From assembly GCA_903847975.1 (NCBI GenBank), contig CAINFC010000035.1, forward strand, positions 1 through 51,501: a DNA stretch of 51,501 nucleotides, given 5' to 3'. Below the pieces are notes generated by a model that did no database searches, had not been told where the DNA came from, and saw only the letters and a list, made by a program, of their open reading frames with translations. A program made the position numbers and the translations under genes. The stretch's first letter is position 1, and each line of letters opens with the position of its first letter. Shown in pieces: positions 1 to 51,501 of the stretch. This stretch comes from an uncultured Acidobacteriota bacterium. Lineage in GTDB: Bacteria > Acidobacteriota > UBA6911 > CAINFC01.

Positions 1-42
1 ATATACACCCGCGCAGGACCAATCTCTCGGATGAGGTTCCTG

Positions 43-1287
43 TCAGCGCGACCAGGCAATGGGAGCGGTGAAGAATGTTTTTGGGGCCCGGACGCGGCAA
101 TCCGGACGGCCCTTCAAAGCGATCTGAACCGACCGGAATTTCCTGGGATCCTTGCCGGCAGGCGGCGAATAGACCAGCCGGTAGTAGAGGAGGTTGTGGT
201 CCATCATGGCCTGCAGCTGGCTGCCGATCCCCTCGAGGTTGAAGAAAACTTCTCCCCCCGTCTGGCCGGCCAGCAGAGCCATGCCGTGCTGCAGGTCTCT
301 TTTGGCGTCCTGCAGCGCCGAGGTCAGAGAATAGGCTTCCACATTGACGGCCTTGGAGGAAAGGGCCGCTTTCGCTTCGAAGGCGTAGATCATCACTCCG
401 GAGCGGCCGGCGGCGGCGATCACCGGGTGCAGGTCATCGACGGCAATTTCGCCGCCGGTGGCCGTCGCGGAGAAGCCCTCGGTGCACAGAGCCAGCAGGT
501 GCTGCCCGGGCAGGGCCGCCATTCTTTCAATCGTGTTTCCCAGGACGTTGGTGACCACCCGACGCCGGGTGGCGGCCTCGAGCAGAATCATCCGGCACTT
601 GGAGAGCACTTCCATCTGACCGCTTCCCGTTCGGGGAACCATGATGCTTCCCGAAAACTGGGTTTCGGAATCGAGGAGGACTTCGGCCAGGCTTCGGGAT
701 TGCGGATCTCCGCGGAGGGCCTTGCCGCAAAGGGCCGGGGAAAGAAAGGATTCATGTTCGGTCTTTCCCGGGCGGACCTCCTGGATGGCAGCCTCCAGGA
801 CTTTCAGGTCCCCGGTGAACGGGCACTTGTTCCCGGGCTTGCCGGTGGTGGTCACGATGGACACCAGGTCCTGGCTTCCCTTTTGTTCTCCCAGAAACTG
901 GCGGAGGGCATTTCGAACCACCTCCACGGCGCTGGAAGAGATGTGCATGGTGTCGACGACCAGGGCAACGACACGCCGCGAGGCGGCGGGGGCGCTTGCT
1001 GTTCCTGTAGATTGCCCGATGGCGCCGGCCTCTTTTCCCAGATATTCGCGGGAAAAGGATTCCAGGGATTGGGGAACCCCGTCCTCCAGCAGCAGAAAAT
1101 CCTCCCTGGTCAGGCCGTCTACCGGGCGACCGTCCCGGTCCGTTACCACGGCGCATATGGGGACCAGCCCGTTTTTCTCCGGGGAGGAGGGCGCCGCAGG
1201 GCGCGGGCCGGGTTTTTCAGCAGCCAGCGCGGTCCAGAGCAGTGGAAATAAAACCAGCATGGCCAGGCTTTGGGGGGGGCGGGGCAT
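43..1287 (-). CDS. secreted VWFA-related protein of the acidobacterial type
   Basis: The protein has 414 residues with a signal peptide at about 1-22. A segment at about 40-80 (VTDRDGRPVDGLTREDFLL) is the 'X is what the protein adds to tradition' type N-terminal module seen in the acidobacterial VWFA-related family (TIGR03436-like), and a VWA-like domain follows at about 105-330. The strand that should carry the metal site reads VVDTMHIS around Asp112, so the classical DxSxS metal site is not intact. The C-terminal segment YYRLVYSPP is typical of the family. The start is set by an AGGAG about eight bases upstream of the ATG. Function is unknown; members are thought to act in surface adhesion or secretion. 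It is divergent from the DUF362 gene. The family assignment is by pattern only. Confidence 0.85.
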   Translation of the reverse strand: MPRPPQSLAMLVLFPLLWTALAAEKPGPRPAAPSSPEKNGLVPICAVVTDRDGRPVDGLTREDFLLLEDGVPQSLESFSREYLGKEAGAIGQSTGTASAPAASRRVVALVVDTMHISSSAVEVVRNALRQFLGEQKGSQDLVSIVTTTGKPGNKCPFTGDLKVLEAAIQEVRPGKTEHESFLSPALCGKALRGDPQSRSLAEVLLDSETQFSGSIMVPRTGSGQMEVLSKCRMILLEAATRRRVVTNVLGNTIERMAALPGQHLLALCTEGFSATATGGEIAVDDLHPVIAAAGRSGVMIYAFEAKAALSSKAVNVEAYSLTSALQDAKRDLQHGMALLAGQTGGEVFFNLEGIGSQLQAMMDHNLLYYRLVYSPPAGKDPRKFRSVQIALKGRPDCRVRAPKTFFTAPIAWSR

Positions 1288-1539
1288 CGGGATTTCTCCT
1301 GGGTTACAATGTGGGGAAGAGGCGATTCTTCATTTTGGTCAAAAGACCGGACGGGGGATCGCCATGGAAAGTACGCCATTGGAAGCACGGATCAAGTTTA
1401 CAGTGCTTTTCGGACCCAGACAAGCGAATGATGGCCGGGGCTCTTTACGCACGGCCGTCTTCGGGTCGCCGATCCGGTTGCCTGCGATTTCCGGTTTCCG
1501 GGAAAGGATCTTTCCATTCCGGCCGGAGTTCCGTGCAGG

Positions 1540-1545
1540 TATAAT
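1540..1545 (+). promoter_or_regulatory. possible -10 box upstream of the DUF362 gene
   Basis: TATAAT lies in the 342-base gap between the VWA gene and the divergent DUF362 gene, 85 bases before the chosen ATG. No good -35 hexamer is visible at the proper distance (TTCCGG is the best). The rest of the gap holds no convincing gene, hairpin or repeat. Confidence 0.3.
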
Positions 1546-1629
1546 TCCTTCCAAGGGGCGGAGGCCGAAAACAGACATGGATCCTTCCGGATGAGGCCGG
1601 ACGGATTCCAACCCAAAAGGAGTGCACGA

Positions 1630-2685
1630 ATGTCTTTCCAATTTCATCGAAGAAGTCTTCTGAAGCAGGCGGCCGCCGCCGCCGGAACTCTGGGGCTTGG
1701 GGCAGCATCCGCCGCGCTGCAGGCCCAGACCTCGCCTTCCGGGGGAACCCTCAATTCGCGGCGCATCTGCCGTAAGCCGGAAGTTTCCCGGGTGGCCCTG
1801 ATCAAAGGGAACGACCGGCGTGAAAACATGGTCCAGGCTCTGGAACGGATTGCACCCCAGATCAAGGCGGGCGTCCAGGGAAAGCAGGTGGTCATCAAAC
1901 CCAATTTCACCCGGGTCAAGAAGGAGGAATGGCTGGCCTCCACCCACGTGGACGGCGTCTCGGCGCTCTGCGAAGTGCTTTCCTCTTTTTACAAGGGCAG
2001 AATCCTCATCGCCGAGGGCACCGGCCCGGGAACGCCGCTGCAGGAAGCGGTGGACAGCTACCAGTATTCCGCGCTGCAAAAACGGTTTCCCGTGGAGTTC
2101 TTCGATCTCCGCTCGGACGAGCAGCGCATCGTTTACATTCTGGATCCGGAGATGGCCCCGGTGCCGGTGCGCACCTCCCGGCTGCTGCTGGATCCCGATA
2201 CCTACCTGGTTTCGGCCGCGGTGCTGAAAACCCACACGCTGGCGGCGGTAACCCTGGGCTTGAAGAATATCGTCCTGGCCGCTCCCTGCAACAACGGCGT
2301 GGACAACGATCGCCGCAAAATGCACGCCGGGGTACCCAAGGCGGGCCCGCGCGCCTACAATTACAACCTGTTCCAGATGGGCATTCAGACGGCTCCCGAC
2401 CTGGTGCTCATCGACGGCTTCGTGGGCATGGAAGGGGAAGGGCCGCTCAACGGGACCGCCGTCGAATCGAAGGTTGCCGTTGCCTCCACCGACTGGCTGG
2501 CGGCCGACCGGGTGGGAACGGAGCTCATGGGATTCGATTTCGCGCGCATCGGGCACCTTCGCTACTGCGCGCAGGCGGGAATGGGGGAAGGCGATTTGTC
2601 CCGGATTCAGCTGACCGGCGAGCCGATCGGCAACTGCCGGCGAGCCTATCAGCCGCCGGCCAGTCTTCCTTCCATTCTGATGTGA
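1630..2685 (+). CDS. Tat-exported DUF362 domain protein
   Basis: The protein has 351 residues from the ATG that follows AAAGGAG by about six bases. An upstream in-frame ATG at 1591 was not used because it lacks a ribosome site and would bury the signal. The N-terminus has a twin-arginine signal (HRRSLLKQ, Arg7-Arg8) followed by an Ala/Gly-rich hydrophobic stretch. The body has the DUF362 pattern: VVIKPNF near residue 80, a KTHT segment, and a GLKN segment in the middle. DUF362 proteins are often fused to ferredoxin domains; no CxxCxxC cluster is seen here. Export as a folded protein suggests a cofactor or metal. It is convergent with the next gene, with 12 bases between the stops. The substrate is unknown. 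Confidence 0.88.
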   Translation: MSFQFHRRSLLKQAAAAAGTLGLGAASAALQAQTSPSGGTLNSRRICRKPEVSRVALIKGNDRRENMVQALERIAPQIKAGVQGKQVVIKPNFTRVKKEEWLASTHVDGVSALCEVLSSFYKGRILIAEGTGPGTPLQEAVDSYQYSALQKRFPVEFFDLRSDEQRIVYILDPEMAPVPVRTSRLLLDPDTYLVSAAVLKTHTLAAVTLGLKNIVLAAPCNNGVDNDRRKMHAGVPKAGPRAYNYNLFQMGIQTAPDLVLIDGFVGMEGEGPLNGTAVESKVAVASTDWLAADRVGTELMGFDFARIGHLRYCAQAGMGEGDLSRIQLTGEPIGNCRRAYQPPASLPSILM

Positions 2686-2697
2686 AGAGCCGGCGGC

Positions 2698-3414
2698 CTA
2701 CCTGGCTTTCCCAAGCGTACAGGTGATGCCGGCCGATAAGGAATTCACCCGCGCCACGGAGGACAGGACGTCCTGATAGGGCGGAGGGTTGGGATTGGTG
2801 CTTTGCAGCGCTTTGCTGATCGCATGGCTCGCATCGCCGAAGAGGTGGCGGAATTCCGCGCCAAGGCGCAGGCGGCCGGTCAGGCGGTACCCGAGGCCCG
2901 CGGCCAGAACGGGGAGCGCCCGGGTTTTATGGGAATCGATATCCGGCGTGCCGCTCACGAAGCGGGAAAGGCGGTATTCTTCCCGTGCCCGGGCCACGCC
3001 GCCTTTGCCGTAAGCCATAATGCCGCCAGGAAGGGGCAGGGATACCGTGCCCAGAAAGTCGATCTGGGTCGAGCCGAACTCATATTCATTGGCGCTGGCG
3101 TAGGTCACGGCGGCGGCGCCGTTGTCCGCGTATCCGGCTTCGAGTCCCAGCCCGACCCCCTTCCCGGAATCCCACTGATAGCCGGAGGCCACCGCCCAGC
3201 AGAATGTGTCCCGGCGGAATCCCAGCAGGCCGGCTCCCGGGCGGTCCCGCACCGTAGGTGTATCCAGACGGCACCATCCCAGTCGCGCGCCCAGGTATAG
3301 GCCCTTCGACGGGGGCTGGGCCCGGAGCAGAACCGACCCCGCCGCCGGCGCGAAAAAGAAAAGGCAAAGGGATACAAGAAACGGTCTCCGTTGGGTAAGT
3401 GTCATCATGGCCAT
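2698..3414 (-). CDS. small outer-membrane beta-barrel-like protein
   Basis: About 238 residues are predicted from the ATG at 3414. The reading frame is open further upstream but that part does not look coding. The signal peptide (RRPFLVSLCLFFFAPAAG) is followed by alternating aromatic/Gly strands such as GLYLGARLGW and YGKGGVARAREEY and by a closing strand near the C-terminus (SLSAGITCTLGKAR). This is the pattern of eight-stranded OmpA/OmpW-like porin-fold proteins. No Shine-Dalgarno is evident; the start could also be one of two nearby ATGs (3408, 3405). A TATAAT-like string lies just upstream on the coding strand. The role is unknown. Confidence 0.75.
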   Translation of the reverse strand: MAMMTLTQRRPFLVSLCLFFFAPAAGSVLLRAQPPSKGLYLGARLGWCRLDTPTVRDRPGAGLLGFRRDTFCWAVASGYQWDSGKGVGLGLEAGYADNGAAAVTYASANEYEFGSTQIDFLGTVSLPLPGGIMAYGKGGVARAREEYRLSRFVSGTPDIDSHKTRALPVLAAGLGYRLTGRLRLGAEFRHLFGDASHAISKALQSTNPNPPPYQDVLSSVARVNSLSAGITCTLGKAR

Positions 3415-3510
3415 AATCTTAGCATGCGTATTATAAATGGGCAACCGGTCGTTTGCATGTGCCCTGGTTGTCCATTTCCCTGCAGGAGGATTGCTGCCGG
3501 GCCGCACGCC

Positions 3511-5928
3511 CTACATGGGCGGCATCGGACGCATGGGCGCGGTACGGATCTGATACTCTTTCGGAGGTTCGGCCCCCAGCAGGTGGCGGACGAAGTAGTC
3601 CCAGCGACGGCGCATCATGTAGGGCTCGCTGCCGAAACCATGGCCGCGGTTGGGAAACAGCAGCAGGTCGAAATCCTTGTTGGCTTTGATCAGCTCGTTG
3701 ACCACCAGCAGGGTGTTATAGGGCGGCACGTTGTCGTCCATGGTCCCGTGAGCCAGCAGCAGCTTGCCTTTCAGGTTGCGGGCTACGAGCTGGTTGGCCT
3801 GGTTGTCGTAGTTGCCGGTCCCGTCGCTCTTGCTCTCCAGCAATCCCTGCCACTTTTCTCCCCAGTCATCTTCGTAATTACGGTTATCGTGATTGCCGGC
3901 CTGGGAAACGCCGACTTTGAAAAAGTCGGGATAGCGGAACATGGCCCCGGCCGTGGCGAACCCTCCCCCGGAGTGACCCCATATGCCGGCGCGATCGATG
4001 TCAATCCAGGAAAATCGCTCCGCCAGCTGCTGCATGCCGGCCACCTGGTCGGGAAGGCCGTTGTCACCCAAATTGCCGTAAGAGATTTCCTGGAATTTCC
4101 TGGAGCGCCCCGGGGTTCCCATGGCGTCCAGCTGAACCACCACAAACCCCAGCTCCGCCAGGGCCTGGGTGTCCCCGCGGGCCGCGGAAAAGCTGCGGCT
4201 GCCGACGCTGCCGGTCTGCGGCCCGGGATAGACCTGGTTGACAATCGGATACGTGCGAGCCGGATCGAAGGAGGTCGGCCGGAACAGCAGCCCGTAGAGG
4301 TCGGTGCTTTTGTCGCGCGCTTTGACGGTGAAGGGAATCGGCGGCTTCCAGCCCATGGCGACGAGCGGCGCGATGTCGGCCCGGGCCAGCGTCAGTAGCT
4401 CTTTGCCCTGCCGGTTGCGAAGAACGGTCACCGGGGGGACATCCGGCTTGGAGTAGCTGTCGAGGAAGCAGCTGCCGTCCGGGGAAAGAGTAATCTCATG
4501 ATTGGCGTCCTCGGGGGTCAGCAGCCGCAGACCGCTGCCGTCCAGGGCGACGCTGTAGAAGTGCCGGAAGTAGGGGTCCCGTCCCGGTTCCCGGCCCTGA
4601 CCGATGAAAAAGGCGGTGCGCGTTTTTTCGTCCACGCGCAGGAGCTGGTTGACGTTGCCTTCTCCCCGGGTGATCGGATTTTTCAGCCGGCCGCCGGCCA
4701 GGTCGTGCAGGTAGAGATGTCCCCAGTTTTCCCGCTGGGAAAACCAGATGAACTCCTGGCTGGAGGGCAGAAACATCCAGCTGCTGTGGTCGGCGCCGGA
4801 CTCGAAATAGGTATCCACCTTCTCCTGGAAAACGTCGCGCACTTCGCCCGATTCGGCGGAAGCCAGGCGCAGCGTGGCGACCTTATGGTCGCGGGAGCTG
4901 GAAACGAAGGCCAGCTGGCTGCTGTCGGCGCTCCACTGGGCGTCGTCCAGGTCGCCGCCGCGGACCTTGATGTCATCGGTCACCGTTCCCCGGCGGGCAT
5001 CGGGCGGCATCTTCAGGCGCACCGTGCGGGGTCCGTCGAGGTGCACGATCACCCGCTGGATGGTGATGATGTTCGGGTCGCCGGGCAGGGGATACTTCCA
5101 GGCCTGCAGGTTGGAGTGACCGACCCGGGTATCCACCAGGTACATCTCCCCGACGCTGCGCTGATCCTGCTGGTAGGTGGCGATTTTGCGGGAATCGGGA
5201 GACCAGAGGACGATGGGCCGGTCGCTGTGCGTCCAGCCGGCATTGTCCGTGGCGTAGCCGAAATCCCGGACGCCGTCGAAGGTCAGCTGCGTTTCCTGGC
5301 CGCCGGGAATCTCACGCAGCCACAGGTTGTCGTTGCGCAGGAAAACCGTATGCTTGCCGTCGGGCGAAGGGGAGTCCTTCCGGGCGAACGTGCCCATCCG
5401 CTCCATGCCGGGAGGCATCGCCGCCCGGCTTTCCCGGCCGGCGGCATTCTCGCCCTTCTCCTGGACGGTGCACTTGCTGCCGGCCGTGTCGCAGCGAAAG
5501 CGCTTCTCCCCCACGGAAAAAGTGACATCGCGGCCGTCGGCGGAATATTCGAAGGTCCGGAAGGGGAGCTTGTCTCCGCTGTAGGCCTGGCTGTTGGCTG
5601 CGGACAGGGCGGCGGCCAGCCGGGCATGATCGAATGCCGGTGTGCGGGCTGCCTTCTGCGGATCGACCAGCACGAATTCGGCGGCATTGTCCGCCAGGTT
5701 GTCGCGATACCAGAACCGCCCGTCCGGAAGCCAGTTGGGGTGCACCGCGGCATGCAGCACCAGCGGGGTGACGCTGGAGGAAAGGAACTTCTCGGCATGC
5801 TGATACTGCTCGGCGGTAACGGTCGGGGCCTGGGCGGCAGCGCTCCACATGACAGCGAGGAGCAAGGGAAACAGGCACAGACAGAGTAGGCAGAAAGAGA
5901 CGGGTTGGATTTTGGCTATATTTTTCAT
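3511..5928 (-). CDS. secreted S9 family peptidase (dipeptidyl-peptidase IV-like)
   Basis: This is an 805-residue prolyl-oligopeptidase-class serine peptidase with a signal peptide at about 1-33. An eight-bladed propeller-like N-terminal region (about 60-540) contains repeated SPDG/SPDS and WLREIPGG-type blades. The alpha/beta hydrolase domain follows. The catalytic triad is visible as Ser653 in GHSGGG, Asp731 in HGTMDDNVP and His763 in NRGHGFG, with spacing like DPP IV. The enzyme should remove N-terminal dipeptides (usually X-Pro or X-Ala) from peptides outside the cytoplasm. It is transcribed away from the leader-peptide gene at 6085 across a 156-base gap, so the two could share a control region. 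No signs of truncation. Confidence 0.93.
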   Translation of the reverse strand: MKNIAKIQPVSFCLLCLCLFPLLLAVMWSAAAQAPTVTAEQYQHAEKFLSSSVTPLVLHAAVHPNWLPDGRFWYRDNLADNAAEFVLVDPQKAARTPAFDHARLAAALSAANSQAYSGDKLPFRTFEYSADGRDVTFSVGEKRFRCDTAGSKCTVQEKGENAAGRESRAAMPPGMERMGTFARKDSPSPDGKHTVFLRNDNLWLREIPGGQETQLTFDGVRDFGYATDNAGWTHSDRPIVLWSPDSRKIATYQQDQRSVGEMYLVDTRVGHSNLQAWKYPLPGDPNIITIQRVIVHLDGPRTVRLKMPPDARRGTVTDDIKVRGGDLDDAQWSADSSQLAFVSSSRDHKVATLRLASAESGEVRDVFQEKVDTYFESGADHSSWMFLPSSQEFIWFSQRENWGHLYLHDLAGGRLKNPITRGEGNVNQLLRVDEKTRTAFFIGQGREPGRDPYFRHFYSVALDGSGLRLLTPEDANHEITLSPDGSCFLDSYSKPDVPPVTVLRNRQGKELLTLARADIAPLVAMGWKPPIPFTVKARDKSTDLYGLLFRPTSFDPARTYPIVNQVYPGPQTGSVGSRSFSAARGDTQALAELGFVVVQLDAMGTPGRSRKFQEISYGNLGDNGLPDQVAGMQQLAERFSWIDIDRAGIWGHSGGGFATAGAMFRYPDFFKVGVSQAGNHDNRNYEDDWGEKWQGLLESKSDGTGNYDNQANQLVARNLKGKLLLAHGTMDDNVPPYNTLLVVNELIKANKDFDLLLFPNRGHGFGSEPYMMRRRWDYFVRHLLGAEPPKEYQIRTAPMRPMPPM

Positions 5929-6036
5929 GGCGCAATTTTACCTGATGAGATTGTAAAAAGTCGCCATTTCTTTGGGTTTCCTGGCGAGAATTCTACGGAA
6001 ATCTCTGGGCCTCCATCCTTTTTCCCTTTCTTTCTG

Positions 6037-6042
6037 TATAAT
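6037..6042 (+). promoter_or_regulatory. probable -10 box for the leader-peptide gene
   Basis: TATAAT is followed within a few bases by a T7A10 run (6044-6062) and then a purine-rich ribosome site. The AT-rich block is exceptional in this GC-rich window and lies at the correct side of the peptide gene. No clear -35 box is seen, so strength and regulation are uncertain. Confidence 0.5.
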
Positions 6043-6084
6043 TTGTTTTTTTAAAAAAAAAAGAGGAAGGGAGACGATACCGAT

Positions 6085-6291
6085 ATGGGACAGACGGACG
6101 GGAACGGCGCGTTGGATGATGCTTCCCTGGAAAATGTAGCGGGAGGGGATGGAGGAGTTATATACTTTTGCACTCGATGCCTGACTTGCGAAATCACCTG
6201 GGGACCCATGCCGGGAAGCTCTATTCCCGCCTGTGAGGGTCAGCATACCGCCCAGAGCGGGCATAACGCCTTTTCCCGCTTCCAGGTTTAG
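6085..6291 (+). CDS. small peptide with bacteriocin-type double-glycine leader (RiPP-like precursor)
   Basis: This 68-residue peptide starts at an ATG preceded by GAGGAAGGGAG about eleven bases upstream. Residues 1-21 form an acidic leader ending in SLENVAGG, the double-glycine signature of bacteriocin-type and NHLP-type precursors. The remaining 47 residues form a putative core with CTRCLTC (Cys29, Cys32, Cys35), a fourth Cys50, and His54 and His60, ending in SRFQV. The Cys/His set could be a zinc knuckle, a disulfide or thioether scaffold, or a metal site. No dedicated modifying enzyme or C39 peptidase transporter is adjacent. The divergent S9 peptidase and the HisC-like gene 55 bases downstream are the nearest genes. 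Recognition rests on the leader motif; the product and its fate are unknown. Confidence 0.7.
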   Translation: MGQTDGNGALDDASLENVAGGDGGVIYFCTRCLTCEITWGPMPGSSIPACEGQHTAQSGHNAFSRFQV

Positions 6292-6346
6292 CCGATTCCC
6301 TCGACAGGACGGGCGGAAATCCGGATACCCGTTAAAGGAAGGATGA

Positions 6347-7456
6347 ATGACGATACCTGTCCGCATCCCGGATCACATCCGCGACCTGCCTGCCTATACG
6401 CCCATCGAGCCGTTTGAGGTGCTGTCGGAGCGGATCGGCCGCGCCCCGGAAGAGATCATCAAGCTGGATGCCAACGAAAATCCGTACGGCATGTCCCCCT
6501 GCGCCCGGGAAAGACTGGCCGGACTGCACTTCGGCCATATCTACCCGGACCCGGAAAGCCGTGCCCTGCGAAGGGTACTGAGCGATTTTTGCGGCGTTCC
6601 GGCGGAGAACCTTCTGGCCGGGGCCGGCGCCGATGAGCTGATTGACCTGATCATGCGCGTGACCCTGGAAAAGGGGGACGCCATCCTCAACTGCCCGCCC
6701 ACCTTCGGGATGTACCGGTTCGACGGCGATCTGAACGGCGCCCGGGTGATCGATGCTCCGCGCCGGCCCGACTTCCGCCTCGATTTGCCTGCCGTTTTGG
6801 CCGCCGCCGAAAAACAGGCCCCCAAGCTGATCTTCCTCACCTCTCCCAACAACCCGGACGGTTCGTTGCTGCCGGAAGAAGCGGTGGACCGGATTCTGGA
6901 GCTGCCGCTCCTGGTGGTGCTGGATGAGGCCTATATCGAATTTGCGGCGCCGCAGGACCTGGGCCGTTCGGCCAGCCGGATCACCGGCGTGCCCCGCAGG
7001 GAAAACCTGGTGGTGCTGCGCACCTTCAGCAAGCTGGCAGGTCTGGCCGGATTGCGGGTCGGCTATGGAGCTTTCCCTTCCTGGCTGATGGAGATTCTCT
7101 GGAAGGCCAAACAGCCCTACAACATCAATGTGGCGGCCAGCGAAGCGGCCATTGCCGCCATGGGGGACACAGACTACCTGCGGCGCACGGTAGGGTTGCT
7201 GGTGGCGGAACGCGAGCGGCTGCGCGGTGAACTGGCGAAGTTGCCTTTCCTGCAGCCATTTCCGACATTTTCCAACTTCATACTATGCCGGGTGACCGGC
7301 CGGGATGCCCGGCGGCTGAAGGAGGAACTGGCGATGCGCCACGGTATTTTTATCCGCTATTTCCAGAAGCCCGGCCTTACCGACTGCATCCGCATTTCCG
7401 TGGGAACACCGGAGCAGAACGAAGCGCTGCTGACCGTCCTGGCCAACCTGGCCTGA
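6347..7456 (+). CDS. hisC: histidinol-phosphate aminotransferase-like PLP enzyme
   Basis: This is a 369-residue class I/II aminotransferase of the HisC type. The N-terminal KLDANENPYG motif is diagnostic of the subfamily; the PLP aspartate lies in VVLDEAYIEF and the PLP lysine is Lys229 in TFSKLAGLAG. HisC converts histidinol phosphate and 2-oxoglutarate to imidazole acetol phosphate and glutamate or the reverse; related enzymes act on aromatic amino acids. The start follows AAAGGAAGGA closely. No other his genes are in the window. It is followed after 24 bases by potA on the same strand, so it may belong to the transporter operon, and it may have a role other than histidine synthesis. Confidence 0.88.
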   Translation: MTIPVRIPDHIRDLPAYTPIEPFEVLSERIGRAPEEIIKLDANENPYGMSPCARERLAGLHFGHIYPDPESRALRRVLSDFCGVPAENLLAGAGADELIDLIMRVTLEKGDAILNCPPTFGMYRFDGDLNGARVIDAPRRPDFRLDLPAVLAAAEKQAPKLIFLTSPNNPDGSLLPEEAVDRILELPLLVVLDEAYIEFAAPQDLGRSASRITGVPRRENLVVLRTFSKLAGLAGLRVGYGAFPSWLMEILWKAKQPYNINVAASEAAIAAMGDTDYLRRTVGLLVAERERLRGELAKLPFLQPFPTFSNFILCRVTGRDARRLKEELAMRHGIFIRYFQKPGLTDCIRISVGTPEQNEALLTVLANLA

Positions 7457-7480
7457 GCGCGAAAAGGCGGACCCCGAATC

Positions 7481-8563
7481 ATGCTTGAAATCCAGGGGGT
7501 ATCCAAACAGTACGGCAGCGCGGTGGTGGTCCGGCAGGTCCGTCTGCAGGTGGGCCAGGGCGAGTTCTTCTGTATACTGGGTCCGAGCGGCTGCGGCAAA
7601 ACTACGCTTTTGCGGCTGATCGCCGGATTCGAGCGGCCGACCGAAGGCCGTATCCTGCTCGACGGGGTCGACATCACCCACACGCCGCCCTATCGCCGGG
7701 ATGTCAATACAGTATTCCAGAACTATGCGCTGTTTCCTCACTGCACGGTCTTCGGGAATGTGGCTTACGGCCTGCAGGTACGCCGGCGGCCGGCCGGGGA
7801 GATCCGCGAGCGCGTGGATCAGGCCCTCGAGACGGTCGGCCTGGCCGGCCTGGCTGACCGCATGCCCGCGCAGCTTTCCGGCGGCCAGCAGCAGCGCGTG
7901 GCCCTGGCCCGCGCGCTGATCAACCGCCCCCGCATCCTGCTGCTGGACGAGCCCCTTTCGGCCCTCGACAAGAAAATCGGCGAGCAGATGCGCTACGAGC
8001 TCGCCGACCTGCAGGCCAAAACCGGCATCACCTTCATCTACGTGACCCACAACCAGGTGGAAGCCATGTCCATGGCCGGCCGCGTAGCGGTGATGAACCG
8101 GGGCAGCGTCGAGCAGTGTGCCCCGCCGGCAGAGCTCTACCGGAGCCCGGCCACCCGCTTCACGGCCGACTTCGTGGGTTCCATGAACTTCTTCGATGGT
8201 CGGATCGCCGAGGCGGGCCCGGATTCCTTCGGCATCCTGCTGGCCGACCAGACCCTGGTTCACCGGCGCGGGGAGGCTGGCGCCCGGCCCGGCGACCCGG
8301 TGGTCTTCGGCCTCCGGCCGGAGCAGCTCAAGGTCAGCCTGCTGGAGCCCAGGGACTTCGAGAACGGGCTGTTCGGCCGGATCGAGCGCCAGGTCTTCGT
8401 CGGGGATGCCACGCTGCTGCGCATCCGGCTCTCCAACGGGAGTCCGGTCGAGGTGCGCGTGCCCAACTACCTGGTGCTGGAAAACCGCGTAATGGCCCTC
8501 GAGCCCGATGAGGAGGTATGGGTGGTCTGGAGCCAGGGTTCGGGAGTGGTGCTCCATGACTGA
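7481..8563 (+). CDS. potA: polyamine-type ABC transporter ATP-binding protein
   Basis: The protein has 360 residues. Walker A is GPSGCGKTT (34-42), the signature LSGGQ is at 132-136, Walker B is LLLLDEP near 155, and a C-terminal TOBE region (about 280-355) ends in [12 protein letters not shown]. The TOBE domain and length match PotA/FbpC-type importer ATPases. It would energise uptake through the permeases encoded next. Its stop overlaps the start of potB by eight bases, indicating translational coupling. Substrate assignment to spermidine/putrescine rests on family resemblance of the whole set. A second ATPase at 13697 shares the unusual tail and appears to be a paralogue. Confidence 0.9.
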
Positions 8564-9437
8564 CCCTTCCCGACGCCAGGGCCGCTTCCTCGGGGAGCTG
8601 CCGCTGCTGGCCGGTCCACCGGTCCTGTGGCTCACGGTTTTTTTCCTGGTACCTGTGGCGATGGTCATGGCCTTCAGCTTTGTGGAAAGCTACCGCCACG
8701 GAGTGTCTGACTTCCAGTTCACCCTGGAGCACTACCGGCAGGCGCTGGATCCCGTCTACCCCAGGGTTCTCTGGCGCTCGATCGTCTACTCCGCCGTCTC
8801 GACGGCCTTCACCCTGCTGCTCGCCTTCCCTGCCGCCTGCTATATCGCCTTCTCGCCCCCGCGTCGACAGAAGTGGCTGCTCTTTCTCGTCTTTCTCCCG
8901 CTCTGGGTCAATCTCCTGGTGCGCCTCTATTCGTTTATCGTGATCCTCAGCGCCGGCGGGCTTTTGAACCGGGTCCTGCAGGCCCTTTCCCTTACCCGCG
9001 AACCGGTGCAGCTGCTGAACACTCCCTTTGCCGTTCTTCTGGGTTTCGTCTACGGAAACCTGCCTTACATGATCCCGCCGATCTACACCGCCCTGGAGCG
9101 GATGAATCCCGCTCTGCTGGAGGCCTCCATGGACCTGGGTGCGGGCCGCGGGACCACCTTCCGGCGCATTGTGCTGCCGCAATCGGCCGCCGGAGTGGCC
9201 GCCGGGGTGACGCTCTGCTTCATTCCCACGCTCGGCAGCTTCCTTATTCCCGACATTCTGGGCGGCCCGGAAAGCCTGATGATCGGCAACCTGATCACCT
9301 CCCAGTTCCAGCAGGGCCGGAACTGGCCTTTCGGCAGCGCCCTTTCCTCACTGCTGGTGCTCCTCGTCATGCTCGGCATCTGCCTCTACCTGCGCGGCTT
9401 CGACCCAACGGCACCCCGGGAGGGAGCAAAGGAATAG
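8556..9437 (+). CDS. potB: polyamine-type ABC transporter permease, PotB-like
   Basis: The protein has 293 residues. The start chosen is the ATG inside the end of potA (8556); the open frame extends upstream but that part is potA in another frame. Six hydrophobic segments are visible, with the EAA loop EASMDLGAGRGTTFRRIVLP near residue 190 that contacts the ATPase. The ending GFDPTAP is short. It would form the heterodimeric channel with the permease half of the next gene, from which it is separated by a single base. The overlap on both sides argues for a single transcript. Confidence 0.9.
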   Translation: MTDPSRRQGRFLGELPLLAGPPVLWLTVFFLVPVAMVMAFSFVESYRHGVSDFQFTLEHYRQALDPVYPRVLWRSIVYSAVSTAFTLLLAFPAACYIAFSPPRRQKWLLFLVFLPLWVNLLVRLYSFIVILSAGGLLNRVLQALSLTREPVQLLNTPFAVLLGFVYGNLPYMIPPIYTALERMNPALLEASMDLGAGRGTTFRRIVLPQSAAGVAAGVTLCFIPTLGSFLIPDILGGPESLMIGNLITSQFQQGRNWPFGSALSSLLVLLVMLGICLYLRGFDPTAPREGAKE

Positions 9438-9438
9438 T

Positions 9439-11292
9439 ATGGCCGGCCAACTCTCCCGCCGCAACGATCTCGGGCTGGGGCAGGGAGCCTTCCTCCGGTA
9501 TTCCACAGGGTTGTGCCTTTTCTTCCTTGTGGCGCCGCTGGTGGTCCTGGTGGTGTACTCCTTCAATGGCTCCAGCCAGGTGACCGTCTGGGAAGGCTTC
9601 AGTCTGAAATGGTTTGCGGCGACGATCTCCGACCGGGAGCTGTGGATTGCCATCCGCAACTCGATGATCGTTGCCGGCCTGAGCGCGTTGATTTCCACCG
9701 CTCTCGGCACGCTGACCGCCCTGTCCCTCGGGCGCTATGTCTTCCGGGGCCGGCGGATCCTGGCCGGATTGCTGTACGTTCCGGTGGTCCTGCCGGAGAT
9801 CATCCTGGGAATCGCGCTGCTGGTGCTCTTCGTGCTGCTCGATATCCAGCGCGGCTTCCTGACCGTAGTCTGCGGGCATGTGACCTTCAGCTTCCCTTTT
9901 GTGGGCCTGATGATCCTGGCGCGCGTCCAGACGCTGGACCGGACCCAGGAAGAGGCCAGCCTGGACCTGGGCGCCTCGCCGTGGCGCACCTTCCGCAGGG
10001 TGATCCTGCCGCCGCTGACCCCCGCCCTGCTGTCCGCGATGCTCTTTGCCTTCACCATAAGCCTCGACGATTTCGTGGTGACCTTTTTTACCACCGGCCC
10101 GGGTGTGACCACCCTGCCGTTGAAGGTCTACTCCCTGGTCAAGTTCGGATTGACGCCGGCGATCAACGTCATCTCAACCCTCATGATCGCCTTCACCCTG
10201 GTGGTCCTGCTGGCCGTCAACTGGATGCAGGAGGACGGCACACGGCAGCGCCTGGGCATGCGCCTGGGGGGCGGCCTGGCGGCCGCGCTGGTGCTGCTGC
10301 TGGTGATGTCCGTTCTCGGGGAGCGGAGGCAGTCCCGGCTGGTCGTTGCCACCTGGCCCAACTATTTCGACCAGGGGGTACTCGACGAGTTCGAGGCACG
10401 CACCGGCATTCATGTCATTCTTTCCTATTTCAACGACAACGAGGAGATGCTGGCCAAAACCTCCTTCGGCAAGCCCGGGATCGACCTGGTGACCCCGGCC
10501 GGCTTCATGATTGAGATCATGGGGAAGCAGGGCCTGCTTTCTCCCTTGGACCCGGACCGCCTTCCCAACCTGCGCTATCTGGACGAACGTTTCCGTCGGC
10601 TGCCCTTCGACCCGACCGGCCGCTACTACGTGCCCTACACCTACGGCTTCACGGGCCTTTTCTATGACAGCACGAAAGTGACCGAACCGGTCGACAGCTG
10701 GCGGCTGCTCTGGGACGAGCGCTACCGGGGCAGGCTGCTGATGTTCGACGACATGCTCGAAAATTTCGACCTGGCCCACCGCCTGCTGGGTTTCCGGCTG
10801 GTGGATCGCGATACCGCGCACCTGGACGCCGCCTTCGCACTGCTCCAGCAGCAGCGCCCCCTGCTGCGCAAGCACGAGAGCAACCTGGTCAACGAGATGC
10901 TGCTCGGCGGTGAAGTGGTCGCCGCCCAGAACTGGAACGGGAACGCGATGCGCCTCAACCGCAAGCACCCGCAGTTCAAGTTCCTGATCCCCAAGGAAGG
11001 AACGCTGCTTTTCGTGGACACCCTCTGTCTGCTCCAGACCGCCCCGAATCCGGCCGCCGCCTACGCCTTCGTCAACTATCTGCTCGAACCGGCCAATGCG
11101 CAGCGCAACATGCAGGGCATCCTTTATGCCATGCCGAATCCGGAAGCCCGCCGCAGGATGCCGCCGGAACTGCGGGACGACACCACCCTTTTCCCGCCGA
11201 TCACGGACATGTCGCAGCTCAGCGTGATGGCCGACCTGGGCCCCTTTCTCCAGGAGGTGCGGAAGCGCTGGATCCGGCTGAAGACGGAATAA
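9439..11292 (+). CDS. potCD: fused permease and substrate-binding protein, PotC-PotD-like
   Basis: The protein has 617 residues and carries two normally separate parts. Residues about 1-265 are a PotC-like permease with six membrane segments and the EAA loop EASLDLGASPWRTFRRVILP near 175. Residues about 275-295 form one further membrane helix (GGLAAALVLLLVMSVLG). Residues about 300-617 are a PotD/PotF-like binding domain beginning LVVATWPNYFDQGVLDEF. The frame is continuous with no stop or shift at the join. The extra helix would tether the binding domain to the outer face of the membrane. PotCD fusions are known in some bacteria. Ligand identity (spermidine, putrescine or another cation) is not settled by the sequence. 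Confidence 0.9.
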   Translation: MAGQLSRRNDLGLGQGAFLRYSTGLCLFFLVAPLVVLVVYSFNGSSQVTVWEGFSLKWFAATISDRELWIAIRNSMIVAGLSALISTALGTLTALSLGRYVFRGRRILAGLLYVPVVLPEIILGIALLVLFVLLDIQRGFLTVVCGHVTFSFPFVGLMILARVQTLDRTQEEASLDLGASPWRTFRRVILPPLTPALLSAMLFAFTISLDDFVVTFFTTGPGVTTLPLKVYSLVKFGLTPAINVISTLMIAFTLVVLLAVNWMQEDGTRQRLGMRLGGGLAAALVLLLVMSVLGERRQSRLVVATWPNYFDQGVLDEFEARTGIHVILSYFNDNEEMLAKTSFGKPGIDLVTPAGFMIEIMGKQGLLSPLDPDRLPNLRYLDERFRRLPFDPTGRYYVPYTYGFTGLFYDSTKVTEPVDSWRLLWDERYRGRLLMFDDMLENFDLAHRLLGFRLVDRDTAHLDAAFALLQQQRPLLRKHESNLVNEMLLGGEVVAAQNWNGNAMRLNRKHPQFKFLIPKEGTLLFVDTLCLLQTAPNPAAAYAFVNYLLEPANAQRNMQGILYAMPNPEARRRMPPELRDDTTLFPPITDMSQLSVMADLGPFLQEVRKRWIRLKTE

Positions 11293-11368
11293 GCGCGAGG
11301 TTCTGCCATCCGCAGGAGCCTTTCCGCCCCCGGAGGAGGACGTGGGGGTCCTCAAGGATTTGTATTCA

Positions 11369-11640
11369 GCAAGGCGGGCGGAAGGCCCGCTAACATAATA
11401 GCCTGGGGTGGAGCACAGCGGAGCCCCAGGTCGGCTTGCTTTACATACGGAGGGCTGAAAGTCCGAGCCCCATCCTCTGGGATCGATCCTTTACAAAGAT
11501 TTTTGTCCGGGACCACCCTTATAGGGATAGGATGAGAGAATGTCTCGGGCTTTCAGCCCTTATGTATAAACGAACTGCGCACCTGGGGCTGCGCTTCGCC
11601 TCACCCCCAGGCTATTATGTGCCGGGCCTTTGGCCCTTGC
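11369..11640. repeat. 272-base imperfect inverted-repeat element
   Basis: Two arms, about 11369-11475 and 11529-11640, are imperfect inverse copies. Both begin GCAAGG and contain CATAATAGCCTGGGG, then a CCTGGGG...CCCCAGG hairpin, then GGGCTGAAAG. The centre is about 50 bases. No open frame resembling a transposase fits. The first in-frame ATG of the following sulfate-binding gene (11617) lies in the right arm and is therefore not credible as a start. The arrangement resembles nonautonomous palindromic repeats common in large-genome bacteria. The flanking 11293-11368 holds nothing I can identify. Confidence 0.75.
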
Positions 11641-11693
11641 CTTTTTTCGTCGCCATTATTCCTGGCGGCGGGCGGAATCCACTTGCATAGGGT

Positions 11694-11719
11694 GCTATAT
11701 AGTTATATACTATATAAGC
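11694..11719 (+). promoter_or_regulatory. AT-rich palindrome upstream of the sulfate-type transporter
   Basis: TATATAGT and ACTATATA are perfect inverse arms of eight bases around a five-base spacer. The site is 39 bases before the GTG start chosen for the binding protein. It could be an operator, or a promoter with its -10 in the right arm. Its base composition is unlike the surroundings. Confidence 0.45.
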
Positions 11720-11757
11720 TTTACCGGCGTCAATTATCGAATCGAGCAACGAACAGA

Positions 11758-12795
11758 GTGGTCCACAAACACGGCAGCCTGGCGCTTTCACTGGGGACGG
11801 CCCTGCTCGGAGCAGCGGTTGTTCTGTGGACAATATGGCCGTTGCTGCCGGTCGGGCGGAGTACCCGGCCGCGAACCCTCCTGGTATATGGCTTTGCCAT
11901 TGTCGAAAAAACTTTGACCCGGAGCATATTCCCCGCATTTCAAAAGAAATGGAAAGATCGAACCGGCGAGGAACTGGAGGTAATCGGTTCCTTCGGCGGT
12001 TCCGGTACGATTACTAACCAGTTGATCATGGGGGTCCCCGCCGAACTGGCCATTCTTTCCACCGAACTGGACCTGTTGCGCCTCCGGCAGGCCGGGGTTT
12101 TGCAAACGGAGGCCTGGAAAGAGCTTCCCCACCAAGGCATCGTAAACCGCACCCCATTTGTCATCCTGGTGGGCCGGGGCAATCCGAAGGGAATTCGGGA
12201 GTTTGCCGATCTGGCCCGACCGGGCGTCCGGATCGTCCATCCCGATCCTCTCACCTCAGGGGCCGCCAACTGGGCCATCATGGCGGAATACGGAGCGGCA
12301 TTAAGGCGTCCGGGTGCGTCCTCCGCCGACGGTCAGGCCCTGCTCCTCGGCATCTGGCGCAATGTGGTGTCGCAAGCCGGCAGCGGGCGGGCCGCCCGCA
12401 CTCAATTCGACAACGGGTTCGGGGATGTCCTGATTACCTACGAGCAGGACATCCTGGGCAACAGCGAAACAGGTTCCCGGCCCTTTGAAATCGTTTATCC
12501 ACGCAGCACGATTTCCAGCGAGCACACGGTGGTGGCCATCAACAAGCACATCCGGCCCGGGCAGCGGGAACTTGTCCGGGCATTCCTCGATTTCCTGTGG
12601 AGTGATGAGGCGCAGCGTCTCTTCGTAAAGGACGGATTCCGCAGCGTCGAGGATCGGTTCAACCGCGGCAACCCGAAATTCGGAACGGTTCCCGATCTGT
12701 TTCTTATCCATGATTTTGGCGGCTGGCTGGAAGCCAAGAAGAACATCATTGACGGAATTTGGAAAGACAAGGTTCTCCGGGAGATACGGCCATGA
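11758..12795 (+). CDS. sulfate/thiosulfate-type ABC transporter binding protein
   Basis: About 345 residues are predicted from GTG at 11758. The open frame begins in the upstream repeat, so the first ATG is rejected. After a hydrophobic N-terminal helix (about 10-30) the mature part follows the CysP/Sbp pattern: LLVYGFAIVEKTL, then GSFGGSGTITNQL, then HPDPLTSGAANWAIMAEYG, and FDNGFGDVLITYEQD. These surround the oxyanion site in the family. The helix may remain as a membrane anchor. The stop overlaps the permease start (ATGA). It would deliver sulfate or a related tetrahedral anion (molybdate or tungstate are alternatives). The start has only a weak ribosome site, so it is the least certain point. 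Confidence 0.82.
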   Translation: MVHKHGSLALSLGTALLGAAVVLWTIWPLLPVGRSTRPRTLLVYGFAIVEKTLTRSIFPAFQKKWKDRTGEELEVIGSFGGSGTITNQLIMGVPAELAILSTELDLLRLRQAGVLQTEAWKELPHQGIVNRTPFVILVGRGNPKGIREFADLARPGVRIVHPDPLTSGAANWAIMAEYGAALRRPGASSADGQALLLGIWRNVVSQAGSGRAARTQFDNGFGDVLITYEQDILGNSETGSRPFEIVYPRSTISSEHTVVAINKHIRPGQRELVRAFLDFLWSDEAQRLFVKDGFRSVEDRFNRGNPKFGTVPDLFLIHDFGGWLEAKKNIIDGIWKDKVLREIRP

Positions 12796-13628
12796 ATTCC
12801 AAGGAAACAAAGGAACGGGAAAGATCATCGCTCCTGCCGGCCGGATTTCTGGTACTGGTCATGCTGCCCCTCATGCTCCTGCCGCTGGCAGCCGTCTTTT
12901 TATTTGCCCTCGAAGAAGGCCCCCGGATGTTCCTGGCGGCCCTCGTTACCCGGGATGCGCTTTTTTCCTTGCGGTTCAGCCTGATCATCGCCTTCCTCAC
13001 CGCCGCCATCAACCTGGTCCTCGGAACCTTTGCCGCCTTTGTCCTGAGCAAGACCCGCTTCCCGGGAAGGCATCAGCTCGGTATCATCCTGAACCTGCCG
13101 GTAGCCATTCCCACGGTCGTCGTCGGCACCTCCCTCCTGCTCCTCTGGGGGCCCATCGGTATCATCGGGAAGATGCTGGACCCCTTGGGGATTCAGCCCA
13201 TGTTTACGGTCTTCGGGGTTCTCCTGGCCCACATTTTCGTAACTTTTCCTTACATGGTGGGTGCGGTCAAGCCGGTCCTGGACGACCTGCCGATCACCTA
13301 TGAAGAGGCGGCCATTACGATGGGCGCCACTCGATGGCAGACGTTTTACCACGTTGTTTTTCCCGCACTGCGCGGAGGGATGATCACCGGCGCCCTCCTT
13401 GCCTTTGCCCACAGCCTGGGAGAATTCGGAGCCACGGTCATGGTTTCGGGAAATCTCCGGTTGCGAACGCAAACGGCACCCCTTTACATCTTCTCCCAGT
13501 TCGAAAGCGGCAACCTTGCCGCCGCTAATTCCGTTGCCGCGATCCTGGCGGTACTTTCCTTTGTCCTGTTCTCCCTGATTCTCTATTGGACCGCACAGAG
13601 CGGCTCCCGGAAAGTCAGGCAGGGGTAA
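12792..13628 (+). CDS. sulfate-type ABC transporter permease, CysT-like
   Basis: The protein has 278 residues from the ATG overlapping the upstream stop. Six membrane segments are visible, and the EAA loop reads EEAAITMGATRWQTFYHVVF near residue 177. Segment ILNLPVAIPTVVVGTSLLLL and the motif AHSLGEFGATVMVSG are the hallmarks of CysT/ModB-like permeases. Sulfate importers usually have two permeases, CysT and CysW; only one is present here, so a homodimer is likely, as in molybdate systems. The next gene begins 68 bases later with its own strong ribosome site. Confidence 0.87.
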   Translation: MNSKETKERERSSLLPAGFLVLVMLPLMLLPLAAVFLFALEEGPRMFLAALVTRDALFSLRFSLIIAFLTAAINLVLGTFAAFVLSKTRFPGRHQLGIILNLPVAIPTVVVGTSLLLLWGPIGIIGKMLDPLGIQPMFTVFGVLLAHIFVTFPYMVGAVKPVLDDLPITYEEAAITMGATRWQTFYHVVFPALRGGMITGALLAFAHSLGEFGATVMVSGNLRLRTQTAPLYIFSQFESGNLAAANSVAAILAVLSFVLFSLILYWTAQSGSRKVRQG

Positions 13629-13696
13629 GGTCGGGAGCATGAGGGCGGCAACAGGATTGCAAAGACGAGGGCAGACGTCCTAAAAAGGAGACGAAT

Positions 13697-14851
13697 ATGG
13701 CGATTTGTATGGCGGGGATCAGCAAATGGTTCGGTAAAAATCAAGTCGTCAAGGAACTGTCTCTGCGGGTGGCCGACGGGGAGTTTCTGGTGCTCCTCGG
13801 CGCAAGCGGCAGCGGCAAGAGTACGGTCCTGCGCATGGTAGCGGGTTTGACCATGCCCGATACGGGGCAAATCCTGCTGAACGGCATGGACATCACCCGG
13901 ACAAAACCCCAGGAACGGGGCTTCGGATACGTGTTTCAGAATTATTCCATCTTCCCACACATGACGGTCGCCGAAAACATCGCCTTCGGCTTGAAGATAC
14001 GAAAAAAGAATCCCGCGGAACGGCGGGAGAGGGTGGAGAACCTTCTGCACCTGGTCGGAATGGAGGGTCTGGGGGAGCGCTATGCCGGGCAGCTCAGCGG
14101 AGGGCAGCTGCAGCGTGTGGCGCTCGCCCGTTCTTTGGCTTACGATCCGAAGGTACTGCTTCTGGACGAACCCTTTGGAGCCCTTGACGCCAAGATACGT
14201 GTCCAGCTCCGCCATTCGGTTCGAAACATCGTCCGGGAAATCGGCGTAACCACCATTATGGTCACCCATGATCAGGACGAGGCATTTGAAATGGCCGATC
14301 GGATCGCAGTCCTGAATCAGGGACGCATCGAGCAAGTGGGGGGAGCCAGCGATATTTATTACAACCCGACCACCTGCTTTACGGCGAATTTTGTCGGCGA
14401 CATGAATATGTTCGAGGGAACCGTGACCGGGTCGGATACGGAAAATTGCGAAATCGGACTTTCGGGAGGTGTTCGCATCCGTCGGCGGGGGAAACATCCT
14501 TTTCTGCCGGGGCAGAGGGTCCTGTACGGAGTCCGTCCCGAACAGATGCGGGTTAGCCTGCTCGAGCCGGCCTCCCATGAGAACGGGATTCCGGGCGTCA
14601 TCGAAAATTGCCTGTTTCTGGGAAGGACCTCGCAGTATGGCATCCGGCTCTCCGATCGCCGCCTGCTCTCCGTATGTCTCTTGAACTACCTCTTCATGGA
14701 CGGGATGACCGTGCCCTACGAAATGAACGAGGAAGTCTGGCTGATCTGGAGTCAGGGAGCAGGAATTATCCTGGCGCATGGGGAAATATCCGTTGGCCCG
14801 ACCGCATTTGAAATGGAACCGGAGGGACGCCGCCAGGGATTCGAAGGCTGA
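13697..14851 (+). CDS. ABC transporter ATP-binding protein for the sulfate-type system
   Basis: The protein has 384 residues after AAAAGGAG. Walker A is GASGSGKST (35-43); the signature LSGGQLQRVALARS lies near 133-146 and Walker B (LLLDEPFGALDAK) near 155-165. A TOBE region follows from about 280. Its tail (NEEVWLIWSQGAG) closely matches the tail of the PotA-like protein at 7481, more than a typical CysA. It therefore looks like a PotA-type ATPase serving a sulfate-type binding protein and permease, probably after duplication of the neighbouring transporter gene. Substrate is set by the other two subunits. No obvious terminator follows. Confidence 0.88.
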   Translation: MAICMAGISKWFGKNQVVKELSLRVADGEFLVLLGASGSGKSTVLRMVAGLTMPDTGQILLNGMDITRTKPQERGFGYVFQNYSIFPHMTVAENIAFGLKIRKKNPAERRERVENLLHLVGMEGLGERYAGQLSGGQLQRVALARSLAYDPKVLLLDEPFGALDAKIRVQLRHSVRNIVREIGVTTIMVTHDQDEAFEMADRIAVLNQGRIEQVGGASDIYYNPTTCFTANFVGDMNMFEGTVTGSDTENCEIGLSGGVRIRRRGKHPFLPGQRVLYGVRPEQMRVSLLEPASHENGIPGVIENCLFLGRTSQYGIRLSDRRLLSVCLLNYLFMDGMTVPYEMNEEVWLIWSQGAGIILAHGEISVGPTAFEMEPEGRRQGFEG

Positions 14852-14897
14852 TACCTGGGTACCTCCCGTCTGCCGGTGACAGGCCCTGGCGCTTTTC

Positions 14898-14972
14898 TTC
14901 CCGCTCTTCCTTTCTTCCTGCAAGCCCAGTCTTTTCACAGGAAGACGGGAAAATCGGGAAGGAAGAAAGAAG
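14898..14972. repeat. dispersed GGAAGA-rich palindromic repeat, copy 1
   Basis: The segment has a pyrimidine-rich half (CTTCCCGCTCTTCCTTTC) and, after CTTTTCACAGGAAGACGGGAA, a purine-rich half. It closely matches 23113-23188, and a tandem remnant of the same word lies at 17406-17432. No gene is apparent in 14852-15173, the 322-base gap that holds this and the next three repeats. Confidence 0.7.
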
Positions 14973-14999
14973 CCGTCCGTGAATTTCGGATGGGGAGAG

Positions 15000-15045
15000 G
15001 GACTTTTTACGAATCCGTCAGCCTTGATTGCCCGGCGAAAAGTCC
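15000..15045. repeat. 46-base GGACTTTTT element, copy 1
   Basis: The element begins GGACTTTTTACGAATCCGTC and ends GCGAAAAGTCC, so its ends are inverse copies. It has the same length and end sequence as the element at 36029-36074, which lies in the opposite orientation. The flank TGGGGAGAG is also shared. Confidence 0.7.
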
Positions 15046-15056
15046 GTTTTGGAATT

Positions 15057-15127
15057 CAGAATCCAGAAGATAGAATTCAGAATAGAAGCAACCTGTAGAA
15101 ATAATGTTTTTTCTATTCTGGATTCTG
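15057..15127. repeat. AT-rich imperfect inverted repeat
   Basis: CAGAATCCAGAAGATAGAA at the left and TTCTATTCTGGATTCTG at the right are near-inverse copies, and TTCAGAAT recurs between them. The block is far lower in GC than its surroundings and could fold into a long hairpin 3' of the radical SAM gene. Confidence 0.55.
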
Positions 15128-15155
15128 GCACCTGCATTCTGACTTCCTGTTTTTC

Positions 15156-15193
15156 GGACTTTCTGCCGGGCCGTCAGCCTTGATTTTCCGGGC
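15156..15193. repeat. partial copy of the 46-base element overlapping a gene end
   Basis: GGACTTTCTGCC, then GTCAGCCTTGATT, repeat the interior of the 15000-15045 element in the same direction. The stop codon and last four codons of the radical SAM gene fall inside this copy. Confidence 0.55.
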
Positions 15194-16475
15194 TTTCCGG
15201 GAGGACGTCCATAAAGGCGCTGACGCTGAACATGGCGTGCCCCGCGCCCGGCGGCCCGTAGCCGGGAGGAACCATCAGCCGGTGGCGGCGGTGGGTTTCC
15301 CGCCAGAGCCGCAATAGACCGACGTGGTAGGCCAGCGGCGCGCCGCCCTGCGTGCGGCCCAGCTGGCTCATGGGCTCGGGGCACCAGGTGGTGAATCGCG
15401 GGCAGATCCCGCGGCTCATGTAAAACTCCAGCCCCTCGCCGGTGGAACGCAGCGCTTCCTCCACCGAGGAAAAGCCGTAAGGCGCGGACATCTCCACGCC
15501 GGCGACGAAATTGGGGATTACCCGCGAAGGTCCGAACACCTCGGCCGCCTCCAGAATCCGCTTCATCCAGAGATCCCGGCCCAGATACCGGGATTTCCCC
15601 GGGCAGAGCATTTCGAAAAGCCGCGCATCCCAGACCTCGTAATTGGGATGGTAGATGGAAAGGCCGCCGTCCTTCAGCCGCTGCAGTTCCTCGCGGGGAA
15701 GCGCCTGGGCGACCAGCTTGCCGGTCCAGCGCCCGGGGAAGCGGCTCTCGATGGCCAGCGGGTACTTGCCGTAGAATTCGGCTTCCGTTTCTCCGTGCAG
15801 GGTACCGTAGATGCTGCCGCCCGTAACCGTATAGGCCCGGCCGACGGTGTCCGTGGAGGCAATGATCTCCAGCGCCTCCAGGACCTCCTCGACGCTTTTG
15901 ATGCCGGTGTAGCTCTGCCCGGATTTCTGCCGGCGGCGGAAATTATGATTGATGTCGCAGAAGCGGCACTCGGTCTCCGGGCTGGAGTACTGGCAGAGCC
16001 GGTACACGGCCAGGTATAAAAGATATCCCCATTCGATGGTGGGGCAGATGTCGATCACCGGCTTTCCGCTGGACAGGCTGCGGCGGTAATATTCCGGCAC
16101 CGGGGGAAACTCCACGCCGCAAACCGGCTCTCCGTCCAGGGTCAGGCGGATGTCGTCCTCCGCTCCTGTTTCGATGCGGTAGGGCGAGCGGGGATGGTTT
16201 CGCACGGAAACCACCGTGGGGCGGAAGCGGAAGGCCCCTCCCGCAAGCCGCACTTCTTCCGGAGTGGAGGCGGCTGCTCCCTCGGCTTCCTCGGGAAGAT
16301 CCTGCAGGTCGAAGGAAAAAATGAAGTAGGACTTCCGCTTGCCCGCCGCCGCCCGCTGCCGGGCTTCCGGGCTGAAAGCCAGTCCGCGGCGCAGGATGTC
16401 TTCCTTGAAAACAGCTTCCGGTGGCAGGTCCGGATAGGCCCGGATCAGCCCGAGGACCTCATCAAGCGGCGGCAT
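15174..16475 (-). CDS. radical SAM protein of unknown function in the ccm cluster
   Basis: The protein has 433 residues with a start preceded by a purine-rich AGGGAT. The probable cluster ligands are Cys161, Cys170 and Cys173 (CQYSSPETECRFC), a CX8CX2C spacing rather than the usual CX3CX2C. A 150-residue N-terminal domain precedes them. Downstream strands such as YTVTGGSIYG and VIPNFVAGVEMS fit the radical SAM barrel, with conserved-looking CPRFTTWCPEP near the end. The gene begins 11 bases after ccmD on the same strand, so it is probably the last gene of the ccm operon. The last residues come from a repeat copy. A role in heme handling or peptide modification is possible, but no substrate can be assigned. 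Confidence 0.85.
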   Translation of the reverse strand: MPPLDEVLGLIRAYPDLPPEAVFKEDILRRGLAFSPEARQRAAAGKRKSYFIFSFDLQDLPEEAEGAAASTPEEVRLAGGAFRFRPTVVSVRNHPRSPYRIETGAEDDIRLTLDGEPVCGVEFPPVPEYYRRSLSSGKPVIDICPTIEWGYLLYLAVYRLCQYSSPETECRFCDINHNFRRRQKSGQSYTGIKSVEEVLEALEIIASTDTVGRAYTVTGGSIYGTLHGETEAEFYGKYPLAIESRFPGRWTGKLVAQALPREELQRLKDGGLSIYHPNYEVWDARLFEMLCPGKSRYLGRDLWMKRILEAAEVFGPSRVIPNFVAGVEMSAPYGFSSVEEALRSTGEGLEFYMSRGICPRFTTWCPEPMSQLGRTQGGAPLAYHVGLLRLWRETHRRHRLMVPPGYGPPGAGHAMFSVSAFMDVLPESPENQG

Positions 16476-16486
16476 ACCGCAGATCC

Positions 16487-16627
16487 CTACCCGGACCGAC
16501 GCTGATCCAGCTCCTGGCGGACCGATTCCAATTCCCGGGAGAGCTGCTTCTGCTTGCGGTAGATCCGCATCAGAAAAAGGAACAGCACAATCCAGACTAC
16601 CGCAAAACCGGAAAATAAATAGTTCAT
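16487..16627 (-). CDS. ccmD: CcmD-like small membrane protein
   Basis: The protein has 46 residues. The ATG at 16627 overlaps the ccmC stop (ATGA), which fixes the start; a longer frame upstream is ccmC in another frame. One membrane helix (FSGFAVVWIVLFLFLMRIY) is followed by a charged, coiled tail rich in Lys, Glu and Arg. That is the shape of CcmD, which helps release holo-CcmE from the CcmABC complex. Sequence identity in this family is always low, so placement between ccmC and the radical SAM gene carries most of the weight. Confidence 0.78.
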   Translation of the reverse strand: MNYLFSGFAVVWIVLFLFLMRIYRKQKQLSRELESVRQELDQRRSG

Positions 16628-17325
16628 GATTCTCCCCGGGAGACGAGCACTCCCTGTCGAATGGATTCCACTTCTTCGGAAAGCGTTTCCAGCCTGTAGC
16701 GCAGCCGCAGCAGCCAGGCGAACAGGACCAGGAAGGCGATCACGCAAAGCAGAAGATTAAGCCTCATTTCCGGGGCCAGCCCCGAACCCTGCCCGCCCAT
16801 CAGCACCGGCTGCGGGTGCTGCGTCCGGAACCAGCGGATGGAAAAGAAAACCAGGGGCACGTCGATGAAGCCCACGATACCCACTACCGCCGCCAGGGTA
16901 GCACGCCGCTCCTTGTCGATGACGCAGGCGCGAAGCATCAGGTAGGAGAGGTAAATGAGGCCCAGAATGAGCGTGGTGGTCAGCCGGGCATCCCAGGTCC
17001 ACCAGATTCCCCACACCGGGCGCGCCCAGATCGGTCCGGTAATCAGGGTGATGGTGATAAAGGTTAGGCCGATTTCCGCAGAGCTCAGTGCCAGCCGGTC
17101 CCAGAAGGACTTCCGGCTGAGCAGGTACCCGATCCCGGACACAAAGACCACGAAAAAGGCGAGGCTGGCGATGACCGCCGACGGCATATGAAAATAGAAA
17201 ATGCGCTGTACGTGGCCCATGGTTCGCTCCGTGGGTACCCAAAGAAAGGTGGAATAGAGGGCGGCCAGCATGACCAGCAGCAGCGCGCCTCCTCCCATGG
17301 CAGCCATCCAGGATTTCTGACCCAT
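16624..17325 (-). CDS. ccmC: heme exporter/heme-handling protein CcmC
   Basis: The protein has 233 residues with six membrane segments. The tryptophan-rich WWD signature reads VWGIWWTWDARLTTTLI near residue 95-110, and periplasm-facing histidines flank it (His in RIFYFHMPSA near 45 and in RTQHPQPV near 170). CcmC passes heme to CcmE on the outer face of the membrane. An AGGAG is placed nine bases before the ATG. A gap of 155 bases separates it from ccmB upstream, holding a tandem GGGAAGA repeat. System II CcsA was considered but the size and neighbours fit CcmC. Confidence 0.93.
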   Translation of the reverse strand: MGQKSWMAAMGGGALLLVMLAALYSTFLWVPTERTMGHVQRIFYFHMPSAVIASLAFFVVFVSGIGYLLSRKSFWDRLALSSAEIGLTFITITLITGPIWARPVWGIWWTWDARLTTTLILGLIYLSYLMLRACVIDKERRATLAAVVGIVGFIDVPLVFFSIRWFRTQHPQPVLMGGQGSGLAPEMRLNLLLCVIAFLVLFAWLLRLRYRLETLSEEVESIRQGVLVSRGES

Positions 17326-17405
17326 ATGTTATTCGCTCCTTTTCCTGCTTTGCGGGCGCCCGGCGGGGGCGGCGCAAAGAGCGATGAAGATTATATCAAA
17401 CGCCC

Positions 17406-17432
17406 TCTTCCCGATCTTCCCGGTCTTCCCGT
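17406..17432. repeat. three tandem nine-base units in the ccmB-ccmC gap
   Basis: TCTTCCCG plus one variable base (A, G, T) occurs three times in a row. The unit matches the core of the GGAAGA-rich dispersed repeats at 14898 and 23113, so this looks like a reduced member of that family. Confidence 0.55.
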
Positions 17433-17480
17433 GGGAAACAGCTTTTCCTACCGTCCCGCCAGTCCCGTGATGACCCTGTT

Positions 17481-18161
17481 CTACTCCTCGATGACGAATT
17501 CGAAGAGCCACAGGCAGAGGACAAAAAAGATAATGTCGAAGGCTGCCAGCATCTGCAGCCAGCCGGAATAATCGGCTGTCCGGGATGGATTGGACAGGGC
17601 AGCGGTGGCTTCGATGGCGGCGATCATCAGCGGCACGGTGATGGGCAGCTGCAGGATGGGGAGCAGCACCTCGCTCATGCGGGTGTTCAGGGCCACCGCC
17701 GAGAAAAGCGTGCCTACGATCGCAAATCCCGCGGTTCCCAGAAAAACCACGACCAGCAGTTTCCAGAGGACCGGCAGAACCGAAAAATTGTAGAGAACGG
17801 CAAAGCAAACCAGCAGAACGCCGTCGGCCAGGAGCATGAAGGTCAGGTTGCCGCACAGCTTGCCCAGGTAGATGGCGCTGCGGTCCATGGGTGCCAGCAG
17901 CAGGCCCTGCAAGGCCCCCAGGCGCAGCTCGCCGGAAAAGGAGCGGTTCAGGCCCAGGATGGCGGCAAACCCCATGGCGATCCACAGCAGGCCGGGCATC
18001 AGACGGGCAGTTTCCTCGGTGTCCGGCTCGAAGGCGAAGCTGAAGACCACGATGACCAGAAGCCCGAAGACCAGCATGGAGCTGATCATCTCCTTGCCCC
18101 GCCACTCGGCGAGCAGGTCTTTTCGGTAGATGGCCAGGACCTGGCGGAAAAAGAGGTTCAT
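17481..18161 (-). CDS. ccmB: heme exporter permease CcmB
   Basis: The protein has 226 residues from the ATG at 18161, four bases after the ccmA stop; the open frame extends into ccmA but that part is not coding in this frame. Six membrane segments are visible. The N-terminus (RQVLAIYRKDLLAEWRGKE) and the segment GLNRSFSGELRLGALQGLLL match the CcmB family, where these cytoplasmic stretches contact CcmA. With CcmA and CcmC it forms the ABC complex that drives release of heme-loaded CcmE. Confidence 0.92.
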   Translation of the reverse strand: MNLFFRQVLAIYRKDLLAEWRGKEMISSMLVFGLLVIVVFSFAFEPDTEETARLMPGLLWIAMGFAAILGLNRSFSGELRLGALQGLLLAPMDRSAIYLGKLCGNLTFMLLADGVLLVCFAVLYNFSVLPVLWKLLVVVFLGTAGFAIVGTLFSAVALNTRMSEVLLPILQLPITVPLMIAAIEATAALSNPSRTADYSGWLQMLAAFDIIFFVLCLWLFEFVIEE

Positions 18162-18165
18162 GGTT

Positions 18166-18906
18166 TTAAAGGTACTGCTCCAGGAGGGAAGGCAGGACGG
18201 CCGGATCCAGGGTTCCCCCGCTTTTCTGCAGGGTTTCCAGCCGGACCAGTTTTCCGCGGCAAAGAATGGCCACCCGGTCGACAAAGGGCAGGGTCATTTC
18301 CAGCTGGTGCGTGGTGAGCACCAGGGTCTTGCCCTCGCGGTGAAAGCGCACCAGGAGCTCGTTCAGCCGGCGGGAGGCGGAGGGATCCAGACCGGAATAG
18401 GGCTCGTCGAGCAGCAGCAGCGGCGGATCGGCCAGCAGCGCCCTGGCGATCGACACCCGCTGCTGCATCCCGCGCGAATAGCAGCGGACCGCCTCGTCGG
18501 CGCGAGGCTCCATGCGGATGGTAGCCAGCAGCTCCTCCACCCGCGCTCGCAGCCCCTCGATTCCGTAGAGCTTTCCAAAAAAGAGCAGATTTTCCCGGGC
18601 GCTCAGCTCCGGGTAGAGCTGCGGGGCATGGGAAAGGAAACCGACCTGCCTCCGGCTTTCCGCCGGCGAATGCCGGTCGGCGGCCCCTCCGATGGAGAAG
18701 GCACCTCCGGTGGATCGGGTGAGCCCGGCCAGGATCCGGAGCAGGGTGGTTTTGCCGGCCCCGTTGGAGCCCAGCAGGAGCAGGCACTCTCCCGCGAACA
18801 GATCCAGGCTGACCCCATCCAATGCCCGGAAGTGCCCGAAGGCCTTGCTGAGGGATTCCAGGTGCAGGATGGGAATCTGCGTGCGGGAGCTGCCGGCCGA
18901 TGGCAT
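18166..18906 (-). CDS. ccmA: heme exporter ATP-binding protein CcmA
   Basis: The protein has 246 residues. Walker A is GSNGAGKTT near 48-56; the signature reads YSRGMQQRVSIARAL near 143-157, and Walker B is LLLLDEPYSGLD after it. The size is slightly above the usual CcmA (about 205) with a longer N-terminus. It is coupled to ccmB by a four-base gap and lies seven bases after the regulatory-like membrane protein. It would use ATP to release holo-CcmE from CcmC. Confidence 0.9.
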   Translation of the reverse strand: MPSAGSSRTQIPILHLESLSKAFGHFRALDGVSLDLFAGECLLLLGSNGAGKTTLLRILAGLTRSTGGAFSIGGAADRHSPAESRRQVGFLSHAPQLYPELSARENLLFFGKLYGIEGLRARVEELLATIRMEPRADEAVRCYSRGMQQRVSIARALLADPPLLLLDEPYSGLDPSASRRLNELLVRFHREGKTLVLTTHQLEMTLPFVDRVAILCRGKLVRLETLQKSGGTLDPAVLPSLLEQYL

Positions 18907-18913
18907 ACCGTGC

Positions 18914-20083
18914 TTACGTCCGGCTGCTGCCCGGGGTAGCTTTTCGCGGTTCGGTCTTCCGATTCCGGGTGCGCGGTTCCCCGCCAGGGTTCTTCTGCTC
19001 CCCGGTCCGTCCGGTAAGCGCCCAGCCGATAAAGGCTGCCAGCAGAAGGACCAGGTTACCCAGGATGACGAACCGGAAAGCGGCCAGGCGCGGAGGGACA
19101 GCCACGACGGACTGCCCCGCGGATTCCTCCTCTTCGCCGGCCGGCATGGGATTCCTGGATCTTCCCTCCTCGTCCCCTTCCTCGGATTCGACCACCTGGG
19201 GGCTTCCGCCCGATAAACGGACCGTCAACGCAGTGTCGGCCGGAACGGACGGAGCGCTGAAAAGGCGAAGCCTGTTTCCCTGCCGCCCTGTTTCTTTAAG
19301 CAGCGGGCTCTGGACCTGGATGTCGCCCGGGGCGACCATCATCTGGAAAAGCTGCAGCGGGTAAAAATACTTCAACGACAATTCCGCCTGCTCTCCGGCA
19401 TAGTCCGTTTCGTAGGCCACCTGGATCATGGTCTTGCCCGGCTTGAGCGGGCTTTCCACATAGGAACCGGATTGGCCGGGAAGACTGCGGGATTCCACCG
19501 TTACCGGCATGACGCTGCTTTCGCTGCTGGCGACCACCTGCATCAGCCGGGCACCCGAAGGCAGGGCGAAGCGGAATCCGGACTGCCGGGCCAGCATGGT
19601 TTGCGGCGGCTGGGTCAGGTTTTCGACCTGGAAGATCTCGCTGATCTGCAGCACGTTTCCCACCCGCCGGACCATCATGTGCGGCAGGCCCACCTTGACA
19701 GGCTCCAGCTTGTCGGTGGTTTCGTACACCGTCAGCAGGGCTTGCCCGCTGTCCTTCAGATTTTCCGTGGACAGGCTGTAGGCGACCTCCTGGTACACGG
19801 TCTGCAGCACGAAAGGCTCTTTGGCCAGACTTTCACGGCTGCCGGCCGTGAACCGGCCGGACGAGTCCGTGCGCAGGGGTCGGACGGTCTCCATTCCTTT
19901 GGCTCCGGCTTTGCGGAGCAGCACTTCCGCTCCGGCAACCGGTTTTTGTGTCGTACCGTTGATCACCTGCCCCTGCAGGTCTTGAGTGTCCTGCCCCTGC
20001 AGGCAGGTTCCGGAGAGCCCCCAGGCGGCCAGCAGCAAGGCGGCCAGTTTAACGGGTAAAGATCGTAATGCCTTGTGTGCCAT
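18914..20083 (-). CDS. membrane-anchored protein with carboxypeptidase-regulatory-like domain
   Basis: The protein has 389 residues with a signal peptide (about 1-30), an Ig-like regulatory domain at about 35-115 (QGQVINGTTQKPVAGAEVLL), a second beta-rich region, an acidic linker near 305-330, one membrane helix near 338-358 and a basic C-terminal tail. The fold family (CarboxypepD_reg-like) is common in secreted proteins of this phylum. It sits inside the ccm operon between the ccmI-like gene and ccmA, overlapping the former by 35 bases. It might be a scaffold for apocytochrome handling in place of CcmG/CcmH, but nothing in the sequence proves that. No CxxC motif is present. Confidence 0.82.
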   Translation of the reverse strand: MAHKALRSLPVKLAALLLAAWGLSGTCLQGQDTQDLQGQVINGTTQKPVAGAEVLLRKAGAKGMETVRPLRTDSSGRFTAGSRESLAKEPFVLQTVYQEVAYSLSTENLKDSGQALLTVYETTDKLEPVKVGLPHMMVRRVGNVLQISEIFQVENLTQPPQTMLARQSGFRFALPSGARLMQVVASSESSVMPVTVESRSLPGQSGSYVESPLKPGKTMIQVAYETDYAGEQAELSLKYFYPLQLFQMMVAPGDIQVQSPLLKETGRQGNRLRLFSAPSVPADTALTVRLSGGSPQVVESEEGDEEGRSRNPMPAGEEEESAGQSVVAVPPRLAAFRFVILGNLVLLLAAFIGWALTGRTGEQKNPGGEPRTRNRKTEPRKATPGSSRT

Positions 20084-20405
20084 TCTGTACCGTCACTGCT
20101 TTCCGTTTTTGAGCGGGCTGGAGGAGCCTGACTTCTTCTCCCCCCCCCCCCGGGTTCTTCCTGCTTTGATTGGCTTCGTCCAGGTATGTCTGTATCTCTT
20201 TGCGCAGGGTCTCGTACTCTTCTCCACCCAGCTTTCCGGCGGCGTGGTCGAAGGCGATCTCCTCCAGCTGCCGGAGTCGCAGTGCGTACTGGTCTTCCTC
20301 ATAGGAGGAATTCCTGCCCTCCTCCGGTTGCCCTTCGCGAAGCAGCGGCCAGACCGCAAAACCGATGGCCAGAATAGCCACAAGAATCATCATCAGGTAG
20401 ATCAT
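20049..20405 (-). CDS. CcmI/CycH-like N-terminal domain protein
   Basis: The protein has 118 residues: one N-terminal membrane helix (about 1-22) and a coiled cytoplasmic segment with YALRLRQLEEIAFDHAAGKL and GEEYETLRKEIQTYL. That is the CcmI N-terminal pattern, in which a helix and coiled coil interact with CcmF; the TPR part of full CcmI is missing. The start overlaps the ccmF stop (ATGA). A run of twelve G residues (20140-20151) encodes the Pro-Gly-Gly-Gly-Gly stretch, and a change in its length would alter the last 28 residues and the overlap with the next gene. Confidence 0.75.
   Translation of the reverse strand: MIYLMMILVAILAIGFAVWPLLREGQPEEGRNSSYEEDQYALRLRQLEEIAFDHAAGKLGGEEYETLRKEIQTYLDEANQSRKNPGGGGEEVRLLQPAQKRKAVTVQNGTQGITIFTR
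20140..20151. repeat. twelve-base C:G homopolymer inside the ccmI-like gene
   Basis: Twelve consecutive C on the plus strand (G on the coding strand) lie 57 bases before the start of the next gene. Such tracts slip easily in replication and in sequencing. Confidence 0.85.
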
Positions 20406-22414
20406 GCGGATTTTTCTTCTCCCGGAAGGATGGAGGGGGTCAGCAGCTCCCCCCGGCGGTTAGGGATGAGGCAGACGATGGTTCCGAGCATCATCAGAAT
20501 ACCCCCGATCCAGAGCCAGTTGACCAGCGGGTTGACGAAAGCCTGGATGAGAGCCTTTTTCCCGTCGCTCGACTGGCCCTTGTACACCACATAAAGATCT
20601 TCCCGGAGGGTCGGGTGCAGCGATACCTCGGTCGAGGCCTGCTGGCTCGCCTTGTACAGGCGGCGCTCGGGAGTCAGGGTGGCGACCTGGATTCCTCCGT
20701 CAAAGGCCTGGAGCACGGCGGCAATGAACGCGTAATTGTTGGTGTCTCCCTGCCGCAGATCGGTGCAGCGCAGCTGGTAGCGGCCAATGGTCATGGAGTC
20801 TCCCGGAGCCAGCTCCTTTTCGGTCTCCTGGTTGAACCAGGCTCCGGCCAGCCCCATGAAAAGCAGGGCGACACCGAGATGGACGATGTATCCGCCATAC
20901 CGGCGGGTATTCTGGAAGGTGATGGCGCCCAGGGACCGGAGGAATCCCTCTCCTTTGTTTTTCCTGCGCACCCCGGCATCCCGGAAATAATCGGCCAGGG
21001 TGGCCAGAGCCACGAAGGCGCAGAAAAACCAGAACAGAAGAGGCCGCCATTCCCTTATTCCCATGACCAGCAGGGGCACCAGGATCGCGGCGGACAGTCC
21101 GGCGGGCAGGGCCAGGTTTTTCAGCAGGATCCGGACCGAGGTCTGCCGCCATGCGAAGAACGGTCCCGCTCCGGTGAGGAGCAGAAGAATCAGGGCGATC
21201 GGGATGTGAACCCGGTTGAAAAAGGGAGGCCCTACCGAAATCTGTTCCCCGCGAAAGAGCTCGGAGATGACCGGAAACATGGTTCCGAGCAGCACGGTCA
21301 GGCAGGAGACCACCAGGACCAGGTTGTTGTAAAAAACGCTGCTTTCCCGGGAGAGCAGCGAATTCAGGGTGTGGTCGCTTTGCAGCGAGGCGCGCCGGGC
21401 CAGGATCAGGCCGGCGGCGATCACCAGCACGGTCAGCATGAAAACAATGAAGAAGGTTCCCAGGTTCGATTTACCGAATGCGTGCACGGAAGAAACGATA
21501 CCGCTGCGTGTCAGGAAGGTTCCGAAGATGCACAGGAGAAAAGTTGCGATGGCCAGGACCAGGTTCCAGGCCTTGAACATTCCCCGCCGCTCCTGGACCA
21601 TGGCGGAATGAAGCAGCGCCGTTCCGGTCAGCCAGGGAAGGAGCGAGGCGTTTTCCACCGGGTCCCAGGCCCAATAGCCGCCCCAGCCGAGCTCCATGTA
21701 GGCCCATTGGGCTCCCAGCAGAATACCCGCCCCCTGAAAACCCCAGGCTACCAGGGTCCAGCGGCGGGTAATCCGCAGCCACTGGCAGTCCAGACGGTTG
21801 CTCATCAGGGCGGCCATGGCGAAGGCAAAAGGAACGGTGAATCCCACATATCCCAGGAAAAGGACCGGGGGATGGATCACCATGGCGAAGTACTGCAGCA
21901 GCGGGTTGAGCCCCTGGCCGTCCGGCAGACTCATGAGCGCCACCCGTCCGTCCGGCTGAACCATTCCCAGCCGGTCAAAGGGGTTGGCGGCGAACAGGTT
22001 TAAAACCAGAAAAAAGCCGGTGGAGATCATCAGCCAGGAGGTGACGTGAGGCATCAGCGCCTGGTTTTTATCCCGGTTCTGGTGCAGAACGACGGCACTG
22101 ACCGTGGACAGAAGCCAGGTCCAGAAAAGAAGCGATCCGCTTTGCCCGGCCCAGAAGGCCGCGATTTTGTAAAACAGGGGCAGATCGCGGTTGGTGTAGT
22201 CGGCCACATATTTCAGACCGAAGTCCGAAGTCACCAGAAGGTAGATCAGACAGCCGGCAGATACGCTGACGGCCAGCCATACCGAGGCGGCCGTCCGTTC
22301 CGCGCTGCGAACCAGGGTCTGGTTCCGAAACCAGACGCCCAGCATCGATCCGGCGATAGAATAAAGCGTCAGGGCAAAGCCCAGTAGAAGGGAAAAATAT
22401 CCGAGGTCAATCAT
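20402..22414 (-). CDS. ccmF: heme lyase component CcmF
   Basis: The protein has 670 residues with about 15 membrane segments. The WWD signature reads WGGYWAWDPVENASLLPWL near residue 232, and GKSNLGTFF and LLFWTWLLST are typical of CcmF. A soluble periplasmic domain lies near 530-640 before the last helix. CcmF takes heme from CcmE and joins it to the CxxCH cysteines of exported cytochromes. It follows ccmE by 128 bases. No CcmH or CcmG is found in the window. The length is usual for the family. Confidence 0.94.
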   Translation of the reverse strand: MIDLGYFSLLLGFALTLYSIAGSMLGVWFRNQTLVRSAERTAASVWLAVSVSAGCLIYLLVTSDFGLKYVADYTNRDLPLFYKIAAFWAGQSGSLLFWTWLLSTVSAVVLHQNRDKNQALMPHVTSWLMISTGFFLVLNLFAANPFDRLGMVQPDGRVALMSLPDGQGLNPLLQYFAMVIHPPVLFLGYVGFTVPFAFAMAALMSNRLDCQWLRITRRWTLVAWGFQGAGILLGAQWAYMELGWGGYWAWDPVENASLLPWLTGTALLHSAMVQERRGMFKAWNLVLAIATFLLCIFGTFLTRSGIVSSVHAFGKSNLGTFFIVFMLTVLVIAAGLILARRASLQSDHTLNSLLSRESSVFYNNLVLVVSCLTVLLGTMFPVISELFRGEQISVGPPFFNRVHIPIALILLLLTGAGPFFAWRQTSVRILLKNLALPAGLSAAILVPLLVMGIREWRPLLFWFFCAFVALATLADYFRDAGVRRKNKGEGFLRSLGAITFQNTRRYGGYIVHLGVALLFMGLAGAWFNQETEKELAPGDSMTIGRYQLRCTDLRQGDTNNYAFIAAVLQAFDGGIQVATLTPERRLYKASQQASTEVSLHPTLREDLYVVYKGQSSDGKKALIQAFVNPLVNWLWIGGILMMLGTIVCLIPNRRGELLTPSILPGEEKSA

Positions 22415-22542
22415 GGGCGAAATATGTCATTCAAGTCGTTGCGTGCATTGATTCCTGTTTGGAAAGATCTACGAAAACCGGGCGGGCCGGTCCACCGTTC
22501 GGAGGTGCGGATTGCAGCGGCCGCACCGCGGAGATCGCAAAG

Positions 22543-22962
22543 TTATGGCTTTCCGCCCTTGCTGTCCGCGGTGGAATAATCCGCCTCGTACTTGGAAGCG
22601 CACTTGGCCTGGACCCTGCGGGCCAGAAAATCGCCCTGCGGAGTCATTTCCCCGTCACAGATGGCCTGGGCGCCTTCTTTGAAACTGTCGGGAAGGATCG
22701 CCTTGCCCACATAGCGAACCGGGAGCGAGGGCCCCTTTTCCACCAGGCGAAAGAGAACTGTGTCTCCGCGGCGCTCGATGGAACCGTTCACCAGGTCGCC
22801 GGCCACGCGGACGCGCATTCCTACCGCGCTTTGCTTCATTGCCAGCAGTTCATCCACGGTTTTGTAGTAGGTGTTGCTTTCCTGGAACCCGTTAAATGCC
22901 AGCCATCCAAGTACGGCGACAATTACCGTGGCACCTGCAGCCATTTTCCATTTCGTATTCAT
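22543..22962 (-). CDS. ccmE: heme chaperone CcmE, Cys variant
   Basis: The protein has 139 residues from the ATG at 22962; the upstream frame does not look coding. One anchor helix (about 8-24) is followed by an OB-fold with VDELLAMKQSAVGMRVRVAG and VRYVGKAILPDSFKEG, as in CcmE. In classical CcmE a His in HxxxY binds heme covalently. Here the site reads KCASKYEADY, with Cys121 and Tyr125, i.e. CxxxY. The Cys form is known from Desulfovibrio-type and archaeal maturation systems, usually where CcmH is absent, which agrees with this cluster. The weak ribosome site leaves the start somewhat open. Confidence 0.92.
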   Translation of the reverse strand: MNTKWKMAAGATVIVAVLGWLAFNGFQESNTYYKTVDELLAMKQSAVGMRVRVAGDLVNGSIERRGDTVLFRLVEKGPSLPVRYVGKAILPDSFKEGAQAICDGEMTPQGDFLARRVQAKCASKYEADYSTADSKGGKP

Positions 22963-23040
22963 TCCAAAGACTCGCTCAAAGCTAAATATGCCTTTTAAAA
23001 AGGCATAGAACCATACAACAGGTAATTCGGATTTGGCAAG

Positions 23041-23086
23041 TCCTCTTTCCGTTCGGGAATCAGGGGGGTTCTTTGCGAAAAAGTCC
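23041..23086. repeat. degenerate copy of the GGACTTTTT element
   Basis: The right end TTTGCGAAAAAGTCC matches the element end at 36029-36074. The left half has decayed (TCCTCTTTCC). It lies in the 268-base gap between ccmE and the next gene. Confidence 0.4.
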
Positions 23087-23112
23087 TGCCTGTTCCTTTT
23101 CCAGTTCTTTCG

Positions 23113-23188
23113 CTTTTCTTCCTGCCCTTCCATTTCTTCCTGTGAGGCCTTTTCACAGGAAGACGGGAAGATCAGGAAGAAAGAAGAA
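23113..23188. repeat. dispersed GGAAGA-rich palindromic repeat, copy 2
   Basis: The segment shares CTTTTCACAGGAAGACGGGAA and the flanking TTCTTCCTG and AGGAAGAAAGAAG halves with 14898-14972. It is a palindrome by design (TTCTTCCTG against CAGGAAGA) and follows the stop of the secreted protein at 23231. Confidence 0.7.
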
Positions 23189-23230
23189 GCCTGAGGCCGT
23201 TCCCTTCAGAGAAGACTTTTGGCAATTGCC

Positions 23231-24886
23231 TCAGGGCTGTTCTTTGCGAAAGGTTTCGGAAAGGGGCACCCGGTCCAGGACGATGTACTGCAGTTCCAGG
23301 AAAACCGGCTGTCTGACTGCCTTGCATTGCAGCTGAATCCGGCCGATCTCCTGGGTGGCCTGCCAGTTCTTGAGGCTTTCCAGCGGAATCCGCAGGATTT
23401 TCCACTCCGCCGCGGGAGACAGCTCCTGAGCGCCGGTCAGCTGATCCCCGGGAAAGGTGGTCTGGCCGCTGTACTGCCAGGACAGCTGAAAACTCATCGG
23501 CTGGTCGATCCGGTAGCGGATCACCAGCTCTTTGTAAAACCGTCCGGGAGCACTGAACGGCGGGCTGTTCAGAAGGGCCGTACCGGAGATCTCCAGGCGG
23601 GTGCGATACACCCGGCCCTCCTCGGCCCGCGCTTCGAAAATCGGCTTGGATGCAGCATCGGCAAACTGCCAGCGGGCCATCTCCGGCTGGAAGCTCCATT
23701 CCAGGAACTCCATATTTTTCATAAACATGCCGCGCGCCTTGTCTCCGACATTTTTTTGCTTCAGGCCGCCGGACAGGAGCACCTGCCCGATTCCCAGCAC
23801 GGTTTCCACCGCCGATTGCGGGACGGACCGGCTGGCCGAGGCAGGGGAGTCCTGGCAGCCCTGGGCTTCGGAGCTGTCCGCCGGACCTTCATAAAATGGA
23901 TTATCCACGTATTCCCGGCTGAAATCGGGTATGTTGGCGTGCGCCTCCAGGGCGGCGATGGGATGAAGGAACCATGCACCCATGGCCACTGTCCCATCAT
24001 CCCTCTGGTCCCAACCCCAGGGCGGCTTGGCGGCGCACCCGCCGATCGGGCCGTTGAAGGAAGCCCCCCAGCGCCCGGACCGGTTGCCTTTCAGATCGAA
24101 GCGTTCGGCGCAGCAGTAGGTTTTGTCCCGGCCGATTTCCATGCGCCGGTTCCATAGCTGCTCGCTGATCGGCAGCAGAGCGTAGGAGATGTCCATGTCC
24201 CCCATTTCCTCCGGCTCTTCCGCCCCCCGACGGGCAAAGCGATAGACGAATCCGGGAAACTTTTCGGCAGCATCCGAGTAGCGGTGCTTCAGGTCAAAGA
24301 CCCCGTGCCCTTCGGATTCGATAAAGATGGCCGGGTGCCAGGACTTTACCGCGCTTCGCGCATCGGAATCCCAGGTGATGTAGCCGTCGATTTTCCCCAG
24401 CCTGGCGGTGATCGGCACAGTCCGTCCCTCGGCGACATATTTATAGAATCGGTCGTGAGCCAGGGTTTCCATGTAAATCGGCTGGGGGTTCTTCTCGACG
24501 AACTTGGGAATGACCAGCATCATTCCTTCCATGTCGTTTTCGTGCTCGATTTTCGGGGCGTAGGATTCGAGAATCCGCGTGGTGTAGTCCCTTGAATGGA
24601 AGAACGAATAATAAAGGAAAAAATGTCGATCGGCCTCAATCACCGCGTAGTAAACGTAGCCCGGAGTGGGGAAAAGATAGGCATTCGCCCAGTTGTTGGC
24701 TCCGTTCCAGTCCCCGTCGAAGTCGAAGCGGGTCACCTGGTCGAGCTTGAAGGAACGGGCCTCCTGGTAGAGAACCGGGGCGTATTGCTCGGCCAGCTTC
24801 TGGTACAGGGCCTTTTCCGCTCCGAAAACCGGAAGGGCGGCCAGAATAAGGATGGCCAAGCCTACGGCATGCTTTCTCGCTTCCAT
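23231..24886 (-). CDS. large secreted protein, family not recognised
   Basis: The protein has 551 residues with a signal peptide (about 1-22). The N-terminal domain reads KLAEQYAPVLYQE, FDFDGDWNGANNWAN, YYAVIEADRHFFLYYSFFHS and HENDMEGMMLVI. The order APVLY...D.DW...YY...HENDMEG recalls Vps62/NPP1-type extracellular domains, with an acidic/His-rich metal-like site, but I cannot confirm the family. A second beta-rich domain at about 390-545 looks like a carbohydrate-binding type jelly roll. Seven cysteines lie mainly in the middle. It starts nine bases after the stop of the following gene on the same strand, so both probably share a transcript. Function unknown. Confidence 0.82.
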   Translation of the reverse strand: MEARKHAVGLAILILAALPVFGAEKALYQKLAEQYAPVLYQEARSFKLDQVTRFDFDGDWNGANNWANAYLFPTPGYVYYAVIEADRHFFLYYSFFHSRDYTTRILESYAPKIEHENDMEGMMLVIPKFVEKNPQPIYMETLAHDRFYKYVAEGRTVPITARLGKIDGYITWDSDARSAVKSWHPAIFIESEGHGVFDLKHRYSDAAEKFPGFVYRFARRGAEEPEEMGDMDISYALLPISEQLWNRRMEIGRDKTYCCAERFDLKGNRSGRWGASFNGPIGGCAAKPPWGWDQRDDGTVAMGAWFLHPIAALEAHANIPDFSREYVDNPFYEGPADSSEAQGCQDSPASASRSVPQSAVETVLGIGQVLLSGGLKQKNVGDKARGMFMKNMEFLEWSFQPEMARWQFADAASKPIFEARAEEGRVYRTRLEISGTALLNSPPFSAPGRFYKELVIRYRIDQPMSFQLSWQYSGQTTFPGDQLTGAQELSPAAEWKILRIPLESLKNWQATQEIGRIQLQCKAVRQPVFLELQYIVLDRVPLSETFRKEQP

Positions 24887-24895
24887 AATAAAGAA

Positions 24896-25564
24896 TTAGA
24901 GAACGTTGCCCGGCAAAGTGGTCGAAGGAACCGATTCGGAGTCTTCCACGTTGCCGGTGCTCTTGGCTTTGGCAGGCTTACGGCTGTTGCTTTTCTTTTC
25001 CGGCGGTGCCAGGGAAGAAGACGGCGGCAGCGTCGGCAGGGGGGGGAGGTTCAGTTCGTCCAGCGTGGGCAGTGCGGGGAGCAGGGGCTTCCCGTCCAGG
25101 CTCTGCGCCAGGTGCGCCTGCGTGCAGCGCCAGCCTTCCGGTTTTTTCATCCAGAGCATGGAGCCCAGCAGTTTCTTAAGCGGGCTGCTGTCTTTGGTGG
25201 AGGAGAGGCTGTAGAGCAAAGTTACCTGGCCGGCTGCCAGGGGAGTAGCCGATTCCACCTTGTATTCCAGATCCGGCTGGGCGACCAGCTGGTCCAGCTT
25301 CTTGGAAAGTCCCTGCCAGCCGCGCACGATTTCCGCCGGTGCGGTAATCACCTGCAAGTCCGGAGAATTCCACATCCAGGACAAGACACATTCTTTCTGG
25401 GCCTGTTTCAGGCAGGTGCTCCATTGCATAAAAATTTCGCGGACTTCCTTGGCATCGGTCTCGGACCCCGCGCCGGGAAGCTGCCCTGCGTGCAGGCAGG
25501 TTCCAAGGAAAAGAAGAAGGGCCACCCGGACTCCCGGTCGCCAAAACGATTTCATCGCCATCAT
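24896..25564 (-). CDS. secreted SnoaL/NTF2-like protein
   Basis: The protein has 222 residues. The start is set by an AGGAGGCG six bases before the first ATG. A signal peptide (about 1-27) is followed by one NTF2-like domain at about 33-150, with EVREIFMQWSTCLKQAQ, then WNSPDLQVITAPAEIVRGW and a closing WMKKPEGWRCTQAHLAQS. The C-terminus (about 165-222) is Pro/Ser/Lys-rich and probably disordered. Such domains act as small binding pockets or in enzymes; no catalytic set is clear. It is the first gene of a pair with the 551-residue secreted protein. Confidence 0.78.
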   Translation of the reverse strand: MMAMKSFWRPGVRVALLLFLGTCLHAGQLPGAGSETDAKEVREIFMQWSTCLKQAQKECVLSWMWNSPDLQVITAPAEIVRGWQGLSKKLDQLVAQPDLEYKVESATPLAAGQVTLLYSLSSTKDSSPLKKLLGSMLWMKKPEGWRCTQAHLAQSLDGKPLLPALPTLDELNLPPLPTLPPSSSLAPPEKKSNSRKPAKAKSTGNVEDSESVPSTTLPGNVL

Positions 25565-25612
25565 AGAGCGCCTCCTTGGGTTGGTTTGGTTTTGGAACTC
25601 CCTCCTGCCCTT

Positions 25613-28312
25613 TTAGCGGATGGGCCGGAACTTGGCCTGCAGCAGAGCAATCCTCTCTTCCATGCTCATGTCCTGCATGGAGGGTTGGCTGTTGGGGTGC
25701 TGCGGGGAATCGCTGGTAATCATCGGTCCGGTCGGCTGGGCGGGCCGCCGGAGGACCCGTTTCAGCTGCCGGTTTTCTCCGATTCCTTCCCGGGCGCTGC
25801 CCCGGGTTCTGTCCCGGAACCCCGTCCGGAATCTGTCCTGGGAACCTTCCCGCGGCGGCATTTCCGGAGAACCCGAACGGAACCTGTCCCGCGGCTTTCC
25901 CCTGGATTTATCCATGGCTCTTTCCCTGGGCCTTTCCGGGGCTCCTTCCGACGGCGGCCGGGGAGGGCCTTTCCTTTCGACGACGGCTTCGGGAGGTGCT
26001 GCGGCGGCCTTGGGACGGTCGTTCCTTCGTGGGCGTCGCCTTCGATGGCGCGGGGAGGATGGGACACCGTCCTTCCCTTCTTCGGCCGCAGCACCGGGTG
26101 CAGGAGGCGCGGGTCGGGCCGGCCGCTTTTCCGGCTTGGGCAGTTCCGGCAGGAGAGCCCGGATCGACAGGGAAATTCTCTTTTGTGCCTTGTCCACGCC
26201 GACAACCTTCACCTTGACAACATCGCCCACCTTGATAATCCTGCAGGGATCCTTCACAAAGCGGTTGGAAAGCTGGCTGATGTGAACCAGCCCGTCGTGG
26301 TGCACGCCGATGTCGACAAAGGCCCCGAAATTGGCCACATTGCTGACCGTCCCCTCCAGGATCATCCCCTCCTCCAGGTCCTCCACGGTCTGGACATCTT
26401 CCCGGAAATGAGCTGCGGTGAACTGCTCGCGGGGATCCCGGCCGGGCTTGAGGAGCTCTTCGCGGATATCTTCGAGGGTGAGCATGCCGACGGTGTCGCT
26501 GATAAAATCCGCCAGGTTCAGTTTGGCGATCCACTCCGGGCTTCCGACCAGCTCCGCGGCGCCTATGCCCAGCGAGGCGGACATCTTTTCCACCACCGGA
26601 TAGCTTTCGGGATGAACCGCAGTCCGGTCAAGGGGGTTTTCCCCGTCGGGAATTCTAAGGAAGCCTGCCGCCTGCTCGAAAGTCTTGGGTCCCAGTCCGG
26701 GGACATCGTGAATTGCCTGGCGGGTGCGGAAAGGCCCGTTCTGGTTGCGGAACTCGATGATGTTTTTTGCCTGGCGCGAGTTTAATCCGGAGACGTAGCG
26801 CAGCAGAGAACGGGAGGAGGTGTTCAGGTTGACTCCGACATGGTTTACGCAGGAGATCACCGTCTGTGCCAGGCTTTCCCGCAGGTGCTTCTGATCCACA
26901 TCGTGCTGATACTGCCCCACCCCGATGGATTTCGGCTCCACCTTGACCAGCTCCGCCAGAGGATCCTGCAGCCGGCGGGCGATGGAAACGGCGCTGCGAA
27001 TGGTGGGGTCCATGTCCGGAAATTCGTCCCGCGCCGTCTGGGAGGTGGAATAGACCGAAGCGCCGGCTTCATTGACGCTGACGCAAAGTACCTTCTCCAG
27101 GTGGTTTTCCTCCAGAACCTTGCGCAGAAAAGTCTCGGTTTCCCTCGACCCGGTCCCGTTGCCGAAAGCAATGGCGCTGGCGTTAAAGCGGGCCATTAGC
27201 GCCAGAAGAGTATTGGTAGCTCCCTCCAGGTCCTGTTTGGGTTGATGGGGGAAGATGGTGGCGCTATCCAGGTACCGTCCGGTTTCGTCGACCACTGCCA
27301 GCTTGCAGCCGGTGCGCAGTCCCGGGTCCACTCCCATGACGGTGAATCCGCCGGCGGGCGGCTGCAGAAGAAGGTTGGAGAGATTCTGCTGAAAAACGCG
27401 GATCGCTTCGCTGTCGGCCTGTTCCTTCAGCCTTTCGAAAACCTCGTGGTGCAGGGAGGGAATCAGCAGGCGGCGGTAGGCGTCCTGGGCGGCCCGCTCC
27501 AGGTAAGGAGAAAAAGAGGAGGATTTTTCCCGGATGAGGCGATCGCCGATGAAGGCCAGCGGTTTGCCTTCATCCGATTCGATCGTGTAATGGAGCACCC
27601 CCTCCTTGGCCCCCCGCATGACGGCCAGCAGCCGGTGGCTGGGGATTTTGGCAACGGTGTCCCGGAACTTGTAGTACATGTCGTATTTGGTGGAGGGCGG
27701 ATTTTCCTCCTGGACCGGGCGCGAGGCAATGGAACCCTCCTCGATCAGGACCGTGCGGCAAAACCGGCGTACCTCGGCGTCGTCGGAGATCCATTCGGCC
27801 ACAATATGAAGAGCCCCTTCCAGAGCGTCCTCGACGCTGGTTACCCCCTTTTCTTCCAGGACGTAGGCGGCGGCTACTTCTTCAATGCTCGCCTCCCCGG
27901 GCTCCTGACTTTTCAGAAACCGGGCCAGCGGTTCCAGGCCCTTCTCCACGGCAACCGAAGCTTTGGTTTGCCGTTTGGGTTTGAAGGGGAGATACAGGTC
28001 TTCCAATTCGCTTTTATGAAAGCACTCCTGAATGCGCTGGCGAAGCTCCTCGTCCAGCTTGCCCTGCTCTTCAATCGACCGGAGAATGGTTTCTTTCCGT
28101 TCCTCCAGTGCCTGGTAATAGCGCAGCCGGTCCTGCAGCTGGATAATTTTCAGCTCATTCATGTTGCCGGTGACCTCCTTGCGGTACCGGGCGATGAAGG
28201 GGACCGTGGCTCCTTCCACGAACAGCATTAAAGTGTTTAGGACGTGCTTCTCCGGTAAATCCGAGTCGCGGCAGATCCTCTGAACGATGGCGGGGTTAGA
28301 CCTGATATCCAA
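25613..28312 (-). CDS. tex: RNA-binding transcription accessory protein Tex with long basic tail
   Basis: The protein has 899 residues. The start is TTG, preceded by TAGGAG at nine bases; no ATG precedes the conserved part, whose opening (VEGATVPFIARYRKEVTG) is family-typical. Domains in order are Tex N-terminal (about 1-195), a YqgF/RuvC-like fold (from GVDPGLRTGCKLAVVDE near 322), helix-hairpin-helix motifs (near 490-560, GLNSRQAKNIIEFRNQNGPF) and an S1 domain near 645-715 (GMILEGTVSNVANFGAFVDI). After this about 178 residues rich in Arg, Pro and Gly follow, an extension not present in standard Tex (about 770). Tex binds nucleic acids and affects transcription; the tail could add nonspecific RNA binding. 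Confidence 0.94.
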   Translation of the reverse strand: MDIRSNPAIVQRICRDSDLPEKHVLNTLMLFVEGATVPFIARYRKEVTGNMNELKIIQLQDRLRYYQALEERKETILRSIEEQGKLDEELRQRIQECFHKSELEDLYLPFKPKRQTKASVAVEKGLEPLARFLKSQEPGEASIEEVAAAYVLEEKGVTSVEDALEGALHIVAEWISDDAEVRRFCRTVLIEEGSIASRPVQEENPPSTKYDMYYKFRDTVAKIPSHRLLAVMRGAKEGVLHYTIESDEGKPLAFIGDRLIREKSSSFSPYLERAAQDAYRRLLIPSLHHEVFERLKEQADSEAIRVFQQNLSNLLLQPPAGGFTVMGVDPGLRTGCKLAVVDETGRYLDSATIFPHQPKQDLEGATNTLLALMARFNASAIAFGNGTGSRETETFLRKVLEENHLEKVLCVSVNEAGASVYSTSQTARDEFPDMDPTIRSAVSIARRLQDPLAELVKVEPKSIGVGQYQHDVDQKHLRESLAQTVISCVNHVGVNLNTSSRSLLRYVSGLNSRQAKNIIEFRNQNGPFRTRQAIHDVPGLGPKTFEQAAGFLRIPDGENPLDRTAVHPESYPVVEKMSASLGIGAAELVGSPEWIAKLNLADFISDTVGMLTLEDIREELLKPGRDPREQFTAAHFREDVQTVEDLEEGMILEGTVSNVANFGAFVDIGVHHDGLVHISQLSNRFVKDPCRIIKVGDVVKVKVVGVDKAQKRISLSIRALLPELPKPEKRPARPAPPAPGAAAEEGKDGVPSSPRHRRRRPRRNDRPKAAAAPPEAVVERKGPPRPPSEGAPERPRERAMDKSRGKPRDRFRSGSPEMPPREGSQDRFRTGFRDRTRGSAREGIGENRQLKRVLRRPAQPTGPMITSDSPQHPNSQPSMQDMSMEERIALLQAKFRPIR

Positions 28313-28371
28313 GCTTGCGTACTCCTATTGTGTTTGATTGTAACGAAAAATGCTCTCCCGGGACCTTGGGG

Positions 28372-29283
28372 CTAGCGCTGATCCAGGCGCTGCCAAAGGT
28401 TTTTCCTGTAATCATCCGGCAGGGGGGAGAGCCGGGCTGCCGTTGCTTCATCCAATCCGACCGAACCGTTCTGTGGATCCAGGATATACGTCCCTCCCCA
28501 GGGGTTCATGGGAACTTCTTTCAGCCATCCTTTTTGTATCAGTTCTTCCCAGCTTGCGGGAAGGTGTTTTTCTCGGCGCACGAAGTAATTCACCACCCAC
28601 TCCAGCGTCCACTTATCCCGGTGGGCACGGAGGTTCTGCAGATTCTTTTTCGCGTTGAGCTTGACTTTTTCGTTCGTTGCCTCTTCGTAGCGCTGCTGCC
28701 AGAGCTGCTGTGCGGTCTCCAGATCTCCCTGCCGGTTCATCGCGCTTTCGGCCAGCAGGGCCAGCTCATTGGGCGCTCCGGCATAGCGGCTGGCCTGGAA
28801 AAACCACTCCGCCGCTTTCCGGTAATCCTTATTCTGCCAGTAGTAAACGAAGCCTTTATCGTAAGGCAGAACCCAGGCTTCGGGATTCTTCCGTATTCCT
28901 TCATCCAGCAGTGCCAGGGCGGCAGGGACATTCCCTGCTCCGATCGGCGGCGGCTCCGAGAGGAATATGGCGCCGAAGCGATATACCAAAATCATTTGAG
29001 AATCCAAGGATACCGCGAGTTTCAGTAAGGGATCAAGTAGATCGTATTGTTGGTCCGGCCGGGAGCGGTCCTTGCTGCCATAGTATTGAATGGTGCGAAG
29101 CCAGTAAAAGTCAGCCAGCAGGCTGGCATGCCCCAGGCTGGCCCGGCGGATGATCTCCGGGTCCGACAGATAGAGAATCTCCTCCTTGGGCGTTCGGCTC
29201 GACCTGGAATCCAGAACCCGCTGGCACTGGAAGGCACCCAGGGCGCAGGCGGCAGCCAGTATGCCGAGGTGCAGAGCTTTCAT
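28372..29283 (-). CDS. TPR-like exported or anchored protein
   Basis: The protein has 303 residues with an N-terminal hydrophobic segment (about 3-20) that may be a signal or an anchor; the Cys at position 20 lacks a good lipobox. Helical repeats follow: PEIIRRASLGHASLLADFYW, ALALLDEGIRKNPEAWVLPY and KDYRKAAEWFFQASRYAG, which is TPR-like. The C-terminal third has WEELIQKGWLKEVPMNPWGG. The start overlaps the ABC-2 permease stop by four bases, so it may assist or be regulated with the exporter. The family is unassigned. Confidence 0.8.
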   Translation of the reverse strand: MKALHLGILAAACALGAFQCQRVLDSRSSRTPKEEILYLSDPEIIRRASLGHASLLADFYWLRTIQYYGSKDRSRPDQQYDLLDPLLKLAVSLDSQMILVYRFGAIFLSEPPPIGAGNVPAALALLDEGIRKNPEAWVLPYDKGFVYYWQNKDYRKAAEWFFQASRYAGAPNELALLAESAMNRQGDLETAQQLWQQRYEEATNEKVKLNAKKNLQNLRAHRDKWTLEWVVNYFVRREKHLPASWEELIQKGWLKEVPMNPWGGTYILDPQNGSVGLDEATAARLSPLPDDYRKNLWQRLDQR

Positions 29284-30071
29284 TTGAAATCACGGCGCTC
29301 GAAAATTCCAGCGGCTGCCGCCAGGAGAAGGACCGTGTAGAGAGACCCGTAAGCGAAGGCCGCCAGGAGAACCACGGGCTCCGGTGTCTGCAGGTATCCT
29401 GCCTGTTGGATGGCAGTGGGGGCGGCGTTCGAATCGAAATTGCTGAAATTGGGAAGAAGGTAATACAACAGGCGGCAGGTAAATTCGGCCACCGGCGACT
29501 TGCTCAGCTTGGCGAAACTCAGGAAATCGTTGTTGAAGTGGCCGGCCACCCACAGGCTCAAAGTAAAAACCGCAGACAGTACGGGAGTGGAAAAGCTTGA
29601 GAAAAACAGGGAAAGGGCGGTGACCAGCACCAGTTCCATAAAAATCAGCAGAGTGGCAGGTAGAATGTTGAGGAAACTCCAGTCCCAGCGACCGTTCAGG
29701 TAGATCAGGGCGGCGAAGATGGCCATAACCATGAGGGAGACGTTTACGGCCAGGGTGAAGAGCAGTCCCAGGAATTTGCCCAGGAGAAACTGATGGCGGG
29801 AAACCGGCTTGGACACGATGTTGTAGATCGTCCGTTTTTCGATTTCCTTCTGCACCAGACTTATGCCGATAAAGACGGCAATCAGCACCCCGGTCAGAGA
29901 AACGCTGGCCATTCCGATATCGATAATGATCTTCATCTCGTAGCCGATGGACAGTTCTCCGAGCAGCAAGGCACCGCCGACCAGCAGGAAAGCGACGGTA
30001 ACCAGGTTGTAGAGGACTTTGTCGCGGATGTTTTCCCGGAAGGTGTTACCGGCAATCCACAGGACTTTCAT
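29280..30071 (-). CDS. ABC-2 type transporter permease
   Basis: The protein has 263 residues and six membrane segments. The N-terminus (WIAGNTFRENIRDKVLYNLV) and the segment EKRTIYNIVSKPVSRHQFLLGKFLG, with a conserved Arg/Lys cluster, match ABC-2/NosY-like permeases. The long external loop lies between the fifth and sixth helices. It overlaps the upstream ATPase gene (ATGA) and the TPR gene downstream (ATGA). It should work as the membrane half of an exporter of unknown substrate; such pairs also occur in NosFY copper systems and in gliding/export systems. Confidence 0.9.
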   Translation of the reverse strand: MKVLWIAGNTFRENIRDKVLYNLVTVAFLLVGGALLLGELSIGYEMKIIIDIGMASVSLTGVLIAVFIGISLVQKEIEKRTIYNIVSKPVSRHQFLLGKFLGLLFTLAVNVSLMVMAIFAALIYLNGRWDWSFLNILPATLLIFMELVLVTALSLFFSSFSTPVLSAVFTLSLWVAGHFNNDFLSFAKLSKSPVAEFTCRLLYYLLPNFSNFDSNAAPTAIQQAGYLQTPEPVVLLAAFAYGSLYTVLLLAAAAGIFERRDFK

Positions 30072-31042
30072 GATCCGCTCATTCCCGCGGAGCTGATGGC
30101 GGAGGGTGCGGCAGACGGTACCCGGATGCGGCGAAAGAAAACTTCCTCCAGGGAGGGTCGAACCGGGTGAATGGTCAGGATTTTGCCGCCGGCCCGCTCG
30201 ACGGTTTCCACGATTCGGGTCAGTCCGGCTTCGCGCGGAACCAGAAAGCGCACCCGGTCCCCGATCTGGGTCATGTCCTGAACCAGGTCCTCCAGGCAGA
30301 GTGCCTCCTCTTTCCGTACTCCGCCGGCCACCACCTCAATGGTCTGCGATTCCCGGTCCAAAGCCTCTTCCAGTTTTCCGCTGTCCAGCAGCCGCCCCTG
30401 ATGAAGAATGGCGTAGCGGTTGCACAGCGACTCCAGGTCCGACAGGATATGAGAAGAAAAGAAAATAGTCACTCCCTGTCGGTTGAGCTGCTGGATCATT
30501 TCCCTCAGCTCTCTTCGGCCGATCGGATCCAGCCCGGAAAAGGGCTCGTCCAGGAACAGAACCTTGGGATCATTGATGACCGCCTGAGCCAGCCCGATGC
30601 GCTGCAGCATTCCCTTGGAGAATTTCCTCAGCTGCAGGCTCCGGGCCTCGAACAGGCCGGCGCGCTTCAGCAGATCCGTCACCCTGGAGGCCAGGTGTTT
30701 CGAAGGGACGCCGGAAAGCCGCCCCAGGTAGGAAAGCAGCTCTTCCGCCGTGAGATAATCGTAGAAGTAGGGCTGCTCGGGCAGGTAGCCGACCTGGGAA
30801 TAGACATGCGGGTGACCGATGGAATAGCCCAGAATCGAGGCTTCCCCTGAGGTCGGACGGATGATCCGCATCAGCAGCTTCAGTGTGGTTGTCTTGCCGG
30901 CGCCGTTGGGGCCCAAGAATCCGAAAACTTCGCCTTCCTCTACGGACAGAGTAAGGCTTTCGAGGGCTTTCCCCTTTTTTCGCTTCCAGAAACCGGTTCG
31001 ATAGGTTTTGGAAAGCCCGATGGTTTCGATCACAGCGGCCAT
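30068..31042 (-). CDS. ABC-2 type transporter ATP-binding protein
   Basis: About 324 residues are predicted from the ATG at 31042. Another in-frame ATG at 31084 follows GAGGTCCCC and would add 14 residues; the family normally begins near the chosen start (VIETIGLSKTYR). Walker A is GPNGAGKTT near 42-50; the signature reads FSKGMLQRIGLAQAV, and Walker B is VLFLDEPFSGLDP. The C-terminal 90 residues form the typical DUF4162-like regulatory part. Its stop overlaps the permease start. It is divergent from motA across about 150 bases. Confidence 0.9.
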   Translation of the reverse strand: MAAVIETIGLSKTYRTGFWKRKKGKALESLTLSVEEGEVFGFLGPNGAGKTTTLKLLMRIIRPTSGEASILGYSIGHPHVYSQVGYLPEQPYFYDYLTAEELLSYLGRLSGVPSKHLASRVTDLLKRAGLFEARSLQLRKFSKGMLQRIGLAQAVINDPKVLFLDEPFSGLDPIGRRELREMIQQLNRQGVTIFFSSHILSDLESLCNRYAILHQGRLLDSGKLEEALDRESQTIEVVAGGVRKEEALCLEDLVQDMTQIGDRVRFLVPREAGLTRIVETVERAGGKILTIHPVRPSLEEVFFRRIRVPSAAPSAISSAGMSGS

Positions 31043-31189
31043 AGCCTGATTACATTCTCCTGCTCCCTCCTGTAAGTTTAACATGGGGACCTCGCCACCG
31101 AACAGATAGTGCAAAACCCGGAATATGCTGTAAAATATTTTGACCCAACTTTCCGGTTTGCGGTCTATTCGAATGGAGTTAGAACACAC

Positions 31190-32050
31190 ATGATTGCAAT
31201 TATTGGTTTTATCGTGGTCATCGGTGCTGTCTGTACGGGCTATACAATGGCCCATGGCTCCTTTGCCGTACTTCTCCAGCCGTCCGAATTCGTAACTATT
31301 GCCGGTGCCGCCGCCGGATCCGTCCTGGTATCCACGCCGAAAGATGTTTTAAGCATGATGGTCAAGCAGATCAGCGGCGTTTTTGCCGGGAAAACGGTAA
31401 CCAAAGCTAATTACCTTGAATTGCTGCGCGTGCTTTTTGAGGTTTTCCAGGCGGGACGGAAGGGCGGACTGATGTCTTTGGAATCCCACGCGGAAGATCC
31501 GGAAAAGAGCGACATCTTCAAGAAGTATCCGAATTTTCTGCACAATCACCACGCCGTTGAGTTCCTGGCGGATTCCCTGAAGGTCATGATCAGCGGCGGC
31601 CTGCCTCCCATGGAGCTGGAGGCCCTTATGGACGGAGATCTGGAAGTACACCACGAAGAGGTTCTCAAGCCTTCGGCTGCGCTGCAGAAAGTGGGCGACG
31701 CCCTACCGGGCCTGGGGATCGTCGCTGCCGTGCTTGGCATTATCATTACCATGGGGGCCATTGGCGGGTCCGCCGAGGCGGTGGGAAAACACGTGGCGGC
31801 CGCCCTGGTCGGAACCTTTCTCGGCGTGCTGCTGGCCTATGGCTTTGTCGGCCCGATGGCCACCAACATGGAGCACGCCGCCCATGGAGAGGGGCGATAC
31901 ATCATTTCCATCAAAACCGCCCTGGTAGCCTACGCCAAAGGGGCCTCGCCGCTGATTGCCGTGGAGTTTGCCCGGCGGACGATTCTGCAGTCGGTGCGGC
32001 CCACCTGGAACGAGATGGAATCCGCGGTCAAGGGGAAGCCGGTCGCCTGA
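31190..32050 (+). CDS. motA: flagellar stator protein MotA
   Basis: The protein has 286 residues from the ATG at 31190, preceded by GGAG at about eleven bases; upstream in-frame codons are not used because the first helix begins here (MIAIIGFIVVIGAVCTGY). Four membrane segments are seen, and the conserved proline segment DALPGLGIVAAVLGIIITMG and the following VGTFLGVLLAYGFVGPMA match the proton channel helices. The cytoplasmic loop contains the charged region (FQAGRKGGLMSLESHAED) that meets FliG. No other flagellar genes are present in the window. motB follows 68 bases later. Confidence 0.94.
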   Translation: MIAIIGFIVVIGAVCTGYTMAHGSFAVLLQPSEFVTIAGAAAGSVLVSTPKDVLSMMVKQISGVFAGKTVTKANYLELLRVLFEVFQAGRKGGLMSLESHAEDPEKSDIFKKYPNFLHNHHAVEFLADSLKVMISGGLPPMELEALMDGDLEVHHEEVLKPSAALQKVGDALPGLGIVAAVLGIIITMGAIGGSAEAVGKHVAAALVGTFLGVLLAYGFVGPMATNMEHAAHGEGRYIISIKTALVAYAKGASPLIAVEFARRTILQSVRPTWNEMESAVKGKPVA

Positions 32051-32118
32051 GGCGCCTTTTTCGGAAGACGGTCATCGTTCCATTTAGGTCTTTTTTTTTC
32101 TTATTCTGGGAAAACGGT

Positions 32119-33126
32119 ATGAATCCGAATGTGCAGCAACCCATTCGCATCGTGAAAAAAGTGAAAGGGCACGGAGGCCACCACGGGGGGGCCTGGAAGG
32201 TGGCCTACGCCGACTTCGTCACCGCGATGATGGCTCTGTTTATCGTGCTCTGGATCCTCGGACAGAGCGAGCAGATGAAGCAAAGCATCTCACGTTATTT
32301 TCAGAGCCCCGGCGTTTTCCGGGAGGGCGGTTTCGGAATTCTTCCAGGAGAGAAGACACAGCCGGTCGGGGCCATGGACGGCCAGCCGCTGGAGCCGATC
32401 CCCAGCCGGGCACAGACGCAAATGGCCCTGATCCAGAAGCGGGAGCTGGAAAAATCGCTGATGAAGGAGCGGGCCGATGCGCTGCGCAAACACATTTCTT
32501 CTTCTCCGAAGCTGAAGGGCCTGGCCGAGCAGATCCGCATCCAGATGACGCCCGACGGCTTGCGGATCGACCTTCCCGACGATAAAAACAGCGAGTTTTT
32601 CGAAGTCGGCAGCTCCAAGCCCAAGTCTACAACGGTGGAACTCCTGGGACTCATCGGCAAGGAGCTGGCCAGTGTCGCCAATCCGCTGGCCATAGAGGGG
32701 CATACCGATGCCCGGCCTTTCGGCCGGGATGCCGCTTATACCAACTGGGAGCTTTCCGCCGACCGGGCCAACGCCGCGCGCCGCGTCATTGAAAAAGCGG
32801 GGTATCCGGCGGACAAAGTAGAAGCGGTGCGAGGATATGCCGATCGCCAGCTGCTCAATGCCGACGATCCGCTGGATACCCGCAACCGCCGCGTCAGCTT
32901 TCTGATGCGCTATACGGTTCCCTTGCCTTCCGATTCCAAAGCGGCCGAACCCGAAGCCCCGCCGCCCGGGGAAACGCCGAAAAAAGAGGAAGAAGAAGCT
33001 TCCGCCAAGGAGCCCGCCGCTCAAAAAACGACGGCGGCGGAAAGTGAGAAAAGCGATCTGAAAAAGACCCTGCAGCAGATCCGCAACAGCAACCAGAAGG
33101 CCGGCAAAGGAAGAGTGGCCCGGTAA
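32119..33126 (+). CDS. motB: flagellar stator protein MotB
   Basis: The protein has 335 residues. The N-terminus is basic and Gly/His-rich (KGHGGHHGGAWKVAYADF), with Asp32, the proton-carrying residue, at the start of the single membrane helix (about 32-50). An OmpA-like peptidoglycan-binding domain spans about 150-275 (AIEGHTDARPFGRD and ELSADRANAARRVIE). The last 55 residues are rich in Glu, Lys and Pro and probably disordered. The short T-rich run before the gene (32090-32099) may end part of the motA transcript. It anchors the MotA/MotB stator to the cell wall. Confidence 0.94.
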   Translation: MNPNVQQPIRIVKKVKGHGGHHGGAWKVAYADFVTAMMALFIVLWILGQSEQMKQSISRYFQSPGVFREGGFGILPGEKTQPVGAMDGQPLEPIPSRAQTQMALIQKRELEKSLMKERADALRKHISSSPKLKGLAEQIRIQMTPDGLRIDLPDDKNSEFFEVGSSKPKSTTVELLGLIGKELASVANPLAIEGHTDARPFGRDAAYTNWELSADRANAARRVIEKAGYPADKVEAVRGYADRQLLNADDPLDTRNRRVSFLMRYTVPLPSDSKAAEPEAPPPGETPKKEEEEASAKEPAAQKTTAAESEKSDLKKTLQQIRNSNQKAGKGRVAR

Positions 33127-33135
33127 GAGAAAATC

Positions 33136-34353
33136 ATGAACGGAAACCTGATTAAAAATCCGCAAAACCCCTACTACATTCTCGTCGTGGACGACGACGA
33201 AGTCATCGTGGAACTGGTCACCCGGCTGCTGTCCCAGTTCGAAAATTGCCGGCCGATCAGCGCTTCGACCTATTTTGAGGGGGAATCCAAGCTCTCCCAG
33301 TGGCCTTTCGAGCTGGTGCTGCTCGATTGGAATCTTCCCGACGGCGAGGGCCTGGACCTGTGCCGAAAAATTAAGGCGAGCAATATTCTGGAAGGGCCTC
33401 TGGTGGTCATGATCACCGGCTACAGCGATTCCGCGCGGAAAATACACGCCCTGGATGCCGGAGCGGACGATTTTCTGGGGAAGCCCATCGACTTCGCCGA
33501 ATTCCGCGCCAAGGTCCGATCCTATCTGCGAATCAAGGATTTGCAGAACACGATCAACGAAGACCGCAAGAAGCTGGCGGAACTGAATACCGAGCTGGAA
33601 AGGGAGATCCTGGAGCTGACCCGGCTGCTGACCCAGATCATGGAGCACCGCCTGCCCAAGGCGGCAGTCCGGGGAAAGAGCGTTTCGGAGGTCTCCCGGT
33701 GGATCGCCGAACACCTCTCCATGACTCCGGAAGAGGTGAAAGACGTTGAGATGGCCGGGCTGCTTCACGAAGTGGGCAAGCTGGCCCTTCCGGACCCCAT
33801 TCTGTTTACCGCCATGGAGGACATGGACGAAGATCAGTGGATTCAGTTCCGCCAGCATCCGATTCTTGGGGATCTGAGCCTTTCGCAGGTTACCCGCCTG
33901 AAAAATGCAGCCGGGGTCATACGCCACCAGCTGGAAAATTTCGACGGGACCGGAACGCCCGAGCACTGGCAGTGCACGGAGATCCCCCTCGGCTCCCGGA
34001 TTCTCCGGGTGGTGACCGATTTTTATGATCTGTGCCAGAGCGACCCGGGCTCCACTGCATCGATCCTGGAGCGCCTGGAGCGGCAGTCGGGCAGCTGGTA
34101 CGATCCGCAGGTGCTTCAGCAGCTCCGCCTGCACATTCAGCTGAAGGGAATGCCGCAGCCGGATCGCATCTACCCGGTAAGCCTTATGCAGCTGCACCCG
34201 GGTATGGTTCTGGCCCAGGACGTGGTGACCATCAGCGGGATCAAGCTTTTATCGCAAAATGTCTGCCTGGATCGGAGAATGATTCAGCACCTGCATAACT
34301 TCCACGAAACGGACCCGGTCGTGAACGGGAGCGTTTACGTTTACCATTCGTAA
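33136..34353 (+). CDS. response regulator with degenerate HD-GYP-like output domain
   Basis: The protein has 405 residues. A receiver domain covers about 13-130: acidic pocket VVDDDE, phosphorylation site Asp64 in LLDWNLPDGEG, and Lys near 116. A coiled linker leads to an HD-GYP-like domain at about 175-300. The HD pair is His211-Glu212 (LLHEVGKL) where HD-GYP phosphodiesterases need His-Asp, and the downstream signature reads NFDGTGTPEH where GYP is expected. Metal binding and c-di-GMP hydrolysis are therefore doubtful; it may bind a ligand or a partner. The C-terminal ~75 residues look like a PilZ-independent DUF. It begins nine bases after motB and is probably cotranscribed with the stator genes. 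Confidence 0.88.
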   Translation: MNGNLIKNPQNPYYILVVDDDEVIVELVTRLLSQFENCRPISASTYFEGESKLSQWPFELVLLDWNLPDGEGLDLCRKIKASNILEGPLVVMITGYSDSARKIHALDAGADDFLGKPIDFAEFRAKVRSYLRIKDLQNTINEDRKKLAELNTELEREILELTRLLTQIMEHRLPKAAVRGKSVSEVSRWIAEHLSMTPEEVKDVEMAGLLHEVGKLALPDPILFTAMEDMDEDQWIQFRQHPILGDLSLSQVTRLKNAAGVIRHQLENFDGTGTPEHWQCTEIPLGSRILRVVTDFYDLCQSDPGSTASILERLERQSGSWYDPQVLQQLRLHIQLKGMPQPDRIYPVSLMQLHPGMVLAQDVVTISGIKLLSQNVCLDRRMIQHLHNFHETDPVVNGSVYVYHS

Positions 34354-34379
34354 CGCCCGTCGTTATTCCTGAAGCGATC

Positions 34380-35546
34380 ATGAGTACGGACGCCCCAGCC
34401 GCTCCCGAGTCTCCGCGAATTCTCATCGTGGACGATACTCCGCCCAATCTGGAGCTTCTCTCCGGGATGCTTTACTCGCGAGGCTATGAGCCACGGCCGG
34501 TGCTCAGCGGCAGGCAGGCGTTGGCCGCAGCGCGGGCCGAACCGCCGGATCTGGTTCTTCTGGATATCAAAATGCCGGAGATGGACGGCTTCGAGGTGTG
34601 TGCCCGGCTGAAAGCGGAAAAGAGCCTGCAGGATATTCCGGTTATTTTCATTACCGCACTCACGGAGGTCGCCGATAAAGTGAAGGGCTTTAGCCTGGGA
34701 GCTGTGGATTTCGTGACCAAGCCCTTTCAGGCGGAAGAAATCCAGGCCCGCATCGACACCCACCTGCGGATCCGGATGCTGCAGCGCCGGCTTCAGGATC
34801 AGAACCGGAATCTGGAGCGCCTGGTGGCCGAGAGGACCTCCCAGCTGGAGGCGGTTCACGACCGGTTGCAGGAATGGAGCGGGCTGACCGATGATTTTCT
34901 CAATATGATCTCCCATGAAATCCGCACGCCGACCAACGGCGTTCTGGCCATGGGCGAAATGCTGCTGGATCTCTGCCCCCCGTCGCCGGAACGTAGCACC
35001 TTCGGCTACCATTTCCGGCTCAGCAGCCTCCGCCTGCGCCACCTGATCGAAGATTCCCTGCTGATCGCCGGGTTCGAAAAGGCGGTGCAATCCGGTGGAA
35101 CCCAGGTGGCGTTTTCTTTTGTTCTGGATCAGGTCCGGGATTCCATGGAAGAAATTCAGATTCGCATGGAGCCGGATCCGGCTCGGAGAACCTTTGTCCT
35201 GCAGGGGGACGGGCGCCTGCTGCAGAAAGCCCTGGAGGATTGCATCCGGCTGGGAATGGCGTTTTCCAGGGAAAAGAAATCGGTTAACATCCGCAGCCAG
35301 GCCGAGAATAACCTTCTTTGCTTGCGGATTTCCCTGGATGATCTTTCCGTATCGGAACAACAGCTGGATCAGATTTTTCAGATGGAATCCCCGATGAGGC
35401 TGGCCACCGCAGCCGAATCCCTGGGGTTGGCTCCGGTAATCGCCCGAAAAATCATTTCTTTCTTTGGCGGGGAACTGCGGCTGGTCAAGGCGGGGGAAGA
35501 ATCCGGCTACCTGGAAGCCGTCCTGCAGGGGGCGGTCCGGCGCTGA
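34380..35546 (+). CDS. receiver-histidine kinase hybrid with reduced ATPase domain
   Basis: The protein has 388 residues. The receiver domain (about 15-130) has Asp62 in LLDIKMPEMDG. A coiled linker is followed by a HisKA dimerisation helix with His179 in MISHEIRTPTNG. The HATPase-like part (about 240-385) lacks the N-box asparagine (KALEDCIRLGMAFSRE stands there), and the G1 DxGxG is replaced by DDLSVSEQ; a trace of G2 remains near LGLAPVIARK. It may not bind ATP and may act as a phosphate acceptor or scaffold. It follows the HD-GYP-like gene by 26 bases. An intact kinase with a different partner would be needed for signalling. Confidence 0.88.
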   Translation: MSTDAPAAPESPRILIVDDTPPNLELLSGMLYSRGYEPRPVLSGRQALAAARAEPPDLVLLDIKMPEMDGFEVCARLKAEKSLQDIPVIFITALTEVADKVKGFSLGAVDFVTKPFQAEEIQARIDTHLRIRMLQRRLQDQNRNLERLVAERTSQLEAVHDRLQEWSGLTDDFLNMISHEIRTPTNGVLAMGEMLLDLCPPSPERSTFGYHFRLSSLRLRHLIEDSLLIAGFEKAVQSGGTQVAFSFVLDQVRDSMEEIQIRMEPDPARRTFVLQGDGRLLQKALEDCIRLGMAFSREKKSVNIRSQAENNLLCLRISLDDLSVSEQQLDQIFQMESPMRLATAAESLGLAPVIARKIISFFGGELRLVKAGEESGYLEAVLQGAVRR

Positions 35547-35605
35547 CGGGCCAGGGATAGGGCGCTTGCGAACCGGCGGCCAAAACACAGAGAGGAATTT
35601 CGGAA

Positions 35606-35812
35606 ATGTTCGGCAAGAACCTGAAAATTGACCCCGAATTATTGAAGCGCTGCCAGTCCTGTGCAGCAAAAGCCGGATACCGCTCTGCGGAGGAATTTAT
35701 CCATCATGTCCTGGAGCGGGCCTGCAAGGATTCCGAAGAGGGATACCGACATGGGGAAGAAGAGGTTACCCTACGTCTGAAAGTTCCGGATCCGGAATCC
35801 GGAAAGCCCTGA
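35606..35812 (+). CDS. small ribbon-helix-helix-like protein
   Basis: The protein has 68 residues after AGAGAGGAA. Its centre (IDPELLKRCQSCAAKAGYRS then EEFIHHVLERA) has the helix-turn-helix spacing of the RHH/Arc family, which bind DNA as dimers. There is a Cys pair (CQSC). The C-terminus is acidic, and the stop codon falls at the first bases of the palindromic repeat region at 35810. It follows the hybrid kinase by 59 bases on the same strand. Function unproven; a regulator or antitoxin-like role is possible, but no toxin gene is next to it. Confidence 0.68.
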   Translation: MFGKNLKIDPELLKRCQSCAAKAGYRSAEEFIHHVLERACKDSEEGYRHGEEEVTLRLKVPDPESGKP

Positions 35813-36028
35813 AAGGGCTTCGTAACACAGCCCGGGGTTGGCGCGCTTCGCGCCTACCCCGGGTAGGGACACCCGTGGGCAACAACCCTGTAAGGGTTGC
35901 GCAAAATCCAGCCATGCCAGGTGTTTGCGCAGCCCTTACAGGGCTGATTTTCAAAAAATCCGCCTTCCCGGGGTAGCGCCTGTGCGGCGCAACCCCGGGC
36001 TGTGATCCGGAACCCCTTTCGGGGTTCC
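35810..36028. repeat. complex palindromic repeat region, inverse of the right-end copy
   Basis: The region is built from hairpin units: AGCCCTGAAAGGGCT, CAACCCTGTAAGGGTTG, CAGCCCTTACAGGGCTG and GGAACCCCTTTCGGGGTTCC, with CCCGGGGTTGGCGCG and its inverse CCCCGGGCTG. The whole is a large imperfect inverted repeat centred near 35915. The right half (about 35890-36028) is nearly identical, in inverse orientation, to 51359-51501. No gene is seen in it. It fills most of the 371-base gap between the small RHH-like gene and the EF-hand gene. Confidence 0.8.
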
Positions 36029-36074
36029 GGACTTTTTGCGAAGCCATCAGAAACGATGGAGCGGTAAAAAGTCC
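36029..36074. repeat. 46-base GGACTTTTT element, copy 2
   Basis: The ends are GGACTTTTT and AAAAAGTCC, perfect inverse copies of nine bases; CCATC and GATGG form a second stem inside. The same 46-base length is seen at 15000-15045 in the opposite orientation. It abuts the large palindromic region on its left. The remaining gap to 36183 holds no recognised feature. Confidence 0.75.
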
Positions 36075-36183
36075 CTTTCCCCATCCGAAATGCCCTGATT
36101 GCTTCTTAATTGATTGGGCTTACGGGAAGAAAAGCGCAAGGGCCTGTGGCCAGCAGACGGGGATTTATTGCCGCTTTCTTTTT

Positions 36184-36456
36184 TCACTTGGCTTTCCGCC
36201 CGGCTTTCATCTCCTCCAGGGTTAGAAATTCGTCCTGGTTCTTGTCCATTTTCTTGAAATTCGCCTTGGCCTTATCGGCTTTATCTCCCTGTTTTCTGCC
36301 GACGAACTCCTCCAGGCTCAGTTTTTTGTCGGCATTCTTGTCCATCCGGGCGAACGATTCTTCCGGAGTCCGCTTCTGGTCCTGGGAGAAAGCTGTCATT
36401 CCGGGGGAAAGCAGCAGGGCATAAAACAGCGTGGCAGCCATCATTTTCTTTTTCAT
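36184..36456 (-). CDS. small secreted EF-hand protein
   Basis: The protein has 90 residues from the ATG at 36456. A signal peptide (about 1-24) is followed by two EF-hand loops: DKNADKKLSLEE at 39-50 and DKNQDEFLTLEE at 71-82, both with acidic ligands at positions 1, 5 and 12. The rest is Lys-rich. It should bind calcium in the periplasm. It is located 73 bases downstream of the octaheme cytochrome gene on the same strand, so a shared transcript is plausible. The role is unknown; such proteins occur in extracytoplasmic calcium sensing. Confidence 0.85.
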   Translation of the reverse strand: MKKKMMAATLFYALLLSPGMTAFSQDQKRTPEESFARMDKNADKKLSLEEFVGRKQGDKADKAKANFKKMDKNQDEFLTLEEMKAGRKAK

Positions 36457-36529
36457 GTGTTTCCTTTCAAACCGGGTCACCGGGTAAGTGGTTGTTTCCG
36501 GGTGCGACGAAAACCGGGAATGCCGCATA

Positions 36530-38917
36530 TCAGGGAAGCTCCGTCAGGCGCGCCCGGAAAAATTGGTTTTCTTCGGCGGGCAGCCCGGGCTGAGCCAGCG
36601 CCTGACGGTAGAGATCCCGGGCCAGGGAAAATTTCCTTTGCTCCTCGTAAATCGAGCCCAGCAGGCGGAAGGCATCGGTGTTGGTCGGGTGGCGATCCAG
36701 GAGCTTTTTCAATTCCCGCACCGCCTCTTCTTTTTTCCCCGACTCTCCAAGGTAGAAAGCCAGGGTGTAGGCGTATTTGGGCTCCTCCGGGCTGAGCTGG
36801 GCAGCCTGGCGGCACCAGCGGACGGCCTCTTCCCGATTGCGGCTGGCGAGCAGCACACCGAGATTATGAGCCGCCGCGGCCATGCGGGGGTCGGCCTGCA
36901 GGGCGGCACGCAGCCGGGACTCCGCCTCCGGCAGGTTGCCCTGTTCCGCTTTGAGCAGTCCGAGGTTGAAGTTGACGGCGGCGTTGGCCGGTTCCAGGCG
37001 CAGCGCCTGCTGCAGCACCTCTTCCGCCGCGGCCGTTCTTCCCAGATTGGCCAGCGCCAGGGCGGCGTTGACCCGGGGCGGAACTACATCCTGGCGCAGC
37101 CGGGCGGCCGCGGTAAAACATTCCACAGCGCGCTCGAACTCCTGGCGTGCGCTGTAATAATTGCCCAGGTTGTAATGCGAAACCCAGTCGTCCGGCCGCG
37201 CCCGGAAGGAGGTTTCCAGCTCCTGCTGCGCGGAGGCCAGAGGGCTCCGAAAGTCGGCGGGAATCTCTTCGGCGGAATACCCCGCCAGCGCGGCGGCGGT
37301 GCGGATGCGCACCAGGCGGGAAGGATCGCGAGTCAGGGCCAGCAGGGCGTCGAGCACGCCCGGGGAGCGGATTCCTTCCAGACCGGCGGCGGCAGAAGCC
37401 CGAACCAGGGGGGATGGATCCCGCACAGCCTGTCGCAAAGCCTCGATCTTGCGCGGGTCGGGACAGGCGCTCAGCAGTCGGATCAGAGAAGCGACGAAGA
37501 TCTCCTGGCTCCCCGGCCGGCTCAGGTAGGAAAGCATCTCCGGAAGCTGCCGCCAGTCATGGCGTCGAGCGGCCTGCACCAGCCGGGCCGGCTGGATCTG
37601 GCGCTCCTGGTAATTCCCCGGGTGCCAGGACCGGACCAGGCGATCGGCCCAGGCGGCATCCCGGTCCTGGTGGCAGAGGTTGCAGGCATTGGGGGACTTG
37701 AATGCCAGGGTGGCGGCCGGAGCCGGCGGGCGGAAGGAGTGATCGCTGCGGCGCATGCGGGCAAACTCCGTCATCGGCATGTGGCAGGAAATACAACGGC
37801 TGCCCGGGCTGTCCGCGCGGTGGCGGGAGTGGGTGGCAGCCTGGCGCACCCGCTCCGCATGGCACGGCAGGCAGGCGCTGTTCGACTTTTCTCCCGCATA
37901 GCGGAACCGGCCGCTGGAGGTATGACAGCTCACGCAGTGCAGCGGCGACTTGGCCGCACAGGGGTTCATGCGCCACGAAGTGAAGGTGTAGTTTTCACCC
38001 AGGTCGCGGCCGTCGGGATAATAATCCGGATTCTCCAGGGCGATCAGGTCGAAGTGATCGAAAAAATGCTCACCGGGTGAAAAGCGCAGGGTGAGCATGG
38101 AGGCTTTGGCATGGCAGCTGGAGCAGGAGTCGTTGTGCTGCTCCGGGGTAAAGGTCCTGGTTACCAGGATCCGCAGTTCTTCCGGACTGGCTCCGGGCTT
38201 CAGCTTCCCGCCGATGCGGACATGCTCGGCGGAGGGGCCGTGGCAGGTTTCGCAATTGATGCCCGGCTCGGACCAGGCGGTCCGGTAGCTGTCGGTAGCG
38301 GGGTCGTAATTGGTTTCCAGCTGGCTGACGTGGCATCCGTGGCAGGAGGTGTTGAAGGTGTAAAGGGGATCCTTCCAGTCCAGGGGCTGGTCCGGCTGGG
38401 AACCGAAGTGGCGGGTGGCGCTGGCGGCGGTATCGAACCAGGCTTTCCGCCGGACGTCGAAAGCCACCGGCAGAACCTGCAGCCGGCCCCGGTCCAGGGG
38501 CGTCAGGAAATAATAAACGTTCTTTCCGCCCAAAACATCCGTGATCGGGTAGGAAGAGCGGCTCCCGGCGGCCTCGGCCCGCACCTGCCCTCCCGCGGAA
38601 TTCCATTCCACGCGGTAGGACGTTTTGCCGATGGAGAGTTCCCGGGGAGCCTCGACCTTCAGCTCCCTGTCGGCCAGCGCCGGGGTGAAAGGCTGCATGG
38701 CCAGGCCGTGATGCGAGGTCGCCCAGAGCTGATAGAATTTTTCATGGCAGGGGCGGCAGCTCCGGGATCCTGCAACCGGCGAAGCTTTCGAGGCCTGCAT
38801 CGCGGCAGCCCCCCCGCCCGGAGGCTTGGGAGCGTCCGGCTGCGGTCTTTGCCAGAGAAAAACGGCAACCGAAGTGGCTGCCCCTATTGCCGACAGAAAA
38901 AGAATGATTTTGCGCAT
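36530..38917 (-). CDS. octaheme c-type cytochrome with HEAT and TPR repeats
   Basis: The protein has 795 residues with an N-terminal signal/anchor (about 4-22). Eight CxxCH sites are present, near residues 55, 187, 218, 263, 328, 350, 372 and 411 (CRPCH, CHGCH, CETCH, CSSCH, CVSCH, CLPCH, CISCH, CNLCH). HEAT-like repeats follow at about 430-590 (IRLLSACPDPRKIEALRQ) and TPR repeats at about 600-795. The heme part resembles the cytochrome c554/nitrite-reductase superfamily. It should carry electrons outside the cytoplasm while the repeats bind a partner. Its maturation would use the ccm genes at 16-23 kb. A good promoter lies upstream; no clear ribosome site does. Confidence 0.92.
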   Translation of the reverse strand: MRKIILFLSAIGAATSVAVFLWQRPQPDAPKPPGGGAAAMQASKASPVAGSRSCRPCHEKFYQLWATSHHGLAMQPFTPALADRELKVEAPRELSIGKTSYRVEWNSAGGQVRAEAAGSRSSYPITDVLGGKNVYYFLTPLDRGRLQVLPVAFDVRRKAWFDTAASATRHFGSQPDQPLDWKDPLYTFNTSCHGCHVSQLETNYDPATDSYRTAWSEPGINCETCHGPSAEHVRIGGKLKPGASPEELRILVTRTFTPEQHNDSCSSCHAKASMLTLRFSPGEHFFDHFDLIALENPDYYPDGRDLGENYTFTSWRMNPCAAKSPLHCVSCHTSSGRFRYAGEKSNSACLPCHAERVRQAATHSRHRADSPGSRCISCHMPMTEFARMRRSDHSFRPPAPAATLAFKSPNACNLCHQDRDAAWADRLVRSWHPGNYQERQIQPARLVQAARRHDWRQLPEMLSYLSRPGSQEIFVASLIRLLSACPDPRKIEALRQAVRDPSPLVRASAAAGLEGIRSPGVLDALLALTRDPSRLVRIRTAAALAGYSAEEIPADFRSPLASAQQELETSFRARPDDWVSHYNLGNYYSARQEFERAVECFTAAARLRQDVVPPRVNAALALANLGRTAAAEEVLQQALRLEPANAAVNFNLGLLKAEQGNLPEAESRLRAALQADPRMAAAAHNLGVLLASRNREEAVRWCRQAAQLSPEEPKYAYTLAFYLGESGKKEEAVRELKKLLDRHPTNTDAFRLLGSIYEEQRKFSLARDLYRQALAQPGLPAEENQFFRARLTELP

Positions 38918-38935
38918 CGGGTATGTTCCAGGAGG

Positions 38936-38965
38936 ATATTAGGATCCGGGAGGCATTCTTGTCAA
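38936..38965 (-). promoter_or_regulatory. sigma-70-like promoter of the octaheme cytochrome gene
   Basis: On the minus strand TTGACA (38960-38965) is followed after 18 bases by TAATAT (38936-38941), and the gene begins 19 bases further. Both boxes are close to consensus, suggesting housekeeping expression. Confidence 0.6.
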
Positions 38966-38986
38966 ACGGGAAGACAAGAAGAGATG

Positions 38987-38992
38987 TATAAT
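38987..38992 (+). promoter_or_regulatory. possible -10 box of the aldo/keto reductase gene
   Basis: TATAAT lies 82 bases before the chosen ATG of the reductase, in the 157-base gap to the divergent cytochrome gene. No -35 box at 16-18 bases is convincing. Confidence 0.4.
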
Positions 38993-39074
38993 CTGGGGTC
39001 AGATCTTGTTTTAGAAGTGCGGTCCAGGCCGCTTCGCAGAGCGTCAGCCCGCAAAGGAAAGGATGGTAGGAAAC

Positions 39075-39962
39075 ATGGATCGATCCACGCGTCGGGATTT
39101 TATAATGACTGGAATTGGAGCGGCGGTGACCGCCCCATCTCTTTTTGCGGCCAAAAAAGCGGCAACCGACTGGATCAAGCTGGGTAAGTCCAAGGTGAAG
39201 GTCACCCGGCTGGCGTTTGGCACCGGGACCAAAGGCGGCAGCGTGCAGCGCGCCCTGGGCCAGGAGGCATTCACGCGGCTGGTACGCCACGCCTATGACC
39301 GCGGCATCCGCTTTTTCGAAACCGCCGACGCCTACACCGGAATGCCGCCGATGCTGGCCACGGCGCTGAAAGGAATTCCCCGGGATTCCTACAAGCTGAT
39401 GACCAAATTCCGCTTGCGGGATGCCCAGGGCGATATACGCGGGACCATCGACCGGCTGCGCCGCGATCTCAACACCGAGTATCTCGACATCCTGCTGATG
39501 CACTGCGTTCGCAGCCCCAAGTGGCCGGAGGAGCAGGCCAAACTGCAGGACGAACTCTCCGAGGCGCAGCATAAAAAAATCATTGTGGCCAAAGGGGCTT
39601 CGGTTCACGGACTCCTTCCGCTGCGGCGCTTTCCGGGAAACAAGTGGCTGGACGTGGCCCTCTTCCGCGTCAACCATAAGGGCACGCGGATGGACACCAT
39701 GCAGCAGAAGGACACCGACGACCTGGGCGATGTCAATGAGGTCTTCACCCACGTGACCGCCGTGCACAGGCAGGGTACCGGGGTTCTGGGAATGAAACTG
39801 GCCGGAGAGGGCCAGTTCACCACCCGCGAGGACCGGCAGGCCGCCCTGCGCAAGGCATTCGGCTCGGGGGCGGTTGACGCGGTGACTCTGGGATTTCGCA
39901 GCCCGGCGGAAGTCGACGAGGCCATTGAGAACATGGCGCTGGCTCTGAACGCCAAAGCCTGA
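39075..39962 (+). CDS. Tat-exported aldo/keto reductase
   Basis: The protein has 295 residues. The ATG at 39075 follows TAGGA; another in-frame ATG at 39063 adds four residues. A twin-arginine signal (STRRDFIMTG) and an Ala-rich segment span about 1-26. The TIM-barrel motifs are LAFGTGTKGG, ILLMHCVRSP and the closing LGFRSPAEVDEAIENM. The usual catalytic Asp in FDTAxxY is Glu82 here (FFETADAY), with Tyr87 kept. NADPH use is expected for the family, but exported forms act with unknown cofactors. It reduces carbonyls in general; the substrate is unknown. It is next to a helicase gene 29 bases downstream. Confidence 0.85.
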   Translation: MDRSTRRDFIMTGIGAAVTAPSLFAAKKAATDWIKLGKSKVKVTRLAFGTGTKGGSVQRALGQEAFTRLVRHAYDRGIRFFETADAYTGMPPMLATALKGIPRDSYKLMTKFRLRDAQGDIRGTIDRLRRDLNTEYLDILLMHCVRSPKWPEEQAKLQDELSEAQHKKIIVAKGASVHGLLPLRRFPGNKWLDVALFRVNHKGTRMDTMQQKDTDDLGDVNEVFTHVTAVHRQGTGVLGMKLAGEGQFTTREDRQAALRKAFGSGAVDAVTLGFRSPAEVDEAIENMALALNAKA

Positions 39963-39991
39963 CCAAGCACCTTTTCAGGAGATCCTTCTTC

Positions 39992-41419
39992 ATGTTTTCC
40001 GACGATGAAATTCGAAACCCGCTTCCGGAGACAACCCTGGAGGGACTGCCGGAGCGGTTGCGTGCCGCCGCCGGCGGCGTAGGCTGGACGGCGCTGATGC
40101 CCGTTCAGGCGCGCGCCATCCCCTACCTGCTGGAGGGTCGGGACCTGGTGGTCCAGGCCCGCACCGGAAGCGGCAAGACCGGAGCGTTTCTGCTGCCGAT
40201 GCTGGAGCGGCTCGATCCGGAGCGGCGCCAGTGCCAGGCTCTCATCCTGGTTCCTACCCGGGAGCTGGCCAGGCAGGTGTGGCAGGATGCCGAAGCGCTG
40301 TGCGGCCCGGCCGGCTTTCGAGCCGCGGCAGTCTACGGCGGAGTAGGCTACAGCGAGCAGAACGAGGCGCTCCGTCAGGGGGTGCAGATCGTGATCGGTA
40401 CGCCCGGGCGCTCCCTGGATCACCTGCTGCAGGGCACCTTTTCTCTCGGATCCCTGGAGGTGCTGATTTTTGACGAGGCCGACCGCATGCTCTCCATGGG
40501 CTTCTATCCCGACATGAAGCAGATCCAGCGCTTTCTGCCCAGGCGGCCTCTGCATACCTGCATGTTCAGTGCCACCTTTCCGGTGTACGTGCTGCGCACC
40601 GCACGGGAGTTCATCGCCGATCCCGATTTCATATCTCTTAGCCGCGACCACGTCCACGTCACCGAAACGGAGCACATCTACTACATGGTGCACGGCCTGG
40701 ATAAAGACCGCGGGCTGGTGCGGCTGATCGAAATCGAAAACCCGGCTTCGGCCATCATTTTCTGCAACACACGATCCCGGGTGCATTACGTAACTGCCGT
40801 GCTGCAGCGGTTTGGCTATGACGCCGACGAGCTGAGCTCCGATCTGACCCAGAAGAACCGCGAGCGGATCCTGGACCGCGTGCGGCTGCGCCAGCTGCGG
40901 TTTCTGGTGGCCACCGATGTGGCTGCCCGCGGACTCGACATTCCCGATCTCTCCCATGTGATCCAATATGAGGTGCCCGAGGATCCCGAAGGCTATATTC
41001 ATCGGGCCGGGCGGACCGGCCGAGCCGGAGCCACGGGGGTGGCCCTGACCCTGGTCAACGAGATCGAGCGGATGGACCTGGTACGCATCGCGGCCCGCTT
41101 TCAAATCCCGATGGAGGAGCGGGCCCTGCCGACGGATGCCGACGTGGAGAAGGTGGTCGGGGAGCGTATCACCGCCCTGCTGGAAGCCCGGCTGCGCGGG
41201 CGCGACAAGCTGCACATCGAACGCAGCCGGCGGTTTGTGCCCCTGGCCCGCAACCTGGCCGGCAACGAGGAGGAGTCGGCCATCATCGCCATGCTGCTGG
41301 ACGACTACTACCAGCAGACCCTGCACGCCCCGCTGCCCCAGCCTGCGGAAGAGCCGTCTCCCGGGCCGCCGGCCCGGTCGGAGCCCCGCCGCCGCCGGCG
41401 CCGCCCCTCCCGCGGCTAG
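39992..41419 (+). CDS. DEAD-box RNA helicase
   Basis: The protein has 475 residues after AGGAG at eleven bases. The Q motif glutamine is Gln39 (LMPVQARAIP), motif I is ARTGSGKT (56-63), motif II is DEAD (161-164) and motif III is SAT (193-195). The second RecA domain has DVAARGLDIPDLSHVIQYEV and HRAGRTGRAG. The C-terminus ends in an Arg-rich tail (RRRRRRPSRG). Family members unwind short RNA duplexes in ribosome assembly or RNA decay; which of RhlE, CsdA or RhlB it corresponds to is not clear. The gene is convergent with the GH3 gene. Confidence 0.93.
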   Translation: MFSDDEIRNPLPETTLEGLPERLRAAAGGVGWTALMPVQARAIPYLLEGRDLVVQARTGSGKTGAFLLPMLERLDPERRQCQALILVPTRELARQVWQDAEALCGPAGFRAAAVYGGVGYSEQNEALRQGVQIVIGTPGRSLDHLLQGTFSLGSLEVLIFDEADRMLSMGFYPDMKQIQRFLPRRPLHTCMFSATFPVYVLRTAREFIADPDFISLSRDHVHVTETEHIYYMVHGLDKDRGLVRLIEIENPASAIIFCNTRSRVHYVTAVLQRFGYDADELSSDLTQKNRERILDRVRLRQLRFLVATDVAARGLDIPDLSHVIQYEVPEDPEGYIHRAGRTGRAGATGVALTLVNEIERMDLVRIAARFQIPMEERALPTDADVEKVVGERITALLEARLRGRDKLHIERSRRFVPLARNLAGNEEESAIIAMLLDDYYQQTLHAPLPQPAEEPSPGPPARSEPRRRRRRPSRG

Positions 41420-41455
41420 CGTCTGTCCGGGAAATCGACATCTCCAAGAAAATCT

Positions 41456-41482
41456 GTAGGGGCGTGCGCCGCGCGCCCCTAC
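41456..41482. repeat. 27-base GC-rich hairpin between convergent genes
   Basis: GTAGGGGCGTGC and GCGCGCCCCTAC are inverse copies with one G/T exception around a GCC loop. No T-run follows. It lies between the helicase and the GH3 gene. The GTAGGGGCG word recurs as a dispersed repeat in many bacteria. Confidence 0.6.
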
Positions 41483-41566
41483 CCGCGCATCGGTTATTGT
41501 GCGGAACCCGAGGCGATCGGTAACCATCCACAGGCTGCCTCTCGCGCGCAGACTCCTGGCGTCTGC

Positions 41567-43318
41567 TCAAGGCCGCCGGATTCCGGTTCCCACGGGATAT
41601 TTTTCTCCCAGGGAAACCGGCAGCCGGCCGCGAAGGGGGATCTCTCCGAAAACCGCTTTGGCCGCGATTTTTTCGGCCTCCGGGTAGTATTCGAAAGCGG
41701 CCATATAACAGGGCAGCTCCGGTACGGCGTTCAGCAGGTAAGGGCTGCCGAAGACCACCAGCACAAAGGGCTTTTTTCCGGCAGACAGGTTTTTCAGCAG
41801 GCCGATCTGTTCCGGGGAAAGCTCCACGGAGCCCTTGCTGGAGGTCACCCGGATAAAGACCGAAACCAGGATGGCGTCGCTGGTTTTCACCGCCTGTTCC
41901 GCCTTCCGGAAGGCCAGAGGCGCGGCCTGCTTTCCCAGTTCCATGACGCGGGTGTTGACCTGTCTCTTCAGCAGCTCCCGGGCAAAAAGCGCGCCGGGCC
42001 TGGGCCTCCAGTTCATGGTATCCAGAAGCCGCAGGTGCAGGATGCGCGCGGATCGGGCCAGGCGCAGCGGAAGGCTGTGCCGTTCGTCCTTCACCAGGGT
42101 GATGGCATTTTCCATCATTTGCTGCGCCTGGGCCTGATGGCTCTTTTTCGTGGGGAGGGCGGCGGCGAAGGCCGGATCGGCGGGCGGATTGCGGGCCAGT
42201 CCCAGGCGGGCCTTGGCTTCCAGTATGCGGCGCACGGAAGCATTCAGCCGGTCCGCCGGAATGCGCCCCTGACGGGCGCTTTCCAGGAGGTCCTGGTAGG
42301 CATGAACCGTTTTCTGGGGAGCCAGCAGCATATCCGCTCCGGCCAGAAAGGCGCGGGTGAAAAGTTCCCGCGGCAGGGAAACATCCGCCAGGCCGCCCAT
42401 GCTCAGCGCATCCGTGAAGACCAGCCCCCGGAACCCGATCTCCTGGCGGAGCAGCCCGGTCAGGATCGCCGCCGAAAGAGTAGCTGGCAGGCCCTTCTGC
42501 GGTTCCAGGGCCGGGACCTCCAGGTGGCCCGCCATGACGCCGATCACCCCGGCTTCCATGGCGGCCCGGAAGGGTGTCAATTCCACTTTCTGGAGCTCCT
42601 CCCGGGTAGAGCGGATCACCGGCAGCTCCAGATGGCTGTCGGTGGAGGTATTGCCGTGGCCGGGAAAATGCTTGACCACGGCGATCATCCCGTTTTCCTG
42701 CAGCCCGCGCACATAGCTGCAAACCATTTCCTTCACCGCCTCCGGGTCTTCCCCGAAGGAGCGGATGTTGATAATCGGGTTGTGCGGATTGTTGTTTACG
42801 TCGGCCACCGGGTAAAAATCGACATGGATGCCGAGGGGCCGGGCTTCCCGGGCGGTAATCAGGCCGGCCTGGCGGGCCTGCTCCGGATCCCCGCCGGCGC
42901 CGATGGCCATCGCCCGCGGGATCCGGGTGGCTCCCGGAAAGCGGAAGCCGGTGCCGCCTTCGAGGTCGGCGGTGATCAGCAGCGGCAGAGGGCTGGCTTT
43001 TTGCAGGCGGTTCAGGGTGGGAACGATGTCCCGCAGGTTTCCGGCCGACAGGTGCAGCCCTCCGGGGCGAAACCTGCGCACGCTTTCCAGGAACGCGGGA
43101 AACGATTTGCTGCCGGGACGGATGCTCCGGGCGGAAAAGGAGGGGATCAGCAGCTGCCCGACTTTTTCCTCGAGGCTCATTTTTGCCAGGGTCTTTTCCA
43201 CCCAGTCGCGCCCGGCCTCATCCAGCGGGCCGATCCGGAAAGCCGGGTCCGCGGCAAAGCCCGCCCAGGCGGCCCAAAGTAACAGAATGGCGGAACACAA
43301 CCGTTTTCCCGAAAGCAT
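41567..43318 (-). CDS. secreted GH3 beta-N-acetylhexosaminidase (NagZ-like)
   Basis: The protein has 583 residues with a signal peptide (about 1-22). The GH3 barrel (about 30-380) has KHFPGHGNTSTDSHLELP with Asp227-Ser-His229, the His/Asp acid-base loop found in NagZ-type enzymes, and nucleophile Asp303 in GLVFTDALSMGG. A second, alpha/beta-sandwich domain follows at about 400-583 (ILVSVFIRVTSSKGSVELS). NagZ proper often lacks that part, so it resembles the longer two-domain secreted subtype. It cleaves terminal GlcNAc from cell-wall fragments, or beta-glucosides. It is convergent with the helicase and divergent from the DUF1684 gene. Confidence 0.92.
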   Translation of the reverse strand: MLSGKRLCSAILLLWAAWAGFAADPAFRIGPLDEAGRDWVEKTLAKMSLEEKVGQLLIPSFSARSIRPGSKSFPAFLESVRRFRPGGLHLSAGNLRDIVPTLNRLQKASPLPLLITADLEGGTGFRFPGATRIPRAMAIGAGGDPEQARQAGLITAREARPLGIHVDFYPVADVNNNPHNPIINIRSFGEDPEAVKEMVCSYVRGLQENGMIAVVKHFPGHGNTSTDSHLELPVIRSTREELQKVELTPFRAAMEAGVIGVMAGHLEVPALEPQKGLPATLSAAILTGLLRQEIGFRGLVFTDALSMGGLADVSLPRELFTRAFLAGADMLLAPQKTVHAYQDLLESARQGRIPADRLNASVRRILEAKARLGLARNPPADPAFAAALPTKKSHQAQAQQMMENAITLVKDERHSLPLRLARSARILHLRLLDTMNWRPRPGALFARELLKRQVNTRVMELGKQAAPLAFRKAEQAVKTSDAILVSVFIRVTSSKGSVELSPEQIGLLKNLSAGKKPFVLVVFGSPYLLNAVPELPCYMAAFEYYPEAEKIAAKAVFGEIPLRGRLPVSLGEKYPVGTGIRRP

Positions 43319-43463
43319 AGGCTGCTAAAATACCACGAAACCGGGGCGGGAAACAAAAACCCGAGGCATGCGGCCGCCGCTTTACCCCCCGGCAGACAGG
43401 CCACGCGGAGCTGCGGAGGTTTCGTGGTTGGCCCTTGTGAAAGTGGTATACAATTCTCTGGCT

Positions 43464-44201
43464 ATGTTCTGTATTGCCATGTTCGGATCCGCAGGAAGGG
43501 GTGGCCCGGTCCGGGAGCCAGCCCGGGGGTGGTTTCTGGCCTTCCTTTTCTGGCTATTGCTATCGACCGGCTGCGAGGTGGAGAGAGGCGGGCTTCCCGG
43601 GCAGACGGGCGCTCCGGCCGTGCCGGTCTCTTTTTCCGGCGCGGAGTCCCAGAGCTGGAAGGAGCGGAGCGCGGAGGCGCGAAAAGCCAAAGACAAAGCC
43701 TTCCAGGAGGCGGAGTCTCCTCTGGCGGATTCCTACCGGGCCGGTTTCAAGGGCCTGTCCTATTACCCTATCGACCCGCGCTACTGCTTCCAGGGCAGGA
43801 TTTACCGCCTGCCGCAGGGACAGTTCATCCGTATGGCGGCCAGCGACGGCGAGATGCGCAAGGCGATCCACTGGGGCTATTTCCGCTTCCAGCTGAGCGC
43901 CGATACCATCTGCACCCTGCAGGTTTACAAGATGATCGATCCCGATCCGCGGGTGCAGGAATCGCTGTTTCTGCCCTTTATCGATGCCGGCGCCGGCAAG
44001 GAAACCTATGGGGGAGGGCGCTTTCTGGACCTGGAGGAAAAGGCCGAAGGAGATTATATCGTGGACTTCAACCAGGCCTACAATCCCTACTGCGCTTACG
44101 GTAAAAAATACAGCTGCCCGGTGCCTCCCCGGGAAAACCGGCTCAGCGTGGCGATTCCGGCGGGGGAGAAGATTTTTGTCCGGGAGGATAAAACGGATTA
44201 A
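43464..44201 (+). CDS. DUF1684 lipoprotein
   Basis: About 245 residues are predicted from the ATG at 43464 (43479 is an alternative). The signal has lipobox LSTGC, so Cys37 is likely lipidated. The DUF1684 pattern is clear: SPLADSYRAGFKGLSYYPID, RMAASDGEMRKAIHWGYFRF, DAGAGKETYGGGRFLDLEEK and DFNQAYNPYCAYGKKYSCPV. No function is established for the family. A TATACAAT string lies ten bases before the start and may be a -10 box with a very short leader. yggS follows after four bases, so both are cotranscribed. Confidence 0.86.
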   Translation: MFCIAMFGSAGRGGPVREPARGWFLAFLFWLLLSTGCEVERGGLPGQTGAPAVPVSFSGAESQSWKERSAEARKAKDKAFQEAESPLADSYRAGFKGLSYYPIDPRYCFQGRIYRLPQGQFIRMAASDGEMRKAIHWGYFRFQLSADTICTLQVYKMIDPDPRVQESLFLPFIDAGAGKETYGGGRFLDLEEKAEGDYIVDFNQAYNPYCAYGKKYSCPVPPRENRLSVAIPAGEKIFVREDKTD

Positions 44202-44205
44202 ACCT

Positions 44206-44913
44206 ATGGAGACCATGGCCGAAAGACTGCGCCAGGTTCAGGAGCGGATCCGCACTGCGGCGCTCGGCGCGCACCGCGATCCATCGGAGGTCCGGCTGGT
44301 GGCGGTCTGCAAAACCTATCCGGCGGAAACGGTGGCCGAGGCGGTGGCCTGCGGGCAGACCTGCTTCGGGGAAAACAAGGTGCAGGAAGCGGCGGCCAAG
44401 ATTCCGGCGGTGCAGAGCGCTGTACGCCTGGAGTGGCACCTTGTGGGGCACCTGCAGAGCAACAAGGCGCAGCGGTCCGCGGAACTGTTTGACTGGGTGC
44501 ACTCGGTGGACAGCCTGAAAGTGTTGAGCCGGCTGAGCGAGGGAGCGGCCCGGGCCGGGAAGGTGCTGCCGGTGCTCCTCCAGGTGGACCTGGCCGGAGA
44601 GGCCACCAAGGCCGGGCTGGAAGCGGAGGAACTGGAAGAGATACTCGCTTCCGCCGGGCAATTTCCGCATGCGGAAATCCGGGGATTCATGCTCCTTCCT
44701 CCTTTCCGGGAGGATCCCGAAGAGGTGCGGCCCTATTTCCGGCAGCTGCGCGGGCTGCGCGACCGGATGGCAGCGCGTTTTCCCGGGCTGCGCCTGGACC
44801 AGCTTTCCATGGGAATGAGCCACGATTTCGAAGTGGCCATCCAGGAAGGGGCGACGATGGTGCGGGTGGGAACAGCTATTTTTGGAAGCCGCCCGGTGCC
44901 CGCGAGCGGCTAA
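44206..44913 (+). CDS. yggS: YggS-family PLP homeostasis protein
   Basis: The protein has 235 residues from the ATG at 44206; the longer open frame upstream belongs to the lipoprotein gene. PLP lysine Lys36 is in [11 protein letters not shown], and the family motif FGENKVQEA follows, with [11 protein letters not shown] and the closing [20 protein letters not shown]. It binds PLP and regulates its supply to aminotransferases and other enzymes. The short spacing to the upstream gene suggests translational coupling. Confidence 0.94.
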
Positions 44914-44951
44914 GAGCGAGAAGCGAATCAGGAAAGAAAGGACAGCGGGGA

Positions 44952-46133
44952 ATGAAAGGGAATGCAGTCATCGGCCAGAGCGGCGGGCCGACCAGCGTGA
45001 TTAATGCCAGTTTGCTGGGAGTGATCCGGGGGTGCCTGAGCCAGCCCGGCATCGGCAGGATTTACGGAATGAAATTCGGGATCCAGGGCTTCATGGAAGA
45101 AAACCTGCTGGACCTCGGGGCACAGCCTTCCCCGGTTCTCGAAGGCCTGCGACACACCCCCGGCTCGGCGCTGGGATCCTGCCGCCACAAGGTCCGGGAG
45201 ACGGACTTCCCCCGGATCATGGAGGTCATGAAAAAGCATGACATCCGGTACTTTTTCCTGATCGGCGGAAACGATACCATGGACACCATCCACCGCGTGG
45301 AGCGCCACTGCCGGGAGAATTCCTTCGAGATGCTTGGGATCGGGGTGCCCAAGACGGTGGACAACGACCTGTTCGGCACGGATCATACCCCCGGATTTTC
45401 CAGCGCCGCGCGCTATGTGGCCCTGTCGGTCCTGCAGGAGGGGATCCTGGCCCGGGACATGCGCCGGGTGGACCAGTTCGTAATTTTTCAGACCGTCGGC
45501 CGCTCCGCCGGATGGCTGGCGGCATCCTCGGCCCTGGCGCGCCAGAGGGAAGGCGACGCCCCGCACATCATTCTGATGCCGGAACGGCCTTTCGTCCGGG
45601 AAAACTTCCTGCGGGACGCCGGGCGCTGCTTCCAAAATTACGGATTCGTTTCTGTGGTTTGCGGCGAGGGGATCACCACCGCCGACGGGAAGCCGGTCAG
45701 CGCCAGCACGGTCACCGACAAGTTCCGCAACGTCGAATTCGGCGCCATGGGCGGCACCAGCGCGGCGATGGTCCTGCACCAGATGCTGTCCCGTGAGTAT
45801 GGCTGGCGCGGCGAGTTCGAGGTGACCGAATCGCTGCAGATGTGCGCGGCCGACCGCGCCGTGGAACTGGACCGGGAGGAAGCCTATGCCTGCGGCTTTC
45901 GGGCCGCGGAGCTGGCCGCCCGGGGCCGGACCGGGGTGATGGTCTCCCTGGAGCGCCAAGCCGGCCGCTCCTATTCCTGCGCGCTCGGCGAGGTTCCTCT
46001 GGTGGAAGTGGCTGAGCACGCCAAGCCCATGCCGGACAAGTATATCCACCCGGACGGGAACGACGTAACCGGGGAATTCCTGGAGTATGCCCGCCCTCTC
46101 CTCGGAGAGATGCCCGACTATATCCGCTTCTGA
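44952..46133 (+). CDS. pfp: pyrophosphate-dependent 6-phosphofructokinase
   Basis: The protein has 393 residues. The opening AVIGQSGGPTSVINASLLG is typical of PPi-using enzymes. GGNDTMDT at 105-112 has Asp108 where ATP-dependent enzymes have Gly, and PKTVDND at 133-139 has Lys134 where those have Gly; both changes mark PPi as the phosphate donor. It interconverts fructose 6-phosphate and fructose 1,6-bisphosphate. It is 55 bases from a SIS-domain isomerase gene on the same strand, so both may share control. It fits an energy-limited or anaerobic life style. Confidence 0.93.
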   Translation: MKGNAVIGQSGGPTSVINASLLGVIRGCLSQPGIGRIYGMKFGIQGFMEENLLDLGAQPSPVLEGLRHTPGSALGSCRHKVRETDFPRIMEVMKKHDIRYFFLIGGNDTMDTIHRVERHCRENSFEMLGIGVPKTVDNDLFGTDHTPGFSSAARYVALSVLQEGILARDMRRVDQFVIFQTVGRSAGWLAASSALARQREGDAPHIILMPERPFVRENFLRDAGRCFQNYGFVSVVCGEGITTADGKPVSASTVTDKFRNVEFGAMGGTSAAMVLHQMLSREYGWRGEFEVTESLQMCAADRAVELDREEAYACGFRAAELAARGRTGVMVSLERQAGRSYSCALGEVPLVEVAEHAKPMPDKYIHPDGNDVTGEFLEYARPLLGEMPDYIRF

Positions 46134-46188
46134 GGGCCGCCGGCTTCCGTCCATTCTCGAATCACATACACATAAGGAAGGAAAAACC

Positions 46189-47217
46189 ATGAATCGGAAA
46201 GATGCGAAATATAAGGATTTTGCCCTGGTGCAGGAAATGCTGGAAACCCCGGAGGTGATCCGGCAGTTCGATTACGATCAGGCCGGGGAGCTGGTATCCG
46301 CGGTCAAGGAGACCGGGAAGCTGATGATGACCGGGGAAGGATCCAGCCGGATTTTTCCCGCCAAGAATTTTATCGCCGAGGCGGGCAAAGCCGGCCTGTC
46401 GATCCAGACGGCCACCGAGGGAGCCCGGCAGGCACAAGAGTACAACCTGGGCTCCTACGCCGTCCTGGGGGTAAGCAACAGCGGCCGGACCAAAGAGCTC
46501 ATCTCTCTCTTTTCCCGGCTCAAAGCCGACGGGCACCCGCGCCTGTTCGGGCTGACCGCCCAGCCGGGATCCCAGCTGGAAAGCCTGGCCCGCCGCTGCC
46601 ACGTGCTGCGCTGCGGATCGGAGCAGGCCGTGGCAGCGACCAAGAGCGTGGCGGAACAGGGGCTGTTTTATCAGTCGCTGCTTTGCGGTCTGGCGGCCGA
46701 AAAAGGGAGCGAGGCGGTGCGCCGCAACCAGCCGGAGGCGGCGGATGCCGCCCGGGACGTACTGGAAGCGGAGCTGCCGGCAGACCTGGTGCAGTCGATT
46801 GCCGGAGCCGGCATGATCTATTTTGCCGGAAGAAACAACGGAGTTGCCGAGGAGCTGACTCTCAAGACCAACGAAATTACCCGCAAGAAGAGCGATTTCC
46901 TGGAAGGGACCTATGCCGTCCACGGGATCGAGGAGGTGATGGATCCCGCCGATGTGGTCGTGGTGGTGGATCCGTATCCCGAAGAGGAAGAGAAGTTCCG
47001 GCAATGCCTGGTGGACGGAGTCGGCATGAAAGTGTTTGCCATTGCCGCCCGGGAGACTTCCTTCCCCACGATTCGAATCCCCCGGGTCTGGGGATTCGAT
47101 ACCTTCCTGCAGCTGCTGGCCGGCTGGAATATTCTGGTTCATGTGGGAGTTTACAACGGCATCCATCTGGACAAGCCGGTTCGGGCCCGCAAGGTGGGCA
47201 ACGAGTTTCTGGGCTGA
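46189..47217 (+). CDS. SIS-domain sugar isomerase
   Basis: The protein has 342 residues from the ATG after AAGGAAGGAA. Two SIS folds can be traced: the first (about 25-170) with MMTGEGSSRIFPAKNF and LGVSNSGRTKELISLF, the second (about 195-330) with MIYFAGRNNGVAEELTLKTN. The layout matches GlmS without its glutaminase domain, and the AgaS/FrlB-type isomerases. A Ser/Thr-Ser-rich phosphate loop is present in SNSGRTKE. It probably interconverts phosphosugars and amino sugars, feeding or draining fructose 6-phosphate, which fits its position next to pfp. It ends four bases before nadA. Confidence 0.86.
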   Translation: MNRKDAKYKDFALVQEMLETPEVIRQFDYDQAGELVSAVKETGKLMMTGEGSSRIFPAKNFIAEAGKAGLSIQTATEGARQAQEYNLGSYAVLGVSNSGRTKELISLFSRLKADGHPRLFGLTAQPGSQLESLARRCHVLRCGSEQAVAATKSVAEQGLFYQSLLCGLAAEKGSEAVRRNQPEAADAARDVLEAELPADLVQSIAGAGMIYFAGRNNGVAEELTLKTNEITRKKSDFLEGTYAVHGIEEVMDPADVVVVVDPYPEEEEKFRQCLVDGVGMKVFAIAARETSFPTIRIPRVWGFDTFLQLLAGWNILVHVGVYNGIHLDKPVRARKVGNEFLG

Positions 47218-47221
47218 GGCC

Positions 47222-48133
47222 ATGAAGGTCGCCGATCTTCCCGATCGCATCCGGGGGCTGAAGCGCGAAAAAAACGCGGTTATCCTGGCCCACAACTACC
47301 AGCTGCCGGAGGTGCAGGATGTGGCCGATTTTGTCGGGGACAGCCTCGGATTAAGCCTGGAGGCCCGGAAAACGGAGGCCGACCTCATTGTTTTCTGCGG
47401 CGTGCATTTTATGGCGGAAACCGCCAAGATCCTCAATCCTGCCCGGAAAGTGCTGATGCCCGATCCGCAAGCCGGCTGCCCGATGGCCGACATGATCAAC
47501 GGGGCGCAGCTGGCGGAGATGAAGCAGCGCCACCCGCAGGCCAAAGTGGTCTGCTACATCAACTCCACCGCCGAGGTCAAAGCCCTTTCGGACCTGTGCT
47601 GCACTTCGGGCAATGCCCTGGAGGTGGTCGCTTCTCTGGGAAAAGAAGAGGTTCTTTTTGTTCCCGACCAGTACCTCGGCAGCTGGGTGGAAGAGAAGCT
47701 CGGCCGCAGGATGATTCTCTGGAGCGGCTACTGCAATATTCACGTACGAATTACACCGGAGGCCCTGCTGGAAGCACGAAGGGAGCACCCCCAGGCTCTG
47801 GCTATGGCTCACCCGGAATGCCCGCCGGCGGTCCGAAACCTGGCGGATTACGTGGCCAGCACATCGCAGATGGTTACCTTTCCGGAAACGGTGTCTGCCC
47901 GGGAGTTTATCGTGGCCACCGAAAGCGGAATTCTTCATCAGCTGGGGAAAAAATACCCGGACCGCCGTTTCTACCCCGCAGAAAAGCGGTCCATCTGTCC
48001 CAACATGAAAAAGACCAGCCTGGAAAAGGTACTCTGGTGCCTGGAAGACGAAAAGACGGAGATCTTGGTGGAGGACTCAGTCGCCCGCCAGGCCGGCGTC
48101 TGCATCCGGAGAATGCTGGAGCTCCGGAAGTAG
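47222..48133 (+). CDS. nadA: quinolinate synthase NadA
   Basis: The protein has 303 residues from the ATG at 47222; the longer upstream frame is the SIS gene. Cluster ligands are Cys59 (FCGVHFMAE), Cys127 (CCTSGNALEVV) and Cys259 (SICPNMKKT); other family motifs are ILAHNYQLPEVQDVADFVGD and GQ-type HPECPPAV. NadA condenses iminoaspartate with dihydroxyacetone phosphate to make quinolinate for NAD, using a 4Fe-4S cluster. nadB and nadC are not in the window. Its stop is only two bases from the stop of the convergent sensor kinase. Confidence 0.95.
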   Translation: MKVADLPDRIRGLKREKNAVILAHNYQLPEVQDVADFVGDSLGLSLEARKTEADLIVFCGVHFMAETAKILNPARKVLMPDPQAGCPMADMINGAQLAEMKQRHPQAKVVCYINSTAEVKALSDLCCTSGNALEVVASLGKEEVLFVPDQYLGSWVEEKLGRRMILWSGYCNIHVRITPEALLEARREHPQALAMAHPECPPAVRNLADYVASTSQMVTFPETVSAREFIVATESGILHQLGKKYPDRRFYPAEKRSICPNMKKTSLEKVLWCLEDEKTEILVEDSVARQAGVCIRRMLELRK

Positions 48134-48135
48134 TT

Positions 48136-51033
48136 TCATTCGGATGCCAGAGCTTCCCGGATTTTCAGGGCCAGATCTTTCACCGAAAAAGGTTTCTGGA
48201 TGAAGTGTACGCCCTCCGGCAGGATTCCCTGGCTGGCGATGACATCCGCAGAATAGCCGGAAATGAAAAGGCAGCGCAGTCCAGGGATTCGATCTTCCAG
48301 AATTTTTCGCAAGTCCTGACCGTTCATTTCCGGCATCACCACGTCGGTCAGCAGCAGGCGGATGGTTCCCGGATGGCCCTCCGCCAGCCGGAGGGCCTCG
48401 CTTGGCAGGGATGCCCCTAGCACGGTATATCCCAGGCGCTTGAGAACGTTGGCTGTCATCCTCATGATGGGAGCCTCGTCTTCCACCAGCAGGATGGTCT
48501 CGCTGCCCCGCACGATTCCTGCCGCGACCGGTTTCGGAGTACCTCCTGCCGTCTTCCGATGGCGGGGAAGGTAGATCCGGAAGACAGTTCCCTGGGCCGG
48601 TTCGCTCTGCACGCGGATGAATCCCTTGTTCTGCTGGACGATGCCGTAGACCGTGGCCAGTCCAAGGCCGGTCCCGCGCCCCAGTTCCTTGGTGGTGAAG
48701 AAAGGCTCGAAGAGGTTTTCCAGCGTTTCTCGGCTCATGCCGCTGCCGTCGTCGCGGATGCGAAGAAGGACGTAATCCCCGGGTAGAATTTCCGTATCGG
48801 ATGCGCAGTCTTGCAGGCGTAAGGAGATGTTTTCCGTTTCGATGTTGATTTTGCCGATGCCGGTGATCGCATCGCGGGCGTTGACGCAGAGGTTGGTCAT
48901 CATCTGATCGATCTGGGAGGGGTCCATTTTTACGGCCCAGAGATCGATGGCCGGGTTCCAGGTAAGGCGGATGTTTTCCCCGATCAGGCGCCGCAGCATT
49001 TTCAACAGGCCTTCGATGACCTCATTCAGGTCCAGCACTTCCGGGGAGATGGGCTGCCGGCGGGCGAAAGCCAGCAGTTGCCGCGTCAGACTTGCGGATC
49101 GTCCAGCTGCCTCTCGTATCTCACTCAGTTCGCTCAGGAGGGAGGGAGGCAGGTCGGGGTTCATCAGAGCTATGTCGACGTAGCCGAGAATTACCGAGAG
49201 CATGTTGTTGAAATCGTGAGCCACGCCACCCGCCAGACGGCCGATGGACTCCAGCTTCTGAGCCTGAATCAGCTGTGCCTGGAGCTTTTGCCTTTCCTCC
49301 TCCGCCCTTTTTCGGTCGGTGATATCGCGAACGATGGTAGTGACCTCCTCCGGCCCGCTGGCTACCATGCGGGCTTCATAGGACCGAAGGCCCTTTCCGG
49401 GAATCGGCAGCTGGTATTCGAACGACTGCAGCTCGCCGGTTGCCAGGGCCAGCGCTGTCTTCCGGTCGATGAGGTCCGCAAAGTCCGGCGGTGTGATATC
49501 CCGATTGCGCAATCCGATCAGGGATGTACCCGGCAGGACGTGAAGGTCTTCCGGCCGGGCCTGGTAGTCCAGAAAAATTCCCTGGCGGTTGATGCGGAAC
49601 ATCATATCGGGAATGGCCTGGAGCATGGCCCGGGCCCGCGATGCGCCTTCACGGATTTCCTCGGTGACCCGCTTGCGCTCGGTGATGTCCCGGATAAAAG
49701 CGACAAACTGGCCGCCTTCCAGCGGGCGGTACTGAACGCTGACCTCCACATTATAGGCGCTTCCGTCCTTGCGGCGATGACACGACTCGAAGCGGTCTTC
49801 CCCGCGGGCTATTACCCACTGTATGTGGATGGCCGTGGCCTCCTTTGATTCCGCGTATTCCAGGTCGTTGATGTTCATGATCAGCAGTTCGTCCGCACCG
49901 TAGCCGCTCATCCGGCAATAGGTCTCGTTGACCTCCCGAAGAAAGCCGCAGGAATCGATGATCAAAAAGCCGTCCATGGCCGTCTGCAAAACGGCCCGAT
50001 GCCTTTCCTCGCTTTGCCGGACGGCTTCTTCGGCTCCGTGCCGCAGCTCCTCGCGCTTCAGGCTGCCGATGGCCGATCCTATGCTGGCGGCGGCCTCCTC
50101 GAACAGCAGGATTTCCTTGTCGCGGAAAAAACCGGGCTCTCCGGCATAAACGGTTAGAACCTCCCGGACCTCCCCCTCCACCGGGATGGGGAAGGCGGCA
50201 GAGGCGGCAAATCCCTCCCGGATGCCGATCTGGCGCCAGGGTGCCGTTTCCGGAGCTTCGGCGAAGTGGTTGCATACCATGGGGCGCCTTTCGCGAACGG
50301 CGGTGCCCGTGGGCCCGCGGCCCTCGGGACGCTCGTCGGCATATACCCGGATCTGGTCCGTGTATCCGCCGGGGTCCTGGTACCGGGCTACCGGGAGGAT
50401 TTGCATGGAAACTGCGTCCTGGCGGCCGATCCAGGCCATCTTCAGTTCTCCGTGAGTGACCAGAATGCGGCAGACCCCCTCCAGCAGCTCCTCCTGCGTC
50501 TTGACCTGAAGGATGAACCGGTGGATCCTGCTGAGCGCCAGGTAGAGGCGGTTCATTCGCAGGATTTCGGCTTCGAAGGCCTTGCGGTCGGTAATCTCTT
50601 CGATGGTGGCAATGGTTCGCAACGGATTTCCGGACGAGTCGCGCAGCAGGGCCACATTCACGTTTACCCAGGCGACGCTGCCATCCTTGCGCTGGTAGCG
50701 CTTTTCCAGCTGGAAGCTCGGAATCTCGCCACGGACCGCGCTCTGGAAGAGTTCCGAATCCCGCAACCGATCCTCGGGGTGCGTAATCTCGGATATTCGC
50801 AGGGCAAGCATTTCCTCCCGGCTGTAGCCGGTAATTTCGCACATCTTACGGTTGACATACAGCCATCGCCCGGTGTGCGGATCGGCCTGGGCCATGCCGA
50901 TAGAGGCCATGTCGAAAAGGGACTGGAACAGCCTTCCGCTCTCTTCTGCTTTTTGCCGGGATTCTTCCCCGGTCCGTTCCGGGGTTTCTCCCTGGTCACC
51001 GGAATGTGCGGGATCCCGCCGAGTTTCACCCAT
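48136..51033 (-). CDS. multi-PAS/GAF hybrid sensor histidine kinase
   Basis: The protein has 965 residues from the ATG at 51033 (a GTG at 51048 is possible). Domains are PAS (about 37-150), GAF (about 175-330), two more PAS (about 350-460 and 475-585), HisKA with His606 (GGVAHDFNNML), HATPase (about 705-820; N-box NLCVNARDAI, RDDGSGMS, GTGLGLATVYG) and a receiver with Asp897 (LLLTDVVMPEMNG). No membrane segment is evident, so it is a cytoplasmic sensor. All catalytic boxes are intact. It may phosphorylate an unlinked regulator; no partner gene lies beside it within the window. Confidence 0.93.
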   Translation of the reverse strand: MGETRRDPAHSGDQGETPERTGEESRQKAEESGRLFQSLFDMASIGMAQADPHTGRWLYVNRKMCEITGYSREEMLALRISEITHPEDRLRDSELFQSAVRGEIPSFQLEKRYQRKDGSVAWVNVNVALLRDSSGNPLRTIATIEEITDRKAFEAEILRMNRLYLALSRIHRFILQVKTQEELLEGVCRILVTHGELKMAWIGRQDAVSMQILPVARYQDPGGYTDQIRVYADERPEGRGPTGTAVRERRPMVCNHFAEAPETAPWRQIGIREGFAASAAFPIPVEGEVREVLTVYAGEPGFFRDKEILLFEEAAASIGSAIGSLKREELRHGAEEAVRQSEERHRAVLQTAMDGFLIIDSCGFLREVNETYCRMSGYGADELLIMNINDLEYAESKEATAIHIQWVIARGEDRFESCHRRKDGSAYNVEVSVQYRPLEGGQFVAFIRDITERKRVTEEIREGASRARAMLQAIPDMMFRINRQGIFLDYQARPEDLHVLPGTSLIGLRNRDITPPDFADLIDRKTALALATGELQSFEYQLPIPGKGLRSYEARMVASGPEEVTTIVRDITDRKRAEEERQKLQAQLIQAQKLESIGRLAGGVAHDFNNMLSVILGYVDIALMNPDLPPSLLSELSEIREAAGRSASLTRQLLAFARRQPISPEVLDLNEVIEGLLKMLRRLIGENIRLTWNPAIDLWAVKMDPSQIDQMMTNLCVNARDAITGIGKINIETENISLRLQDCASDTEILPGDYVLLRIRDDGSGMSRETLENLFEPFFTTKELGRGTGLGLATVYGIVQQNKGFIRVQSEPAQGTVFRIYLPRHRKTAGGTPKPVAAGIVRGSETILLVEDEAPIMRMTANVLKRLGYTVLGASLPSEALRLAEGHPGTIRLLLTDVVMPEMNGQDLRKILEDRIPGLRCLFISGYSADVIASQGILPEGVHFIQKPFSVKDLALKIREALASE

Positions 51034-51218
51034 GATATCTTTCCCCACCCCTTGTTACGAATGCCTGGTTCTGAAATGAGAACCGGTTTGTTCTGTCCTA
51101 ACGATACTATGAAATGCGGCCCGGGAGAAGTAGTCCGACTCCTGTCTCCCGTTTCTTTTTCCTTTGTGCAAGCCGCCGGGGATTCCCGGCGTCTCTTTCA
51201 GTTTTCAGGAGAGATGTT

Positions 51219-51437
51219 ATGGTAACGGAAGTAAGCAGTCCGAGCAGCCTCATAGCCCATCTGTTGAATTCCCCATCGCAGAAGCACAAAGACAGACTGT
51301 TCCGGAAGGCACCAGGTCGACTTTTTGCGAGATTATCTTTTCTGACAGCCCGGCATAAGGGAACCCCGAAAGGGGTTCCGGAACACAGCCCGGGGTTGCG
51401 CCGCACGGACGCTACCCCGGGTAGGCGGATTTTTTGA
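51219..51437 (+). CDS. candidate small gene running into the right-end repeat
   Basis: The ATG follows AGGAGAG at six bases, one of the stronger ribosome sites here. The frame gives 72 residues: the first 45 (VTEVSSPSSLIAHLLN, then basic) are Ser/Lys/Arg-rich, and the last part is translated from the palindromic repeat that starts near 51359. It may be a gene whose 3' end was replaced by the repeat, or not a gene. No family recognised. Confidence 0.3.
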   Translation: MVTEVSSPSSLIAHLLNSPSQKHKDRLFRKAPGRLFARLSFLTARHKGTPKGVPEHSPGLRRTDATPGRRIF

Positions 51438-51501
51438 AAATCAGCCCTGTAAGGGCTGCGCAAACATTTGCCAGGGCTGGATTTTGCGCAACCCTTTCAG
51501 G
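51359..51501. repeat. palindromic repeat region, right-end copy (truncated by the window)
   Basis: GGAACCCCGAAAGGGGTTCC, then CACAGCCCGGGGTTGCGCCG, GGCGGATTTTTTGAAAATCA and GCCCTGTAAGGGCTGCGCAA are the inverse of 35890-36028 with few changes. The copy continues past the window. A GACTTTTTGCGA word at 51319 before it recalls the 46-base element that borders the other copy. Confidence 0.8.

Follow-up and report, generated by a model that had tools for sequence, protein, structure and literature searches.

Secreted peptides with a double-glycine (GG) leader are described from two groups of systems, the closest known to the peptide reported here. The first comprises the NHLP (TIGR03793) and Nif11 (TIGR03798) precursors with the NHLM exporter (TIGR03794/03796/03797), in which the precursor genes are often found far from the genes for export and modification (Haft et al. 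2010, PMC2887384). The second comprises the class II microcins and classical double-glycine bacteriocins (TIGR01847-type), in which a small precursor carries a leader of ~20 residues ending in GG and is handled by a C39 PCAT (PMC9746304). A C39 protease needs Val at position -4 and Leu at positions -7 and -12 of the leader, and cuts Nif11- and NHLP-type leaders that precede varied cores (PMC6363468).

The window analysed here is the whole of a 51,501-nucleotide stretch from an uncultured Acidobacteriota bacterium. It contains an intact 68-codon ORF, P0001, that runs from ATG to TAG (Table 1) and has the full product MGQTDGNGALDDASLENVAGGDGGVIYFCTRCLTCEITWGPMPGSSIPACEGQHTAQSGHNAFSRFQV. The frame is open for just 10 codons 5' of the ATG, which is the sole start listed, and a 142-codon ORF on the opposite strand (5938-6366, minus) overlaps it. 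Translation agrees with the initial annotation, which had described a 68-residue peptide with a GG leader and a core rich in Cys and His: Gly-Gly at residues 20 and 21 ends the N-terminal leader, and the core follows the pattern DGG...C29..C32..C35...C50...H54...H60. The same annotation had placed a promoter-like box and a ribosome site upstream. The Shine-Dalgarno-like purine stretch stands, while the promoter is reduced to a lone -10-like hexamer, as a promoter scan found no -35/-10 pair (full sigma-70 match) upstream of P0001.

Table 1. Features of the P0001 locus, in window coordinates.
Feature	Position	Strand	Basis
S9 / DPP-IV family peptidase, divergent neighbour	3511..5928	-	PF00930, PF00326
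TATAAT, -10-like hexamer without recognisable -35 partner	6037..6042	+	read from sequence
Shine-Dalgarno-like purine stretch AGAGGAAGGGAG	6062..6073	+	read from sequence; ends 11 nt before P0001 ATG
P0001, candidate double-glycine precursor peptide, 68 aa	6085..6291	+	translation, leader score
P0001 leader MGQTDGNGALDDASLENVAGG, 21 residues	6085..6147	+	translation, matrix score; V-4, L-7, L-12 before GG cleavage site
P0001 core DGGVIYFCTRCLTCEITWGPMPGSSIPACEGQHTAQSGHNAFSRFQV, 47 residues, Cys/His-containing	6148..6288	+	translation
hisC, histidinol-phosphate transaminase, 55 nt downstream of P0001	6347..7456	+	TIGR01141 above cut-off

The flanking genes are those expected from the initial annotation, with the peptidase divergent from P0001 and hisC as the PLP aminotransferase downstream; ABC importer-like genes also lie beside it. 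None of these is a maturase; an adjacent maturase is usual for RiPP precursors but not obligatory. The divergent S9 peptidase is probably unrelated to P0001. The hisC product shares 69% identity with proteins of Anaerolineae (Chloroflexota), and a search of 37 other genomes of the class at E <= 1e-60 gave no match for it; the gene was probably acquired horizontally. The other genes of the window are not found in a shared order at related hisC loci. Among the importer-like genes, a single 617-codon ORF (9439-11292), which sits 3' of potA- and potB-like ORFs, resembles on inspection by eye a fusion of an ABC permease with a periplasmic binding protein of the spermidine/putrescine type (potC-potD-like).

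P0001 resembles the class II microcins and classical double-glycine bacteriocins in its leader length, its small size and the presence of a C39 PCAT in its genome. Unlike these, it matched no family of microcins or bacteriocins in Pfam or NCBIfam, no immunity-type gene was recognised adjoining it among the ORFs of the window, and the exporter of its genome is an NHLM one that includes a second ABC protein. Compared with the NHLP and Nif11 systems, the last 13 residues of its leader, ALDDASLENVAGG, resemble those of the NHLP and Nif11 precursors of its own genome, its gene is likewise remote from the exporter and the maturases, and its Cys-containing core is unlike any other. In contrast to those systems, where leaders are about 83 or 70 residues long, the P0001 leader matches no Pfam or NCBIfam leader model: it lacks the ~80-residue nitrile-hydratase-alpha-like leader of NHLP, with no match to TIGR03793 (cut-off 50.9 bits), and has no Nif11 domain (TIGR03798/PF07862) before the GG. 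Its core of 47 residues compares with an average of 26 for LanM-linked NHLPs (Haft et al. 2010, PMC2887384).

The leader motif clearly exceeds what chance would give. Val, Leu and Leu occupy positions -4, -7 and -12, while the Glu at -8 of the ComA rule is replaced by Ser. Using a matrix built from five other GG peptides of the same genome, with P0001 left out, the leader scored 26.8 bits, against background scores of at most 13.9 (own genome, 175 kb) and 20.3 (other genomes, 649 kb). In simulated windows matched to the trinucleotide content of the real one, a loose form of the motif occurred in short ORFs at a mean of 0.13 per window and the strict form LEx[VI]AGG in 0 of 60. A genome-wide DNA pattern for the motif gave 10 matches, compared with one for the reversed control. 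The three tests point the same way and have to be read knowing that P0001 had been chosen in the first place for this very motif. The matrix test, together with the residues at -4, -7 and -12 that fit the rule for C39 substrates, thus supports the original reading of a bacteriocin/NHLP-type GG leader.

The genome spans 8.13 Mb in 326 contigs and is 99% complete. It encodes one C39 peptidase domain, at C265:41103-41492, so that a C39 exporter expected to accompany a double-glycine peptide is present in the same genome. It forms part of an NHLM export cluster of C39-ABC, ABC and HlyD-like proteins: the C39-ABC protein matches TIGR03796 at 904 bits (cut-off 853), the second ABC protein matches TIGR03797 at 713 bits (cut-off 709), and the HlyD-like partner matches TIGR03794 below cut-off. 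Among 38 genomes of the class, only three encode a TIGR03796 protein above cut-off. The genome also has at least six further precursors of the NHLP, Nif11 or GG kind, scattered over other contigs, in a census that rests on patterns and family models: NHLP-type precursors on C22, C93 and C152 (above cut-off) and C293 (weaker), Nif11-type precursors on C294 and C225, and a further GG peptide on C80. A LanM (TIGR03897, 615 bits, cut-off 304) adjoins the C225 precursor, YcaO/SagD and SagB adjoin that on C22, and B12-binding radical SAM proteins lie by that on C294. The initial statement that neither a maturase nor a C39 transporter accompanies P0001 therefore holds for its immediate neighbourhood only, as all of these are encoded on other contigs of the genome. 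The apparent isolation of P0001 can be explained by the scattered layout known for such precursors.

Two of these loci have features of their own. The C80 peptide (L069:6700-7062) reads ...LVYEPPTIRSLEDKDLDQVSGG followed by a Gly/Ser/Cys-rich core, lies 3' of a 1168-codon ORF and has a weak TigB match (E=0.004). At C294:1500-15500 (L068), B12-binding radical SAM-type ORFs surround a peptide that has a Nif11 leader (MSDEELDKVAGG) and no Cys in its core.

The window and the exporter contig belong to one genome, as they have a dispersed intergenic repeat family in common and their tetranucleotide profiles correlate at r 0.986. The repeats are also shared with C93, C22, C80 and other contigs (tetranucleotide correlation 0.94-0.99), and contamination of the bin as the source of the window was rejected because of the shared repeats. 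Within the window the repeats lie at 11371-11649, 14865-15138, 23101-23191, 35792-36171 and 51350-51501. The families are partly self-palindromic, with 35798-36031 and 11371-11643 pairing with themselves; copies are mostly 82-94% identical, are found on many contigs of the genome and are MITE- or REP-like in appearance.

On balance, we take P0001 to be the precursor of a small secreted peptide with a short bacteriocin-type leader, which would be cut and exported in trans by the NHLM exporter on C265. This ABC transporter would hold the leader helix at L-12, L-7 and V-4 through its C39 peptidase domain and cut after Gly21, and the 47-residue core would then leave through the same exporter. This proposal follows from the three hydrophobic positions, the rule for C39 substrates and the known remoteness of precursors from export genes. 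A second GG at residues 23-24 could allow cleavage three residues further on. Once outside, the core might act as a microcin-like or a signalling peptide. An orphan double-glycine precursor of this kind is credible.

Whether the core is modified is a closer question. Each maturase cluster of the genome adjoins a precursor with a long leader (NHLP or Nif11), whereas the leader of P0001 has 21 residues, and we lean slightly towards a core that is unmodified, or disulfide-bonded through its four Cys, over one that is modified by enzymes. The missing long leader likewise makes LanM, YcaO and the radical SAM enzymes somewhat less likely as partners. The alternative that survives best is nevertheless that P0001 is a RiPP precursor modified in trans before NHLM export, either by the LanM on C225, which would introduce lanthionine rings, or by YcaO/SagB or a radical SAM enzyme, by analogy with the prochlorosins, in which one LanM processes precursors encoded at scattered sites. 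Such enzymes are all encoded in the genome, the core offers Cys together with Ser/Thr (eight residues), and distant precursors are known for the Nif11 and NHLP families (PMC2887384). Since P0001 has neither a Nif11 nor an NHase-like domain and every maturase cluster has a long-leader precursor of its own nearby, we regard this as possible but rather unlikely.

P0001 could also be a chance ORF in the gap between the peptidase gene and hisC, with a stretch that resembles a leader by coincidence. Its coding statistics are moderate: the codon score of +0.076 bits per codon is the best of the six frames, but lies below those of 87% of true gene slices and is reached by 38% of open wrong-frame slices. 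Scores only slightly higher, 0.08 and 0.113, come from two GG precursors elsewhere in the genome that have unusual cores. The homologue search called for by the initial annotation found none for the whole peptide, and its leader is resembled only by precursors of the same genome. A search of about 85,000 species with short exact peptide seeds came up empty, as did searches of 396 genomes of the phylum, viral contigs, phages and the PDB, and its own genome holds no paralogue; plasmids gave one chance-level match (E=0.9), and 60 relatives gave only matches at E 0.006-1 to frames without a GG leader. Conservation therefore cannot prove the gene. The relatives sampled are distant and come from outside its family, and the missing homologues are weak evidence against the gene, yet they remove the strongest possible proof. 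The missing promoter match points the same way as the codon score and the searches. Against a chance ORF stand the leader score, far over background, the correct spacing of the motif from a start codon with its SD-like stretch, the best frame of six, and a matching exporter in the genome, and we consider it unlikely.

A metal-binding mini-protein, whether it stays in the cytoplasm or is exported, is an improbable alternative; zinc or copper would be bound by CxxCxxC...C/H, and the GG would be incidental or serve export only. The four Cys and two His are present, but there is no match to a zinc-ribbon or metallochaperone family in Pfam or NCBIfam, AlphaFold run without an alignment gave no confident fold (mean pLDDT 40.5), and the leader score argues against an incidental GG. 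Control of hisC by P0001 as a leader ORF, through attenuation or translational coupling, is suggested by the short gap and by the lack of a terminator between the two in a scan, but is very improbable as there is no terminator hairpin, a GG peptide lies upstream of hisC in 0 of 80 related loci, and with just two, non-adjacent His codons in 68 a his attenuator peptide is rejected.

Returning to the secreted-peptide reading, we searched the class and phylum for GG plus CxxCxxC patterns. Most matches were in wrong frames; the plausible ones were L160, L161 (NHLP-like) and a peptide from another genome of the phylum, G367. The latter, MTKDDKTQPQDKLPEFGIAEMEELQDDALDDVSGG-SDCGGCTLCGGVSPDC... on contig C45, is like P0001 in having a fairly short leader, a CxxCxxC and a fourth Cys, and its leader, which contains DDALDDVSGG, scores 29.8 bits with the same matrix. 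Its core is shorter and Gly-rich, and it was found by pattern rather than by homology; the likeness may be convergent. The peptide lies near 7874 of locus L163 (G367 C45:12874) in a genome of 10.2 Mb, with no obvious maturase in 17 kb. It is doubtful that P0001, perhaps with the G367 peptide, represents a group of short-leader secreted peptides, rich in Cys (CxxCxxC...C), that leave through the NHLM exporter with no maturase involved.

For GG peptides in general, a missing nearby maturase is a poor sign of novelty unless the whole genome has been checked. In this organism, a single C39 exporter could serve all of the RiPP systems of the genome. If P0001 is real, the genome encodes a sequence-unique candidate secreted peptide in addition to its several RiPP systems, and if the short-leader group were also real, NHLM exporters would serve unmodified, disulfide- or metal-bound peptides besides RiPPs.
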